From positions 62,001 through 126,000 of the forward strand of contig CALSMY010000003.1 in the NCBI GenBank assembly GCA_943787575.1: a stretch of 64,000 nucleotides of DNA, given 5' to 3'. A program made the translations under genes and the position numbers. Shown one piece after another: positions 1 to 64,000 of the stretch. The first letter of the stretch is position 1. Each line of letters starts with the position of its first letter. The stretch is from an uncultured Opitutales bacterium (GTDB lineage: Bacteria > Verrucomicrobiota > Verrucomicrobiia > Opitutales > Seribacteraceae). Below the pieces are notes generated by a model. The model was not told where the DNA came from, did no database searches, and saw nothing but the letters and a program-made list of their open reading frames with translations.

Positions 1-291
1 CCTGATGGTGAAAAGCTCGAGCAATCTTCCTACCTGAAAATTCGGCAATTCGGAGATGAGGCCAAGGATATGCGCTATGCCGAGCGCGATTTACAAATGC
101 TTGCCAACCTAACCGGTGGGGCATTTGTAAGAGTCGAAGATATGACGGATACATGGGTGCCCAACTTGTCTGCAACTTTGCCTACTATAAATAAGAGAAA
201 TAACTTGGCTGATGCCTGGCCTCTATTTGCTGCCTTGTTTCTCGCTGCTGGAGTCGAATGGATCTGGCGAAGAAAAGGGGGCTTGCGATGA
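1..291 (+). CDS. C-terminal end of a membrane-anchored protein (VWA/glutamine-amidotransferase-like), truncated by window start
   Basis: Frame 1 is open from base 1 (PDGEKLEQSSYLKIRQFGDEAKDMRYAERDLQML...). It ends in one TM helix plus a basic tail (AALFLAAGVEWIWRRKGGLR) and overlaps the next gene by ATGA. Confidence 0.5.
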   Translation, partial: PDGEKLEQSSYLKIRQFGDEAKDMRYAERDLQMLANLTGGAFVRVEDMTDTWVPNLSATLPTINKRNNLADAWPLFAALFLAAGVEWIWRRKGGLR

Positions 292-1874
292 TGGGGTTGA
301 GAATAATGCTGCCGGCAATCGCATTGGGCATATCCACACCTGTTTATTCTCAGGATGCAATTCCTCCTGTTTCTTTTGAGGGCAATCAAACTGAAAATAA
401 TCAGACTGATCTTCCTTTGCCTGCTATGCGTTCAACCATAGACAGTACTTTGAATCAGGCGTCACAAAAGCTAAAGTCTTCCAAAGTAGAAGAACGAGTT
501 GGGGCTGCCAAGCTCTTGGGTAAGTATGCCAATTCCCAGGTAAGCCTGCTTTTGATTGGTGCGTTGGATGATTCCAGTGAATTGGTTCGTCGTGCGGTAA
601 TGGTTTCTTTGGTCGAACATTTTAACAATGGTGCCCCGATTTATGAACAGGCATTGGTAGAAAAAATATTCTCCAAAATGGGAGATCCTGATGTGGAGGT
701 TAGGCGGGAAACTTCTGCCCTCATTCCCCGTTTAATTCCTGGTCTTATGCGATCGGGGATGGAAAAAATTCAAGTGAATGGACGAACCATAATTCGGTCT
801 GTTCCCGGGAAGCTTCGCCCAGATTTGCAAGACCTCGCGAATCAGGCCTTGATCGACCCTGACTCCATTGTCCGTCAAAATGTTTTAAAGCATCACTTCT
901 CTTTGCGTTTTCAGATGGACTCTCAAACCTTCGTCCGCTTATTAGGCGATAAGGATGTTTCCGTCTTGCTCGTCGCCTTGGATCAGGCCCGTATGTATGC
1001 CACTCAAACAGGTACATATGAACAGATGGAGGCCCTGACTAAACATTCAGATGTTGGGGTGCGGGCAAAGTTGGCAAGGACAGTCCAGTCTTTGGGGCGC
1101 TCTTTTCCACAATATCGTAAGATACTTCGGATTTTGACCAACGACCCAGTGGATGAAGTGGCCACTCTTTCAGCCGTAGATCTGGCGAGGTTGGGAGAAC
1201 GGGTATCCAACCAGATGATCGATCGAATCATCGCTTACTTATCAAAGGCCAAGGGACTATTTGGCAAAGCCGAGTCCTTGTTTTATTCCCTCTCTGCCCT
1301 GGGCACAGATGCCAAACGAATTTATGCGGCTTTACTGGAGCACCCAAGTGCGAGTATGCGAGCTCAGGCATGGGTACGTCACCTATCCCTTTCTGAAGGT
1401 TGGAGGAATCCTTCGAGTTGGAGGGATGCATTGCAGGATCGAGATCTTAAAGTGAGAAAGGCGGTGCTATCCCTTCTTCGTGGACGGGTTGAACAAATCA
1501 ATCGGAATGAATTATCATATCTGATTAAAAGCCGCCATGTCGAGGTACGGTCCTTTGCATCGGAACTTTTATTGGTTGCAGAAAAAGAGGTGGTTAAGGA
1601 ATGTTTTTTTGATCTGCTAATCGATGAGGACTCTCTCGTTCGCTCAACTACTTTGCGAGCCCTTGCAAAGATTCAGGCAGATGGTTGGGTAGACCTGCAT
1701 GCCCGCTCATTAAAAGATAAGGATTATGCTATTCAACGGGCCGCTATGGATGGATTGCTGGGTGATCAGAAAGTGGGTGTGCCTGCCTTGCTCAAATATT
1801 TACGCCAATATCCAGCTGAAAGAATTAGTACATTGGCCCGAAAAGAACTTCAACAAATGGGAATAAATCCATGA
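288..1874 (+). CDS. HEAT-repeat protein with signal peptide
   Basis: ~530 aa ORF with repeated HEAT-like units (LIGALDDSSELVRRAVMVSL, KMGDPDVEVRRETSALIP, LLIDEDSLVRSTTLRALAKI). The start at 288 overlaps the upstream stop. Confidence 0.75.
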   Translation: MMGLRIMLPAIALGISTPVYSQDAIPPVSFEGNQTENNQTDLPLPAMRSTIDSTLNQASQKLKSSKVEERVGAAKLLGKYANSQVSLLLIGALDDSSELVRRAVMVSLVEHFNNGAPIYEQALVEKIFSKMGDPDVEVRRETSALIPRLIPGLMRSGMEKIQVNGRTIIRSVPGKLRPDLQDLANQALIDPDSIVRQNVLKHHFSLRFQMDSQTFVRLLGDKDVSVLLVALDQARMYATQTGTYEQMEALTKHSDVGVRAKLARTVQSLGRSFPQYRKILRILTNDPVDEVATLSAVDLARLGERVSNQMIDRIIAYLSKAKGLFGKAESLFYSLSALGTDAKRIYAALLEHPSASMRAQAWVRHLSLSEGWRNPSSWRDALQDRDLKVRKAVLSLLRGRVEQINRNELSYLIKSRHVEVRSFASELLLVAEKEVVKECFFDLLIDEDSLVRSTTLRALAKIQADGWVDLHARSLKDKDYAIQRAAMDGLLGDQKVGVPALLKYLRQYPAERISTLARKELQQMGINP

Positions 1875-2866
1875 GGCTTTGTCTACTATTTTGTTTTTCC
1901 GTATGGATAGCCGTTTTTTCTCACGGCCAAGATTCATCGGTTCAGATAGATAATGCCGGGGCCGTTCGGATCATGCAGTTACGCAGGGATGGACCAACGC
2001 GGGTTCGTTACCCAGATGCACTGCCCAGCCTGCTCGAACTAATGAATGAACGATCCCTTGCCAATTTTGATCCCGATCCCCTTTTTATCGAATCCTTGGC
2101 AGATGAGAGGCTGTTTGAACATCCCATCCTCTATGTAAATTGTGACGAACTTCCCAATTTTGATTTTTCTTCCGAGGAAAATGAAGCTTTGCGTAGGTAT
2201 ATGAAACTTGGCGGATTTGTTTACCTCGATGCTGGCATCAAGGCATCCTTTCTTGGGACTGATCTTGGACACAGTTATGCAGCTTGGGAAGAACGGGATG
2301 AAGTTCGTCAATGGTTTCAGCAATTACTTCCTGATCAGCCCTTCTCTCCTTTGCCCAGAAATCATGAAATATTCCGAACTTTTTACAAGGGCTTGCCTGA
2401 TAACGAATATTTGCGCTTGGAAGAAGACCAAAAGCGTCTGCCCGATACCGTGCTCACTTTTGTGGAACAGGAAAAGTGGCCCCAGGGTACCTACTCTATG
2501 GTCGGAATAAAAGTAAATGACCGGCTTGCCTGTGTTGCCTCTCCCATCTGTGCGATGGGGTGGGGTAGGGACGAATTCGGTGCCTGGATACCCCCCATTT
2601 CTTTTCGGGTTCGTGAATCAGCCGAAGATTTTGATGAGACCCTACAGGTTGCCTCCTTTGCCGGACAAACTTACGAAGTTACCCGTGAAGATGGGTTGAA
2701 AGATGAAATCTATTTAGTTCCGGGGAAACGTCCGCTCTGGGTAAAAGAACCCACTGGTCGCTGGAGAATCTTTAAATATTATTCAGGGGAAGAAATAAGC
2801 AATTATGCACACTCCTTTTATGCCCGTTTGGGCATGAATGTTTTTCTTTATGCCTTGCTAAACTAG
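1871..2866 (+). CDS. DUF4159 domain-containing protein
   Basis: Signal peptide followed by ...HPILYVNCDELPNFDFSSEENEALRRYMKLGGFVYLDAG..., typical of DUF4159. Overlaps the HEAT gene by ATGA. Confidence 0.75.
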   Translation: MRLCLLFCFSVWIAVFSHGQDSSVQIDNAGAVRIMQLRRDGPTRVRYPDALPSLLELMNERSLANFDPDPLFIESLADERLFEHPILYVNCDELPNFDFSSEENEALRRYMKLGGFVYLDAGIKASFLGTDLGHSYAAWEERDEVRQWFQQLLPDQPFSPLPRNHEIFRTFYKGLPDNEYLRLEEDQKRLPDTVLTFVEQEKWPQGTYSMVGIKVNDRLACVASPICAMGWGRDEFGAWIPPISFRVRESAEDFDETLQVASFAGQTYEVTREDGLKDEIYLVPGKRPLWVKEPTGRWRIFKYYSGEEISNYAHSFYARLGMNVFLYALLN

Positions 2867-2892
2867 AAAATTTATCGATTAGCTAGATATTT

Positions 2893-3315
2893 ATGAAGGA
2901 AGAAGATATTTTCCCCACCCCGCCAGAAGCACCCGATCCCACACTTTGGGAAAGGGTCAGTGGCTCGCCTTATTTTTGGTGGTTTGTGGCTATGTTCCTG
3001 TTGGGACTTTTGGTCGTGTTGTTACCCTCCCAGTGTTCCTTCGATGGACTTCAGTTTGCACAGGAGGAAGCCGAGGACCTTGATGCGGCTCCTTTTGTTG
3101 ATCAAAATGAAGAGCTTCAGCAACGGTTGGATGGATTGTGGTACAAAAAAGCCGATGATCTCCCCTATACGGGATTAGGCGTTACCTTTCACCAGAACGG
3201 TCAGAAAAAGACCCGTACTAAATTTTCCGAGGGCTTGGCTATCGGTCTGATCGAGGAATGGGATAACAACGGTTCATTACTTGGACCCCAATTCAAAAAC
3301 GAATTCAAAAGATAG
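2893..3315 (+). CDS. Small membrane protein with YwqK/MORN-like C-terminus
   Basis: One TM segment (FWWFVAMFLLGLLVVLLP), then YTGLGVTFHQNGQKKTRTKFSEGLAIGLIEEWDNNGSL. Confidence 0.5.
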   Translation: MKEEDIFPTPPEAPDPTLWERVSGSPYFWWFVAMFLLGLLVVLLPSQCSFDGLQFAQEEAEDLDAAPFVDQNEELQQRLDGLWYKKADDLPYTGLGVTFHQNGQKKTRTKFSEGLAIGLIEEWDNNGSLLGPQFKNEFKR

Positions 3316-3321
3316 CCTGAA

Positions 3322-4056
3322 TTATTGGCGGTTGGAAATATCTTTGAGTGCAGAGAAGCTCTTCGTCTTCTTTTCTTGCGTGCCTAACCTGGCATGAACC
3401 AAGGAGGCTCCTAGTAGCATGGGAGCAACTAAATTGATAATGGGGAATGTCCAAAGAAAAGTAGCCACCGTTCCATGTGCTAACTTTCCAGGCTTCTTTT
3501 GCCTAACCTCCCGGGGTAGGCGAAGTTCGATGAGTTGTCCGTATTCCCGGCTTAGCAGGTAACCACCCAATAAAAATTGCAAAACCAGGCCGACAGGGGG
3601 AATAAAATACCCAACGAGCAGTAGAGGGGATGCCAATAGGTAAATAAAAAGACTCCAAACAATGAAGCGCAGGGAAGAAATGGTCGACTCGATGATACCA
3701 GGTGGTTTGATCCATGCAGAGTCTGGGTAATGTTGTTCTCGTACCGCATCGAGAGCATCATCAATAAAGATACCCAGAAAAGCAGCGTATACACTGGCGA
3801 GAAAGAAATAGCCAAGCACGCCGATAAAAAAAGTACCTACAACTACCGCGACTGCTTCGAGCCATCCATCTGTCCAACTCATCCAACCGCTTAAATTGTT
3901 CGAAAAAGAATCAACCATTCGAAAAATAAAGGCACCGCCAATCAGGATAGTTATGAAGATTGCACCCAGGCTAAGAATTGTGGCCCATAAAATTGGTTTC
4001 CATAACCGGGGATCAGATAGTTGGGAAAAAGAGAGTGTGAAGTCGCGTATCATCAA
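3322..4056 (-). CDS. EI24/CysZ-like integral membrane protein
   Basis: Four to six TM helices with a terminal NLVAPMLLGASLVHARLG pattern as in EI24-domain proteins. Confidence 0.6.
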   Translation of the reverse strand: MMIRDFTLSFSQLSDPRLWKPILWATILSLGAIFITILIGGAFIFRMVDSFSNNLSGWMSWTDGWLEAVAVVVGTFFIGVLGYFFLASVYAAFLGIFIDDALDAVREQHYPDSAWIKPPGIIESTISSLRFIVWSLFIYLLASPLLLVGYFIPPVGLVLQFLLGGYLLSREYGQLIELRLPREVRQKKPGKLAHGTVATFLWTFPIINLVAPMLLGASLVHARLGTQEKKTKSFSALKDISNRQ

Positions 4057-4186
4057 ATTTTATGGTGTATATTCATTCTTTCCTGTTCGCAAATTGGCAA
4101 GGTTTTTAGAGTAGATATAATTTTCAAGTGGACAAGAGGGTAGTTGATTCTAATAGATTGAAGTGTGGAAATGGAAATTGGGAAAA

Positions 4187-6127
4187 ATGGCTGACCATAA
4201 ATATACGGCGGACACCATCAAGTCGCTCGACTGGAAAGAGCACATACGACTGCGTCCAGGCATGTACATTGGAAAACTTGGAGACGGGTCTTCCGAGGAT
4301 GATGGTATCTATGTTTTACTCAAAGAGGTCTTAGATAATTGTATCGATGAATTTGTCATGGGTTTTGGCAAACAGATCGATGTGGAGTGCGATGGACAGG
4401 TAGTTACAGTGCGCGATCTTGGCAGAGGAATTCCTTTGGAAAAATTGCTCGATTGTTCGAGCAAGATCAACACGGGTGCAAAGTATGATTCCGAAGCTTT
4501 TAAAAAGTCTGTTGGGCTCAACGGGGTAGGCATTAAAGCGGTAAACGCTCTTTCCAGTATCTTTGAAATCCAGGCATTTCGTGAGGGAGAGACCCGTAGA
4601 ATCGAATTTGCCGCCGGAGAAGTTCAGTCGATCGACAAAAAAAATAAGTCCACAAATGAAGACAACGGGACTATGATTTCCTATGTTCCGGACGAGTCCA
4701 TGTTTAAGAAGTATCGTTACCGTAACGAATATGTGGAACGTATGCTTCGCTACTACACTTATCTTAATCGTGGCCTAACTATCCGCTACAATGGAAAACG
4801 TTTTCGCTCCAAAGATGGGTTAAGAGATTTACTCGAAGAGAACATTTCCGAGACCCCTTTATACCCTATCATTTATATTGAAGGTCATGATATAGAGGTG
4901 GCATTTACTCACCTCGATCAATACGGAGAGGATTATTTTTCCTTTGTTAATGGCCAGCACACAACTCAGGGAGGAACCCATCAGGCAGCCTTTCGCGAAG
5001 CGGTGGTCAAGACGATCCGGGATTTTGTAAAAAAGAATTTTGATGCGGCTGATGTACGCAGTGGAATTGTTGCGGCTATAAGTGTAAAGGTACAGGAACC
5101 GGTTTTTGAATCCCAGACCAAGACCAAGCTTGGCTCACTTACTGTATCTCCAGATGGTGAGACTATACGTACATTCGTGGGCAACTTTCTCAAGGAGAAG
5201 TTGGACAATTATTTGCACAAGCATCCGGAGGTTGCTGATGCACTCCAACAAAAAATCCAACGGAGTGAGCGTGAACGTAAGGAACTTAAGGGCATTCAAA
5301 AAATTGCCCGCGAACGGGCCAAAAAGAGCAAGGTGCATAACCGCAAACTTCGTGACTGCCGTATTCATTTGAGTGGTAAAAACAAAGAGCGTTTTAAAAG
5401 CACTTTATTTATTACCGAAGGAGATTCTGCAAGCGGATCGATTACCAAGGCCCGGGATGTACAGTTTCAGGGTGTGTTCAGTTTGAAGGGTAAACCACTC
5501 AATACTTTTGGGCTTACCCGCAAGGTGGTCTACGAGAATGAGGAGTTTAATTTAATCCAGGCTGCCCTAGGAATTGAAGAAGATTTAGAGGGTTTGCACT
5601 ACAATCAGGTAGTCATTGCCACCGATGCCGATGTCGACGGAATGCACATTCGTTTGCTCCTCATCACTTTCTTTCTTCAATTTTTCCCTGAATTGATCCG
5701 TCAGGGACACTTGTTTGTTCTGCAAACTCCTTTGTTTCGAGTGCGAAATAAGAAAACCACCCTCTATTGTTACGACGATACTGAACGCGAAGCCGCCATT
5801 AAGACACTGGGAAGAAATCCTGAAATTACCAGGTTTAAAGGACTGGGAGAAATTTCTCCGGACGAATTTAAACACTTTATTGGTGATGATATTCGTTTGG
5901 ACCCAGTGAAGATAGATGCCAATGAATCCCTCAAGGAGATGCTCAAATTCTTCATGGGAAAAAACACCCCAATCAGGCAGGAATATATTATCCGAAATCT
6001 TCGTTTTGAGCACGATATTTTAGAGGAGGAAGAGGAAGATGAGGAGAATGGAAAAGCGATCCTTCCCAAGAAGAGTAAAAAGACTGAGGCTTCCAAAACG
6101 GAAATGGCCGAAAGTGCGGCTGCCTGA
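4187..6127 (+). CDS. parE: DNA topoisomerase IV subunit B / type IIA topoisomerase B subunit
   Basis: GHKL ATPase ([38 protein letters not shown]) and TOPRIM ([30 protein letters not shown]) motifs. Adjacent to the A subunit. Confidence 0.9.
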
Positions 6128-6139
6128 ATCCTTTTGTAA

Positions 6140-8463
6140 ATGAGTTCCGACCAAATCAATACCAATGAAGATTCGGGCGGGGTTCCCGAGGAAGAGGTAG
6201 ATGGGGCTGATGAGTCGTCGACCAAGGAAATTGTAGCCCGTAGGTTTGATCCCGAAGCCTTGGCTCTTGAGGGACCAAAGAGAGGGGATGACGATGCAAT
6301 CTATGTTGATGATATGTACGGTGATTGGTTTCTTGACTATGCATCCTATGTTATTCTCGAACGGGCTGTACCTCATGCAGATGATGGATTAAAACCTGTT
6401 CAGCGCCGAATTCTTCATTCTATGAAGGAGTTGGATGATGGCCGATACAACAAGGTGGCCAATGTCATTGGCAATACCATGAAGTACCATCCTCATGGCG
6501 ATGCTTCTATTGGAGATGCCATCGTACAAATCGGTCAGAAAGATTTGTTAATTGATCCTCAGGGGAATTGGGGGAATGTACTTACGGGTGATTCTGCAGC
6601 AGCTCCCCGGTATATTGAGGCTCGGCTGACCCCCTTTGCACTGGAAGTAATTTTTAGTCCCAAGGTGACTACCTGGGCATCTTCTTATGACGGTCGGAAC
6701 AAGGAACCGGTAACCTTTCCTACAAAATTTCCTTTATTGTTAGCCCAGGGAGCCGAAGGAATTGCGGTCGGTTTATCCACCAAGATTCTTCCGCATAATT
6801 TTCTCGAGATCATCGATGCGATGATTGATGCCCTGCGCAAGAACCCGATTGATTTATTACCCGACTTCCCACAGGGAGGTATGGCTGATTGTACTGCTTA
6901 CAACGGGGGGGCAAGAGGCGGTCGTATCAGAGTACGTGCGAAAATTGAAGTGGTAAAAAAACACCTGCTTAAAGTTGTGGAGATTCCTTTTAGCACGACC
7001 ACTACAAGCCTGATCGACTCGGTACTTGCTGCAAACGATAAGGGTAAAATTAAAATTTCCAAAATCGAGGATAACACCGCAGAGTTTGTGGAGATTATGA
7101 TCCATCTGCCCTCCACTGTATCTGCGGAAGAGGCCATGCCTGCTTTGTATGCCTTTACTGATTGTGAGGTCAGCCTCGCCCCCAACGCCTGTGTGATTAA
7201 GGATAATCATCCCCAATTCCTTTCCGTTAATGATTTGATCAAATCATCTGCCGATCTGACTCGGGATTTACTTGGACAGGAGCTTGAAATCCGTCTCGCT
7301 GAGTTGCAGGAGAAGTGGCACTTTTCATCCCTTGAAAAAATATTTATCGAGAAAAGAATCTATCGGGATATTGAAAAGGAGGAGACTTGGGAGGGGGTAA
7401 TTTCTGCGGTGGATAAGGGCTTGAAGCCTTACATTAAAATTTTTCGCCGATCTATCACTCAGGATGATATTCTCCGCTTGTTGGAAATTCGTATCAAGCG
7501 GATATCCAAATTCGATTCCTTTCGTGCGGATGAAGTTATCAAAGGTTTTGAAGATGAAATTAAAGAGGTCGAAGGATATCTTGCACAGCTCACCCGTTAT
7601 GCTGTTCGTTATCTCAAGGATTTAAAAAAGAACTATGGCAAGGGGAAGGAAAGAAAAACCGAAGTTTGTCGTGAGGAGGATGGTTCGCTTGCTCCCTTTG
7701 ATAGAATCAATGCTGCACAGGTGGTTGTGGCCAATGAAACCCTATACCTAAACCGGAAGGATGGATTTGCTGGGTATGGGCTGAAAAAAGACGAATCGAT
7801 TGAGAAGTGTTCAAACTTGGATGATGTTATTGTCTTTGGAAAAGATGGAATTATGAAGGTGATGAAAGTTGCCGAGAAAATGTTTGTGGGTAAATCTCCT
7901 TTGCGGGTTAATGTTTTCCGAAGAGATGAGGAAAAGGTATATAACCTTGTCTACAGGGATGGGCAGAGTGGTCGTTTATATGCGAAGAAATTTAAAATAG
8001 GCGGGGTAACCCGCGATAAGGAATATCCTTTGTTTAAGACTCATTCCCGGTCCCGTATCTTTTTCTTTGCCGTGCATGACAATGAAAAGAAAAACAGTCG
8101 TATTCTTGTACACCTTGATCCAGAGCTTAAACGAATCAAGGAAATGGTCATTGAACTCGACTTTGCATGGCTTGATTTACAGGGCCGTGGAGCAAAGGGT
8201 AGTACCCTGACCGCTCATAAGGTCGACCGGGTGGTTAATGCACCCAAAGAAAATGGAGATGATGAAGATTCGGATGAGAACTCTGGGAAAGGGGAAAACA
8301 AAATTTCTCCCCTAAAGAAAAAAAAACTCCACCTAAAGAGAAACCTGTAGTTTCTAAGAGCGATGATAAAAAACCTCTTTCTCAGGAAAAAAAAGGGGAG
8401 CCCGATCGTAAAGATTCCTCAGATGGCAAAGACCCAAAGAGCCAGGCAACCTTTGAGTTTTAA
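6140..8463 (+). CDS. parC: DNA topoisomerase IV subunit A; called ORF stops at 8350 but a conserved-looking tail continues in the -1 frame to 8463
   Basis: Type IIA A-subunit motifs (LDYASYVILERAVPHADDGLKPVQRRILHSMKEL, MKYHPHGDASIGDAIV, AAPRYIEARL). Confidence 0.88.
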
Positions 8464-8515
8464 GAGTTCATCAAGAAGCATGGTTTTTTAATCTTCCAAA
8501 ATAACCTGTCCTTTT

Positions 8516-9176
8516 ATGTTCAATTCCGTGCCCAGTGAGGAAGTCTATCGAAAACTTCTTCATGGGTTTGTCATTGTTCTTCCCTTAGGGGTTTTTTACG
8601 GCCCAAATATTTTCGCAGTGGAACGGTCGTTTTTTTTATTCCTTTCGTTGGGAATGCTTTTGTATTCCTTACTTACTGAGTTTATTCGTTTTCGCTACCC
8701 TCCATTTGGTCAGGTGGTTTTTTGCAACTTTTGGATCGATGCTTCGGGAGGAAGAAAAAACACAAATAAGTGGAGCAACTTATATGGCTGGAGCCACTTT
8801 TCTATGTGCATGGTTGAGTACCATCAGCGAAAGTTTTGCGGCTTGTTCATGTCTGTCGCTTACCCTTTTTATTCTGGGAGATGCTGCAGCTGCTCTGGCG
8901 GGTAAATCAATAGGTCGTATTCGTATAGGTAAAAAAACCTTAGAAGGTGCAATTGCCTGTTTTCTACTTTGTATGGTTCTTGCTTATTGGGTCTTTCCAA
9001 TTCTGCCTGATTTTTTGGAAAAGTGGGGTGGGGCATTTTATCTTTGGCAGGCCGCATGTGTGGCAGCCATGATTTCATTACTCGAATTGTTTCCCGTTCA
9101 AACAGGAAAAGTCAGATGGAATGATAATTTGTATGTTCCAGTTGTCGTTACACTGATTGCCGCGGTGATTCGTTAA
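8516..9176 (+). CDS. Dolichol kinase/CDP-diglyceride-synthase-like (SEC59-type) membrane protein, interrupted by a frameshift
   Basis: N-part EEVYRKLLHGFVIVLPLGVFYG...EFIRFRYPPF in frame 2. It continues in frame 0 as RWFFATFGSMLREEEKTQISGATYMAGATFL...ILGDAAAALAGKSIGRIRIGKKTLEGA. Confidence 0.7.
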
Positions 9177-9179
9177 TAT

Positions 9180-9563
9180 TCATATCCAACGATCCTGGAA
9201 GGAGCCGATGTAAATAGGGTCTCCTTCTTGTAGGCATGGAATGATTGAAAGTTTATCCTGTTTGATACCAAAAATTGCCCGTTGTTCAAAAGCACGGCCC
9301 CAAGCCAATGATTTTTTTTCTGATGCATTAGTAAAAAAGCTTGGTTCTTGGTGATTTAAATCAATGGATACCCCGGTTATCGCAAAGCAATCAAATCCAG
9401 ATAGTCTAATCTGTTCCTTAAGTTTTTGGTTTCGTAGTCGGTTCTCGATCTCGGATAGTTGAAGATCCATGGGATTATAAGCAGTAATGATATGGCCTTC
9501 TTGGGGCCATGAGTCCTCCGAATCATTTCTGCGAAACCTCGTTTCAAAATAAGCGGGGTTCAT
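9180..9563 (-). CDS. DUF3293 family protein
   Basis: MNPAYFETRF...GHIITAYNPMDLQLSEIENRLRNQKL...FAITGVS...EKKSLAWGRAFEQRAIFG. Start overlaps the upstream stop by ATGA. Confidence 0.65.
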   Translation of the reverse strand: MNPAYFETRFRRNDSEDSWPQEGHIITAYNPMDLQLSEIENRLRNQKLKEQIRLSGFDCFAITGVSIDLNHQEPSFFTNASEKKSLAWGRAFEQRAIFGIKQDKLSIIPCLQEGDPIYIGSFQDRWI

Positions 9564-10382
9564 TTGTTTTTGTCCTGTTTGGTAGAGATTCCAAATAGAT
9601 TGATCACTTGTCTGACAAATTTCTTTTGCCCAGTTTGTGGACATGCTCCGTACCAGTCACTCAAATATTCCTCGAATGTTTTACTTTGCCCATTTTGTGA
9701 ATGGTTTAGCCAGGAGCATGCGGACCATGCCGATCTTGGATTTTGTTCAATGATGCTGAGTAATTTCACAGCTATCCAAAGGTTTTGTTTTCGCAGACCA
9801 GCATTTCTCGAGAGGGCAATACGGTTTTCTCTCCACCACGAAGGCAGTTGGAAGTTTTCCGGGCATGAACTACCTTTTATTCGATCAATCCTGTATTTGA
9901 CGAATTCAGGAGCATAGGATTGCCAGTTTGGGTAAGGGGGAGAAGTAGACCATAAAACGGATAGGCTTTTTAATGCGTAAAGCGAGGCCGCTTCACAGAG
10001 GCTTTCTTCAAACCATTGGTTCGATTGATTACCTATGCTCGAAACCGCATATAATATGACCAAGTTCGTGGGCGAATTGAAAGACATATTGACACCAGTA
10101 TCGATTCTTTGTTCCGAGCTTTATTTGCAATTCTCCATGCTTGGTTCTTTGATGGAGAATGATGGGCGAACCATTAGTTGTGGAAATTAAAATCTTTAAG
10201 CCTGATAGGTTCGGAACTAAGGGAATAAATTGATCAGCTGTCGTTTGTAAAACCGCAATTACTTCTTTATCGGATGCATCTCCCCAAGTATTTTTCTTTA
10301 GTGCTATTTCAAACGCCTCCGTTTTTAAACTAAGCAAAAATAAAAGGAGAAAAGGAGGAAGTACTCCTCGGAGTAATTTCAC
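9560..10382 (-). CDS. Secreted zinc-metallopeptidase-like protein (HELGH), split by a frameshift near 10040
   Basis: Signal peptide, ...QFAHELGHIICGF in one frame, then NQSNQWFEESLCEAASLYALKSL... in the next. Confidence 0.55.
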
Positions 10383-10394
10383 AAATTAGATAGA

Positions 10395-10680
10395 TTATTC
10401 TGGTGAATGAGTATCTTCTCTTTCGTGACCCAAATAGGAAGAGGTTGAATAATCATAAAAAATAGGCAGTCCATCCTCTGACTTCACGAAGTATAACCAA
10501 TCTGCTGCTTCATCTTTATAGAGGTAGGGCCAAATATCTGCCTTTGTCCATAACCAACCGTGCTCGCCAGACCACAGCCAAACGCTTCCATTTTGACCCG
10601 AAGAAGAATATAGCCAACCAAGTTCGGCATGGTGTAGCCAGCCTTTTTCATAATAGATAAATGTTCCTATTTTATACGGT
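10395..10680 (-). pseudogene. Orphan Trp-rich C-terminal module without a start codon or N-terminal domain
   Basis: Minus-strand open frame ...KIGTFIYYEKGWLHHAELGWLYSSSGQNGSVWLWSGEHGWLWTKADIWPYLYKDEAADWLYFVKSEDGLPIFYDYSTSSYLGHEREDTHSPE*. Upstream is a stop and no usable start. Confidence 0.55.
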
Positions 10681-11026
10681 TTTTATTTTGATACACGGAG
10701 TATGATGTGGTGCACACACTAGAATCTGATTCTGTATAGCTTAGGGGTCAATGAATATTAGTAGGTGGAAAGAGTGAATTGTTCTCTGTAAATATAATCA
10801 TAAAATCCTTGATGTGCTGACTTTGATCTTACTTTCATTAAAATCTTTATTAAAAAAAAAACTTAATACCCAAGTCTAATATTTAAATGTTTATACTTTA
10901 TGTAATTAGCACTGAGGGCTAATTTAATACCTAATATTTATTTTCGGAAATAGTTCACCGAAAAAAATCTGTATTATCTGTCTATCCGCTTGCGAATAAA
11001 CTACTTTGGAAATAACAATTAGCCTT

Positions 11027-12331
11027 ATGGATATTTGTTATCATCGTTTTTCTTTGTCCCTACTGTTCATGTATTTTGGCACCATATTTCAAAGTTTTGG
11101 TGAAGATAAGAACATGTCCCTGTGGATTAGTTCCTTTCAGGATCAGTCCTATTACGAACAGATGGCTGAGATGTATGCCGAAAAGTCAGGCAGTAAGATT
11201 AATTTGCAGGTCGAGGCCTATGGGTTTAGGGAAATGCCGGACAAGCTGGGTGCTGTGATGAGAACAGGGGAAGGAGCACCCGATTTGGTGCAGTTGGATG
11301 AGACCTTTTTTGGGGTATTTCTTAACGGCCCACCCCCTTTTGTTGATTTAACTAAAAAAATTCGGAAAGCTCAGCTAAACAAAACTTTGCACAAACAAAG
11401 ATTGGAGGTTTTTACTTACGAGGGGAAGACATATGGTGTTCCCCAGTCTCTGAGCGCTTTGGTGCTCTATTACCGCAAGGATATGTTTGAGGATTTTAAT
11501 ATCCAACCCGAGGACATTACCACATGGGAAGACTTTGCGAAAGTTGGTGAAAGATTGATGAGCGAGAACGGGCAACGGTTTCTTGCCTTGGATGGCACAC
11601 TGTTTGATTCCCTGCTCCGCCAAAAGGGGAGTGATTTATTTGATGCCAAGGGAAATTTTATACCTGATGAAGATATTGCCGTATCTATCTTATCTGAATT
11701 TGCCAAGATGGCAGAAAAACAGATCGCAGTGCTTCCAGACCGTGGATCCATTTTTGACCCCGTTTTTTTTAGCGGAGATTTGGAAATGGGAGAGGTATTG
11801 TGTGTGATCGGAGCCGATTGGTATGGGCTCGATCTTTTTCAACAATTTGCCCCGGGGATGGAAGGAATGTGGGGAATGCTTCCTTTACCGACCTGGAAAA
11901 AGGCGGATGGTTCCCTGGGTCCACGCACCGCCACCTTTGCCGGGCAGGGACTAATGATCATGAATTCAAGCAAAAAACAGGAAGAGGCCTGGGACTTTAT
12001 CGAATTTGTGATGACGGATGCCGATGCCAATGCCGAACGCTTCCTACAGGGCAATAGTTTTCCCGCATACAAACCGGCATGGAAAGATCCCCGCTTAGTA
12101 AGTGAACAGCCATACTTCGAGCAATCAATGGGTGAGTTATTGATTGAATTAGCCGATGAAATCCCCCCTGTTACAGTAAATCCCAGTCGTCCCCAGGCGA
12201 TTTTTCTAATGAAGGAAAATTTCTTTTCCTCTGTAATGTATGGTACTCTGACTCCCGAGGATACAATTGTGAGAATGCGTCAGGCAATGCAGGGTGGATT
12301 CGGGGATCAACCTCCAGGCGAACAGCCTTGA
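11027..12331 (+). CDS. Extracellular solute-binding protein of a sugar-type ABC transporter
   Basis: Family 1 SBP pattern (LWISSFQDQSYYEQMAEMYAEKSG..., YGVPQSLSALVLYYRKDMFEDFNI). Followed by two permease genes. Confidence 0.8.
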   Translation: MDICYHRFSLSLLFMYFGTIFQSFGEDKNMSLWISSFQDQSYYEQMAEMYAEKSGSKINLQVEAYGFREMPDKLGAVMRTGEGAPDLVQLDETFFGVFLNGPPPFVDLTKKIRKAQLNKTLHKQRLEVFTYEGKTYGVPQSLSALVLYYRKDMFEDFNIQPEDITTWEDFAKVGERLMSENGQRFLALDGTLFDSLLRQKGSDLFDAKGNFIPDEDIAVSILSEFAKMAEKQIAVLPDRGSIFDPVFFSGDLEMGEVLCVIGADWYGLDLFQQFAPGMEGMWGMLPLPTWKKADGSLGPRTATFAGQGLMIMNSSKKQEEAWDFIEFVMTDADANAERFLQGNSFPAYKPAWKDPRLVSEQPYFEQSMGELLIELADEIPPVTVNPSRPQAIFLMKENFFSSVMYGTLTPEDTIVRMRQAMQGGFGDQPPGEQP

Positions 12332-13281
12332 TCGATTTTTGCCTTCGTATTTTGATGCCAAATAAGAGGGCAGGGCATTTATGGGGTAATTCTGGTTCCT
12401 TTCTCTTTTTAACCAGCCCATTTCTTTTATTTTGGGCCTTTTTCTGGGTGGTTCCTTTGTTCACTGGTGTGGACTTGGCGATGCAGGAGAGCCAGCAGTT
12501 TAGCGGGTCGCTACCTGGCACTGGGTATACCCATTCCCCGTTTTCCAATTTTGAACGGGCAATCAACGATCCTAAATTTATACATTCCCTGGAAAATACC
12601 TCGTTATTTGTGGGTGGATCCATCCTCATTACTTTGGGGCTGAGCTTTTTTCTGGCCATATCGGTCTATGAACTAAACAAAAAATTTCAGGGAATTTGTT
12701 TATTTTTGCTCCTCATTCCAAGTTTTGCCCTGCCTGGTAGCCTGGCCACTTTGTTTTATTTATTTTTTCATGGAAAGTCTGGTGCATTGAACCAATTTCT
12801 GGTCATTCCCCTAGGGTTTGATCCAATTAACTGGATGATGGACCCTTCCTGGATTTTACCCTGCCTGGTGCTACAGGCAGTTTGGAGATGGACCGGCGTG
12901 ATTACTTTGGTCCTTTATTGTGGAATACGGGCAATTCCCCACTGGCAATTTGAAGTTGCCCGGATTGAAGGGGCTACTGCCTGGACCAAGGTGCGAACCA
13001 TTCTTTTTCCAGGCACCCGCCATTTGCTCTTGTTTTCTGGTATTTTTCTTTTGGTTGATGGTGTGGCTGCATTTTCTGGAGCGTATAATTTACTCGGTGG
13101 TTCGGGCGGAGTGCTCGATGCTGGACTGCTCTTTGTGACCTATGCCTACCAAGTGGCATTCCCTGGAGGAAGTGGTAGGTTTGATCTGCCCCTGGCATCT
13201 GCTGCCTGTGTGCTGGTGGCAGGCACTACTGCATGTTTTGCATGGTTATTACTACGGGTAAGAAAACGCATGGGGAATTAG
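12328..13281 (+). CDS. ABC transporter permease, MalF/UgpA type
   Basis: Six TM helices with the EAA-like motif EVARIEGATAWTKVRTILFPGTRH. The start overlaps the previous stop (TTGA); an ATG lies at 12355. Confidence 0.8.
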   Translation: MIDFCLRILMPNKRAGHLWGNSGSFLFLTSPFLLFWAFFWVVPLFTGVDLAMQESQQFSGSLPGTGYTHSPFSNFERAINDPKFIHSLENTSLFVGGSILITLGLSFFLAISVYELNKKFQGICLFLLLIPSFALPGSLATLFYLFFHGKSGALNQFLVIPLGFDPINWMMDPSWILPCLVLQAVWRWTGVITLVLYCGIRAIPHWQFEVARIEGATAWTKVRTILFPGTRHLLLFSGIFLLVDGVAAFSGAYNLLGGSGGVLDAGLLFVTYAYQVAFPGGSGRFDLPLASAACVLVAGTTACFAWLLLRVRKRMGN

Positions 13282-13284
13282 AAT

Positions 13285-14091
13285 ATGAACCGTTTATTTT
13301 CACCTATTCTCACCGGGTTGGTCCTTCTGATAACCGCTTATCCCTTTGCCTGGATGTTTTTATCCTCTTTCAAAACGAACCGCGAGATATACCAACCTGG
13401 CAAAATGCTTCCGGAATCCTTTGATCCTTTTGCTTACAAACTGTTGTTTTCTGGAGAGTTATTTGATTTTACGGCCGTATTAGTACGATCCCTTTTGCTC
13501 GCGGGCGGGCAGGCGATTTTTGCCTGCCTGGTTACGGCAGCGACTGGGTTTGCTCTGGCCAAGGGAAGATTCCGGGGGAAATCCCTTCTCTTTTGGGCGG
13601 CTTTATTGATTATTTTATATCCCAAACAAGCCATGAGCCTTGCTTTGTTTGAATGGATGGCACGGTTGGAAATTACCGGGAATCTTTATGGACTCATGCT
13701 TTCGGGGGTGGCCAGCGGTTTGGGGGTTATCTTTTTTACCCAAGTCTTTCGAAAAGTGCCCGATGAATTGATCGATCTTGCCAAAGTGGAAGGACAGAGC
13801 CCGTTTTTTTGCTTTTTCACCCTGCTCCCCTTAATTTTTCCAGCCTTGTGCACCTATGGAATCCTCCACTTTTTTCTTTGCTGGCAGGAACATTTACTCC
13901 CCTTGCTGACCCTGGGGTCGGATCAACTTACCTTGCCCCTTGCCCTGGCCAAATTGGGAGATTCCAGTTACCATACACCCGAAGCGGTGGGATTAGCGGC
14001 TGGAGTACTAGCCATGATTCCTCTTTTCTTGCTTTTTGGCTACTTTTTTAGGCGGGTACGCACGGCCTTGGCAGACTGGGTGGTTTCCTGA
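13285..14091 (+). CDS. ABC transporter permease, MalG/UgpE type
   Basis: AYPFAWMFLSSFKTNREIY and DELIDLAKVEGQSPFFCFFTLLPLIFPAL (EAA loop). Confidence 0.82.
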   Translation: MNRLFSPILTGLVLLITAYPFAWMFLSSFKTNREIYQPGKMLPESFDPFAYKLLFSGELFDFTAVLVRSLLLAGGQAIFACLVTAATGFALAKGRFRGKSLLFWAALLIILYPKQAMSLALFEWMARLEITGNLYGLMLSGVASGLGVIFFTQVFRKVPDELIDLAKVEGQSPFFCFFTLLPLIFPALCTYGILHFFLCWQEHLLPLLTLGSDQLTLPLALAKLGDSSYHTPEAVGLAAGVLAMIPLFLLFGYFFRRVRTALADWVVS

Positions 14092-14096
14092 AGAAT

Positions 14097-15168
14097 TTAG
14101 ATCCGTTTACCGGTATAGCGTTCGAACCAGTGAGCCTGTTCCCACTGGGGAGATATACTCACAGTATCTTTTTCTTTAATGTCTGACCTCGTGGTCTTTA
14201 TGAAAATATTAAGGTCGTCAATTAATACTCCAAATAATCGATGATCTCCCAGGTTTTCGACTCTTTCAATCACCCCAGTGTATGGCTCCGTTTTCTGGAG
14301 CTGAAAGGGTCCAGTTTTCCGGACGTATTCCCAGCGTGATCGACCCTGTGGGCATATCATGATTAGGGAGTGGAAATTGGATGGAACCTGACCGGAATTC
14401 TGACGGAATCCCCTCTTTTTTCTCGATTTTTCCATCAATACAATTCACTCCCGGAGAGCCGAAGAATTCAGCCACAAATCGATGGGCGGGAAGATCATAA
14501 ATTTCCTCTGGTGTGCCCACCTGTAAAACCTCTCCCTTGCGCAATACACAAATTCTTTGACCCAAGGTCATAGCCTCTGCTTGGTCATGGGTCACATAAA
14601 TTGTGGTCCTTGGCCTTTCTTGGTGCAAGCGGGCAAGTTCTGAGCGCATGCCTGCACGGAATTGAGGATCAAGATTACCCAGGGGTTCATCAAATAAATG
14701 AATTTTTGGATCGCGGGCAAGAAGGCGTCCAAGTGCCACCCGTTGGCGTTGTCCGCCACTTAATTGATTAGGTTTACGTCTGAGAAATTCCAGGATTTCC
14801 AACTTTTGGGCGATCCCTTCGACTTTTTTTCGAATTTCAGGGGCTGATTCCCGACGGACCTGCAAACCGTATGCCATATTGTCAAAGACAGAAAGGTGGG
14901 GAAAGAGGGCATAGTTTTGAAAGACCATGCCAAGGTCCCGCTCCTGAGGTGCGAGTTGGTCGGAATCTTTTCCAAATATATCAATCGATCCATGGGTCTG
15001 GTTTTCCAAGCCGGCAATTAAGCGAAGCAATGTACTTTTTCCGCAACCAGACGGACCAACCACCACAAGGAATTCGCCCTCGGCAACTTTGAGGTCGATC
15101 GATTTTAGGGCATGAATATCCGGGGGGAAGGTCTTGCTTACCTGCTTAAATGAAATCGCACTGCTCAT
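14097..15168 (-). CDS. ABC transporter ATP-binding protein, MalK/UgpC type, C-terminus frameshifted near 14280
   Basis: Walker A GPSGCGKSTLL, signature LSGGQRQRVALGRLL, Walker B IHLFDEPLGNLD. The TOBE-like C-terminus continues in another frame. Confidence 0.85.
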
Positions 15169-15218
15169 GGAAATATACCCACTTTAAGCATGGATGAGCT
15201 GGGGTAAAGCTTTGTCGC

Positions 15219-15989
15219 TTGAGCATAGAGGTCCGAAAACATAGGATGGAAATTGTGAAGTGTTCACATATTTGCAGGCATACACTTGGAGGATTGGTCC
15301 TCTGGTTCCTTGGTGCTGGCTTCACTGGCTGTCAGACGGAAGCTCCTCAGGTTAAAAGGATTACCAAGACGATGGAAAAGGAATCCCTTGCACGGATGGA
15401 TGGATTGGTCCGCGAGTGTCGGGTATGTCATGGTGTGGAAGAGGCCCAACGGGGGCCCATTCTGGACGGAATGGAATATGGGTACCTCTATGACCAGTTG
15501 CAAAAATTCCGTTCAGGCATACGCGGACAGAACCCCGATAATCGTTCTGAGCACTTAATGGGCATAGGAATTAAGAAAGTAAAGAATGACTTGGAATCTG
15601 CTTATTTGGCCGACTGGTTTGCACGGCAGGAACCCAAACCCGCGGTTCGTACGGTGGTGGGAGACTTGGATCGTGGTAAACTTTTTTACGAGGCTCGTTG
15701 TGTATCATGCCATGGAGAACAGGCGGAAGGAAACCGTTTGCTTGCCGGACCCGCTCTCAACCGTTTGGAAGGCTGGTACTTTCTCGAACAGATGCGCAAG
15801 TTCCGTTCAGGCGACCGGGGATACCACCCGTTGGATGAGTCCGGAAGGGTGATGGCGGCGGCATCCAAAGGAATAACTGATAGCACTTTGCGTGACCTGG
15901 TTGCCTATGTTGTGAGCGCACATGGCCCAGCTGATGCTCCTTCGATGCGCGACCGCATGGTACCGGGAAAATCTGTGAAGCCTTTTTAA
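15219..15989 (+). CDS. Di-heme c-type cytochrome
   Basis: Two CxxCH motifs (CRVCH, CVSCH), each followed by an LxxGxxYxxLxxFRSGxRG-like segment. Confidence 0.8.
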   Translation: MSIEVRKHRMEIVKCSHICRHTLGGLVLWFLGAGFTGCQTEAPQVKRITKTMEKESLARMDGLVRECRVCHGVEEAQRGPILDGMEYGYLYDQLQKFRSGIRGQNPDNRSEHLMGIGIKKVKNDLESAYLADWFARQEPKPAVRTVVGDLDRGKLFYEARCVSCHGEQAEGNRLLAGPALNRLEGWYFLEQMRKFRSGDRGYHPLDESGRVMAAASKGITDSTLRDLVAYVVSAHGPADAPSMRDRMVPGKSVKPF

Positions 15990-16654
15990 GCCCCGTACTG
16001 GGCGTGGAGAGACCCCAGTCGTTCCGGAGTGCCCACATCATCCCATTCTCCTCGATGTAGCCGTCCACCTACCAGGTTGCTGGATATTGCTTGTTTGAGG
16101 CGGGGGACAATGGAAAATTTCTCAACCGTTGCTCCGTCAAGAATGCTCGGGTGGTAGAGAGCGATACCGGCATAGAGGTATTCTGGAGTCTGATGTTCAA
16201 TTACACGGTCTTGGGAAAGAGAGAAATCTCCCCGTTCCCGCCAGTCAGGCTTGGGCACGAGGAAGAGCATTGCCTGATCATCCTGGGGTAAGGCATGAGG
16301 AATAGTGGAAAAATCCAGATCGCACCAGACATCGCCATTAACCACCAAAAAAGTATCGTTTCCTAACAAGGGCAGGGCCTTGGCCAATCCGCCCCCGGTT
16401 TCAAGGGGTTCCGGGCCTTCATCTGAATAAGAGATCGAAAGCCCCCAGGTTGCACCGTTCCCCAAGGCTTCGGGAATTTTAGAGCCTAAGTGTCCAAGAT
16501 TGATCACCACTTCGTTAAATCCTGCAGCGGCCAATTTTTCGAGGTGGTGGACGATTAATGGCTTTCCTCCTACAGTCACAAGGGGTTTGGGAGTATGGTC
16601 AGTCAGGGGGCGTAGGCGATTGCCATAGCCTGCAGCTAGTACCATTGCCTTCAT
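15986..16654 (-). CDS. murU: Nucleotidyltransferase, MurU-like (N-acetylmuramate-1-phosphate uridylyltransferase family)
   Basis: MKAMVLAAGYGNRLRPLTDHTPKPLVTVGGKPLI...ETGGGLAKALPLLGNDTFLVVNGDVWCDLDF. Directly downstream of an AmgK-like kinase. Confidence 0.75.
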   Translation of the reverse strand: MKAMVLAAGYGNRLRPLTDHTPKPLVTVGGKPLIVHHLEKLAAAGFNEVVINLGHLGSKIPEALGNGATWGLSISYSDEGPEPLETGGGLAKALPLLGNDTFLVVNGDVWCDLDFSTIPHALPQDDQAMLFLVPKPDWRERGDFSLSQDRVIEHQTPEYLYAGIALYHPSILDGATVEKFSIVPRLKQAISSNLVGGRLHRGEWDDVGTPERLGSLHAQYGA

Positions 16655-16660
16655 CGGTTT

Positions 16661-17648
16661 TTAGGAGTCGGGAGAAAGCAGGGATGCCTGTTCCACGAGG
16701 GCCTGGAGATCGCAAAGCTCCGGGTAGGTTTTTAGGACCTGTTTTACATAGCCCAGTACACGGGGAACATCCGCTAAATATTCAGGTTTTCCATCGCGGA
16801 TTTTTAAGCGATGAAAAATACCAACACATTTTAAATGTCTTTGTAATCCCGCCCAATCAAACCATTTGTTGATGGTGCCCTCATCGATTTCCGGTCCGGT
16901 TAAACCACATTGAACAAGTTGTGTGCGGAAACTTCTGACCTGCCGGACTATCCAGTCCTCGGAGTTATCGACATAGCAATCGCGCAACAAGGATACCAAA
17001 TCGTAAGTAATTGGCCCAAACATGGCCCCTTGAAAATCAATAATTCCGGGAGTTCCATCATTGGTTACCAATAGATTGCGGCAATGAAAGTCCCGGTGCA
17101 TGAAGGATTTGGGAATGGTATCGACCCCATCAATCATAGGTTTGGTATATTTTTCGAACTCCTGGCTGGATACATCAGGCAGGCACCATTCCCTAAAGAT
17201 CTCAAGTTCCTTTGATTGCCAGGCACGATCAAAAACAGGCAGTTCAGTGGCCCATTCACCCAAGCTTTTTTGAAATTTAATAATTTCTTCAATGGCAAGC
17301 TCATAGAGATCATTCCTACGCTCACTTGCCAGGGCTTCCTGGTAGTGTAAATCTCCGAAGTCTGAAAGGATGAGAAATCCCTTTTCCAGGTCCTGAAAAT
17401 AAACTTGGGGAACCTGGATTCCAGAATCTTTAAGCTTTTTGGGCAAGATGGACGAAGGGAGCACAGGGTTCCAATTCGGGGGGGGCATCCATTACCACCC
17501 GCGGACCATCTGGAGTGTGAATACGAAAGTAACGACGAAAACTGGCATCTGCCGAGGCGACTTCCAATTCGCAACCACCATAAGGGGTGGATTGATTTAT
17601 CCATTCGCAAAGAAATTCCCTGCGTTCGTCCACCACCATAACTTCCAC
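16661..17648 (-). CDS. amgK: AmgK-like aminoglycoside-phosphotransferase-fold sugar kinase, frameshifted near 17440
   Basis: N-part ELEVASADASFRRYFRIHTPDGPRVVMDAPPELEPCAPFVHLAQ. It continues in another frame as KLKDSGIQVPQVYFQDLEKGFLILSDFGD...FMHRDFHCRNLLV...IIDFQGAMFGPITYDLVSLLRD. Confidence 0.75.
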
Positions 17649-17762
17649 AAGTTTGTTTCTCTCTAATTTTTAGGTCCCGTCAAAGAAAAAAAAGCGGGCC
17701 AGTCCGACTCCCTTTATTGATCGGATAAAAGAGGCAAAAAATATCGGGACCTGAATATGCAA

Positions 17763-18764
17763 TCAGGCACCAAGTCGATGGTCAGGTTTGAGGTATTGCA
17801 CAACATAATCGTGAACCGCTTCCTCGAGTGAAAACAAGGCATTGCTGTAGCCTGCCTCACGAAGCTTTTCAATTTTAGCCTCAGTAAAATATTGGTACTT
17901 ATCGCGGAGGATTTCTGGCATTTCAATAAAACGAATGTTTGGTTCCATACCTAGGGCGGAAAAGATTGCCCGTCCCAGATCGAGCCAGGTGCGTGCTTTT
18001 CCACTTCCGAGGTTAAACAGACCGTTGGTATGATGGTTTTCTCCCAGCCATAAAGACATCAATACGGCATCCTTGACATAGAGAAAATCACGCATTTGCT
18101 CGCCATCCCGGTAGCCTGGATGATGGCTCTTAAATAGGGTCATCTCTTCGGTGCCAGCAATTTGTTCGTAGGCTTTACTCACTACGGAGCGCATACTTCC
18201 CTTGTGCTCTTCATTTGGCCCATAGACATTAAAATATTTGAGTCCCACAATTTGATCGAGCCAACCATTCTCCTGGGCAAGCAGATCAAATTTGTGCTTC
18301 GACCAACCATACAAGTTTAAAGGGGTAAACTTTTTTAAATCCAAATCCTGATCGTCCATTCCCAAGGAACCATCTCCATATGTTGATGCTGAGGAGGCGT
18401 AAACAAAACGAACGCCATTTTCGAGTGACCATTCGCAAAGTTCTCTGGTGTAGCCGAGGTTGTTGTCGTTTAAATATGCCTCGTTGGTCTCGGTAGTGCT
18501 TGAGCAGGCACCGAGGTGGAAAATCGTGGAGACTTCAGAGAGTTCTCCGCTGTTGTCCGCAATCATTTTGCGGAAATTTTCTGGTGTGATCCGGCGGGAA
18601 TAAGAAAGATCCTTGAGGTTGCGCTCCTTCAAATTGTTCGGCTCTGCCCAATCGACCAACCATAGGTTTTGTAAATTTCGATTATTTAATCCCCAAATAA
18701 TTGCACTACCGATGAGACCGGCACCACCGGTGACCACAATGGTGCCACGGGCAAGGTTACTCAT
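17763..18764 (-). CDS. hldD: ADP-L-glycero-D-manno-heptose-6-epimerase
   Basis: Extended SDR: VVTGGAGLIGSAIIWGLNNR, IFHLGACSSTTETN, YASSASTYGDG, LKYFNVYGPNEEHKG. Confidence 0.85.
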   Translation of the reverse strand: MSNLARGTIVVTGGAGLIGSAIIWGLNNRNLQNLWLVDWAEPNNLKERNLKDLSYSRRITPENFRKMIADNSGELSEVSTIFHLGACSSTTETNEAYLNDNNLGYTRELCEWSLENGVRFVYASSASTYGDGSLGMDDQDLDLKKFTPLNLYGWSKHKFDLLAQENGWLDQIVGLKYFNVYGPNEEHKGSMRSVVSKAYEQIAGTEEMTLFKSHHPGYRDGEQMRDFLYVKDAVLMSLWLGENHHTNGLFNLGSGKARTWLDLGRAIFSALGMEPNIRFIEMPEILRDKYQYFTEAKIEKLREAGYSNALFSLEEAVHDYVVQYLKPDHRLGA

Positions 18765-19569
18765 GAGAAAGTTCCACCGAGCGTGCCCGGGCAGCTTCCA
18801 CGGCATGACGAACAATGGTTCTTAATTCGTCAGCTGAAAAACTTTCCAGTGCTGCCTGGGTGGTCCCATTGGGAGATGTTACCTGGTCGCGCAATTCTTT
18901 GGGCCCTAATTCGGAAGATTCCATGAGCCTGGCAGCTCCGCAAACCGTACTCAGGGCAAGTTCTTTGGCAAGTTTTCCGGATAGTCCAATTGCTCTGGCC
19001 GCCTCTTCCAGGGCACAGGTAAATTCAAAAACATATGCCGGGCCGCTCCCACTTATGGCAGTAACTCGGTCTAAGTCCGCCTCTTCACCGAGTTCGTACG
19101 CTTTTCCAAGAGATGACAGAATTTGTTCAATCATTTTTTGGTCGGGTAGAGAGGGAGGCTGTGCAAACAAGTAACCAGTTACTCCATGCCCAATTTGCCC
19201 GGGAGTGTTAGGCATGGAACGAACCACATTTCGTGCCTGCGGGAAAGCCTTGGAAAGTTTGGCAATGGGAATACCTGCCATAATTGAAAGAATTAGGCAG
19301 CCAGCACTTTTTTCAGAAACGGAGGGGGGGAGTTCGTTAATTTGTTGAGGCTTGCAACCAAGAATAAGTACGGAGGGTGAACTTGCTAACATTTCCTCGA
19401 CTGAATCGAATCGGGAAATCCCTGTGTCCTTGGAGAGTTTTTCTGAGGTTCCATCATTTGCCGAACAGCAGGAAATTTGCTCAGGGGCAAAGGAATTGGT
19501 ACGCAATAAACTATGTACGATGGCGGATACCATTTTACCCGCTCCAATGAAGCCAAGAGACTGGCTCAC
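18757..19569 (-). CDS. proC: Pyrroline-5-carboxylate reductase
   Basis: LGFIGAGKMVSAIV, VRSMPNTPGQIGHGVTGY, SGSGPAYVFEF, LRDQVTSPNGTTQAAL. GTG start overlaps the upstream stop. Confidence 0.88.
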   Translation of the reverse strand: MSQSLGFIGAGKMVSAIVHSLLRTNSFAPEQISCCSANDGTSEKLSKDTGISRFDSVEEMLASSPSVLILGCKPQQINELPPSVSEKSAGCLILSIMAGIPIAKLSKAFPQARNVVRSMPNTPGQIGHGVTGYLFAQPPSLPDQKMIEQILSSLGKAYELGEEADLDRVTAISGSGPAYVFEFTCALEEAARAIGLSGKLAKELALSTVCGAARLMESSELGPKELRDQVTSPNGTTQAALESFSADELRTIVRHAVEAARARSVELSHE

Positions 19570-20201
19570 TCCGACACCTCCTGTTTGTTGGTCTCTTGAA
19601 TGGTAATCGTCCCACCAATCATGTCGTGCAGACAACGGCGTTGTCGGTTAAGAAAGCAAAAAAGAAAATTCATTAATCCGGGAAGAAGGAATGGAGTAAT
19701 CAAAATGAGGGAACTTAGTCCTTTGCCTGCGGCCCGAAAGAATTGCTTGAAAGGAGAAGGTGGGAGGTCGGTTCCATCCATTCTTACGGTGCGCAATCCA
19801 AAGGTTGCTTTCCCCAGGCTTTTTCCAAAAAAGAAGCGCTCTCCGATAAAAAAATATAAGATGGGCAAAAAACAGGCCCATACCACCATGGCCATGAGCA
19901 TTTCATAGGTTTCAGGAGAAAGTCCGGATTGATCAATAAATCGAGACATTTCTTCTGAATTCATCTGATTTTCCTGGGCAAGTAGGGTGGCTTGTTGGAG
20001 CAGGCTTTTAAATTCATCCTGTGTATGCTTGTCCCAAAAATTGGGCAGGAAATGAGCCATTAATTGAAGGATCAGGATGATCAAAATAAAATCCATCGCA
20101 AACGCGATCGTGCGTTTGAGCAAAGGAGCTGGCTCGAGGCTGGCGGTTTGGTTTGTCTCTTCTTCCTCGTCATCGAGGGTGCGGGTGGGGGATTCGTTCA
20201 T
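19566..20201 (-). CDS. RDD family membrane protein
   Basis: LLKRTIAFAMDFILIILILQ...GKSLGKATFGLRTVRMDG...QRRCLHDMIGGT. Confidence 0.75.
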   Translation of the reverse strand: MNESPTRTLDDEEEETNQTASLEPAPLLKRTIAFAMDFILIILILQLMAHFLPNFWDKHTQDEFKSLLQQATLLAQENQMNSEEMSRFIDQSGLSPETYEMLMAMVVWACFLPILYFFIGERFFFGKSLGKATFGLRTVRMDGTDLPPSPFKQFFRAAGKGLSSLILITPFLLPGLMNFLFCFLNRQRRCLHDMIGGTITIQETNKQEVSE

Positions 20202-21079
20202 TCAGGCTGTGTTAAGCTTTGTTCGAAGGCTTGAACCGTATTAGCCATGAGCATGGCTACGGTCATCGGGCCAACCCCTCCGGGTACCGGTGTGATATGA
20301 GAGGTCTTGGGGGCCACTTGTTCAAAATCAACATCACCCACCAAGCGGTAACCCGATTTGCGGGAACTGTCTTCAATGCGATTGATTCCCACATCAATTA
20401 CGGCACATCCAGGCTTGATCATATCTGCAGTTACAAAGTTTGGCTTCCCTATGGCGGCGATGAGTAGATCCGCCTCCCGGGTATGGGCTGGCAGGTTGTG
20501 GGTTCTGGAATGGCAAAATGTGACTGTGGCATTGCCAGGTATCGAACGGTTAAGCAGTAACATGCCAATAGGTTTTCCCACAATTAAACTGCGGCCTAAT
20601 ACGACCACCCGTTTACCTGCTGTTTCAATGTCTGTACGCTTAATTAGTTCAATAATGCCGGCGGGTGTGCAGGATCGGAAAGCATCGGGTTGTTCCTGGC
20701 AAAGTTTTCCCAGGTTTACTGCGTTAAATCCATCCACATCTTTGGCGGGTGATACCCGGTTAAATATCTGAACATCATTAATATGAAGGGGGAGGGGGGC
20801 CTGCACCAAGATGCCGTGCACTGAGATATCACCGTTTAAACGGTCAATTTCCGCAAGCAATTGATTTTCAGATATGGTGGCGGGAAATACGAGTAACCTG
20901 GCATCGATACCTAATGAAGCTGCGGTTTTTTCCTTTTTCTTAACATAAGAGATGGATGCTGGATCATCCCCTACACGGACAAAAGTTACGCAGGGCTTTC
21001 CGTATTCAAATGCAGAAATTCTGCTTTGTAGTTCGTCCAAGACTTCCTGGGCAATTTGGTTGCCATCGATCAATTCCAT
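20198..21079 (-). CDS. folD: Bifunctional methylenetetrahydrofolate dehydrogenase/cyclohydrolase
   Basis: YVKKKEKTAASLGID, GILVQAPLPLH, PAKDVDGFNAVNLGKL, VVVLGRSLIVGKPIGMLL, TPVPGGVGPMTVAMLMANT. Confidence 0.93.
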   Translation of the reverse strand: MELIDGNQIAQEVLDELQSRISAFEYGKPCVTFVRVGDDPASISYVKKKEKTAASLGIDARLLVFPATISENQLLAEIDRLNGDISVHGILVQAPLPLHINDVQIFNRVSPAKDVDGFNAVNLGKLCQEQPDAFRSCTPAGIIELIKRTDIETAGKRVVVLGRSLIVGKPIGMLLLNRSIPGNATVTFCHSRTHNLPAHTREADLLIAAIGKPNFVTADMIKPGCAVIDVGINRIEDSSRKSGYRLVGDVDFEQVAPKTSHITPVPGGVGPMTVAMLMANTVQAFEQSLTQPE

Positions 21080-21172
21080 GACCCGGGAGAGTTCGTAAGA
21101 GGTCTAGCAGGTTGAATCAATTCGAAAGGCGCAGCACTCGTGCCCGTATGACCAATTCGTCTGATCCTTCCT

Positions 21173-21727
21173 CTACAGGTTCAGCATACCGAGAACATTG
21201 ATCTGCTGGTCAGTAAATTGCTGGGGGTCGACGGCTTTTAATTGATCAACATCAATAAATGCGAGTCTTTTCCCTTTTGAGTTTTCCAATTGGTAAGGAA
21301 AGTCGTAAGCGAAGCCGAGTTTGCGAGGTTTAAAAACAAGAGTGCCTTCAAAGTTTCGAACAATTCGTGTAGCTGGTTTATTTTTGGGAGGATCCAGGGG
21401 AAGGGTGTTCGGATCGGGTTTTACCTGTTCGGTCTCCAAGGGGTCAAGTTCGTCAATTCTCGAACTCCCTGAGTCATTTGAATTGCTTGACGATTCAGTT
21501 TGTTGCAATGGATCACCCGAGTTTTCAATGGTTGTTTGAACTGGTTTATCATTCCATCTTTCTCTCCCCACCACCACGGGCTCAACTTCAGGAGCGCCGG
21601 CATTGAAAGCCTCACCTAGGCTGGGGGAATCCCCTTGGGCGGGTTGTCCAAATGCAGAAGAAAAAGAAAGCAGGGAAACCGCCATTCCCCCGATGATTTT
21701 GGTATTGTATAAATTAAAATTTCCCAT
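21173..21727 (-). CDS. Hypothetical secreted protein
   Basis: Intact ORF with an N-terminal signal-like segment and a low-complexity middle. Confidence 0.4.
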   Translation of the reverse strand: MGNFNLYNTKIIGGMAVSLLSFSSAFGQPAQGDSPSLGEAFNAGAPEVEPVVVGRERWNDKPVQTTIENSGDPLQQTESSSNSNDSGSSRIDELDPLETEQVKPDPNTLPLDPPKNKPATRIVRNFEGTLVFKPRKLGFAYDFPYQLENSKGKRLAFIDVDQLKAVDPQQFTDQQINVLGMLNL

Positions 21728-21737
21728 GGCTATGAAT

Positions 21738-22514
21738 TTAGGAAATTTGCTTGGGAAAGAGCAAATCAATTTCTGAATCTTTTAAATCTCTGTAGGTGCC
21801 AAGGGGTAACTTACCCAACCTCAAACCTCCGATGCTGGTGCGCCGTAATTTTTTTACCTTGTAGCGATACCGCCCCATACACCTTCTAATTTCGCGTTTC
21901 TTGCCGTGCCCCATTGTAATTTCAAGCTTGGTTGATCCCACAGGGTTTCCTGCCTTGGCACGAATTTCGTCGAGCTGTAAAAAATCCCCGTCATCCTCAA
22001 ACCCTGCAAGCATGGCTTGAAAGGCATCCTGTTCGAGAGGCTGATTAATTTCCACTTTGTATTTTTTTCGGACTTTTTGGGATGGGTGAGTAAGTCGATG
22101 AGCTAGTTTACCATCATTGGTTAAGATAACCAGTCCTTCGCTCTCTAAATCCAGTCGTCCCGCGCAAAACAGGCGGATGTTGCGGTGTCGAGTTTCAAGC
22201 AATTCAAAAATAAGGCGTTCTGCATGGGGGTCGTCATTCGAGCAGGTAAACCCCTTGGGCTTATTGACCATAAAGATGGTTGGCTTGATGAATTTTGCCT
22301 GAATTCTTTTCTGGCCCACTTTTACAACATCGCGTTCAGGATTTACCCGTTCACCCAGTTTGGCCAACTCTCCATTTATGGAAACTTGGCCGTCTTTAAT
22401 CAATTGTTCCCCCGCCCGTCGCGAGCAGATTCCAGAATCGGCAAGAAACTTTTGAAGCTTGGGATGAGGAGGTGTGGTCTTGGAGGATTGGTTTGTGTTC
22501 TTGGACATGTGCAA
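21738..22514 (-). CDS. Ribosomal large-subunit pseudouridine synthase (RluB/RsuA family)
   Basis: S4 domain (LQKFLADSGICSRRAGEQLIKDGQVSING) and the catalytic segment AGRLDLESEGLVILTNDGKLAHRL. Confidence 0.85.
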   Translation of the reverse strand: MHMSKNTNQSSKTTPPHPKLQKFLADSGICSRRAGEQLIKDGQVSINGELAKLGERVNPERDVVKVGQKRIQAKFIKPTIFMVNKPKGFTCSNDDPHAERLIFELLETRHRNIRLFCAGRLDLESEGLVILTNDGKLAHRLTHPSQKVRKKYKVEINQPLEQDAFQAMLAGFEDDGDFLQLDEIRAKAGNPVGSTKLEITMGHGKKREIRRCMGRYRYKVKKLRRTSIGGLRLGKLPLGTYRDLKDSEIDLLFPKQIS

Positions 22515-22595
22515 AACTTGATGTTGCCTAATTACTACGAATCCATCATTTATCGGAAACAGTCAATAACAGGGATGGGAACCTGAATATTTTTC

Positions 22596-23345
22596 ATGAA
22601 CGAAGAAACAGATAGAATTAAGGTTGCGGTTGTTACCGGTGCAGGTCGGGGAATCGGTCGCGGAATTGCCGAGGCATTGGCCCGCGATGGCATGAGAGTC
22701 ATTTGCGTGAGTAAGTCAGAAGCCTCCTGTGGTGCAGCAGCTGAATCAATCAGGGAATCCGGCGGGCTGGCTGATGCATTAGCCGTGGATGTCTCTTCAG
22801 GCGAGCAAATCCGCCAAGCTAGTGAAAAACTGCTTGAAGAACATGGACATGTTGAGGTTTTAGTAAATAACGCAGGGATTACCCGCGATAATTTGCTCTT
22901 TCGTATGGAAGAGGATGACTGGAACTCAGTAGTTAATACGAATTTATCCAGCTGTTTCCATTGGATTAAAGCCCTCGGTCGTCCCATGACTCGGAAACGC
23001 TGGGGACGAATTGTCAATGTTGCATCGGTGGTCGGTTTGACTGGTAATGCTGGGCAGGCTAATTATTCAGCAGCCAAGGCGGGTATGGTCGGTTTGACTA
23101 AAAGCCTAGCACGTGAATTTGCCGCCCGTTCTGTAACAGTAAACGCCATCGCTCCAGGGTTTATTGATACTGATATGACTTCAGAATTGGACGAACGTGT
23201 GAAGGAAGGTGCTTTGGCTACCATTCCTCTTAAACGATTCGGACAGGTTTCCGACATTGCCGAAATGGCAGCTTTTTTATGTTCTGACAAAGCCTCCTAC
23301 ATCACCGGACAAGTTTTTACGGTTGACGGCGGGATGGTGATGTGA
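22596..23345 (+). CDS. fabG: 3-oxoacyl-ACP reductase
   Basis: VVTGAGRGIGRGIAEAL, NNAGITRDNLLFRM, YSAAKAGMVGLTKSLAREFAARSVTVNAIAPGFIDTDMT. Upstream of acpP/fabF. Confidence 0.9.
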   Translation: MNEETDRIKVAVVTGAGRGIGRGIAEALARDGMRVICVSKSEASCGAAAESIRESGGLADALAVDVSSGEQIRQASEKLLEEHGHVEVLVNNAGITRDNLLFRMEEDDWNSVVNTNLSSCFHWIKALGRPMTRKRWGRIVNVASVVGLTGNAGQANYSAAKAGMVGLTKSLAREFAARSVTVNAIAPGFIDTDMTSELDERVKEGALATIPLKRFGQVSDIAEMAAFLCSDKASYITGQVFTVDGGMVM

Positions 23346-23385
23346 AGAAAAACTTTCATTAATACCTAACCAAACTTAATTCATT

Positions 23386-23628
23386 ATGTCCGACAAAAGC
23401 GCCGATCGCGTAAAGAAAATCATTGTTAGCCAGCTCAACGTCAGCGAAGAGCAAGTTACTCCGGAGGCCAGCTTTATTGATGACCTTGGAGCCGACTCAC
23501 TTGACCAAGTCGAATTGGTCATGGCTTTGGAAGAAGAATTTGGTAACGAGATACCTGAGGATGATGCCGAAAAGCTTCAGACCGTGGGATCAGTTATCGA
23601 ATATGTTGAGAAAAATCTTTCTTCCTAA
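23386..23628 (+). CDS. acpP: Acyl carrier protein
   Basis: [43 protein letters not shown]. Confidence 0.95.
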
Positions 23629-23693
23629 TATTCCTTTAACTTTACAATGAAGTTCGGTCATCTCGAGCCGACTTTACTTATATTTTTTTCCAC

Positions 23694-24935
23694 ATGACCC
23701 GTGTAGTTGTAACAGGAATGGGGGTTGTTTCCTCCATCGGTAACGATTTAGATAGTTACTGGACCAGCCTGAAGGCAGGTAAGTCTGGAATTACCACTCC
23801 AACGAGTTTCGACTGTTCTGACATTGCCAGCAAGGTTGCTTCCGAAATCAAGGATTTTAATCCCGAAGATTTTATGGACCCCAAAGAGGCAAGAAGGAAT
23901 GACCGCTACGCTCAACTTGCCCTCGCCGCAACTCATGGTGCACTCAAAGATGCCAACCTAACTCGTGAGGAATTGGTGCCTAAACGCACTGGCGTACTTG
24001 TGGGTTCAGGAATTGGTGGAATGGATACTATCGAGAAACAAATGACTACCTTGATTGAGCGGGGACCTCGCCGGGTTTCTCCGTTCATGATTCCTTCTTT
24101 AATTGCCAATATTGCCGGTGGAATTATTGCGATTGATCTAGGTGCCAAAGGACCGAATTTTTCGGTGGTCAGTGCTTGTGCATCTGGATCTCATGCAATT
24201 GGTGAGGCTTTTGAAATGATTCGCCGAGGAGCAGCTGATGTTATTTTTGCCGGTGGGAGTGAAGCCGCGGTTACCCGTATCGGATTTGCCGGTTTTTCAT
24301 CGATGAAAGCAATGAGTACCAAATTTAACGATGATCCAAGCCGTGCATCTCGTCCCTTCGATAAAAACCGGGATGGTTTTGTGATGGGAGAGGGTTCTGG
24401 AGTTCTGGTTCTTGAAACTTTAGAGAATGCACAAAAGCGTGGTGCCCGTATCTATGCAGAACTTATTGGTTATGCCGCAACCTGCGATGCCTTCCATGTA
24501 ACCACCCCGGATACTTCCAGTGAGTCTCTTACAGAATGTATGAACTTGGCCCTTGATCAGGCGAAATTGGAAAGAAATTCGGTGAATTATGTGAATGCTC
24601 ATGGTACATCGACTCCTTACAATGACCGTTCGGAGACCACGGCTTTAAAAAATGTATTTTCGGATTACGCCAAGAATGGATTGATGGTAAGTTCCACAAA
24701 ATCCATGACCGGGCACCTACTTGGTGCAGCCGGTGCCATTGAGGCTGCTGCCTGTTGCAAGGCAATTGAGGACGGCGTGGTTCCTCCCACCATTAATTAC
24801 GAGGAGCCCGATCCAGACTGCGATTTGGATTATGTACCCAATGAAGCACGCGAAGCGACAGTGAATGTGGCGATGAGTAACAATTCTGGTTTTGGAGGGC
24901 ACAACGCCTCACTTATTTTTCGTAACTTTAATTAA
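23694..24935 (+). CDS. fabF: 3-oxoacyl-ACP synthase II
   Basis: VVSACASGSHAIGEA, NAHGTSTPYNDRSET, KSMTGHLLGAAGAIE. Confidence 0.93.
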   Translation: MTRVVVTGMGVVSSIGNDLDSYWTSLKAGKSGITTPTSFDCSDIASKVASEIKDFNPEDFMDPKEARRNDRYAQLALAATHGALKDANLTREELVPKRTGVLVGSGIGGMDTIEKQMTTLIERGPRRVSPFMIPSLIANIAGGIIAIDLGAKGPNFSVVSACASGSHAIGEAFEMIRRGAADVIFAGGSEAAVTRIGFAGFSSMKAMSTKFNDDPSRASRPFDKNRDGFVMGEGSGVLVLETLENAQKRGARIYAELIGYAATCDAFHVTTPDTSSESLTECMNLALDQAKLERNSVNYVNAHGTSTPYNDRSETTALKNVFSDYAKNGLMVSSTKSMTGHLLGAAGAIEAAACCKAIEDGVVPPTINYEEPDPDCDLDYVPNEAREATVNVAMSNNSGFGGHNASLIFRNFN

Positions 24936-25011
24936 TCTGTTTTTTTTCCGGTTGATACCTAAATTCGCTTGCTCCAAACGAAAGGTCGGGTATTTTAAAT
25001 CTTTGGCAATT

Positions 25012-25089
<78 letters not shown>

Positions 25090-25251
25090 CTTTTAAGCTT
25101 CTAATTAAAGAATGCTTTAGGCCATACAAAGCCATTGTAAAGTACCTAAATTGATAAAAATACGAATAGGGAAGAAGGTTCGAATGAGAATAAAATTGCA
25201 TTCTCGCCACCGGTATTACCAGTAAGGCGTGTGCGAATTTGGAAAGAGTGG

Positions 25252-26667
25252 TTATTCCTTGTCTGATTTTTCAACATCAGCTTTAGGCTGAGGTTTTTCT
25301 TCTTCATTTTCCTTTTTTAAACTTTCCTGATCTTTAGAAGTTGAATCGTTTGAAGAACTGGAATCTTTGGATTGTTCGGGTGCCTTACTTGACTCTTCGT
25401 TTTTGCTCTCGCCATCAGTATCTGAAGCTTTCTGGGAATCTTTGGTTTCGGAAGAGACATCACTGTTTTTCTTGTCTGACTCACCCTTGTCGGTAGTTGG
25501 AGTTTCTTTACCTGAACTTGTCTTTGAAGATTCGTCCTTTTTTTCTGACTTCTCTGTCTTTAAATCCTTAGAGATAGAGCCTGGTTTACTGTCATCGCCT
25601 TTGTTTAATTCTTTATTGTTCCCTGAAGATTTATCATTTGATGTGTCTTTGCTAGGTACTCCCTCGGCTTTTGGTTTAGAAGCAGATGATTTGGAATCCT
25701 TGGGGGGGGTGGTTTTCTTAGAATCATTCCTAGATTCATCGTCCAAGGACTCACGCTTGGAAGCTTTTTTCAAAACAGCTGCTTTTTTGGCAGCATCTCG
25801 AGCTGCTTGTGCCGCCATTTCCTTGCGGGCAGTTATAAAGGATACCACGCAAAGAATTACATAAATGAGAAGTAATCCGGCAGATAGAAGCATGGTGGTG
25901 GGCTTTAAGCTGGAGGCTTCGTAAATCAGGTAGGGTTCACTGCGCCACCAACTCATTTCAGCAAATGCACCAAAGACCATTTTGGCTATGGAAAGAAAAC
26001 CCAGCAAAGCAATGAGGACAGCAACATGCATGATGTGCTTTTTGGCATTGGGTGCCTTATCAGCAGCGATTGCCAATAAAATTAAAATTAAACCGATAAT
26101 ACCTGGAATAAAAGCAGTCCAACTTTTACCAAATTCTAGAGATTCTCCTGCTTCGGGTGCATCGATAACGTTTTCCCAGTTGTTTGAGGTTAGGGTGACT
26201 GGGCCATCTACTCCTCCCATATTGTTGTAAATAAAACGGATTTTGGCTTTATCTACACCTATTTCTGCCCATGGGATAGACTGGTATTTTTCCGTTCCGG
26301 CATTACTATAATTTTCGGATTCCTGAAGCATGCCTTTTAAGGTTTCGCCAGTGGAACTGGCATACCAAAAGGACTTGGGTTCACCCTCCATTCTTCCAGA
26401 CGAACGGGCATAGTTGTCAGCGTTTATTTGTTTAGCATGACCTTCATTAACTTTATGAACGATCCACCAAACATTTTCACCTGCAGAATCATCGCAGGGC
26501 ATAAAGTCGAGTAGTACATCTTGGTCTCCATCAGAGAGTACATATTCGGCGTCACTTGCCCAAGGACCTTCAAGTTTAATTGAAAGACTGGGGTCTTGAG
26601 CTAGATAACCGACTAAACCGGTTAGGATGAGGATTCCTCCGAGAATAAACGATGGTACTTTTAACAT
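25252..26667 (-). CDS. Multi-TM membrane protein with a long Ser/Lys/Glu/Asp-rich C-terminal tail
   Basis: N-terminal TM, extracytoplasmic domain, further TMs, then about 170 aa of low-complexity charged sequence. Confidence 0.5.
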   Translation of the reverse strand: MLKVPSFILGGILILTGLVGYLAQDPSLSIKLEGPWASDAEYVLSDGDQDVLLDFMPCDDSAGENVWWIVHKVNEGHAKQINADNYARSSGRMEGEPKSFWYASSTGETLKGMLQESENYSNAGTEKYQSIPWAEIGVDKAKIRFIYNNMGGVDGPVTLTSNNWENVIDAPEAGESLEFGKSWTAFIPGIIGLILILLAIAADKAPNAKKHIMHVAVLIALLGFLSIAKMVFGAFAEMSWWRSEPYLIYEASSLKPTTMLLSAGLLLIYVILCVVSFITARKEMAAQAARDAAKKAAVLKKASKRESLDDESRNDSKKTTPPKDSKSSASKPKAEGVPSKDTSNDKSSGNNKELNKGDDSKPGSISKDLKTEKSEKKDESSKTSSGKETPTTDKGESDKKNSDVSSETKDSQKASDTDGESKNEESSKAPEQSKDSSSSNDSTSKDQESLKKENEEEKPQPKADVEKSDKE

Positions 26668-26781
26668 CCCTAATAGGAAACTTGGTTTAGAGAAACTGGC
26701 AAGCCCGTAAAGTTGAAAATTCCGCTCGTTTAGAGGCTAATTCCTGATTATATATATTAATATCAAATTATTCTCATTAAA

Positions 26782-27066
26782 ATGATTGTAGAACCGATAA
26801 CCAAAGAAAAAACCAAGGAAGAAGTAAGCATTGATACTCCTTGGCGTGTGATTGTACTCAATGATCCCGTAAACCTGATGAATTATGTGGTGATGGTTTT
26901 TCGCAAGGTCTTGGGTTTTGATGAGAATAAGGCAACCAGACACATGCGGGAAGTCCACGAAAACGGTCGTTCTGTTGTTTGGTCTGGTAATCGGGAAAGA
27001 GCAGAAAATTATGCGTATCAATTGCAACATTGGCGCCTGCAAACCTTGTTGGAACGGGATGATTGA
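26782..27066 (+). CDS. clpS: ATP-dependent Clp protease adaptor
   Basis: PWRVIVLNDPVNLMNYVVMVFRKVLGFDENKATRHMREVHENGRSVVWSGNRERAENYAYQLQHWRL. Confidence 0.93.
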   Translation: MIVEPITKEKTKEEVSIDTPWRVIVLNDPVNLMNYVVMVFRKVLGFDENKATRHMREVHENGRSVVWSGNRERAENYAYQLQHWRLQTLLERDD

Positions 27067-27505
27067 ATTTCGTTTGCAAATCGATTCAAGAATTACCCGG
27101 GCGGTGGTTCCTTTGATTATCAAATCTTTTTCAGAGTGTGGAAAGATAGCAGAACCAGTTTTTCCTTATCCACAAGAATCTGATCAAGAATTAATGGAGG
27201 CATGGGCCAAAAGTTTACGAGAGGACCTTGCTCAGGACCGTCAAAGGCTTGCCCGTCTGTTGAACGATTCAAAATTTGCTCATGGTTATGTTGAGATTCC
27301 CGATGAGGATACGGAACTAGTTTTGCGAGCGCTAACGGAAATTCGTTTATTTATTCGTAAATCCAACCTGGAAGCTTTTAGCGATGAAGAATTGGAGACA
27401 GGGCAGTTTGTTTTACCTCAGAAACCTCAACTTTCTCAGTCTTATTACCTTGCCTACTTAGTCTTAGCTGAAGTGCAGGAGGGCTTAATTGCCCAAGCCG
27501 CATAA
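27059..27505 (+). CDS. Hypothetical protein downstream of clpS, DUF2017-like
   Basis: MIEFRLQIDSRITRAVVPLII...ELVLRALTEIRLFI. Start overlaps the clpS stop. Confidence 0.5.
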   Translation: MIEFRLQIDSRITRAVVPLIIKSFSECGKIAEPVFPYPQESDQELMEAWAKSLREDLAQDRQRLARLLNDSKFAHGYVEIPDEDTELVLRALTEIRLFIRKSNLEAFSDEELETGQFVLPQKPQLSQSYYLAYLVLAEVQEGLIAQAA

Positions 27506-27523
27506 GCCGAAAAGAATACAGTA

Positions 27524-28996
27524 TTAACCAGCTCGAAGGATTTGGTTATTGGCCACGGCAATTCCTCCTAGCATCGCCCCGACAATTCCAACATAGCCTT
27601 GGTCTGTACCCGCGAGGTATAGGTTTTTATACTTGGTCGCCCCATCCCTTTTCTTGGTCGGCGATCCATAAAGGGTACCGTTTATATGACTGGTGAATCT
27701 TTTGATGGTGGTCGGTGTGAAGGTGTCCAATAGTTGGGTGCATTGGTCCAGCTGATCTTGCTTATCGAGGCCATTTGGTAAATAACTCATGGCATTATCA
27801 AGCATGGTTTTTTCCCAATAGTTTTTTTCCTTTAAGTATTGAGTCTCGGATAATTCAGACCATCGGTGAAAATTTGCCGGGTGGGTGACACGCAGTTTGG
27901 ACTCTTCGCCCTGATGGTTTGTTCCATAATTGTCTGGCAGGCAGATTACTCCTGATTTCAAATCCACTAAACCATTGGGGCAATCATATACAAAACGGTT
28001 TGACCGGTTAAAAAAGACTACGGTTTCATCCCAGCCAAAGTCTTTTGGGTGTCCCTTAAATACTCGTATCGATTCAATAATACTAAACTGTCCGGTTTGG
28101 GCTTCTTCTGGCTCAATACAATTTTCGTTGAGCAAAGATTCGGTCTCACGAATACCACAGGTTGAAATTATTTTTTCCGCCTTTATCGTTTCCCCCGACT
28201 CTAAAATAATTTCCTTTGCTTTATCTCCCTTGGTTTGGATGGAGCGTACAGCACTGTTCATTCTTCGATCCACCCCCAATTCCTTGAGCTTATCAGTCAG
28301 GGGATTGAGGATTGCCCGGATTCCAGCCTCTGGCCTGGATAAACCTTGTTTAAAGATGGCATCGAACAACATGATAAAGGTAGGGAAATCAATGTCGTCT
28401 GGCCGTGCAGATCCATAGTAACAGGTTGGACAAAGCAGCATTTCTCCAAGCAATGGATCGATGCCTGATTCTCTAAGGATCGAGCGGGTGGAAAGTTCTT
28501 CCGCATCGACTGAATAAGCGGGGAATTCCTCCATCTTTTTTAGGAGCTTCAAAAAAGCGTCCATGGAAGATGGAAAAGCTTCCTCCACTTGGCTCAAAAA
28601 ATATTGAAAATCATTATTGAATCGAAGGGACCGCTCGCCAAAGGTGATTCGGGAATGGCTTTGTGGGAGAAGTTTTAATTCATCAATGGGGATGCGTAAT
28701 TGTCGGCAAAGCTTAAGTAAAGGAGAAGATTTTCCCGAAGAAGGCGAGGGGTAATTGGTGAGGGCATGTAGCCCAACATCAAACTTCCTGCCCTTGCGGG
28801 CATAAAAACTGTTCAAGCCTCCGACTACATAATGTTTTTCGAGCAGAATAACTTTTTTGCCAAACATAGCTAATCGAACTGCAGCGGCCAGACCAGCTAA
28901 CCCGGCACCAATGACCACAACCTCAGTTGAGGAAATCTGCGAACTTATGGATTTGGCAGGAGACAAAGAAGGGTGGGGCAGGGAGACCGACCCCAC
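27524..28996 (-). CDS. FAD-dependent phytoene-desaturase/CrtI-like oxidoreductase
   Basis: Dinucleotide fold VVVIGAGLAGLAAAVRLAMFGKKVILLEKHYVVGGLNSFYARKGRKFDVGLHAL. C-terminal NLYLAGTDQGYVGIVGAMLGGIAVAN. Confidence 0.75.
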   Translation of the reverse strand: MGSVSLPHPSLSPAKSISSQISSTEVVVIGAGLAGLAAAVRLAMFGKKVILLEKHYVVGGLNSFYARKGRKFDVGLHALTNYPSPSSGKSSPLLKLCRQLRIPIDELKLLPQSHSRITFGERSLRFNNDFQYFLSQVEEAFPSSMDAFLKLLKKMEEFPAYSVDAEELSTRSILRESGIDPLLGEMLLCPTCYYGSARPDDIDFPTFIMLFDAIFKQGLSRPEAGIRAILNPLTDKLKELGVDRRMNSAVRSIQTKGDKAKEIILESGETIKAEKIISTCGIRETESLLNENCIEPEEAQTGQFSIIESIRVFKGHPKDFGWDETVVFFNRSNRFVYDCPNGLVDLKSGVICLPDNYGTNHQGEESKLRVTHPANFHRWSELSETQYLKEKNYWEKTMLDNAMSYLPNGLDKQDQLDQCTQLLDTFTPTTIKRFTSHINGTLYGSPTKKRDGATKYKNLYLAGTDQGYVGIVGAMLGGIAVANNQILRAG

Positions 28997-29000
28997 TCAA

Positions 29001-29261
29001 TCAGGCCGCGGCGCCCGCTTCGAACTTGGGAAGCAAGTAATTGGCACAACTATCCAGAGACTCGAGTTCACGATACTCTGGTTCGGGTACATCAATACCA
29101 TGTTGTTTGCGAAGTTCCATGACGATATCGAGAAAATCCATCGAGTCTAAATCTAGCTGATCTCTCAGCCGAACGTCAGACTTGACGTCGTTAAGGTCTT
29201 CATCCGGAGCAATTTCCGCAATTATGTCGAGTACGATTTGTTTGACTTTATCTTTATCCAT
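29001..29261 (-). CDS. Acyl carrier protein (second copy)
   Basis: Phosphopantetheine-site region DQLDLDSMDFLDIVMELRKQHGIDVPEPEYRELESLDSCANYL. Confidence 0.85.
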   Translation of the reverse strand: MDKDKVKQIVLDIIAEIAPDEDLNDVKSDVRLRDQLDLDSMDFLDIVMELRKQHGIDVPEPEYRELESLDSCANYLLPKFEAGAAA

Positions 29262-29284
29262 CAGAGCTAGGAATGAAATCTACC

Positions 29285-30528
29285 CTACGCTTCAAACTTT
29301 TTCAAGATAAGAACTGAATTGATTCCAAGCATACCAAAAGAATTGTTGAGAATTACTTTTACTCCACCCTCTTTTTTAATTGCCTGACCGGTTACTAAGC
29401 CTGGAAGGGCACAAGTTGGGTCAATCTCGTCAACATTTAAGGTGGCATGAACCATTCCGTCCTCAAGTGAGGGAATATTACCCGCAAGTTCAATAGCTCC
29501 TGCCGCTCCCATAGAGTGACCGATAAAACTTTTCGTATTATTGACCTTTGTACCAATACTTTCTCCAAAAAGATTGCGAATTGCTTTGCATTCCTGCTCA
29601 TCCCCTTGAGGGGTTGAGGTGGCATGGGTGCTTACTAAATCGATATCTTCTGGTTGCATATTGGCATTACTCAAGGCTTGCCTCATGCACTCCTCCTGCC
29701 TTACAGGGTTTGGCAGTACATAATCGGTGCCATCTGAATTGATCCGATAACCTGCAATCTCAGCGATAATGTCTGCACCCCTCGGACTGCGTCATCTAAG
29801 CGTTCCAAAACATAAATACATCCACCCTCGCTAACCACGATTCCATTACGCCCCTTATCAAATGGACGGCTTGCCCGAGTTGGGTCTTCGTGAGAGGCAA
29901 GAGCTCCTTGGCTTTTAAAGCCAGCAAAGATACCGTATGCTCGAATACTTTCACTGACACCACCAGCCAGGGCAAAGTCACACTCTCCCAGGCGCAATTG
30001 TTGGACCCCCTGAATAATACCTGCATTTCCTGCGGCACAGGCTGCTCCAATCGTGTAGTGCGGACCAGTCAGACCAAGGTTGACCGTAATCTCCCCAGCA
30101 GGGTTGTTGGCAACTGTGCGAGGATTGTGGTGGTGAGTCCAATATTTGATATCTTCATCGTAATGATCAAATAATTGACAAACCTCAGTTTCTGTCTCGA
30201 CGTTTCCATGCTCGGTGATTCCCAGGTAGATTCCGATTCTGGAGGGGTCTACATTTTCGAGATCCAAGTTAGCATGGGCAATGGCTTCATTTGCGCAGTA
30301 GATTGCAATGCTTCCTGCCCTTGTACCTACACGGATTTCTTTCCGTTTTTGATATTTTTTTTGGTCAAAATCACACACTCCGGCTGGTTGTTCGCCCATG
30401 TTGCGAACTGGAAATAAAGAAACCCCACTCTTGCCAGCCAGAAGAGCCTCCCGGTAGGTGGGCAAATCATTGCCAAGCGGACAAGTTAGTCCGATTCCGG
30501 TGAGAACAATTCTGGGAAGTTGATTCAT
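29285..30528 (-). CDS. Beta-ketoacyl-ACP synthase (second KAS), frameshifted near 29780
   Basis: VLTGIGLTCPLGNDLPTYREALLAGKSG, GAACAAGNAGIIQG, THATSTPQGDEQE, TKSFIGHSMGAAGAIE. The halves lie in two frames. Confidence 0.8.
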
Positions 30529-30598
30529 TGGTAAAAATCAGTCATCAAATAAATGAAGCATACAAAGAAATTTGGCAAGCTACCAAAGAGGCAAATTT

Positions 30599-32215
30599 TT
30601 AATATCGTATTTCGTAGCTGTCTATCCGCTTGCGCAGAGTTGCCCTTGTAATACCAAGTAAGGCAGATGCTTTTACCTGATTCCCCCCACATTCCTTCAA
30701 GGCTCGCTGGATAATTTCTTTTTCCATACTCTCGAGTAAATTCTTATCACTCTTTGCCCTAAGGTGAGAATAGGAAATATTAAAACTTTCCTCAAGGGAT
30801 ATGGAGGAAGGTGGCTGGGCATTACTGTTTTGAATCGGATGAGAATCCGGCTCTACACCCTGGCTTGTCTGACCAAACAGGGACTTATCTTGAGGGGGTA
30901 TGCCGACTGTTACTTCCCTGGGAGCTGTATCATCAGTGCGGTCAGGTGACGGAGGAAGACTAGCTTGTAAAGGTTTTGAGGGGCTGGGGGAATTGGATAC
31001 AGAAGAAATATTTTCGGGAAGATCTTTTGCTAAAATTCTTTTGCCTTTGGATACCACTGATGCCGAGTGAAGCACATTTTCCAATTCCCTCACATTGCCC
31101 GGCCATTTGCAGGATTTGAGAATTTCCATTGCTTCGGTGGAAATTTCCTTAGTACCGGTGGAAAACTTTTTGTCCAAGCGTGCGAGCATGAAATCGACAA
31201 GTTCAGGAAGATCTTCCATGCGGTCGCGCAAAGAGGGAGTTTCGATACGCACAACATTTAACCGGTAGTACAAATCTTCACGGAAGGATTTATCCTTAAC
31301 CATGGATTCGAGGTTTTTATGGGTTGCTGCAATGAGGCGGACATCGACTTTTTTGACCTTTGTACTACCGACTCTTTGAATTTCACCTTCTTGGATAGCT
31401 CTGAGGATTTTGGTTTGGGTGGGCAGTCCCATATCTCCAATTTCGTCCAAAAACAAGGTTCCTCCGTGGCAAACTTCGAATTGTCCAGCCTTGGCATCGG
31501 TAGCACCAGTAAATGCCCCTTTCTCATGCCCAAAAAGTTCGCTTTCTATGAGGTTTTCCGGAATGGCACCACAATTTACCGCATGAAAGGGAGCATCTGC
31601 ACGATGGCTGTAACGATGGATACAACGGGCAACCAGTTCCTTACCAGTTCCGCTTTCACCTGTTACCATTACGGTGGCCTCTGAAGCAGCAACTTGACCA
31701 ATTTTCTTCAGGACTTGTTGCATCTTTTCACCACTGCCAACAATGCCTTCCTCTAAATCCTCTTTATTTAAAAGACGTTTTTCTACACTCTCTGTACTGC
31801 CCGAGTCTGCATTTGCCTTGAGAGCTTTCGCCACCATGTCCTTGAGTTTAGAAAGGTCAAATGGCTTAAGTACATAATCAAATGCACCGTGCTTCATCGC
31901 TTGGATGGCGGTTTGAGTGGTTCCGTATGCAGTCATTAATATAACCAGCGATGATGGAGCTGCAGTGCGTAAATGTTGGAGCGTTTCGATGCCTGACATT
32001 CCCTCCATCCGATTATCGAGGAAGATGAGTTGCGGGTTTTCTTTTTCTGCAACTTCTACCCCGTGCTCCCCAGAATCAGCAGTTATAATATGGTGCCCGT
32101 CCGGAGAAAGTACACGGTCTAAAGAGTAGCGGATCTCCGCATCGTCATCAATAATCAGGATGGTTGATTTATCAGTTTTCAAAATAAAAGAGTTTTTATA
32201 TTTATTTTTAACCAA
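30599..32215 (-). CDS. NtrC-family sigma-54-dependent response regulator
   Basis: Receiver ([27 protein letters not shown]), AAA+ ([21 protein letters not shown]) and Fis-type HTH ([28 protein letters not shown]). Confidence 0.9.
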
Positions 32216-32310
32216 TCGATAAGCGGGTAAAGCTCAAAGCGAAAATTTTAAGGAATCATTTGTTTGCGTTGACGGAGGCTTAAGTGAAGTTCATAGTTTG
32301 CAACTTCCTT

Positions 32311-32387
32311 GCCAGGGTAGCTCAGGCGGTTAGAGCGTCGGACTCATAACCCGAAGGTCGGCGGTTCAAGTCCGCCCCCTGGTACCA
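32311..32387 (+). tRNA. tRNA with CAT anticodon (elongator Met or Ile2)
   Basis: GCCAGGG...CTCATAA...GGCGGTTCAAGTCCGCC CCCTGGT A CCA. D-arm GCTC/GAGC intact. Confidence 0.88.
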
Positions 32388-32411
32388 TTACCTACATTAC
32401 AGGTAAATAGA

Positions 32412-33512
32412 TTATTCCGTTTTGTTTTTGAAAAAACGCTCGAACAAACTCCCTTTGGGAACTTCCTTATTCTCAACCGGTTCAATTGTTTCGGCAGGAA
32501 TAGGGTCTGATTCTATTTCCGAAGATTCTAATACCTCTGGTTCTTCGATAATTTGATCAACAATTTCTTCGCTGGGGGATTCTGTGATGGGTTGCTCCAA
32601 TTCAGGAGCTTGGGTGGCCGGTTGGTAAAGAGTTTCTTCCTTGTTGGAAGTTTTTTGCTCGCGAATTTTTTCCTGGGGAAGTGATGGTGGGGCGGGCTGA
32701 AAGTTCTTACTCAGTTCAATCATGGGCTTGGGTGCCTCAGGAATATCATTGGTTGGTACAAGGGTTGCGCTGTCTGAATCAAACAAAGGCTCTCCTTTTT
32801 GTTCTTTTTCTAACTGGTCTGCAGTCTTTCCCACATAGGTGCGAAAAACAAGATCGTGTTCAGGGTGCAACCAAAACCTACCCTTTTTATAGGTGTTTCC
32901 TTCGGCAAATGCAAAGGCACCAAACCATGAACGTTTGTTGCCGATTTGATCACAAACAATAAAATACATTCTACCTTTTTGCTGAGGAATTTCTCCTCTC
33001 ATTTGCAACGTGATCCAACCTTGATCTATCTCGGTTAATCCCTGAACGGCTAATTGATTAATAATATCATCTCTGGTTAGGCTCCATTCTCCGTATTTCG
33101 GACCAGAGTCTGGATTATCTGCCCGGATAAATCCACTCATGCTCGAACCATAATGTTCGGAAATCATATAGTTTGGTTTTCCAAAAAGAAGAACTTTTGT
33201 GAGTATCCCATCTTTTCCCGCGGTGTAACTTGACCAGTTCTTTTTAGCAACATGACTGAAACTTGTCTCGTGTTGTTCCTTAAAATATTCCTGATACTGG
33301 TCGAGTTCCTCGATGTAAACAACTGGCAAAGGTTTGGTGGGCAGATCCGCAAGCTCGGGTTTCTTTTCGACAGTTGGGGGAAGAGATGCTGCTTCCTCGG
33401 GTCCGGACTTATCATCAGAACAACTAAAGGCTAAGAGAACTAACCAAGAAAGGCAGAATAGACGATTTGGGGAAGGGGAGGTCATGGGCAGAAAGGGTAG
33501 GTATATATGCAA
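32412..33512 (-). CDS. Hypothetical lipoprotein
   Basis: Lipobox-like LVLLAFSCSDD; Pro/Glu-rich C-terminus. Confidence 0.5.
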   Translation of the reverse strand: MHIYLPFLPMTSPSPNRLFCLSWLVLLAFSCSDDKSGPEEAASLPPTVEKKPELADLPTKPLPVVYIEELDQYQEYFKEQHETSFSHVAKKNWSSYTAGKDGILTKVLLFGKPNYMISEHYGSSMSGFIRADNPDSGPKYGEWSLTRDDIINQLAVQGLTEIDQGWITLQMRGEIPQQKGRMYFIVCDQIGNKRSWFGAFAFAEGNTYKKGRFWLHPEHDLVFRTYVGKTADQLEKEQKGEPLFDSDSATLVPTNDIPEAPKPMIELSKNFQPAPPSLPQEKIREQKTSNKEETLYQPATQAPELEQPITESPSEEIVDQIIEEPEVLESSEIESDPIPAETIEPVENKEVPKGSLFERFFKNKTE

Positions 33513-33573
33513 ACAAGGTAATGTTCTTATTGCAAGTTCGAATAGGAGTAGATCTACTTTGGGATATTAAATT

Positions 33574-34380
33574 TTGGTTATGAATACTTTGGCCTTTTGG
33601 TTGCCGCTTTTCTTACTTTTTCTTTCCGCTCTAGTCGGCGCCTTAATCAAGAGAAGATCTTGCGATCATTGCCTGAAAAGATTTAACGGCAATCAAGTCC
33701 TTTTGCCCGTCGGTACAAAGGATTGGATATGTGGTAAATTGGAAGTTTTTGCTCAGGGACTGGAAATAACCAGCCCGGAGGAAAACCAAATTCCCTGCGG
33801 TTTTGTACATTCGCGAATTATTCCTTCAAAAGAAGTGGCAGGGATTAACTTATTGATCCGACAAGCTCCCGATCCCGACACACGGGCGGGTTTGGAGTGG
33901 AAAAAGGAGAGGGAGATGCTTTTAAACCCGCCCCTAAGAGTACAGTTAAAAAGATTTACCTTAAACTCTTACAATATGTTAAGAGATTCATTCGGGCAGG
34001 CACTCAAGGCAATTATTGGGACAGTAAGTAAAGAAACGAGGTTGGGGAAAGCAAAAGGTGCTGATAGCCGATTCCATGAAATGCAGTCAAATTTAACCGG
34101 GATGGTACCGAACGCATGGGAGCCAATTCTCGAAAAATATCGAGGTAAATTAGTGGCTATTGAAAGAATGTCAGAGTCAGGTGAAATTTACGAATCTGGT
34201 ATCTTGGAAGATTATTCTGATAAATATTTGCTCTTGCGGGATGTTAAATTGATCGATCCTGCGATTAAAAATGCGTTGGGGATGCTCGGTGGATCGACTC
34301 ACTTGAGTTGTGATGTACTTTATTCACGCACGCAGACTTTGTTAAGATATTCCCTGAAATCCGAATCCTTGCAGGATTAG
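33574..34380 (+). CDS. Hypothetical membrane-anchored protein
   Basis: Intact ORF, N-terminal TM and a CxxC-like pair (SCDHC). Confidence 0.45.
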   Translation: MVMNTLAFWLPLFLLFLSALVGALIKRRSCDHCLKRFNGNQVLLPVGTKDWICGKLEVFAQGLEITSPEENQIPCGFVHSRIIPSKEVAGINLLIRQAPDPDTRAGLEWKKEREMLLNPPLRVQLKRFTLNSYNMLRDSFGQALKAIIGTVSKETRLGKAKGADSRFHEMQSNLTGMVPNAWEPILEKYRGKLVAIERMSESGEIYESGILEDYSDKYLLLRDVKLIDPAIKNALGMLGGSTHLSCDVLYSRTQTLLRYSLKSESLQD

Positions 34381-34420
34381 AACGCAACTTGACCAAATCC
34401 AGGAATCAATTAGTTTATAA

Positions 34421-34614
34421 GGTTCGACTTCTGCATCGTTCGAGAAGTTTCATTCGTTCTTTTCCTTACTCCTAATTATTAGGGAACCTATCGACAATCG
34501 TTTGCAGTCAGGCCGTAAATCGGAAGACTAAGAGCGACGCGAGGGTACCCACCTGGACCTAGAAGGTCATATAACTTATGAATGCGATGAACGGCGAACG
34601 TGGAAGTCACCACC
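34421..34614 (+). ncRNA. ssrS: Candidate 6S-like structured RNA
   Basis: Intergenic. Terminal segments pair (GACTTC 34426-34431 with GAAGTC 34603-34608; GTTCG 34438-34442 with CGAAC 34595-34599). Interior contains GAGGGTACCCACCTGGACC...GGTC. Strand is inferred. Confidence 0.4.
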
Positions 34615-34652
34615 TTTATTAAATTGAAACCAGTTTGGATTTTTCAAACTGC

Positions 34653-35990
34653 TTATTTCATTTCTCTCCACGCCTGATCTCTAACACTGTAAACCATAAG
34701 TTTAGGGTTAGTCGTATGAAAATATAACCAGTTTTCTTCTTCATGGGAATAGACCCATGGATACTGATCAAACCACATCCAACCCTTACTTAGCGTGGGA
34801 CTGTATTCCACTATCTCAATCTCTATAGTTTCTGGAATTTGGCGGAAATACCCTGGCGTGACAATCTGATCCCTGGCAGATACCTTTAGCCATTCTTTAT
34901 TTTCGTCGGAGGTTTCATTGTAATAAATTTCGAGTACTATCGATACACTTGATTGGTTGCTTTCAAAAGTTACTGAACTGGGGAACTGTTCATTTAAAAA
35001 ACGTAAGTCCAGCCAATCTGCTCGACTTTCATTATTTGTGGAGAAGTCCCAATACAGATCATCTGCGAAGTCCCAATCCAGAAATACCGTGGCTTCTTCT
35101 CCGACATATCCATCGGTTCTCTCCACGATTAAGGAGTATGTATTCACGGAAGAATCATTTTCTGGTTCCATGAGATTTTTCCCGCTATTTAGGGTCATGG
35201 ATAGGACCGGAGCTTTCCATGTTTGATCTAAGTCAAACGGACCAAATTCTCCAAGGAGCTCCCCAGATACAGGATTGGATAGTGCGATGGTTTCAGTACC
35301 GTAGATCTGAATAAGAGCGAGTTGGTCCAGTTCGGTAAAGGCCGGACTGCCGTCCATATCTAGCTCCGTTTGATAAGACATCACCGTGTCATTTGTGGTA
35401 AGGCTCGTATTGATGTCTCCGTCGTCAGTTTCATGGGGATGTTCCAGACCAAGAGCATGTCCAAGCTCATGAAAAGCAACATGCTTCCAACCTGCCTCCC
35501 TGGACTTGGCAAAGCGCGGGGAGTGAGTGTAGGCGGAATTAGCAATTTCCAAAGTTGCGACCGTGTTCCTCTCGATTCTACCATCGCTCCAGTAAGTAGT
35601 CAGGGGACTGGTGTAAAGCCCCGGAGTACCCGCGGAAGTATACTCTCCTTCAAGGTGTGAAATCTCCATTTGGGAGAGATTGTTACCTTGAGGAACAATT
35701 ACAAATTCTGGTTCAATGATCGTGTCTGCAAATGCAATTACCTCCAACCACCATTCTCGGATCTCTTCGTTCACAGAGCTGTTGAAGGATAGGTAGATAT
35801 ACCCATCATCTGGGTAAAGATAACTGGCGTACAACTCGGTTGCATTGAGTTCTGAGCCAGTAGCGGTGATTGCGGCAATATTCGCCTCAGAGGACGAAAA
35901 AAGAGAACCATGCAACCAGAAGAAAAACGGTAGAAGCAGAGTGGATTTAAAAAAGAATCGAATCGGAGTCTTTATCTTAAATTTCAGCAC
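34653..35990 (-). CDS. Secreted matrixin-like metalloprotease with a Trp-rich C-terminal module
   Basis: HVAFHELGHALGLEHPHE (HExxHxxGxxH). C-terminus GWMWFDQYPWVYSHEEENWLYFHTTNPKLMVYSVRDQAWREMK. Confidence 0.7.
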   Translation of the reverse strand: MLKFKIKTPIRFFFKSTLLLPFFFWLHGSLFSSSEANIAAITATGSELNATELYASYLYPDDGYIYLSFNSSVNEEIREWWLEVIAFADTIIEPEFVIVPQGNNLSQMEISHLEGEYTSAGTPGLYTSPLTTYWSDGRIERNTVATLEIANSAYTHSPRFAKSREAGWKHVAFHELGHALGLEHPHETDDGDINTSLTTNDTVMSYQTELDMDGSPAFTELDQLALIQIYGTETIALSNPVSGELLGEFGPFDLDQTWKAPVLSMTLNSGKNLMEPENDSSVNTYSLIVERTDGYVGEEATVFLDWDFADDLYWDFSTNNESRADWLDLRFLNEQFPSSVTFESNQSSVSIVLEIYYNETSDENKEWLKVSARDQIVTPGYFRQIPETIEIEIVEYSPTLSKGWMWFDQYPWVYSHEEENWLYFHTTNPKLMVYSVRDQAWREMK

Positions 35991-36003
35991 GAATGATCAA
36001 AAA

Positions 36004-36974
36004 CTATTCTGTCATTTCCCGCCAGGCTTCATCCTTTACACTGTAAACCATAAGCTTGGAACCACTTGGCAGAAAATATAACCAACCACCTTCCACATGC
36101 GAAATCATTAAGTAATTCCCAAGAGGGAAGTGCCTACTCGTTGGGCTTCCCTAATTACGAAGCCATAATCACCAAGATTTACCGTCAAACTATCAGGTAC
36201 CCCAAATTCCATCTGTGGGTTAAAGTAATAATTTTCCATACTTTCCCAGTCATGAAATTGAAAATTGGAAGATTGGTTCCACCCGCTGCTTGCTTCTTTT
36301 GTAAGTGTACCAGTGTGCCAATTAAAGCTATTTAAGTTTTTCCACTCCGTACCGTCCAACCACTCAATATGGAAAGATTTTTCACTGGCAGAATTGCGGA
36401 TTCGAAAGGTCGCATGTTTGCCATCACTACCATTGGAACTGGAATCGTAGTTATTTAAATGTTGCTCGTCATAATCGTCCCCCTGGTCATACCTCTCATA
36501 CTGAAGAGAGCTATTAACCCCATATCCGTATGTGCTCAAATGAACTTCCAATTGAAAGAGGGGATCCATGTCACACTCTATACTAAGCTCAATCCTCTCT
36601 CCGTTTTCTGAAAAAGCAGTACCTTGTACATACCAGTCTTTATTCAATCCGAGGAGCGACCTTGCTCCAATTTCCTGTCCCCAGCGATTCCCATCTTCGG
36701 TCATATTTCCATACATGGTGTATCCGCCCTCATGAATCTTTGCAGAAAATCCATCCTTTGAATAGTTTCCCCAGATATATTCGGATTCTGCAGCACTCGT
36801 AAAGTCATCGTGGAAAAACTTTCCGTAAGGTAAATCATCATCCGAATAATTTTCTAGGGTAAAGTTTCCAGAACCAACGATCTCAGATGTAGAACCGGAC
36901 GTCTCTTTGCCCTGCAGGGTATTGTTTGAAAAATTTAAAAGAATCTCAAATTTCCCATCGGAATACTGTTCCAT
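36004..36974 (-). CDS. Hypothetical protein with the same C-terminal module, frameshifted near 36125
   Basis: Called ORF ends REAQRVGTSLLGIT*. The next frame gives GNYLMISHVEGGWLYFLPSGSKLMVYSVKDEAWREMTE*, matching the neighbouring gene. Confidence 0.55.
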
Positions 36975-37127
36975 CAAAATGGTCCCTATGTAGTATACTA
37001 AATGAAACAAAAATTAACTTAATTCAATATTTTACCTTTGGAGTGAATTAACGAAAATTAACAAGTTTGAGTTTTTACTCCGCTCAACCCAATACCAAGC
37101 TTTTTAGCCTGTTTCAGGACTTCTGAT

Positions 37128-37910
37128 TTATCCAAGAGGAGCACCGACCCCGCCTCTAGTGGCGGCATTTCCTATGCCTGCATCTTTCATTGCCTCCAGG
37201 GTTTGTAATCCAAATACGGGCACATCAAATCGGGTGTCTTGTTTTGGTTTTCCAAGCTTTACAAACAGGCAATTCTTAGCACCAAACTTCCCAGCTCGTT
37301 CGAGCATAGCATTGGTTCCTTCAAAGGCCTCTACCGCCAGTACCGTTCCGCGGCTAACCACCACTCCCTGACCCACATCGAGACGGGCATTTTCACGGGC
37401 AATTTCAATGCCATGAGCAAGGTGTTCAGGATCGATCTTTTCTTTTCCTTTCACCATTACGCCCTCCTCCGCCAAGTCTTCGTCCATAAAGACCCGGGCA
37501 TCAAGTAGATGAACGCCCGCTTTTTCGATCTCTTCCCCAATGGCGCCAAAAATAGTCTCGGCATTTTTGCGATCGAGCCCCGCCAGCATGCGGATGGCTT
37601 TTAGGTCGGGGTGAAGGCCTTTAAACAATTTACCCGGGGTGACCTGGCCCGCCATCACTGCGTAGCCAGCATCCATTCCCTTTAGTTCCTTGAGCAGTTT
37701 GCCCACCTGACCAACCTTGACCGCAGAACGCTCCTCCTTGGCAAAGGAATCGACCAACTCCGGCGAAGTTTCGCCGCCCAGTTCGATCAGCCGAACAGAG
37801 ATACCCGCCTGTCTGGCTCTTTCAGCGAGTAAGACAGGGTATAGCCCCTGACCGGCAATCAGAGCGAGCGGGCGGATCGCATCAAAATTTTCGGGCAGAA
37901 AGCGGGACAT
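37128..37910 (-). CDS. lpxI: UDP-2,3-diacylglucosamine pyrophosphatase, LpxI family
   Basis: LALIAGQGLYPVLLAERARQAG, YAVMAGQVTPGKLFKGLHPDLKA, VVSRGTVLAVEAFEGTNAMLERA. Confidence 0.85.
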   Translation of the reverse strand: MSRFLPENFDAIRPLALIAGQGLYPVLLAERARQAGISVRLIELGGETSPELVDSFAKEERSAVKVGQVGKLLKELKGMDAGYAVMAGQVTPGKLFKGLHPDLKAIRMLAGLDRKNAETIFGAIGEEIEKAGVHLLDARVFMDEDLAEEGVMVKGKEKIDPEHLAHGIEIARENARLDVGQGVVVSRGTVLAVEAFEGTNAMLERAGKFGAKNCLFVKLGKPKQDTRFDVPVFGLQTLEAMKDAGIGNAATRGGVGAPLG

Positions 37911-37921
37911 GACCAGTGGGG

Positions 37922-40495
37922 CTAGCCTTTGACTGCGAGGTTGACCAGTTTGCCGGGCACATAGATTTCCTTGACGATTTCCTTGCCCTCCAAAAAGGAT
38001 TGTACCTTGGCGTCTGCCTTGGCTGCGGAAAGAATCGTATCTTTGTCCACATCCGTGGGGAACTGGCCCTGACCACGAAGCTTTCCATTTACCTGGAATA
38101 CAATGGTGATCTCTTCTGCTACCAATAGTTCCTTACGGGCCTGCGGCCAGGGTTGGTCGACGATGGAGGGCTGCCCGCCCAAAGATTCCCACATTTCCTC
38201 AGCGAGGTGAGGGGCGAAGGGTGCGAGGAGTTTGAGCAAAGCCTTCAGGCTATCTTGCGAATAACTCTCTGCTTTTTGCAACTGATTGATCAGAATCATC
38301 ATCTGGGAAATGGCCACATTGAAGCGCAAATCCTCGATTGCCTCGGTCACCTTGAGGATGGTCTCGTGAAGAACCTTGAGGGTGTCTTTATTGTTCTCTT
38401 CCCCGGATGAATGCTTCTCGGTCCGCAGGCATTCCCGGTGGACCTTGCGCAAAAAGCGATGAACCCCTTCAATTCCTTTTTCACTCCAAGGCTTGACTGC
38501 TTCCAAGGGTCCTAGAAACATTTCAAAGAGCCGGAGGGAGTCGGCCCCATAGGCATCGATCACAACATCCGGGCTGACCACATTGCCCACGCTCTTGGAC
38601 ATCTTATTCCCATCTTCGCCGAGGATCAGACCCTGGTGGAAAAGTTTTTTGTAAGGCTCGGGGTTTTGCAGGACTCCCTCGTCGTGTAAAAAACGGTGCC
38701 AGAACCGTGCATAGAGTAGGTGCAGTACAGCGTGTTCTGCACCACCGATATAGAAATCCGGGCTTCCCCAGTAGGCTTCTTTCTTGGGGTCGACGAGATG
38801 ATCCGAATTAGTTGGATCCAAATAACGTAAGTGGTACCAGCAGGATCCAGCCCATTGGGGCATGGTGTTGGTTTCACGGGTAGCGGATACCCAATTCTCC
38901 CCATCAGGTTTAGGTTCTGTTTGGGAAACGGATTGGCCAGACTCTAAATTAAACCAAATATCCAACCAATCAGTAATAGTAGCCAATGGGCTCTCTCCTG
39001 TACCGGCAGGTTGATAATTTTCAACTTCTGGAAGTTTAAGGGGAAGCTCAGAGTCAGGAAGGGGGAGGGCATAAAAAGTTTCCCCATCTTTATCTGAAGT
39101 TACTTCATTTTCGGGTAACAAACCTTGGATTATTCCTGGCGTGTCTTTGGCTTTTAGAAAATCCGCATGGTTTACCCAGACCAACGGGATAGGCTCTCCC
39201 CAGTATCGTTGGCGCGAGAAAATCCAATCCCGAAGTTTATAATTGATGGCACCTTTCCCGGTTCCTTTTGACTCCAGGTCAGCAATGATCTGGGTTTTAC
39301 AACTCTTGGCATCTAGCCCATCGTAAGCTCCGGAATTGACCATATTTCCAGCCCCGGAGTAGGGAAGTTTTCCTTTTTCCTCATCTCCTTGCGGATGTGC
39401 AATAACCCGCCTGATAGGAATGTTGAATTTCTCTGCAAATTCATGGTCCCTTTCATCATGGGCAGGGACGGCCATAATCGCACCCGTTCCATAGCTGATT
39501 AAAACATAGTCGGCAACCCAGACAGGAATTTTTTCTCCGTTTATAGGATTGGTGCAATAACTGCCGGTAAAAACGCCTGATTTGTCTTTGGCAAGATCCG
39601 TCCGGTCTAGGTCACTTTTTTTTGCTGCTTTATTGATGTAGGCTTTTACTTCGTCGGCTTTTTCTTGAACGACTAAATCTTTAAGTAAGGGATGTTCCGG
39701 TGCCACTACCATGTAAGTTGCCCCAAACAAAGTATCTGGCCGGGTGGTGTAGACCGTCAGTTTTTCATCGCTATCAACAATAGGAAATTGAACTTCGGCA
39801 CCCTCAGATTTTCCAATCCAAGCTTTTTGTTGGCGCTTGGTCGAGTCCGGCCAGTCAAGGTCATCCAATCCTTCGAGCAACTTTTCTGCATAAGCGGTGA
39901 TTCGTAGCACGACCTGCCGCAGGTTCCGTCGCTCGACTGGATGATTGCCCACTTCTGACTTCCCATCGACAACCTCTTCGTTGGCTAATACCGCAAGTAA
40001 GTTCGGACACCACCAAACTGGTTTTTCAGCAACATAAGCAAGTCCCCGCTGGAAGAGTTTAAGAAAGATCCATTGGGTCCATTGGTAGTAGCCTGGATCA
40101 GTGGTGTTAATCTCCCGCTGCCAATCAATCGCAAAGCCGATACTTTTGATCTGCCTGCGAAAGTTATCTACATTTGCCTTGGTGGTTACAGAGGGATGGG
40201 TTCCGGTTTTGATCGCATACTGTTCGGCAGGAAGCCCAAAAGCATCCCAGCCCATGGGGTGTAGCACATTGTGTCCATTTGCTTTTTTATATCGGGCTAG
40301 AATATCTGAGGCTACATAACCTTCGGGGTGGCCTATATGCAAACCAGCCCCTGAAGGGTAGGGGAACATATCGAGGGCATAGTACTTTGGCTTTTCGGAA
40401 TGATCTTCTGCCCGAAAGGTATTTTCGCGTTCCCAATATTCCTGCCATTTTTTTTCAATGGTGGAAAAATCGTAGTTCTGTTGGTCATCAGACAT
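37922..40495 (-). CDS. leuS: Leucyl-tRNA synthetase
   Basis: ALDMFPYPSGAGLHIGHPEGYVASDILARYKK, CWYHLRYLDP, and GNKMSKSVGNVV (KMSKS). Confidence 0.97.
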   Translation of the reverse strand: MSDDQQNYDFSTIEKKWQEYWERENTFRAEDHSEKPKYYALDMFPYPSGAGLHIGHPEGYVASDILARYKKANGHNVLHPMGWDAFGLPAEQYAIKTGTHPSVTTKANVDNFRRQIKSIGFAIDWQREINTTDPGYYQWTQWIFLKLFQRGLAYVAEKPVWWCPNLLAVLANEEVVDGKSEVGNHPVERRNLRQVVLRITAYAEKLLEGLDDLDWPDSTKRQQKAWIGKSEGAEVQFPIVDSDEKLTVYTTRPDTLFGATYMVVAPEHPLLKDLVVQEKADEVKAYINKAAKKSDLDRTDLAKDKSGVFTGSYCTNPINGEKIPVWVADYVLISYGTGAIMAVPAHDERDHEFAEKFNIPIRRVIAHPQGDEEKGKLPYSGAGNMVNSGAYDGLDAKSCKTQIIADLESKGTGKGAINYKLRDWIFSRQRYWGEPIPLVWVNHADFLKAKDTPGIIQGLLPENEVTSDKDGETFYALPLPDSELPLKLPEVENYQPAGTGESPLATITDWLDIWFNLESGQSVSQTEPKPDGENWVSATRETNTMPQWAGSCWYHLRYLDPTNSDHLVDPKKEAYWGSPDFYIGGAEHAVLHLLYARFWHRFLHDEGVLQNPEPYKKLFHQGLILGEDGNKMSKSVGNVVSPDVVIDAYGADSLRLFEMFLGPLEAVKPWSEKGIEGVHRFLRKVHRECLRTEKHSSGEENNKDTLKVLHETILKVTEAIEDLRFNVAISQMMILINQLQKAESYSQDSLKALLKLLAPFAPHLAEEMWESLGGQPSIVDQPWPQARKELLVAEEITIVFQVNGKLRGQGQFPTDVDKDTILSAAKADAKVQSFLEGKEIVKEIYVPGKLVNLAVKG

Positions 40496-40586
40496 AATTA
40501 AAATAGAGGACTGCTTAAAATGAAGTATTCCTCAGGCTTTGGCAAAAGTAAACCCACCGTCCGGCAAGCATGTGAGGGAAAAGAAA

Positions 40587-41507
40587 TTATTTTGATGAAT
40601 GATTTGTTTCTTCGATCATTTTTTTTATGACTTTCAACTCGGATGACAATTCCTCCATACGGTTTTGCAGATCGTGCAATCCATCGCGTACAGGTTCTGG
40701 ATTACTTCTGCGTTTTTCGATCTCTTGTTTGATCGACATCTCAGCATTGGACTCGTCCATACTATTCATGATTACTCCAATGACTAAATTGAGTACAATC
40801 ATTGTTCCAATTAGTACAAAACTGACAAAAAAAAGGGCGGCCCAAAGAGGGGAGCCTGAAGATACTGGATTCCATTTAGCCAGATCCTCTGCAGTGTATC
40901 CGTACTGGTTTGAACCATACATATTTATATACATCACATCTGTCCAATCCTCGAGGGTTACAACCCGAAAGAGCGAAAGAATCGAGGTTTGAAGGTTTCG
41001 AAAATGGATGGGATCATTTTCACCAAAAAGAAAGACCGCCATGGCCCCGTAAATGTAGAAGAGTAAAAAGAGCAGGATGCTTACATAAAACATCGATGGC
41101 AGGCTCTTTAGCAGGCAGGTAACAAGTAGTTGTAGCTTGGGGATAGCAGTAACTAAGCGAAGGACACGCAAAATACGAGCGAGGCGTAGCACCGGTAGGA
41201 AGGCGCCTCCCAAATCAAGGAAAGGTTCGAGTAGACAGGCGGCCACAATGGTAAAATCGAAAACATTCCAGGGATTTTTAAAGTAGTTGAATGGATTTTT
41301 CCCTTCGGCCAAAATCTTGATCGATGCCTCAAGAGTAAAAATAATGAGAATTGCCCGGTCTAGAAAGCTGAGTATGTGGGCATTTTCTTGAGCGAAATTA
41401 GGGTAGGTCTGTGCACCAACTACGACCCCTGCCAATAAGATGGTAGCAATAATGAAGCGATTGAAATATTCGCTATTAGCAAGGGATGAGCAATGGGAGG
41501 AAATCAT
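40587..41507 (-). CDS. Single-domain voltage-gated cation channel (NavBac/CavAb-like)
   Basis: S4-like arginine ladder LPVLRLARILRVLRLV, pore TLEDWTDVM, S6 FVLIGTMIVLNLVIGVIMNSMDE. Confidence 0.85.
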   Translation of the reverse strand: MISSHCSSLANSEYFNRFIIATILLAGVVVGAQTYPNFAQENAHILSFLDRAILIIFTLEASIKILAEGKNPFNYFKNPWNVFDFTIVAACLLEPFLDLGGAFLPVLRLARILRVLRLVTAIPKLQLLVTCLLKSLPSMFYVSILLFLLFYIYGAMAVFLFGENDPIHFRNLQTSILSLFRVVTLEDWTDVMYINMYGSNQYGYTAEDLAKWNPVSSGSPLWAALFFVSFVLIGTMIVLNLVIGVIMNSMDESNAEMSIKQEIEKRRSNPEPVRDGLHDLQNRMEELSSELKVIKKMIEETNHSSK

Positions 41508-41633
41508 AACAACTGTTCGTTATTCGGGTATGACGAATGGTTAGAGAACAGGCAAGATTAGACACCCTAAGCGGCCAGCTAAACCGTGTGCTATGATAAA
41601 TTATTGAGGCAAATGCCCCTATTCACCAATAAG

Positions 41634-42293
41634 TTATACCAAAGACGGAAAGGACTTAAGTAAGTTTTGGCATCCAGTCTCAATGAGACGAATGATTTGA
41701 TCGTATTTGACTTGGGGCTCAATAAATTCGTCACTCTCAAAGGGGTCAGGCACATAAGGGGTGTCGCCAGAAGGCAAAAAAGCACCGATCGCTTTAACCT
41801 CACCGCGTATGTAAAAATGACGAGACTTCGTATATTCTTCACTTTCCCGGTCCAGGGTAATGATGAGGTTGGCAGATGATAGCTCGGACATATTTATCCT
41901 GCGGACATTTCCAGATAGTTCATAGCCGAATTTCCTTGCCGAATGAACCATGCGTTTATCAAAGGGACAAAATTCATATGCATCGGAAATACCCCGTGCC
42001 GATGGACGAATGCTCCCAAATAGATCGGACAGATGCAAAAGCTTTCGCATAACCTCTCTGGCCAATGGGGCACGAGACATTCCCCGTTTGCTCAAAAAGA
42101 GCACATTGGAAAGTTCCGGTGAATAGTAAGGCGCTTGGTTTGGATAGGATCCTTCTCCAGATTGGTGAACTAAGGATTCTTGGTTTAAGTCGCTCGGGTC
42201 TACGGAGGAGGATCCTTCGAACTTACCTTTGATTTTCCTGAAGAAATTTCGAGTTTTAGATGATTTGTTTGTTCTAGTCATTGGGTTTACCAA
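41634..42293 (-). CDS. Low-molecular-weight protein-tyrosine-phosphatase-like protein lacking the catalytic Cys
   Basis: NVLFLSKRGMSRAPLAREVMRKLL aligns by eye to the VLFVCxGNxCRSPxA P-loop. C-terminal PDPFESD resembles the general-acid DP loop. Confidence 0.55.
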   Translation of the reverse strand: MVNPMTRTNKSSKTRNFFRKIKGKFEGSSSVDPSDLNQESLVHQSGEGSYPNQAPYYSPELSNVLFLSKRGMSRAPLAREVMRKLLHLSDLFGSIRPSARGISDAYEFCPFDKRMVHSARKFGYELSGNVRRINMSELSSANLIITLDRESEEYTKSRHFYIRGEVKAIGAFLPSGDTPYVPDPFESDEFIEPQVKYDQIIRLIETGCQNLLKSFPSLV

Positions 42294-42521
42294 AAAGGTT
42301 TTAAAATATTGTAATGTTAATAGCGATAAGTCCCAAAATTAGGAAGCTTGTTCGCGTTTTTTGTAAAAGTTTTTTTCAATCATACAGGACAATGCGCAAC
42401 TTTCGTGCCAAGCTTGTATACAGAGTGATTCCGAATAAAAAATATTCAGGCCATTCCAATCGTATAAAGATTGGAAGAAAGGAGACTGGAATTAGATCGG
42501 GCCGGTGTTGGTAAGATAAAG

Positions 42522-43754
42522 TTAGCCGAGGATTTGAACGGCTCTTTTTACGGCATCTGTGAAGGCGTGTACATCTTCCCGGGTATTGTATAGCGAAAAA
42601 GATGCCCTGGCGGTAGCCTCAACCCCGATCTTTTGCATCAATGGCTGGCAACAATGATGACCCGTACGGGTGGCAATACCTTCAGCGTCAAGCAGGGTCG
42701 CTAAGTCGTGAGGGTGAATGCCTGCAATACTAAAGCTAAAGACCCCTGCTTTGTCCACGGTGCTACCGTACTCAAGCAGACCGTCGATATCCTTTAGTTC
42801 TTCCCGGGTTATCTGTAGCAGGTTTTTTTCATGAGCGTCAACTTGGTCGAAATCAATGCTAGCTAAATAATCTATAGCCTTGCCCAACCCTATCGCGCCG
42901 GAAACATTGGGAGTGCCAGCTTCGAAGCGTTGAGCCCCTTTTGCGTAAGTAGTCCCGGAAAAGCTTACTTGGTCAATCATATCACCGCCACCTTGGTAGG
43001 GTAGCATTTTGTCCATCAGTTCATTCCTTGCATAGACCACACCGATACCCATGGGAGCAAATAGTTTATGTCCCGAGAATACAAAAAAATCACAACCCAA
43101 ATTACGCAGATCCACGCGCATGTGAGGCACTGCCTGAGCACCATCTACTACCACTTTCACACCATATTTATGGGCTTCCTCGATAATTTCCTGAACCGGG
43201 TTAATGGTGCCTAAAACATTGGAAATATGGCAGAGAGAAAGAAGGGAAGCCCCACGATTGGCTAAAAATTCACTTAACTTCTCCCGATCCAATGAACCAT
43301 CACTTAAAACGGGAACAACCTGGATTTCTGCCCCAATTGATTTTGCAATCATCTGCCAGGGTACGATGTTTGCATGGTGTTCCATCTCTGAGAGGATGAT
43401 ATGGTCCCCAGCATTCAGATGATGCTTGGCAAATGAATGGGCAATCAAGTTGATACCCTCGGTAGCACCGCGGGTAAAAATGATTTCTTCAGCGCTCACG
43501 CCTAGCCAATGTGCGATTTTCTGTCGAGAAGTACGGTAAAGGTTCTCTGCATCCTCGGCTAACTCATAAACGCCACGATGAACATTTGAATTATTTCTTT
43601 CGTAATAGTGTGAGACGGCATCAATTACAGATTTTGGCTTTTGCGAAGTCGCTGCATTATCTAAGTACACCAACGGCTTTCCCCGGTTAGTGCGAGAAAG
43701 CAGGGGGAAATCTTTACGGATTTCGTAGGGGTCGAAGGAATTTGAAGCAGGCAT
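42522..43754 (-). CDS. sufS: Cysteine desulfurase SufS/CsdA family
   Basis: YLDNAATSQKPKSVIDAV, FTRGATEGINLIAHSF, FVFSGHKLFAPMGIGVVYA, TRTGHHCCQPLM. Confidence 0.92.
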   Translation of the reverse strand: MPASNSFDPYEIRKDFPLLSRTNRGKPLVYLDNAATSQKPKSVIDAVSHYYERNNSNVHRGVYELAEDAENLYRTSRQKIAHWLGVSAEEIIFTRGATEGINLIAHSFAKHHLNAGDHIILSEMEHHANIVPWQMIAKSIGAEIQVVPVLSDGSLDREKLSEFLANRGASLLSLCHISNVLGTINPVQEIIEEAHKYGVKVVVDGAQAVPHMRVDLRNLGCDFFVFSGHKLFAPMGIGVVYARNELMDKMLPYQGGGDMIDQVSFSGTTYAKGAQRFEAGTPNVSGAIGLGKAIDYLASIDFDQVDAHEKNLLQITREELKDIDGLLEYGSTVDKAGVFSFSIAGIHPHDLATLLDAEGIATRTGHHCCQPLMQKIGVEATARASFSLYNTREDVHAFTDAVKRAVQILG

Positions 43755-43849
43755 GATTTTTCTTTCCTATTGTTTATCCTAATAAGCACCAATTCATAAG
43801 AATTGCGATGCGTATCTTTAAGCAAATGGCCAATTAAGGCTATTAACAG

Positions 43850-45585
43850 TTAGAAAATGATTTTTGCTTCTGGAAGTGCTTTCCTCAATGATTCAACACC
43901 TTTATCCGTAACCTCAGAGTTCCAAAGATAAACTTCTTCCAAATCCTTTAATGCGGCTAGATCTTTAATTGCACCATCGGACACTTTGGTTCCAGAGAGA
44001 TTTAAATAGCGAAGAAATTGCATATTCTTAAGCTGTTTAATTCCCAGGTTTGTAACTCCAGTACTTCTTAAGCCAAGCCAGGTTAGGTGTTTCATTTTTT
44101 TAACAGTACCCATTACCTGGTCGTTCACTTTTGTCCTGGAAAGATCCAGATGAGAGATGTTGCTTTGTATACCTGATAAAGCACCGACTGCACGGTTTTC
44201 AATCAAACTTGGCCCCGATGAGAATTCAGCCCTGACCATGTTGTGCTTTACGGAAAGTGGAGTGACCAGAGCACCGGTCTTCTGGGCTACTTCCAGCTGG
44301 GTTTTGGAAGGTTTGCTGAGCCTTTTGCCCAAGAGATCGACCAGAGGAATTTTGATGTCTCCTGAAGAAACCAGTGCAGCTGAGGCTTTTTCTTCCTTGG
44401 GGCGTTCGAAAACATCAGAGGGATATTCTTTGGCTCCCTCGTCAATCCATTGTTTAAATAAGGAAATCTCATCTTCTGTTAGAGGTTCTCCCTTGGGAGG
44501 CATTAGTTCGGAATCATCGGGGTCTAAAGTCATGACAACATAGAGGGTACTTTCCTCATGATCTCCACGGTCTATGATAGGACCGTCTAAGTTTCCTTTG
44601 AGGACAAACTCGTATGTATTTAGAGCAAGCCCTGCTTTGGGGTGAATCGTTCGACCGTTTTTAACATAGGGTTCTCCGTGGCAGTCAAGGCACCGATCTT
44701 CCAAAATTGGAAATATATGGTCGTGAAAACTTATGCCTGCACCAGCTACCGCGACTCCACCACCCCACTTCCCTTGGGTTTTGCACCTTCTTCGATCCAA
44801 CGCTTAATAATGTCAATTTGCTCTGCGGTAAGGGGACCTCCTTTGGGAGGCATAAACATGTCATCATCTTCATCGAGGGTAAGCACTTCATGGAGGTAAC
44901 TGTCGGCCACATCGCCAGCGGTAACTACAGTATTGTCCAGGTTTCCTTTCATTACCAGTTCGTAGGTATTTAATGCTAGGCCGGCTTTTGGCTGAATGGT
45001 TCGGCCATTTTTATCATAGGGTTCATTGTGACAATTTAGGCACCGGTCTTCTAGGATAGGAAGCACATGATTGGTGAAATCAATAGGTTCGCCTGCTTTG
45101 GGGGGACCACCTGCCTTTGCAGCAACTGCAAGATTAGGATCTTGTCCAAGTTTGACTGGTTGATAAGAGAAGAAAGATCCAGGTCGCAATTTAGCTTTCT
45201 TTTTTGGCTGTGCTTTTAATCGTGGCCCGTCGATAGGTTCAGCAATTGAATCTTCCATCGTCGCGGATACTTCCGTTTTCCGTTTTTCTTTGGTGGAAGC
45301 AGCCGGTTGCTTTGACACAAGATTTCTGGGATCTCCAACAGGAAGCTTCCCAACTTGACTAAGTTCTCTTAAATAGGACTGGTCCGCTGTGGATAGTTGG
45401 TTGTAGGGGACGGGGTAGAGTTTTTTATCTTTTCCTTCCAGGTAGAAGGTCTGGCCTTCATAACTTAATGCACGGGCTGTAAAAGACTGTCCGTTAACAG
45501 CAGTAAAAGTCCTGAAAGCTTCTTCTGCATAGGAAAATGAAAAAGTTGTGCATGCAAGCACACACAAAATCCAACGACACACCAT
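43850..45585 (-). CDS. SHD1 domain + two tandem Planctomycete-type cytochrome c (PSCyt) domains + leucine-rich repeats, split by a frameshift near 44770
   Basis: N-part RTFTAVNGQSFTARALSYEGQTFYL...ILEDRCLNCHNEPY. C-part in the other frame ILEDRCLDCHGEPY... plus LRRs (LTWLGLRSTGVTNLGIKQL). Confidence 0.7.
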
Positions 45586-45605
45586 TATTCAGAGAACTTA
45601 CTTAA

Positions 45606-46910
45606 TTAAGCAAGTACGTCTAAGCAAGGTTCTCCTTCGTGAGCCACTTTAAAGGGGCGGCCAGATGGAGAGTACTGTACATCATTCAAGGGTAGGCCCA
45701 TGTTGTAACCGATGGTTGCGTTGAGACCTGCAGGGTCAACGAATTTTCCTTCTACTGGGTTTCTGCCGACTTTATCCATTTTTCCATAAACCGTACCTCC
45801 TTTAACACCGCCACCAGCAAGGAAAGCAGAGAATCCGTAAGGCCAATGGTCTCTTCCATTTCCTCCATTAATTCTGGGTGTTCGTCCAAATTCTGAAACG
45901 AGTACAATCATGGTGTCTTGTAGCAATCCACGCATTTCTAAATCTAGCATAAGAGCACTGAGGCCTTTATCTAAATCTGCACAGTTGTTAGCAACTGATT
46001 CAAAGTTATTGGAGTGGGTATCCCAGCCACCTCGATTTACTTCAATGTAACGAACCTTATTTTCTACAAGACGGCGTGCGAGCAGACAGCCTTGTCCAAA
46101 AGCAGAGCGACCATAGAGGTCTTTCATGGCATCGGGTTCGGAAGCCACATCAAATGCTTTTAAGTCTTCACTACGCATCAGTTTGATCGCATCATTGTAG
46201 AGGTCTGTGTAAGCACGTACCTGTTTTTGGTCATAGTTGTCTAAAAAGCTGGCATTCATCTTTTGTGCCATGGCTAATCTGCCGTCGAACCTAGTTTGGT
46301 CGAGGTAATCAGCAGCTTTACTATTTGCTAATCCTGCTTGTGGGTTGCCAATGGGAAGAGGACCAAACTTAGATTCCAAAAATCCTGAGCTACCAGAGCG
46401 TCCGTTAATGGCAATGTTCATCGGGATTGTTGAATTAATAGGACCAGACATTTTTGCGATCCAACTGCCAAAGGTTGGGTGAGTAATCGTTCCCCGCATT
46501 TGATAACTTGTGTGCATCAGGTAATTGCCCTGCATGTGTGCACCTTGGCTCGTCATCATTGTACGAATGATGGCTGCATTGTGCATATGCTTAGCTGTCT
46601 CCGGTAAGTATTCAGACAAAAACACTCCGTCTGCACTAGTTGAAATAGGATTAACCGGTCCTTGGTAGGTATCTTTGTCTGCATCTGTGTTAGGGGCAAA
46701 GGTGTCCATGTGGGACATTCCAGCAGACATGTATAAATAGATGAGGTGACGCGCATTAGCGGGTCGTGTACCAGGTTGTAAAGCCTGGACAGGGGTGTGC
46801 ACATAGGAGCCGGCCATGGGCAAAAGGCTAACCCCCAAGCATGCTTTGGCAGCACTAGCTACAAATTCTCTACGACTTAATTCGTTAAGTGATTTAAGGT
46901 CAGATTTCAT
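45606..46910 (-). CDS. DUF1501 family protein
   Basis: Twin-Arg-like N-terminus (SRREFVASAAKACLG). YLYMSAGMSHMDTFAP, FGRTPRINGGNGRDHWPYGFSAFLAGGGVKGG. Confidence 0.85.
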   Translation of the reverse strand: MKSDLKSLNELSRREFVASAAKACLGVSLLPMAGSYVHTPVQALQPGTRPANARHLIYLYMSAGMSHMDTFAPNTDADKDTYQGPVNPISTSADGVFLSEYLPETAKHMHNAAIIRTMMTSQGAHMQGNYLMHTSYQMRGTITHPTFGSWIAKMSGPINSTIPMNIAINGRSGSSGFLESKFGPLPIGNPQAGLANSKAADYLDQTRFDGRLAMAQKMNASFLDNYDQKQVRAYTDLYNDAIKLMRSEDLKAFDVASEPDAMKDLYGRSAFGQGCLLARRLVENKVRYIEVNRGGWDTHSNNFESVANNCADLDKGLSALMLDLEMRGLLQDTMIVLVSEFGRTPRINGGNGRDHWPYGFSAFLAGGGVKGGTVYGKMDKVGRNPVEGKFVDPAGLNATIGYNMGLPLNDVQYSPSGRPFKVAHEGEPCLDVLA

Positions 46911-46934
46911 AATATTATTTATTTATATTGGTGA

Positions 46935-49350
46935 TTAGCGGACAAACAAAAATTCATGGCTATTAAGGAGTACCCAAGCGATATCTTTGTGAGTATCGTT
47001 GGACCCAATTTGTTTAATCATGTCTGTGAAATCTGTCATTTCACGAGAGGTTGGCTTCCTTTGAAGAATAGCTTTGAAGGCAAAGTTAACCTGAGCAGTC
47101 ATCGAGGGCTGCCCAGCTAATTTCTTCATAAAGTTTGAATTGGCATTACTTACAATGTTTCTCTCAACATAACCATTCATGACTGCCAAAACTTGATCAA
47201 CTGCAGCTTGCTTGTGGGATACTTGGATTTGGTCTCTTGGGGAACCTCCAAATTGACGGATAAAATGGCCGGCAGGTGCAGGGTGACCGACTTCAGATGC
47301 ACGAAGAGAGTTAGGGTCACGTGTCGGAGTTCCCCTTCTTTCATAGGAACCTGATGACGCACCTTTGGTGCTGTCCGCCATCATCTCATCATCCATCATC
47401 ATTTCGTCCATTTTGGGGAGGTTGGCTACAAATTGATCCTTACAATTGTCGCAACAGAATGCAACCGTTTCACCCTTCTCATTTTTGGCGGTGATGCTTG
47501 GGTCTGCTGCTCTTCCGGGTCTGATTGGGCAATTTTCATTAATTGGTTTGGACATAGGCTTGTTATCCATGGCTTTTACCATTTCTGCACTGGCGCCAGG
47601 TGGAGGAAACCCAAGCTTATCCATGAAAATTTCCTCAGCTGTCATGTTGATGTATTTTTGGTACTGATCAAAACCACCATCTCCAAATCTTGAGTTAATG
47701 CGATTGTCCAAATCTGTATAGTTGAGAGCGACAAGCGAGTCCCATAATTGTTCCCCTGACATGCGTTCGACAACTGGTCCTTGGTAAAAATAGGGAACAG
47801 CACCTCTCTTGGGGTTGTCTGGATTAGGGCCAGATATTACATGCTTAACCTCTACTGGCATTGTTTCGTCCTTAGTATCCCGTGCAGTAATTTCGCGGGT
47901 TGGAGATTCGCGTTGGAAGGCCCGGGTATTGTAAAGAATTCGGAGGAATTCTTTCATATCGTAGTCCAATGCCACCATGATTTTTTCCAAGTGAAGCATG
48001 AGTTCTGGTTCGGTGGGCATAGTATCGTCAAACATGTTATCCACGGGCTCGATTAACCCGATTCCAAAAACGGATTTCCACAACCTGTTAGCAATTACTA
48101 CAGTAAAACGTGGGTTGTCTGGAGAGGCTAACCAACTGGCGTAAGAAGCCCTAGAACCTTTTTCTTGTAAGTTTTCGTCTAACTCAACAGCGAGACCGAA
48201 GATGGTATTAGCTTTTACTTCCTGCCCGGGTTGGGCGTTGTCGTACTGGTAGTCATTGGGCAAGTTGATCTTCCCTTTACCCATGTCATCCATGCCACGA
48301 TTTAAGAGTTCTCCTAAACTTCTGGTAAGTCCTCTACGGCGGTTACCAAGTGCCGCTCTCTTCCTTACTTTTTCATCGTCACTTAAACTTGGATCGTTGT
48401 TAACTTTTTGTTGCTCCTCATTGATCCATTGCCCGACAAGACTGGAATACTTGCCAAATTCAGTGGATTCATTGTTTCTGGGGCGATGTGCACCATAGGT
48501 GTAGGCGGCCATTTCATAAAATTGTTTCTGGGTCCAACGGTCAAATGGGTGGTCATGGCATTGGGCACATTCAAGGCTGGTTCCTAGGAATACACGGACA
48601 GTGTTCGCCATGCTGTCCAATCCCATTCCAATATCCCGGTAAAAGTAGCCTACTCCGCCATTGCCTCTAACCCAAAGAGGTCCGGTTGCAGCGAGCATGT
48701 CATGCACAAAGAGGTTGTAGGGTTTGTTTTCAGATAGGGATTCTTTGATATGCATTATGAAAGGAACACCATCGGGTCCTCTGTCAACTGAACCGCTAGC
48801 TCGAAGGATATCTGCCCAGTAAATGAACCAGTTGTGCACATATCCCTCGGAGGCTAAAAGTTCATCGATTAAAGCCTTCCTAGCACTGGAAGTACGCTTG
48901 GACATATACGCATCTGTTTCTTCAATGGTGGGAATTCTTCCGATAATCTTTAGGTAAGCTCTGCGTAAAAATGTTTCATCATTAATTTTCTTATTAGGTC
49001 TTTGACGATAGGACTTTAGCCTACGGTCAATCTTTTGATCAATTGAGTCGGTAAATGTTTGCAGAGTACGATCGTTCAATGGCTTTTTGAACTTAGGCAG
49101 GGCATCGTGGTTGGGCGGGAAATTGTTTTTAACGAATGCCTGATCGTCTTCAGTGAAAATGTCTAAACTTATGCGAAAAAGCTGAAGATCGCTGGTACGC
49201 TTCATCAGTACATCACCATCCTCAAAGTACTTTATAACAGTTCCGCGTATAACTTGACCGTTTTTGGAGCGGAAATCTCGGTCGGTTATTGCAAGTAAAC
49301 TGGAAAAAAAGAGGATGAAACTAAGAATAGATACTGATTTTCCTAAACAT
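46935..49350 (-). CDS. DUF1549/DUF1553 protein with an N-terminal SHD1-like segment, N-terminus frameshifted near 49335
   Basis: FLRRAYLKIIGRIPTIEET, CAQCHDHPFDRWTQKQFYEMAA, RFTVVIANRLWKSVFGIGLIEPVD, FLRILYNTRAFQRES. Confidence 0.8.
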
Positions 49351-49572
49351 ACGTTAAAGATGCTTTAGGTTACATATGTATTGCAAGCGGAAAAAGCCTC
49401 AAAATTGGATTTAAATCCAAGGACTCACCAGTGCCTAAGATCTGGAAGTTTTAACATTAATGAAATCAACGAAAGTGTAATAGATATTGTATTCCCATCG
49501 TTATTTACTTTTATTTTTCCAAGCATGTTGCCAAGCTGCCTCTTTGGCCATATGAATGACGATCTTTAGCCT

Positions 49573-51898
49573 ATGTTTACAGAATTATTTGGTTCATCCC
49601 CATTCAAAGGTAAAGTTTGTTTTTATACGATTTTACTAATGATTTTTCTGACGGTTTTAAATTGCTCGGACTCTGGTAAAGATCATCTGCAAGTACCTGT
49701 CAGTACATGATAATAAAAATTATCTTGTTGATCAGTATGTCGGTGCAGAAGCTTGTGCGGAATGTCATGACCAAGTGCATGAAAAATGGGAGGGGTCCCA
49801 CCATTTTCATGCTATGGAATTGCCCAACGAGCAAACAGTCCGTGCCGACTTCAATGGTTCTACATTTGAGAATTATGGAGTTACTACCAAATTTTTTCGT
49901 GAGGAGGAAAAATACTTGGTGGAAACTGAAAACCAGGAGGGGGAACTGGAAACCTTTGAGGTTGCTTACACCTTCGGGTGGGAACCTCTTCAGCAATACC
50001 TAATTAAATTTCCTGATGGTCGGCTTCAGGTACTACCTACTTGTTGGGATGTCGAAAAAAAGGAATGGTATCATCTTTACCCGGACGAACGCATTGCTCC
50101 GGAAGATCCATTGTTTTGGACCCGTTCCCTACAGAACTGGGATCATATGTGTGCCGATTGCCACTCGACAAACCTACATAAGGAATTTGATTTTTCCACG
50201 CAGGCTTTTTCCACAAAATATTCTGAAATTAATGTGGCCTGTGAATCTTGTCATGGTCCCGGAGCTGAGCATGTCGCCCAAGCGAAATCCGGTGCAGGGT
50301 GGGCTGGTATTGCTGATTTTGCTTTGGCAGATATTAATTCCACAAATGTAGCTCAAATCGAATCATGCGCCAAATGCCATGCGAGAAGGTCCATGGTTCA
50401 TCCTGGGCACCATGCGGGCAATCGTTTCCTTGACCATTTCCTTCCCGAGGTTACGCAACCTTGGTCACCTGAGATGCAGGTTCCTACTTACCATGTAGAT
50501 GGTCAAATTGACGATGAGGTCTATGTTTACGGCTCTTATATTCAGAGCAAGATGTTTCATCAGGGGGTCAAGTGTACCGATTGCCATGATGCCCATACCA
50601 CCAAGCTGCATCATTACGATAATCAGCTTTGCACCCGCTGCCATACCCCAGATGATAAAAACCCGGCCGGTTTTGATAATCCGGGGCACCATTTTCATGA
50701 GATGGGCACAAAAGGGGCTAATTGCGTGGAATGTCACATGCCTCATAAAAATTACATGGTTATTGATGCCCGCAGGGATCATAGTATTCGCATTCCCCGC
50801 CCGGATCTATCCGCAAAATTCGGGCATCCCAATGCCTGTAATAATTGCCACTCAGATAAATCTTTCGATTGGGCGGCAGGTGCGATTGAGCGAATAAAGG
50901 GACCAGTTCGGCCTAAAGAGGCTCGTCATCCCGGTGCTTTTCATGCCTATCGGTCCGGTGCTCCTGGGGCGGAAAAACTTTTACTTGCGGCAAGCCAGGA
51001 CGAGTCTGCTCCAGCCTTCACCCAATCAGGAGCTTTATTGGCATTACGTTCATTTATAAGCGAATCATCCACAGAGGAAGCCGTTCGGCAACTGGATTCC
51101 AATCAATCGGTTGTTCGGGTTGCCGCGGTGTCCAAATTGGAGAGTTCAGAACCATCTGATTTGTATCAATATTTAGTCCCGATTCTCCGGGATTCTGTTC
51201 GGGCGGTTAGGACTGAGGCTGCCCGTGTCTTGGCCACATTGCCAAGGTCATACTTTAAACAGGAAGAGCTAACTCTATTTGATGGGGTCTTAGAGGAACT
51301 CAAATCTCGTTATAATAGCAATTTGGATCGAGCTGAGTCCCATCTTTCCCTGGGGATTTTGGAGGAAAACCAAGGAGAACCTGCCAAAGCCGAGCGTCAC
51401 TACCGGAATGCTATCGTCAGGGACGATCTTTTTGTACCGGCGAGAATGAACCTCGCCACTTTGCTGAGTGCATCGGGTAGGGTGGTGGAAGCCGAAGAGT
51501 TGCTCCGCGAATCTGCCCGTATCCAGCCCACCTGGGGGCAGGTACATTACTCGCTTGGTTTGCTTCTTGCCGAAGATGAGAATCGCTTGCCCGAAGCCAT
51601 TCGTTCCTTGGAGCGTGCTTCCTGGCACTGGCCTGAGAATCCCCGGGTAACCCACAACCTGGCGATAGCTTACTGGCAAAGCAATCGAGTGGAGGATGCA
51701 GTTCGTTCATTTGAGCAATCCATTCGGCTCCAGCCCAATAATCCTGAATTCCTTCAGCGAATAAGCGAATTACTTGCTCAAAATGATCGCTGGTCCGACG
51801 CACTGCCTTACCTTCGCAGGTTGGTTTTGCTGGTACCAAACGAACCCCGTTTTAAATCATTTCTTTCCGAAGCGAAAAGGCAGTTGGGTTTAAAGTGA
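49573..51898 (+). CDS. Octaheme c-type cytochrome with C-terminal TPR domain, signal-peptide region frameshifted near 49700
   Basis: Eight CxxCH motifs (CAECH, CADCH, CESCH, CAKCH, CTDCH, CTRCH, CVECH, CNNCH), then TPRs. A lipoprotein-type leader MFTELFG...FLTVLNCSDSGKD lies in the preceding frame. Confidence 0.78.
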
Positions 51899-51982
51899 GT
51901 ATTAAGGTGGCAGAATAAACTCCTGAAATGCTCTTGGAGTTCAATACTCTTTGCCCTTTCAATTTAAAAATTAAAGAAAAAA

Positions 51983-52025
51983 CCTCCCTCGGCGACCAAA
52001 GTCATACCGAGGGAGGAGCCTTTTT
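51983..52025 (+). terminator. Rho-independent terminator-like hairpin
   Basis: CCTCCCTCGG...CCGAGGGAGG stem followed by AGCCTTTTT, downstream of the octaheme cytochrome. Confidence 0.75.
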
Positions 52026-52226
52026 GAACTGATGATCCCGTTAGTAAGCGGGATCTTATAACTGTATAATTACCATTCATTCCAATAATCCTACTTGTCA
52101 AAATAAAAGCTAAATATTTCTAATTAACTCCATTAGTATTATTAATTTACTAATTTTGTCGTATTTTTGCACCAAGGTAGATGCAATAATCTTGCAAAAA
52201 GACCAAAGTTACTCAGTTATTAGGCT

Positions 52227-52706
52227 ATGTCTTTTTTGTCTTCAGCACACCATATTCACCACCATCATAGTAGTTGGTTGGATCGTTTAGGTGGAAGTTT
52301 GGCTTTAATATGTGCAGTTCACTGTTTGTTCACCCCCATGCTTGTTGTTTGCCTGCCATTAATTGCTTCGACCTTTTGGGTAAATGAAAGTTTTCACTTA
52401 TGGATGCTTGGTTTGGTTGTACCACTCACCGCATTATCCATGTTTCTTGGTTGCCGGAAACATCACGACCGCGTGATTATTGGATTGGCGGCAATTGGGA
52501 TATCCTTTCTCGTCACTGGAATCATCTGCGGATTTGTCCTTGGACACAGTTGTCATACGCATTGCCAGGACCATCAATCAATTCTTTCTTCCAGTTTCTT
52601 TCCACACGGGTGGGAGTCTTTTTTTACCACTTTGGGCGGTGGGTTTCTTGTTTTTGCACATATCAGGAATTACCGAATGTGTAGAAAGTCTAGTTGCGAT
52701 CACTAG
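52227..52706 (+). CDS. MerC-domain membrane protein with His-rich N-terminus
   Basis: HHIHHHHSSWLDRLGGSLALICAVHCLFTPMLVVCLPL (MerC-type CxxHC-like region), four TMs. Confidence 0.65.
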   Translation: MSFLSSAHHIHHHHSSWLDRLGGSLALICAVHCLFTPMLVVCLPLIASTFWVNESFHLWMLGLVVPLTALSMFLGCRKHHDRVIIGLAAIGISFLVTGIICGFVLGHSCHTHCQDHQSILSSSFFPHGWESFFTTLGGGFLVFAHIRNYRMCRKSSCDH

Positions 52707-52947
52707 TATAATTAGCCCCTGTGGGGTTATTGGCTTTGGGTTAACTATTCTAATACACCTTTTATATAAGCCTTGGAATTTTCAAGGTTTATAGAGCCAT
52801 CCATCAATTGCTGGAATTTGTGCGAAATGCCAGTAGGGAAAAACGATACTTATTGATTGGATCTCACTTTAAACGCCAATGGGTTATCCCATTTGACCAT
52901 CTGGGATCCACCTACGTGGTGAAGGGTTTACTATACCGCAATAAAAA

Positions 52948-53023
52948 TGGAGCCACCTGTCAGGGTCGAACTGACGACATCCTCATTACAAGTGAGGCGC
53001 TCTACCAACTGAGCTAAGGTGGC
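52948..53023 (-). tRNA. tRNA-Thr (TGT), CCA encoded
   Basis: Reverse complement GCCACCTTAGCTCAGTTGGTAGAGCGCCTCACTTGTAATGAGGATGTCGTCAGTTCGACCCTGACAGGTGGCTCCA. Confidence 0.95.
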
Positions 53024-53101
53024 GACCGTCATTTACACTACTCAAGAAAAATAAAAAATCAACTGGATAGTCGAGGTTTTTATCGTCCCATTCAAAATGC
53101 T

Positions 53102-53602
53102 TTAGGGTGAGTGGACTGCGATGGAGTCGTGGACGATTTCCTGTATTGTTCGGTTTGGGGAAAGCTTGGCCCGTTTGGATACTTCATGTGCCGTCTTGGT
53201 CAGTTGAGAGTTAACCAGTCTCTCCACTTCTGCCCAGCATGTTTCTTCGATATCTTTGGTGTAGGCCAATCTTGGGTCTGCTGTGATTAAGTGCGATTTT
53301 AAAAGACGTAATTTTGCTTTCTCCACATCCTTGGAAAAGCGCAAAGACAACCATTTGGATATTTGGTCTATACTCCAATCCTTGGCGGGTTCTTCACTTA
53401 GGGCAACCCATGGTTTTTGGCTTAATATACGATCATGCAATGATGTTTTTATTTCTAAAACTTCGAAGTAGAAGTCATTTACCTTTGCGGGTTTTAGCGA
53501 AGAAGTATGTGCGGGTCGACTGGATGAACAACCTACACTGAAGACCATTAAAAATACTAAGCCAATGCGCATATGCCTAATCAACAAATCCTTTCTTGTC
53601 AT
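53102..53602 (-). CDS. Hypothetical lipoprotein
   Basis: Lipobox-like VFLMVFSVGCSSS. Confidence 0.45.
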   Translation of the reverse strand: MTRKDLLIRHMRIGLVFLMVFSVGCSSSRPAHTSSLKPAKVNDFYFEVLEIKTSLHDRILSQKPWVALSEEPAKDWSIDQISKWLSLRFSKDVEKAKLRLLKSHLITADPRLAYTKDIEETCWAEVERLVNSQLTKTAHEVSKRAKLSPNRTIQEIVHDSIAVHSP

Positions 53603-53713
53603 GTCAAATTAAGGAGGTCTCTTTGTGTACAAGTGTAATAACTTTTTGAAAAAAACTTGTAAATATGTAAATATGTATTTATACTATAATGTAACAACAA
53701 CTTGGAGGTTTAC

Positions 53714-54619
53714 ATGAAATTATTAAAATCAGTCTTCGTTCTAATTATCTCAATCAACTCATTTGTAAGCGTATTTGGTCAAAATGCTTACGAACCTGAT
53801 GAGTTTTATTCGTCCCAAGGAGAAAGTAACCTGAGGAATGGAAGTGATTCATTATCTGATTTGATAGGCAATCTCGATCGCTACAGTCGATTGGAGGATA
53901 ACGAAACCAAGAAGATGATAAAAGGTGGAGTTGCTCAGGTATCATGGGCTAAAATGAATAATGTTCGAAGGAATGTGGATCAGGCTAATTTGAAATTACA
54001 TTACGCACTTAATGAAGAAAAAAATGAATTAAGGTATATCTATGAGAGGAAAGCCCAAGCACGTGTAAATGAGCTCGCGGTAGCAAAAGCTTGGTGGAAC
54101 AGCCCAACCTGCAAGAGGGAAATACCTCGTAGGGATTGGTTTATGTTATCCTCTGAAGAGCGGGCGATGTACCGCCATAGATATATGCAATATCACAACC
54201 CAGAAATATTTGAGTCTATCAATGAGATGAAATTAGATATTCCAGAGTCCGAATATGCAATGGCATGGAATATTAGACACTTGAGTAACCCGGGAGTGCC
54301 AAGTTGGAAAGAGGTTAAAAATTTTAAATCTAAAAACAACTTTCGAAAGTCCTATTATTCTCACAAATTGGCGAAAGTTAATCCCAAAATTATTATTTCT
54401 GAGGAAGAATTTGCCAATGCATGGGAGATTGCCCAAATCGGAATAAGTAATCCTGTTCGTTGGGATCAGGTTTTAGATTCCACAAAGCAATCAGAATTTC
54501 GGAAAAATTATTTAGCACTAAGGGAAAAGCAATTGGACAGTTCGATTCTACCCCTTGGGCGTTCTAATGAAGATAATGCAGATATGGTCGCACTCGCATC
54601 TCTAAATACTAAAAAATAA
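53714..54619 (+). CDS. Hypothetical secreted protein with three internal repeats
   Basis: GGAGG upstream of ATG, signal peptide, then three ~45-aa units containing AW...W...FRK.Y. Confidence 0.55.
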   Translation: MKLLKSVFVLIISINSFVSVFGQNAYEPDEFYSSQGESNLRNGSDSLSDLIGNLDRYSRLEDNETKKMIKGGVAQVSWAKMNNVRRNVDQANLKLHYALNEEKNELRYIYERKAQARVNELAVAKAWWNSPTCKREIPRRDWFMLSSEERAMYRHRYMQYHNPEIFESINEMKLDIPESEYAMAWNIRHLSNPGVPSWKEVKNFKSKNNFRKSYYSHKLAKVNPKIIISEEEFANAWEIAQIGISNPVRWDQVLDSTKQSEFRKNYLALREKQLDSSILPLGRSNEDNADMVALASLNTKK

Positions 54620-54661
54620 TCTGACCTTTTATTAAATTGCAGAACACTTAGGTTTACCCAG

Positions 54662-55651
54662 TTAGGTTTCGCAAGAGAAGATTTTGCTTGGGCTAACCCA
54701 CTTTTCTAGAAGTTCGAAACAAGTATGCTTTAATCTTTTTTCCGTATTTTCGCGATAGGCAATAACTCCGCCCTTCGATTCCAAATCCGAAGCAAATAAG
54801 GGTTCTTCTGGGTAATGCTTTTCTATTTTTTTGAAGAAACCAGTAGGCATACGAAAAGCTCCGAGGCTAACCGAGTGAATGGTATGTTCAGGCAGGTCTG
54901 TAAAAATATTTTCAAAGAGCTTGGCATATCGATCCTTAAAATCTGTGCAGTCGATCAGCGGATCGATGCGCAGCCCAATCTTCCATCCCAGTTCTGCAAG
55001 TTGTAACATTGCCCGAATCCTGGCATCCACACTGGGCACACCATGTTCAAGTTGGGTACTAATTTCTTGCGGTGTGAAACTAAAGGCAACCACCGCCCGC
55101 TCCAAGGGTTCCCGGTCGCGAAGTACCCGGGTTGCTACGCTCTTGGTTCTTAATTCGATCCATGCATTGTCCAGTTTTTTAAAAAAAGGAAGGAAATGAT
55201 CGGCAAAGCCTGTAACTGACTCCAGGGCCAAACTGTCACAATCATAGCCGGAAAAAAACCAGCTCGGTTCCTCGGAGTTTTGAGAAGCACTTACAATTTC
55301 CTCTTCAAAATCCTCAAAGTTTACAAACATGAGGTAGTGGGCGGAGGGATACATACCTTGCAAAAAACAATACCTGCAGTCGTAAAGACAATTGAGCAGG
55401 TGTGAAAAATAGAAATTACGGGTTCCACCCACACCATAGCTTGGAGGGATTGGATGTATCAGTTTGCTTGTTTGTCGGGCAAGGATGAGGGCAGGTTTTT
55501 TTTTCTGAAGTCGAAAACTTTGGCCGGAGGGATTAAATACTTCTTTATAATGTGTACAGGGAAGAACTTTTGCCTGAGGAAACCTCGCCAGGATTTGACG
55601 GCTTCTGGGATGCTCGCGTACCCCGTCTTCCATGTATATTATTTCAATCAT
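54662..55651 (-). CDS. Spore-photoproduct-lyase-like (SPL family) radical SAM protein
   Basis: HLLNCLYDCRYCFLQGMY (CxxxCxxC), SLGAFRMPTGFFKKIEKHYP. Confidence 0.75.
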   Translation of the reverse strand: MIEIIYMEDGVREHPRSRQILARFPQAKVLPCTHYKEVFNPSGQSFRLQKKKPALILARQTSKLIHPIPPSYGVGGTRNFYFSHLLNCLYDCRYCFLQGMYPSAHYLMFVNFEDFEEEIVSASQNSEEPSWFFSGYDCDSLALESVTGFADHFLPFFKKLDNAWIELRTKSVATRVLRDREPLERAVVAFSFTPQEISTQLEHGVPSVDARIRAMLQLAELGWKIGLRIDPLIDCTDFKDRYAKLFENIFTDLPEHTIHSVSLGAFRMPTGFFKKIEKHYPEEPLFASDLESKGGVIAYRENTEKRLKHTCFELLEKWVSPSKIFSCET

Positions 55652-56451
55652 CTGAATTGCCGGCTTGGTCCCATCCAAAGATTAATGCTCGAGATTACCT
55701 CAGCCCCATCCTTTGCGGATTGGGCGATAGATTCGATTTCTCCCAGGTATAAGCCGAGGGCATGGGCTTGACGGATTAAGTCGTGTAATTGATGAGACCT
55801 GGTGGATGAGAAATGATGAATCTCCCGAACTTTTTCATAGGTATTAGAGATCTCAGGCTCAAGCTGTATGGTAAGGCTGGTTTTTTCCATTTGATTCACA
55901 AGTAGGGCGATAGTCTCGAGGTGATTTTCGATCAATCTTGGTACCTCTTTTGGCGAAAAACTGGCAAGGGGAGAGCCTGGGTTATCTGATACAATTTTAA
56001 TGACCTGGACGAGTTCACGTGTGCTTACACTAAGCACAGTGGAGTAAAAGGCATGAGCTTCCATATCGTATCCAAGATCAGGCTCATAGAATGAACACGG
56101 TTGAGAACAGGTTTTTAGGCAGGTCACCGGAAAAGTGTGGTCATAAATTTGCGGTGGATAAAAGCAGTTTTCGCTTAAATCATCCTCGATCTTTCCGGCA
56201 AGAAATGGCTGTCCAATTTCCAAACTTCCGTGCCCGGCAATGCCCAGGTTTATCCATGCTTGGTTGGGAGTACTGCTTTCATTTTTTAAATAGTTAACAG
56301 CTTGAGCTGTTCGCTCACGCCCCATTCCTGAGATTACTAATTTATGATTATCTATTTGATAATATGGAAAGGGCTGTTTGCCGACTTTTTGCAAATCATA
56401 AAAATCAATAATGGGCTGGGCTTCCCCAGGAAACGCGATCACGAAGTTCAT
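55648..56451 (-). CDS. Nucleoside-phosphorylase-superfamily protein (MTA/SAH nucleosidase-like)
   Basis: FVIAFPGEAQPIIDFY, KLVISGMGRERTAQAVNYL, WINLGIAGHGSLEIGQ, GYDMEAHAFYS. Confidence 0.65.
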   Translation of the reverse strand: MNFVIAFPGEAQPIIDFYDLQKVGKQPFPYYQIDNHKLVISGMGRERTAQAVNYLKNESSTPNQAWINLGIAGHGSLEIGQPFLAGKIEDDLSENCFYPPQIYDHTFPVTCLKTCSQPCSFYEPDLGYDMEAHAFYSTVLSVSTRELVQVIKIVSDNPGSPLASFSPKEVPRLIENHLETIALLVNQMEKTSLTIQLEPEISNTYEKVREIHHFSSTRSHQLHDLIRQAHALGLYLGEIESIAQSAKDGAEVISSINLWMGPSRQFR

Positions 56452-56453
56452 AC

Positions 56454-57305
56454 TTAAGATCGACAAGGCAGTTTAGCCTGGAGGTCCAAATAATTGATTT
56501 TGAGATCACCATACTTTTGGGCGGCTTGATACTTTTCTCTTTTGATTGATCCTTGCTCAAGAACTGAGCATTTTTCAATAATTACATCCAATGCTTGTTG
56601 GCATTGTTGATCGCTTAGGTCTGGTCGCTTGAGGATTTTCTCTAAAGCCTTAATTCGGAACCTGTCCATTCCCCAGGTTGTGGTGGAGAGTTGGTCAGCA
56701 TGCCCTCCGTGTTTACGGACTAATTTTTCTTCTGTTAATCCGATGGGATGATCCAGGAGTAAGCGTAACCAGAAGTCATAATCCTCACAGACTGGTAAAG
56801 ATTCATCAAACCATCCAACCGATTCAAAAACTGAGCGGTGTAAAAGAACTGAGGACGGGCATATTAAACAGTTTTTCAAACTGCGTTCCCACAATCTATG
56901 GTTTGATTTATCAAGGTATGCGGGTGGGATGACTTCGTTTCCTCGCCGGATCCATTTTTCAAGAGTGTGTACAGCGAGCAATTCTGGGTTTTGATCGATA
57001 TATTGGATTTGTTTTTCCAACTTTTTAGGTTCCCACTCGTCATCGGAGTCGAGCAGAGCAATCCATTCACACCTGGCTTGTTGAATGCCCCAATTTCGGG
57101 CAGCGGAAACGCCTAAGTTCTTGTCGCTTCTCAGGCAGTGGATATCTAGATGTTCATGGAAGTCAGAAAGGTCAGGAGAAGAAGACGAGCCATCATCCAC
57201 CACTAAAACCTCATCTGCCTGAGTTGTTTGTTCACGCACCGAGCACAAAGCCCTGTTGAGCAATTCTGCTCGGTTATGAACCGGGATGACTACAGAAATT
57301 TTCAA
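56454..57305 (-). CDS. Glycosyltransferase family 2
   Basis: ISVVIPVHNRAELLNRALCSVREQTTQADEVLVVDDGSS...WIALLDSDDEWEPKKLEKQI. Confidence 0.88.
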   Translation of the reverse strand: MKISVVIPVHNRAELLNRALCSVREQTTQADEVLVVDDGSSSSPDLSDFHEHLDIHCLRSDKNLGVSAARNWGIQQARCEWIALLDSDDEWEPKKLEKQIQYIDQNPELLAVHTLEKWIRRGNEVIPPAYLDKSNHRLWERSLKNCLICPSSVLLHRSVFESVGWFDESLPVCEDYDFWLRLLLDHPIGLTEEKLVRKHGGHADQLSTTTWGMDRFRIKALEKILKRPDLSDQQCQQALDVIIEKCSVLEQGSIKREKYQAAQKYGDLKINYLDLQAKLPCRS

Positions 57306-57354
57306 AGGTCAGCCATCCGTTTGGCAGGCTTCCCAGATGGGGGAAGCTGAGGAA

Positions 57355-58263
57355 TTAAAATACCTTAACTGTCACCTCGGTTCCTTCAAACCCAGGTGCG
57401 CTTATGACTAATTTCCCTTCGCCTGTTTCACCGCCTTTGATCGGAATATTCACGGTCATATCACCTTCGGCAATGATTGCTTCAGGCATGATGACAGAAT
57501 TAGGAATGTTGGTTTTTACATCGATGGGTAGACCACCTGCTGGGGCCTCGTAATCAATCTTAAAAAGTAAGGTAGCGGTATCCCCGGATTGAATCTCTAA
57601 AGAGTTTGGGCTTACCCCCAACCGGCTTTCATCAATTCGGAAATTCCCAAGATCAAGAGCTCCATGTGCCCCACCTACCAATTTAACGGGGTAATCAAGC
57701 CCAGAGGGCAGGGCAGGAACAACAAAGCGCAAGTTCATTTTCCGATAGGTAACGGGTAGTGGCATCTTGTTCGCCAACCTTGATCGCATCATACTTGGTA
57801 AGCCCTCTGCCTTGAACGGCAATTTCTGCTCCTACGGGGCCACGGTAGGAAGCGAGGTTACCCACATAGCGGTTCTCAAGGCGAAAGACTTGAAGGTCGC
57901 TGGTTACCCGCCGTTCAGAAACATTTCCATTGTCGAGCACGCTGGAATAAACGGCTTCAAAATAGTAGGTCGCTTCGTCAAACCCGGAAGGGAGTTTGTA
58001 ATCACAACTCCACAACTCTGGATTAAGATCATCCTGTACCATGACCAACTTTTCTCCACCAACCACGGCAAATACTTCAACCGTCTTGGTCTTGATCCCC
58101 CGTCCTGAATTTCAAGTTCGGTCTGTAAGGTATAAATTCCAGATGGATTTTGACTGACATTCTTGGATGTCAGGTTGATGAAGTTAGGCTGGCGGCAACC
58201 CGAAATAAGCCACAAGCTTGCTGACAGGATGCTAAAAGTAATTAATTTGGAGAAGAATTTCAT
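57355..58263 (-). pseudogene. IPT/TIG-like lipoprotein broken by two frameshifts (near 58095 and 57740)
   Basis: Three overlapping ORFs give one continuous product: lipobox SASLWLISGC...; VEVFAVVGGEKLVMVQDDLNPELWSCDYKLP...; LRFVVPALPSGLDYPVKLVGG... Confidence 0.55.
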
Positions 58264-58269
58264 GGTCAT

Positions 58270-59478
58270 ATGAATCAAACGGGTGAAGATTTGGATACCT
58301 TGGTGTTAAACAAGGAAAGAGCTGGGCGCAAGAAACTAGCGCTCGGAATGTATTTCCATGTTCCATTTTGTTCCACCACTTGTGATTTTTGCGCCTTCTA
58401 TCAGGAAAAACCAAGCAAAAAGGGGATTGAATCTTATTTTCGTGGATTAGAGATGGAATTATCCCGGTTTCCTCCCGACCGTGCGGTCTCGACCATTTTT
58501 ATCGGCGGGGGAACGCCCGGGCTTCTTCAATCCGATGATCTGGAACGCTTGTGCAAGCTGATAAACTCTACGGGCCTGGAAAAGAGTTACGAATGGTCCA
58601 TCGAGTTAGCTCCCTCCGAAATCAATCCCGAAAAACTACAGGTTTTAAAAGGGCAGGGGGTCAATCGTATATCAATGGGGGTACAGACCTTTAATCCAAC
58701 CTTCATGGATGCCTTAGGTCGCAAACATCCAGTGGACAAAATTTATCAGGCCTATCAATGGATTCGGGATGCGGACTTTCCCTCCGTTAACCTCGATCTG
58801 CTCTTTGGGGCACCGGGGCAGACTTTGGCGGACTGGGAGGCAGACCTCGCACAGGCGGTCGATCTTCAGCCCGACCATCTTTCCACTTACTGCCTTACTT
58901 TTGAGGAGGATACCGCGATGTATGTCCGCCTCGCCGAGGGTAAGGTGGATATCGACCCGGAACGCGAAGCTAGGTTCTATGAATTTGCCTGGGACTACCT
59001 GCCCGCCCATGGTTACGAACAGTACGAGGTGTCCAACTATGCCAAGCCGGGCCACCCCTGCCAGCACAACCTCAATACCTGGGGGATGAATGAATGGATC
59101 GGCTATGGCCCTTCCGCCTGTTCGCAGTACCAGGGCGTTCGCCGAAAAAATATTGCCAACCTTGAGGAATGGGAGGCTGGATTGCAGCCAGAAGGCACCC
59201 CGCAATTTATGGAGCAGGAAAAGCTGGGCTCAATCGATTTTGCCCGGGATGCCGTTCTCTTTGGTCTGCGGATGAACCAAGGCATCGACCTCGGCCAAAT
59301 CGCAACTCAGTTTGATCTTCAAATGAGGGTCTTTGCAGAGTCTGCCCATTTTTTGGAAAGGCTCTGCCACGAAGGATTGGCGGAAAAAGATGGTTCGGAT
59401 GCCTTTCGCCTAAGCAAGCAGGGACGAATCCTTTGCGATGCTATCGCCTGCGATCTCCCGGAACTAGCCGGGGTTTAA
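58270..59478 (+). CDS. hemW: HemW-like radical SAM protein
   Basis: GMYFHVPFCSTTCDFCAFYQ (CxxxCxxC), TIFIGGGTPGLL, NRISMGVQTFNPTFMDALGRKH. Confidence 0.85.
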   Translation: MNQTGEDLDTLVLNKERAGRKKLALGMYFHVPFCSTTCDFCAFYQEKPSKKGIESYFRGLEMELSRFPPDRAVSTIFIGGGTPGLLQSDDLERLCKLINSTGLEKSYEWSIELAPSEINPEKLQVLKGQGVNRISMGVQTFNPTFMDALGRKHPVDKIYQAYQWIRDADFPSVNLDLLFGAPGQTLADWEADLAQAVDLQPDHLSTYCLTFEEDTAMYVRLAEGKVDIDPEREARFYEFAWDYLPAHGYEQYEVSNYAKPGHPCQHNLNTWGMNEWIGYGPSACSQYQGVRRKNIANLEEWEAGLQPEGTPQFMEQEKLGSIDFARDAVLFGLRMNQGIDLGQIATQFDLQMRVFAESAHFLERLCHEGLAEKDGSDAFRLSKQGRILCDAIACDLPELAGV

Positions 59479-61262
59479 TTTAATGCATCCTTAAGAAGTT
59501 TGCTAGCTTCGCGGAGTCCACCCTCGCGGGCACGGACTTTCCATAATCTTTCAAACTCGCGGACCATTTCTTCGGGGTCCGCAACGGCATACTCTTTTTC
59601 TTCTGCGAAAGCGGTACCCCGCTCCAAAGCTACGCGGGTCATTTGCAACCCCAGCCTGATTTCCTCCAAGCTTTTTTGGACTCCAATGTCCCTGCTGGAG
59701 GAGGGCGTATCCCCGTCCAATTGGTCTAAATATTCAAGGCCCTGGTGAAGTTTTTGGGCACTTGCCTGTTCCTCGAAGAACTTTCCAAACCGTTCTTCAT
59801 GAAAACCGAAGAGAAGCGTCCAGTGCATACTTGAGTTGGGAATATAACTGTCCATCGCCTGGTCGAGTTTGCCCAGTTCTATTATCCACTTGCCCAGTCC
59901 GACACCAGAGTTGCCGTAGACCCAGCAATCAATCGCTCCGCCCAGGCTCGCTTCATTTATTTCCTGCCCATTCCAGCTCAACTGAGCCGCATGGAATAGG
60001 CCCGGATACATGGTGGGCCAGGGTTGGTGGTTCCCGCAATCTCCCCAACTGGTTAGTAGAATTCCTTCTGCCCCATGTTTTTGTGCCTGCTTGCAGGCAA
60101 GCTCGATATTCTTTTGGGCGATGGGCCAGCGCCCGGTAAAACTCTTCCAGGTACCAGTCCCTGGTGCCAGGCAAAACTCCAGTCCACATTGAGCGATTGC
60201 CGCTGCCTGTTCCTCAAAGGGATGGGTCGGTTCATAGCCCCATATGATCGGCGATGCATGCTTGTCCAAAAGCTTGGCATTCTCAGGATCCTCCAACAGT
60301 ACATCCGACCAAAACTGCATGTGCTTGCCATGCTTTTCCACCAGTTTTCGGATACCTTCCAGGTGGCGCAGGTACACTTTTGCCTTACCGGTCTTTTCCA
60401 CCTCCTGCCTGCTCCACCCCTGACCCAGTTCCCACGGTTCATCCAGTCCGACATTAAACTCCTTGGAACTAAAATTGGGCAGGTATTCCTCATAGAGCGA
60501 ATCAATGAAGTCGAGGCTTTGCTGGTTTGGTTTAAGGGTCGTTCCGTGCTCTCTTTTTATGTACGGATCTTCGCGGACAAATCCATCCGGGCATTCCGCC
60601 ATCTGTTTGTAGGCTGGGTGGCACAGCCAACGTTCAAAATGCCCGAAAGAATTCAGGTTGGGTACCAGTTCAATGAATCGATCCTTACAATAGCGATCGA
60701 TCTGCTGGATTTCAGTTGGCGATATGGGAGATGCATCCTTCCATACCGCCTCATGATCCCGAAAGCGAAAAGTGTGCTCGATGTAGAGCTGCAATTCATT
60801 GTATCCAATCAGGGCGAGCAAATCGATCAGGCGAAAGAGCTCCTCCATCGTGGGTACTTTGCACCGGCTGATATCGAGCATAAATCCACGCCGCCTGAGC
60901 ACTGGTTGGTCGGCTATTTTCATACAGGGCAGGGTATTGCCTGGCTCTACAAACCTGAAAAGTTGCCAAATTTTTGCGAAGGCACGGAAGATACCATCTG
61001 CTTGTCCGGCAAAAAGAGAAATTTTTTCGCTTCCCATTTCGATACGATATCCTTCGCCCTGGATGGTGGGATCCTTTTGCATTACCAAGTTTGCCTGGCG
61101 TGTGGACTCGGCTGGCTTGATTGCCAATTTTTCCCTCCATGCCCCCATGCCTTCGAGCAATTCCTTATCCTCGCAACCAATCCACCAGGTCTGAGGAACC
61201 GGGAAAACTCCCTCCAATGGTATAATTTCCCGGGGAGTGGGAAAAAGGGCGGGCTTGTTCAT
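59475..61262 (-). CDS. Beta-N-acetylhexosaminidase-like glycoside hydrolase (GH20 type)
   Basis: RRGFMLDISRCKVPTMEELFRLIDLLALIGYNELQLYIEHTF, FNVGLDEPWELGQG. Overlaps the upstream transporter stop. Confidence 0.75.
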   Translation of the reverse strand: MNKPALFPTPREIIPLEGVFPVPQTWWIGCEDKELLEGMGAWREKLAIKPAESTRQANLVMQKDPTIQGEGYRIEMGSEKISLFAGQADGIFRAFAKIWQLFRFVEPGNTLPCMKIADQPVLRRRGFMLDISRCKVPTMEELFRLIDLLALIGYNELQLYIEHTFRFRDHEAVWKDASPISPTEIQQIDRYCKDRFIELVPNLNSFGHFERWLCHPAYKQMAECPDGFVREDPYIKREHGTTLKPNQQSLDFIDSLYEEYLPNFSSKEFNVGLDEPWELGQGWSRQEVEKTGKAKVYLRHLEGIRKLVEKHGKHMQFWSDVLLEDPENAKLLDKHASPIIWGYEPTHPFEEQAAAIAQCGLEFCLAPGTGTWKSFTGRWPIAQKNIELACKQAQKHGAEGILLTSWGDCGNHQPWPTMYPGLFHAAQLSWNGQEINEASLGGAIDCWVYGNSGVGLGKWIIELGKLDQAMDSYIPNSSMHWTLLFGFHEERFGKFFEEQASAQKLHQGLEYLDQLDGDTPSSSRDIGVQKSLEEIRLGLQMTRVALERGTAFAEEKEYAVADPEEMVREFERLWKVRAREGGLREASKLLKDALN

Positions 61263-62815
61263 TTTATTTTCCTCGGCAGGAGGACTCCGCAGCCCCAGGT
61301 AAGAAATACCGTAACCGGCCATGCCCATGCGGTATTGATTTGAATTCCCAGCTTTTCTCCCTCCACCTTTAATCCGCTCCACTGTGCTACCTGTTCATAG
61401 GATAAAAGATCGAAGTTCAAAAGGATTTGATAAAGGTCGGGCCGCAGGTAAGCCACCAATGCAAAAGACAGGGCAAAGCCCAGGCTTAATCCCTTGGCAC
61501 TTGCCCGGGGAGTAAGTAGCGAGGCGAGGAACATGCCCAGCATCGGACCGGTGGTGTAAGAGATCATCCCAAAGGCAAGCACCACCACATTTACTTTGCC
61601 CCGCAACTGGTCAAGCTCCACCGCAAATCCGGCCAGCAAAATTCCCCAGATCAATACGAGCAGACGGGAAAGAAAAAGATCTTTGGCCTCTCCGTCTTTG
61701 CCCGCACTCTTCCCGTCCCGAATTAAAGAAAGGGTGGTCTGGGAAAGGGCAGCGAGGATGGAATCCAGGCTGGATATGGCCGCGGCAAAGATTCCCGCGA
61801 GGATCAATCCGCGCAGTCCCGCGGGCAGTTCCGTAACTATCCAGACCGGAAACACATAATTTCCATCCTCGGAAAAGATTGCGGGCTCAGTGCCTGCCAT
61901 CCGCATGGGTTCGTAGTATGCATACAGAGCGGTGCCCACAAAAAGCATCAGGGTGGTTAGTAAAAGTGCTGCGGAACTGGCAATCATGGCTTTGCGGGCA
62001 TCGGAAGCATCCCGACAACAAAACATCCGCTGGGCATTTAATTGATCCACCCCAAAAGCACTGAGGTTTTGGAAGGGCACCGCAATAATCGCTACCCAAA
62101 GGGTAAAACCGACTGCCGGATCGGTGGTCAGGTTAAGCAGGGTAAATTTACCCGCTTCTCCCGCCGTATCCACCATTTGAGTCCATCCGCCATCGAGATG
62201 CGAAATAATCCAGCCCAAAGAAAAAAGCCCGGCTCCGACGAAAAGAAAGAACTGCATTACATCCGTCCAGATAACGGTTCGCATCCCCCCCATCCAAGTC
62301 CATCCCACTGCAAACAGCCCGATGATCCATATACAATGTTCGAACTCGAGTGGAGTGACGACTTTAAGGGCAAGGGCCGCCACCAGTACTCTTACGCTTT
62401 GGCCTAGAATTCCTCCGATTTGAAAAATGATCGTGGCCAAGCGTTTCGCACCGATTCCCAGGCGGTTGCCCATAAAATCGTAGGGGCTGTAAATCTCCTT
62501 CTCATAAAATGCTTTGACGAAATATATACCCACCAGACACCGGGCCACAATTGACCCCAGTCCCCATTGCAAATAAGTAAAGTCCCCAGTTGCCGCATAG
62601 ACCATCCCGGGTACCCCGATAAAAGTAACCCCGCTTATTTCCGTAGCGATAATCGATCCAGATACCGCTGGCCAGGGGAGGGTACGACCTCCCAGAAAGA
62701 AGTCTTTAATGGTGGATTGCTTTCCCTTCAGGGCATGACCGACCCAAGTGGTCAGAGCGAGGTAACCCGCCACGACCAACCAATCGATCTGTGTAAAAAA
62801 TTGATGATATTCCAT
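61259..62815 (-). CDS. Sodium:solute symporter family transporter
   Basis: SSS pattern: KDFFLGGRTLPWPAVSGSIIATEISGVTFIGVPGMVYA, GLRGLILAGIFAAAISSLDSILAALSQTTL. Confidence 0.88.
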   Translation of the reverse strand: MEYHQFFTQIDWLVVAGYLALTTWVGHALKGKQSTIKDFFLGGRTLPWPAVSGSIIATEISGVTFIGVPGMVYAATGDFTYLQWGLGSIVARCLVGIYFVKAFYEKEIYSPYDFMGNRLGIGAKRLATIIFQIGGILGQSVRVLVAALALKVVTPLEFEHCIWIIGLFAVGWTWMGGMRTVIWTDVMQFFLFVGAGLFSLGWIISHLDGGWTQMVDTAGEAGKFTLLNLTTDPAVGFTLWVAIIAVPFQNLSAFGVDQLNAQRMFCCRDASDARKAMIASSAALLLTTLMLFVGTALYAYYEPMRMAGTEPAIFSEDGNYVFPVWIVTELPAGLRGLILAGIFAAAISSLDSILAALSQTTLSLIRDGKSAGKDGEAKDLFLSRLLVLIWGILLAGFAVELDQLRGKVNVVVLAFGMISYTTGPMLGMFLASLLTPRASAKGLSLGFALSFALVAYLRPDLYQILLNFDLLSYEQVAQWSGLKVEGEKLGIQINTAWAWPVTVFLTWGCGVLLPRKIK

Positions 62816-62970
62816 CCGCCCGCCATCAAAGATAGCTTTGGGTGTTGTGGAAACGGAAAAGCGATTTCCGTGAATAACTCCTTAGCTATGTGAATAACTC
62901 CTTAGTGGCTCGGTTAAATGTGAATTGTTTTTTCTCGACCCATGGTTGTGCTGTCTTTCTTGATCTTTAC

Positions 62971-64000
62971 ATGTCTGTATCCCTTGGCACCCCCTTTAAA
63001 CCTTCGGCAAAAAAAGTTCTTCTTTGTGGCTCGGGCGAGCTTGGCAAAGAAGTGGTTATCGAGTTGCAGCGCTATGGCGTGGAAGTCATCGCACTTGATG
63101 CCTACGAAAATGCCCCTGCCATGCAGGTGGCAGATCGTTCCCATGTGGTATCCATGCTCGATGGGCCCGCCCTACGATCAATCATTGAGCTTGAAAATCC
63201 CGACCTGGTGGTCCCCGAGGTCGAGGCCATCGCCACCGATGTTTTGGCCGAATTGGAGGCGGGAGGCACAACCACGATCATTCCTACTGCCCGGGCAACC
63301 CAGCTTACCATGAACCGCGAGGGTATCCGCCGGCTCGCCGGTGAGGAGCTTGGCCTGCAAACCTCTCCCTATCGTTTTGCAGAGACTGAGGAAGAGTTTA
63401 CCCAGGCGGTCGCAGAGATTGGAATGCCCTGTGTGGTCAAACCCATCATGAGTTCCTCGGGCAAGGGCCAAAGCACCATAAAAAGTGCCGGGCAAATTAC
63501 ACAGGCCTGGGAATATGCCCAGGCGGGCGGACGTGCGGGCAAGGGCAAAGTGATTGTGGAAGGATTTGTGGATTTTGATTATGAAATCACCCTGCTCACG
63601 GTTCGTCATGCCGAGGGTACCTCCTTTTGCGATCCCATTGGCCATGTTCAGGTGGATGGAGATTACCGGGAGTCCTGGCAACCACACCCCATGTCCGATA
63701 GGGCCATTGCTGAGGCCCGTGAATATGCCCGGAAAATTACCGATTCTTTGGGTGGGTGGGGCGTATTTGGGGTGGAACTCTTTATCAAGGACGATCAGGT
63801 CATTTTTAGCGAGGTCTCCCCCCGTCCCCACGATACTGGCATGGTCACGATGATTTCCCAGGACCTTTCCCAGTTTGCCCTGCATGCCCGGGCCATTCTT
63901 GGTCTGCCCATCCCTGCCATCCGCCAGTTCGGACCATCAGCATCCAATGTCATCCTCGTTGAGGGAGAGTCGGATAATCCAAGCTTTGGCAATTTGGACA
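62971..64000 (+). CDS. purT: Formate-dependent phosphoribosylglycinamide formyltransferase, truncated by window end
   Basis: Open frame absent from the supplied ORF track because no stop is reached: [47 protein letters not shown]...[12 protein letters not shown]...[35 protein letters not shown]. Confidence 0.93.

Follow-up and report, generated by a model that had tools for sequence, protein, structure and literature searches.

Among bacterial one-domain channels, NavPp of Plesiocystis pacifica has a selectivity filter that reads exactly TLEDWTD, a sequence which is also the predicted ancestral filter of BacNavs (PMC7041947). NavPp prefers Na+ (PCa/PNa 0.308, T232A construct) and its current is lowered by external Ca2+ (PMC7041947). 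Its mutants T6S (TLEDWSD) and T6A (TLEDWAD), copying the engineered filters which are Ca2+-selective in NavAb and NaChBac, respectively (quoted in PMC7041947), stay Ca2+-blocked (PMC7041947). In the case of CavMr of Meiothermus ruber, the filter is TLEGWVD and PCa/PNa reaches 218, with Gly at filter position 4 being the key determinant of high Ca2+ selectivity in the ancestor-like BacNav (AnclNav) group (PMC7041947). The CavMr filter placed in NavPp confers high Ca2+ selectivity (PCa/PNa 215), and the NavPp filter placed in CavMr (CavMr-Pp) gives a PCa/PNa of 13.8 and a PK/PNa of 0.95, that is, poor discrimination against K+ (PMC7041947). Since CavMr-Pp is nonselective with the filter of NavPp, residues outside the filter must count. 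Two further cloned AnclNavs with NavPp-like filters produced no current (PMC7041947). According to the "beacon" rule, one-domain channels with Asp at the beacon position are counted as Ca2+-selective (PMC10120453); a word search of that paper found no mention of NavPp.

The DNA analyzed here (the window) is a stretch of 64,000 nucleotides from an uncultured Opitutales bacterium, and its minus strand, to which all coordinates of the channel refer, encodes a one-domain voltage-gated cation channel of 306 aa in an uninterrupted ORF (40587–41507). The Ion_trans domain PF00520 covers residues 13–255 (170 bits, E 5e-50; Pfam), and the NCBIfam profile search gave no match. In detail, the voltage-sensor domain S1–S4, placed by the PF00520 span and the model helices, occupies residues 13–121 (41145–41471). 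S4 (41145–41198) carries R108, R111, R114, and R117, followed by K124, and the first three of these arginines are invariant among 98 relatives. The S4 arginine repeat and the S5-P-S6 pore, together with the Pfam, model, and Foldseek results, place the protein among the six-transmembrane voltage-gated cation channels. The original prediction of a voltage-gated channel with an S4 arginine ladder was therefore correct, and so was its reading of TLEDWTD at 40938–40958, which the translation places at residues 184–190. This heptapeptide aligns with the filters of NavAb, NavMs, and NaChBac and is thus not a chance match. Three residues before it, in the P1 helix, lies R181 (40965–40967), at the position of NavAb Gln172.

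The long linker between pore and S6 that had been proposed is also present, with 36 aa between filter and S6 in the window channel versus 16 aa in 16 of the 16 canonical BacNavs (+20). It includes an extended extracellular P2-S6 (L6) loop at residues 198–219 (40851–40916). S6 follows at residues 220–250 (40758–40850) with T235 and G244, the equivalents of NaChBac T220 and G229. The C-terminal helix, residues 273–304 (40596–40691), shows heptad hydrophobics at 277, 280, 284, 287, 291, 294, and 298, and by analogy with BacNav C-terminal domains it is likely to form the coiled coil of a tetramer.

The AlphaFold2 model built with 58 relatives reached a pLDDT of 88 and replaced a poor model from nine sequences (pLDDT 62). 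It contains S1–S6, the P1 helix (172–183), the P2 helix (188–197), and the C-terminal helix. The top Foldseek matches of the model were NaChBac, CavAb, NavAb, and NavMs, with whole-chain TM-scores that are low (0.31–0.37 by query), probably due to the free placement of the voltage sensor and the C-terminal helix in a monomer model; the fold was assigned from E-values and sequence instead. The PDB matches comprise human T-type and L-type calcium channels, Nav channels, NaChBac, NavMs, and NavAb. The scores of the human T-type channel were rejected as evidence of Ca2+ selectivity, because the contributions of four domains are added up in them.

NavPp itself has a strong candidate in a Myxococcota genome of 10.6 Mb, about the size of the P. 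pacifica genome (locus L170; identified by numbering and genome size, not by name), where the ATG start puts TLEDWTD at 182–188 and the S6 threonine at 232, in agreement with the published numbering. A match in a second 10.6-Mb Myxococcota genome (L171) was discarded, since the published numbering does not fit. The window channel and L170 have an identical stretch of 22 residues through P1, filter, and P2, LSLFRVVTLEDWTDVMYINMYG, and over the pore L170 is 67% identical to the window channel, as compared with 47% for NaChBac and 39–40% for NavAb and NavMs.

The phylogeny with known families that had been suggested as a check was carried out. In a tree of 47 sequences, built without the filter columns and without CavMr among its rows, the window channel and L170 are located among 36 AnclNav-side sequences, apart from 11 canonical BacNavs (support 100/99). 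The separation from the canonical families thus holds. A tree of 118 sequences showed the same split with lower support. Both the branching apart from the canonical NavAb-like and Bacillus BacNavs and the filter, which is TLESW-like with more negative charge, make the window channel a new member of the known AnclNav group. It carries neither the Gly at position 4 of CavMr-type Ca2+ channels, having Asp187 instead, nor the TLESW filter and short P2-S6 linker of canonical BacNavs.

Within its group the filter is not unusual. Among AnclNav-side channels, TLEDWTD is the commonest filter both in a scan biased by its pattern (57 of 80 loci) and in the alignment set (74 of 129 rows), with matches in Bacteroidota, Planctomycetota, Gemmatimonadota, Myxococcota, Cyanobacteria, Leptospiraceae, and Nitrospinaceae. 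A variant, TFEDWTD, is found in the archaeon Methanolobus bombayensis (L109, 5001–5819); this channel, on a long branch, is positioned near those of Opitutales and Planctomycetota and was possibly acquired by gene transfer. A sample of 388 genomes from the same phylum as the window, chosen irrespective of filter, contained further AnclNav-side filters, namely TLEGW[IA]D, TLDNW[GS]D, TLDDWRN, and TLENWPD. Four Verrucomicrobiota channels of the AnclNav side (L040, L042, L043, and L044) combine short P2-S6 loops with TLDNWGD or TLDNWSD, a filter type of which no description was found in the channel literature examined.

Filter position 4 changes state 13 times on the tree of 118 sequences, with several separate Gly-4 branches. 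Channels with Gly-4 filters (TLEGW[V/I/A/T]D and close variants; L088, L095, L129, L135, L115, L037, L132, and others) are scattered among those with TLEDWTD. This pattern suggests that the Na+/Ca2+ preference, as predicted from the filter, has switched repeatedly in the AnclNav group, and the repeated Asp/Gly changes place natural relatives of different predicted selectivity at hand.

The gene is under purifying selection, with a dN/dS of 0.06–0.08 within the genus (three pairs with unsaturated dS). It is present in all eight genus members, in most of the family, and in 30 of the 57 relatives overall, and each of the 27 family loci in which the pore is covered, the window included, keeps TLEDWTD. 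The gene order LMW phosphatase–channel–leuS–lpxI, in which leuS and the phosphatase are named from their Pfam domains, is kept in family loci of sufficient length; the phosphatase is less conserved and went undetected in some family loci. A 300-aa ORF adjoining lpxI (36108–37010, minus strand) had no Pfam match. Elsewhere in the window (43850–46910, minus strand), two adjacent PSCyt1 (Planctomycete cytochrome C) proteins, one of them with leucine-rich repeats, lie beside a DUF1501 protein. The closest named records for the channel are Opitutales/Opitutia MAGs and single-cell genomes (Verrucomicrobiota), and the plasmid search returned distant ion transporters only, about 28–34% identical. The host genome encodes flagellin-domain proteins and a Na_Ca_ex family protein, so that Na+ and Ca2+ cycles are both possible in the host, and neither decides which ion the channel carries. 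Na+-NQR (PF03116) was not found in this genome, which is 86% complete. One flagellin N-terminal domain, outside the window (G000:C11:131847–132221), belongs to an open frame of 1254 residues, far above the usual length of flagellins.

As to selectivity, the window channel quite probably prefers Na+ and is blocked by Ca2+ like NavPp, judging by the common filter, the 22-residue identical core, the 67% pore identity, and the position on the AnclNav side of the tree. It would be a homotetrameric voltage-gated AnclNav cation channel with a pore closest to that of NavPp, in which depolarization would shift the S4 arginines and open the S6 gate, as expected from the family. In the pore, E186 ringed by D187 and D190 would favor Na+ and let a minority of Ca2+ through; external Ca2+ would block at low affinity, as measured for NavPp, and R181 behind the filter may offset the extra aspartates. 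Several points weaken this likeness to NavPp: the poor selectivity that this filter gives when placed in CavMr, the lack of the L6 cysteine pair of L170, the two silent AnclNavs with NavPp-like filters, and the identification of L170 by means other than name. The original prediction had taken the filter as Ca-type, a label that does not follow from its charges, given the Na+ preference and Ca2+ block of NavPp, and had proposed a possible native Ca2+ or mixed-selectivity channel. Of these two, the Ca2+ part finds no support in the NavPp data, and the mixed part is partly borne out, as NavPp passes some Ca2+ and CavMr-Pp is poorly selective. The sequence TLEDWTD, which by itself is already known, does not therefore indicate a calcium channel; for one-domain channels of bacteria, selectivity is wrongly predicted by counting charges, and this filter is a warning case.

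A native Ca2+-selective channel similar to CavAb, in which rings of D187 and D190 bind Ca2+ and outcompete Na+, would agree with the engineered TLEDWSD and TLEDWAD channels and with the beacon rule, and yet it appears very unlikely. The parents of CavAb and CaChBac carry Gln at the position of R181. The T6S and T6A mutants of NavPp remain blocked by Ca2+, and high Ca2+ selectivity among AnclNavs is associated with a Gly at position 4 (PMC7041947). Furthermore, NavPp prefers Na+ although its filter is identical and so, provided that L170 is NavPp, are the 22 residues around it. This identity of P1 end, filter, and P2 helix with L170 also argues against a poorly selective channel that passes Na+, K+, and Ca2+. 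Such a channel, for which CavMr-Pp is the model (PMC7041947), is an unlikely outcome, even though about one-third of the pore residues differ from L170 and the L6 cysteine pair is missing in the family of the window channel (it is found in L170 and in 46 of 79 Asp-4 relatives).

A residue outside the filter that may contribute to the probable Na+ preference is R181. An arginine occupies its position in 80 of the 82 aligned channels with Asp at position 4, whereas all 16 canonical BacNavs, including NavAb, the parent of CavAb, have Gln; Gly-4 channels show Gln, Gly, Lys, Arg, Ser, or Glu. The converse is not strict, as position 4 is Asn, Ala, or Gly in seven sequences that have the arginine. 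For independent pairs of the tree, the association of Arg181 with Asp187 gave only four supported pairs, a number without power, for which no significance is claimed. This association across channels may be new. In NavAb, Gln172 lies behind the pore, hydrogen-bonds the main-chain carbonyl of Glu177, and is held by Arg185; Met181 can approach Gln172 of the neighboring subunit, and Gln172 is treated as an unresolved candidate (PMC12919392). In the group of the window channel, Gln172, Met181, and Arg185 correspond to Arg, Asp, and Ile, so that, from the alignment, the P2 helix seems to have lost its arginine to the P1 helix, where aspartates arose next to the new position.

It is conceivable, though we hold it doubtful, that in TLEDWTD channels the near-invariant R181 pairs with D187 and/or D190, perhaps those of another subunit, and neutralizes the charge that would attract Ca2+. 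The neutralization has a precedent in molluscan Cav3, where Na+ permeation results from a lysine that neutralizes the aspartate at the beacon position (PMC10120453). If NavPp has the arginine, its high Ca2+ selectivity with the CavMr filter implies that Arg alone does not prevent such selectivity, and R181 would act only together with Asp at position 4. Were the pairing real, it would explain why natural TLEDWTD channels prefer Na+ and are blocked by Ca2+ whereas engineered TLEDW(S/A)D mutants of Gln channels select Ca2+, and perhaps why Na+ selectivity was not transferred in the CavMr/NavPp swap. The published filter swaps did not settle why one type of heptapeptide gives Na+ preference in NavPp but Ca2+ selectivity in engineered NavAb and NaChBac, and the P1-helix arginine is a single-residue candidate for the cause.

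Compared with the described systems, the window channel thus resembles NavPp most, with an identical filter. The candidate L170, from a different phylum and 52% identical overall, additionally has the common core, Arg at −3, a long L6 loop, and Thr at the NaChBac T220 position, and differs in its two L6-loop cysteines. CavMr belongs to the AnclNav group by its published description and, by its published numbering, has 57 residues from T183 to G240, as compared with 60 from T184 to G244 in the window channel and 40 from T189 to G229 in NaChBac, so that the extended L6 loop is as in CavMr; the difference is Gly in place of Asp187 in the filter. NavAb and CavAb have the same fold with 35% identity, but the L6 loop of the window channel is 20 residues longer and Gln172 and Arg185 of NavAb are replaced by Arg181 and Ile194. 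CavAb agrees with the window channel in the Asp residues at positions 4 and 7 of the filter, and differs at position 3, where Asp stands instead of Glu; its filter had been given correctly as TLDDWSD, in agreement with TLDDW(S/A)D in PMC7041947. Finally, NaChBac has the same architecture, 35–39% identity, and the conserved T220 and G229 equivalents, but is distinguished by its filter TLESWAS, its short L6 loop, and its placement in a separate clade.
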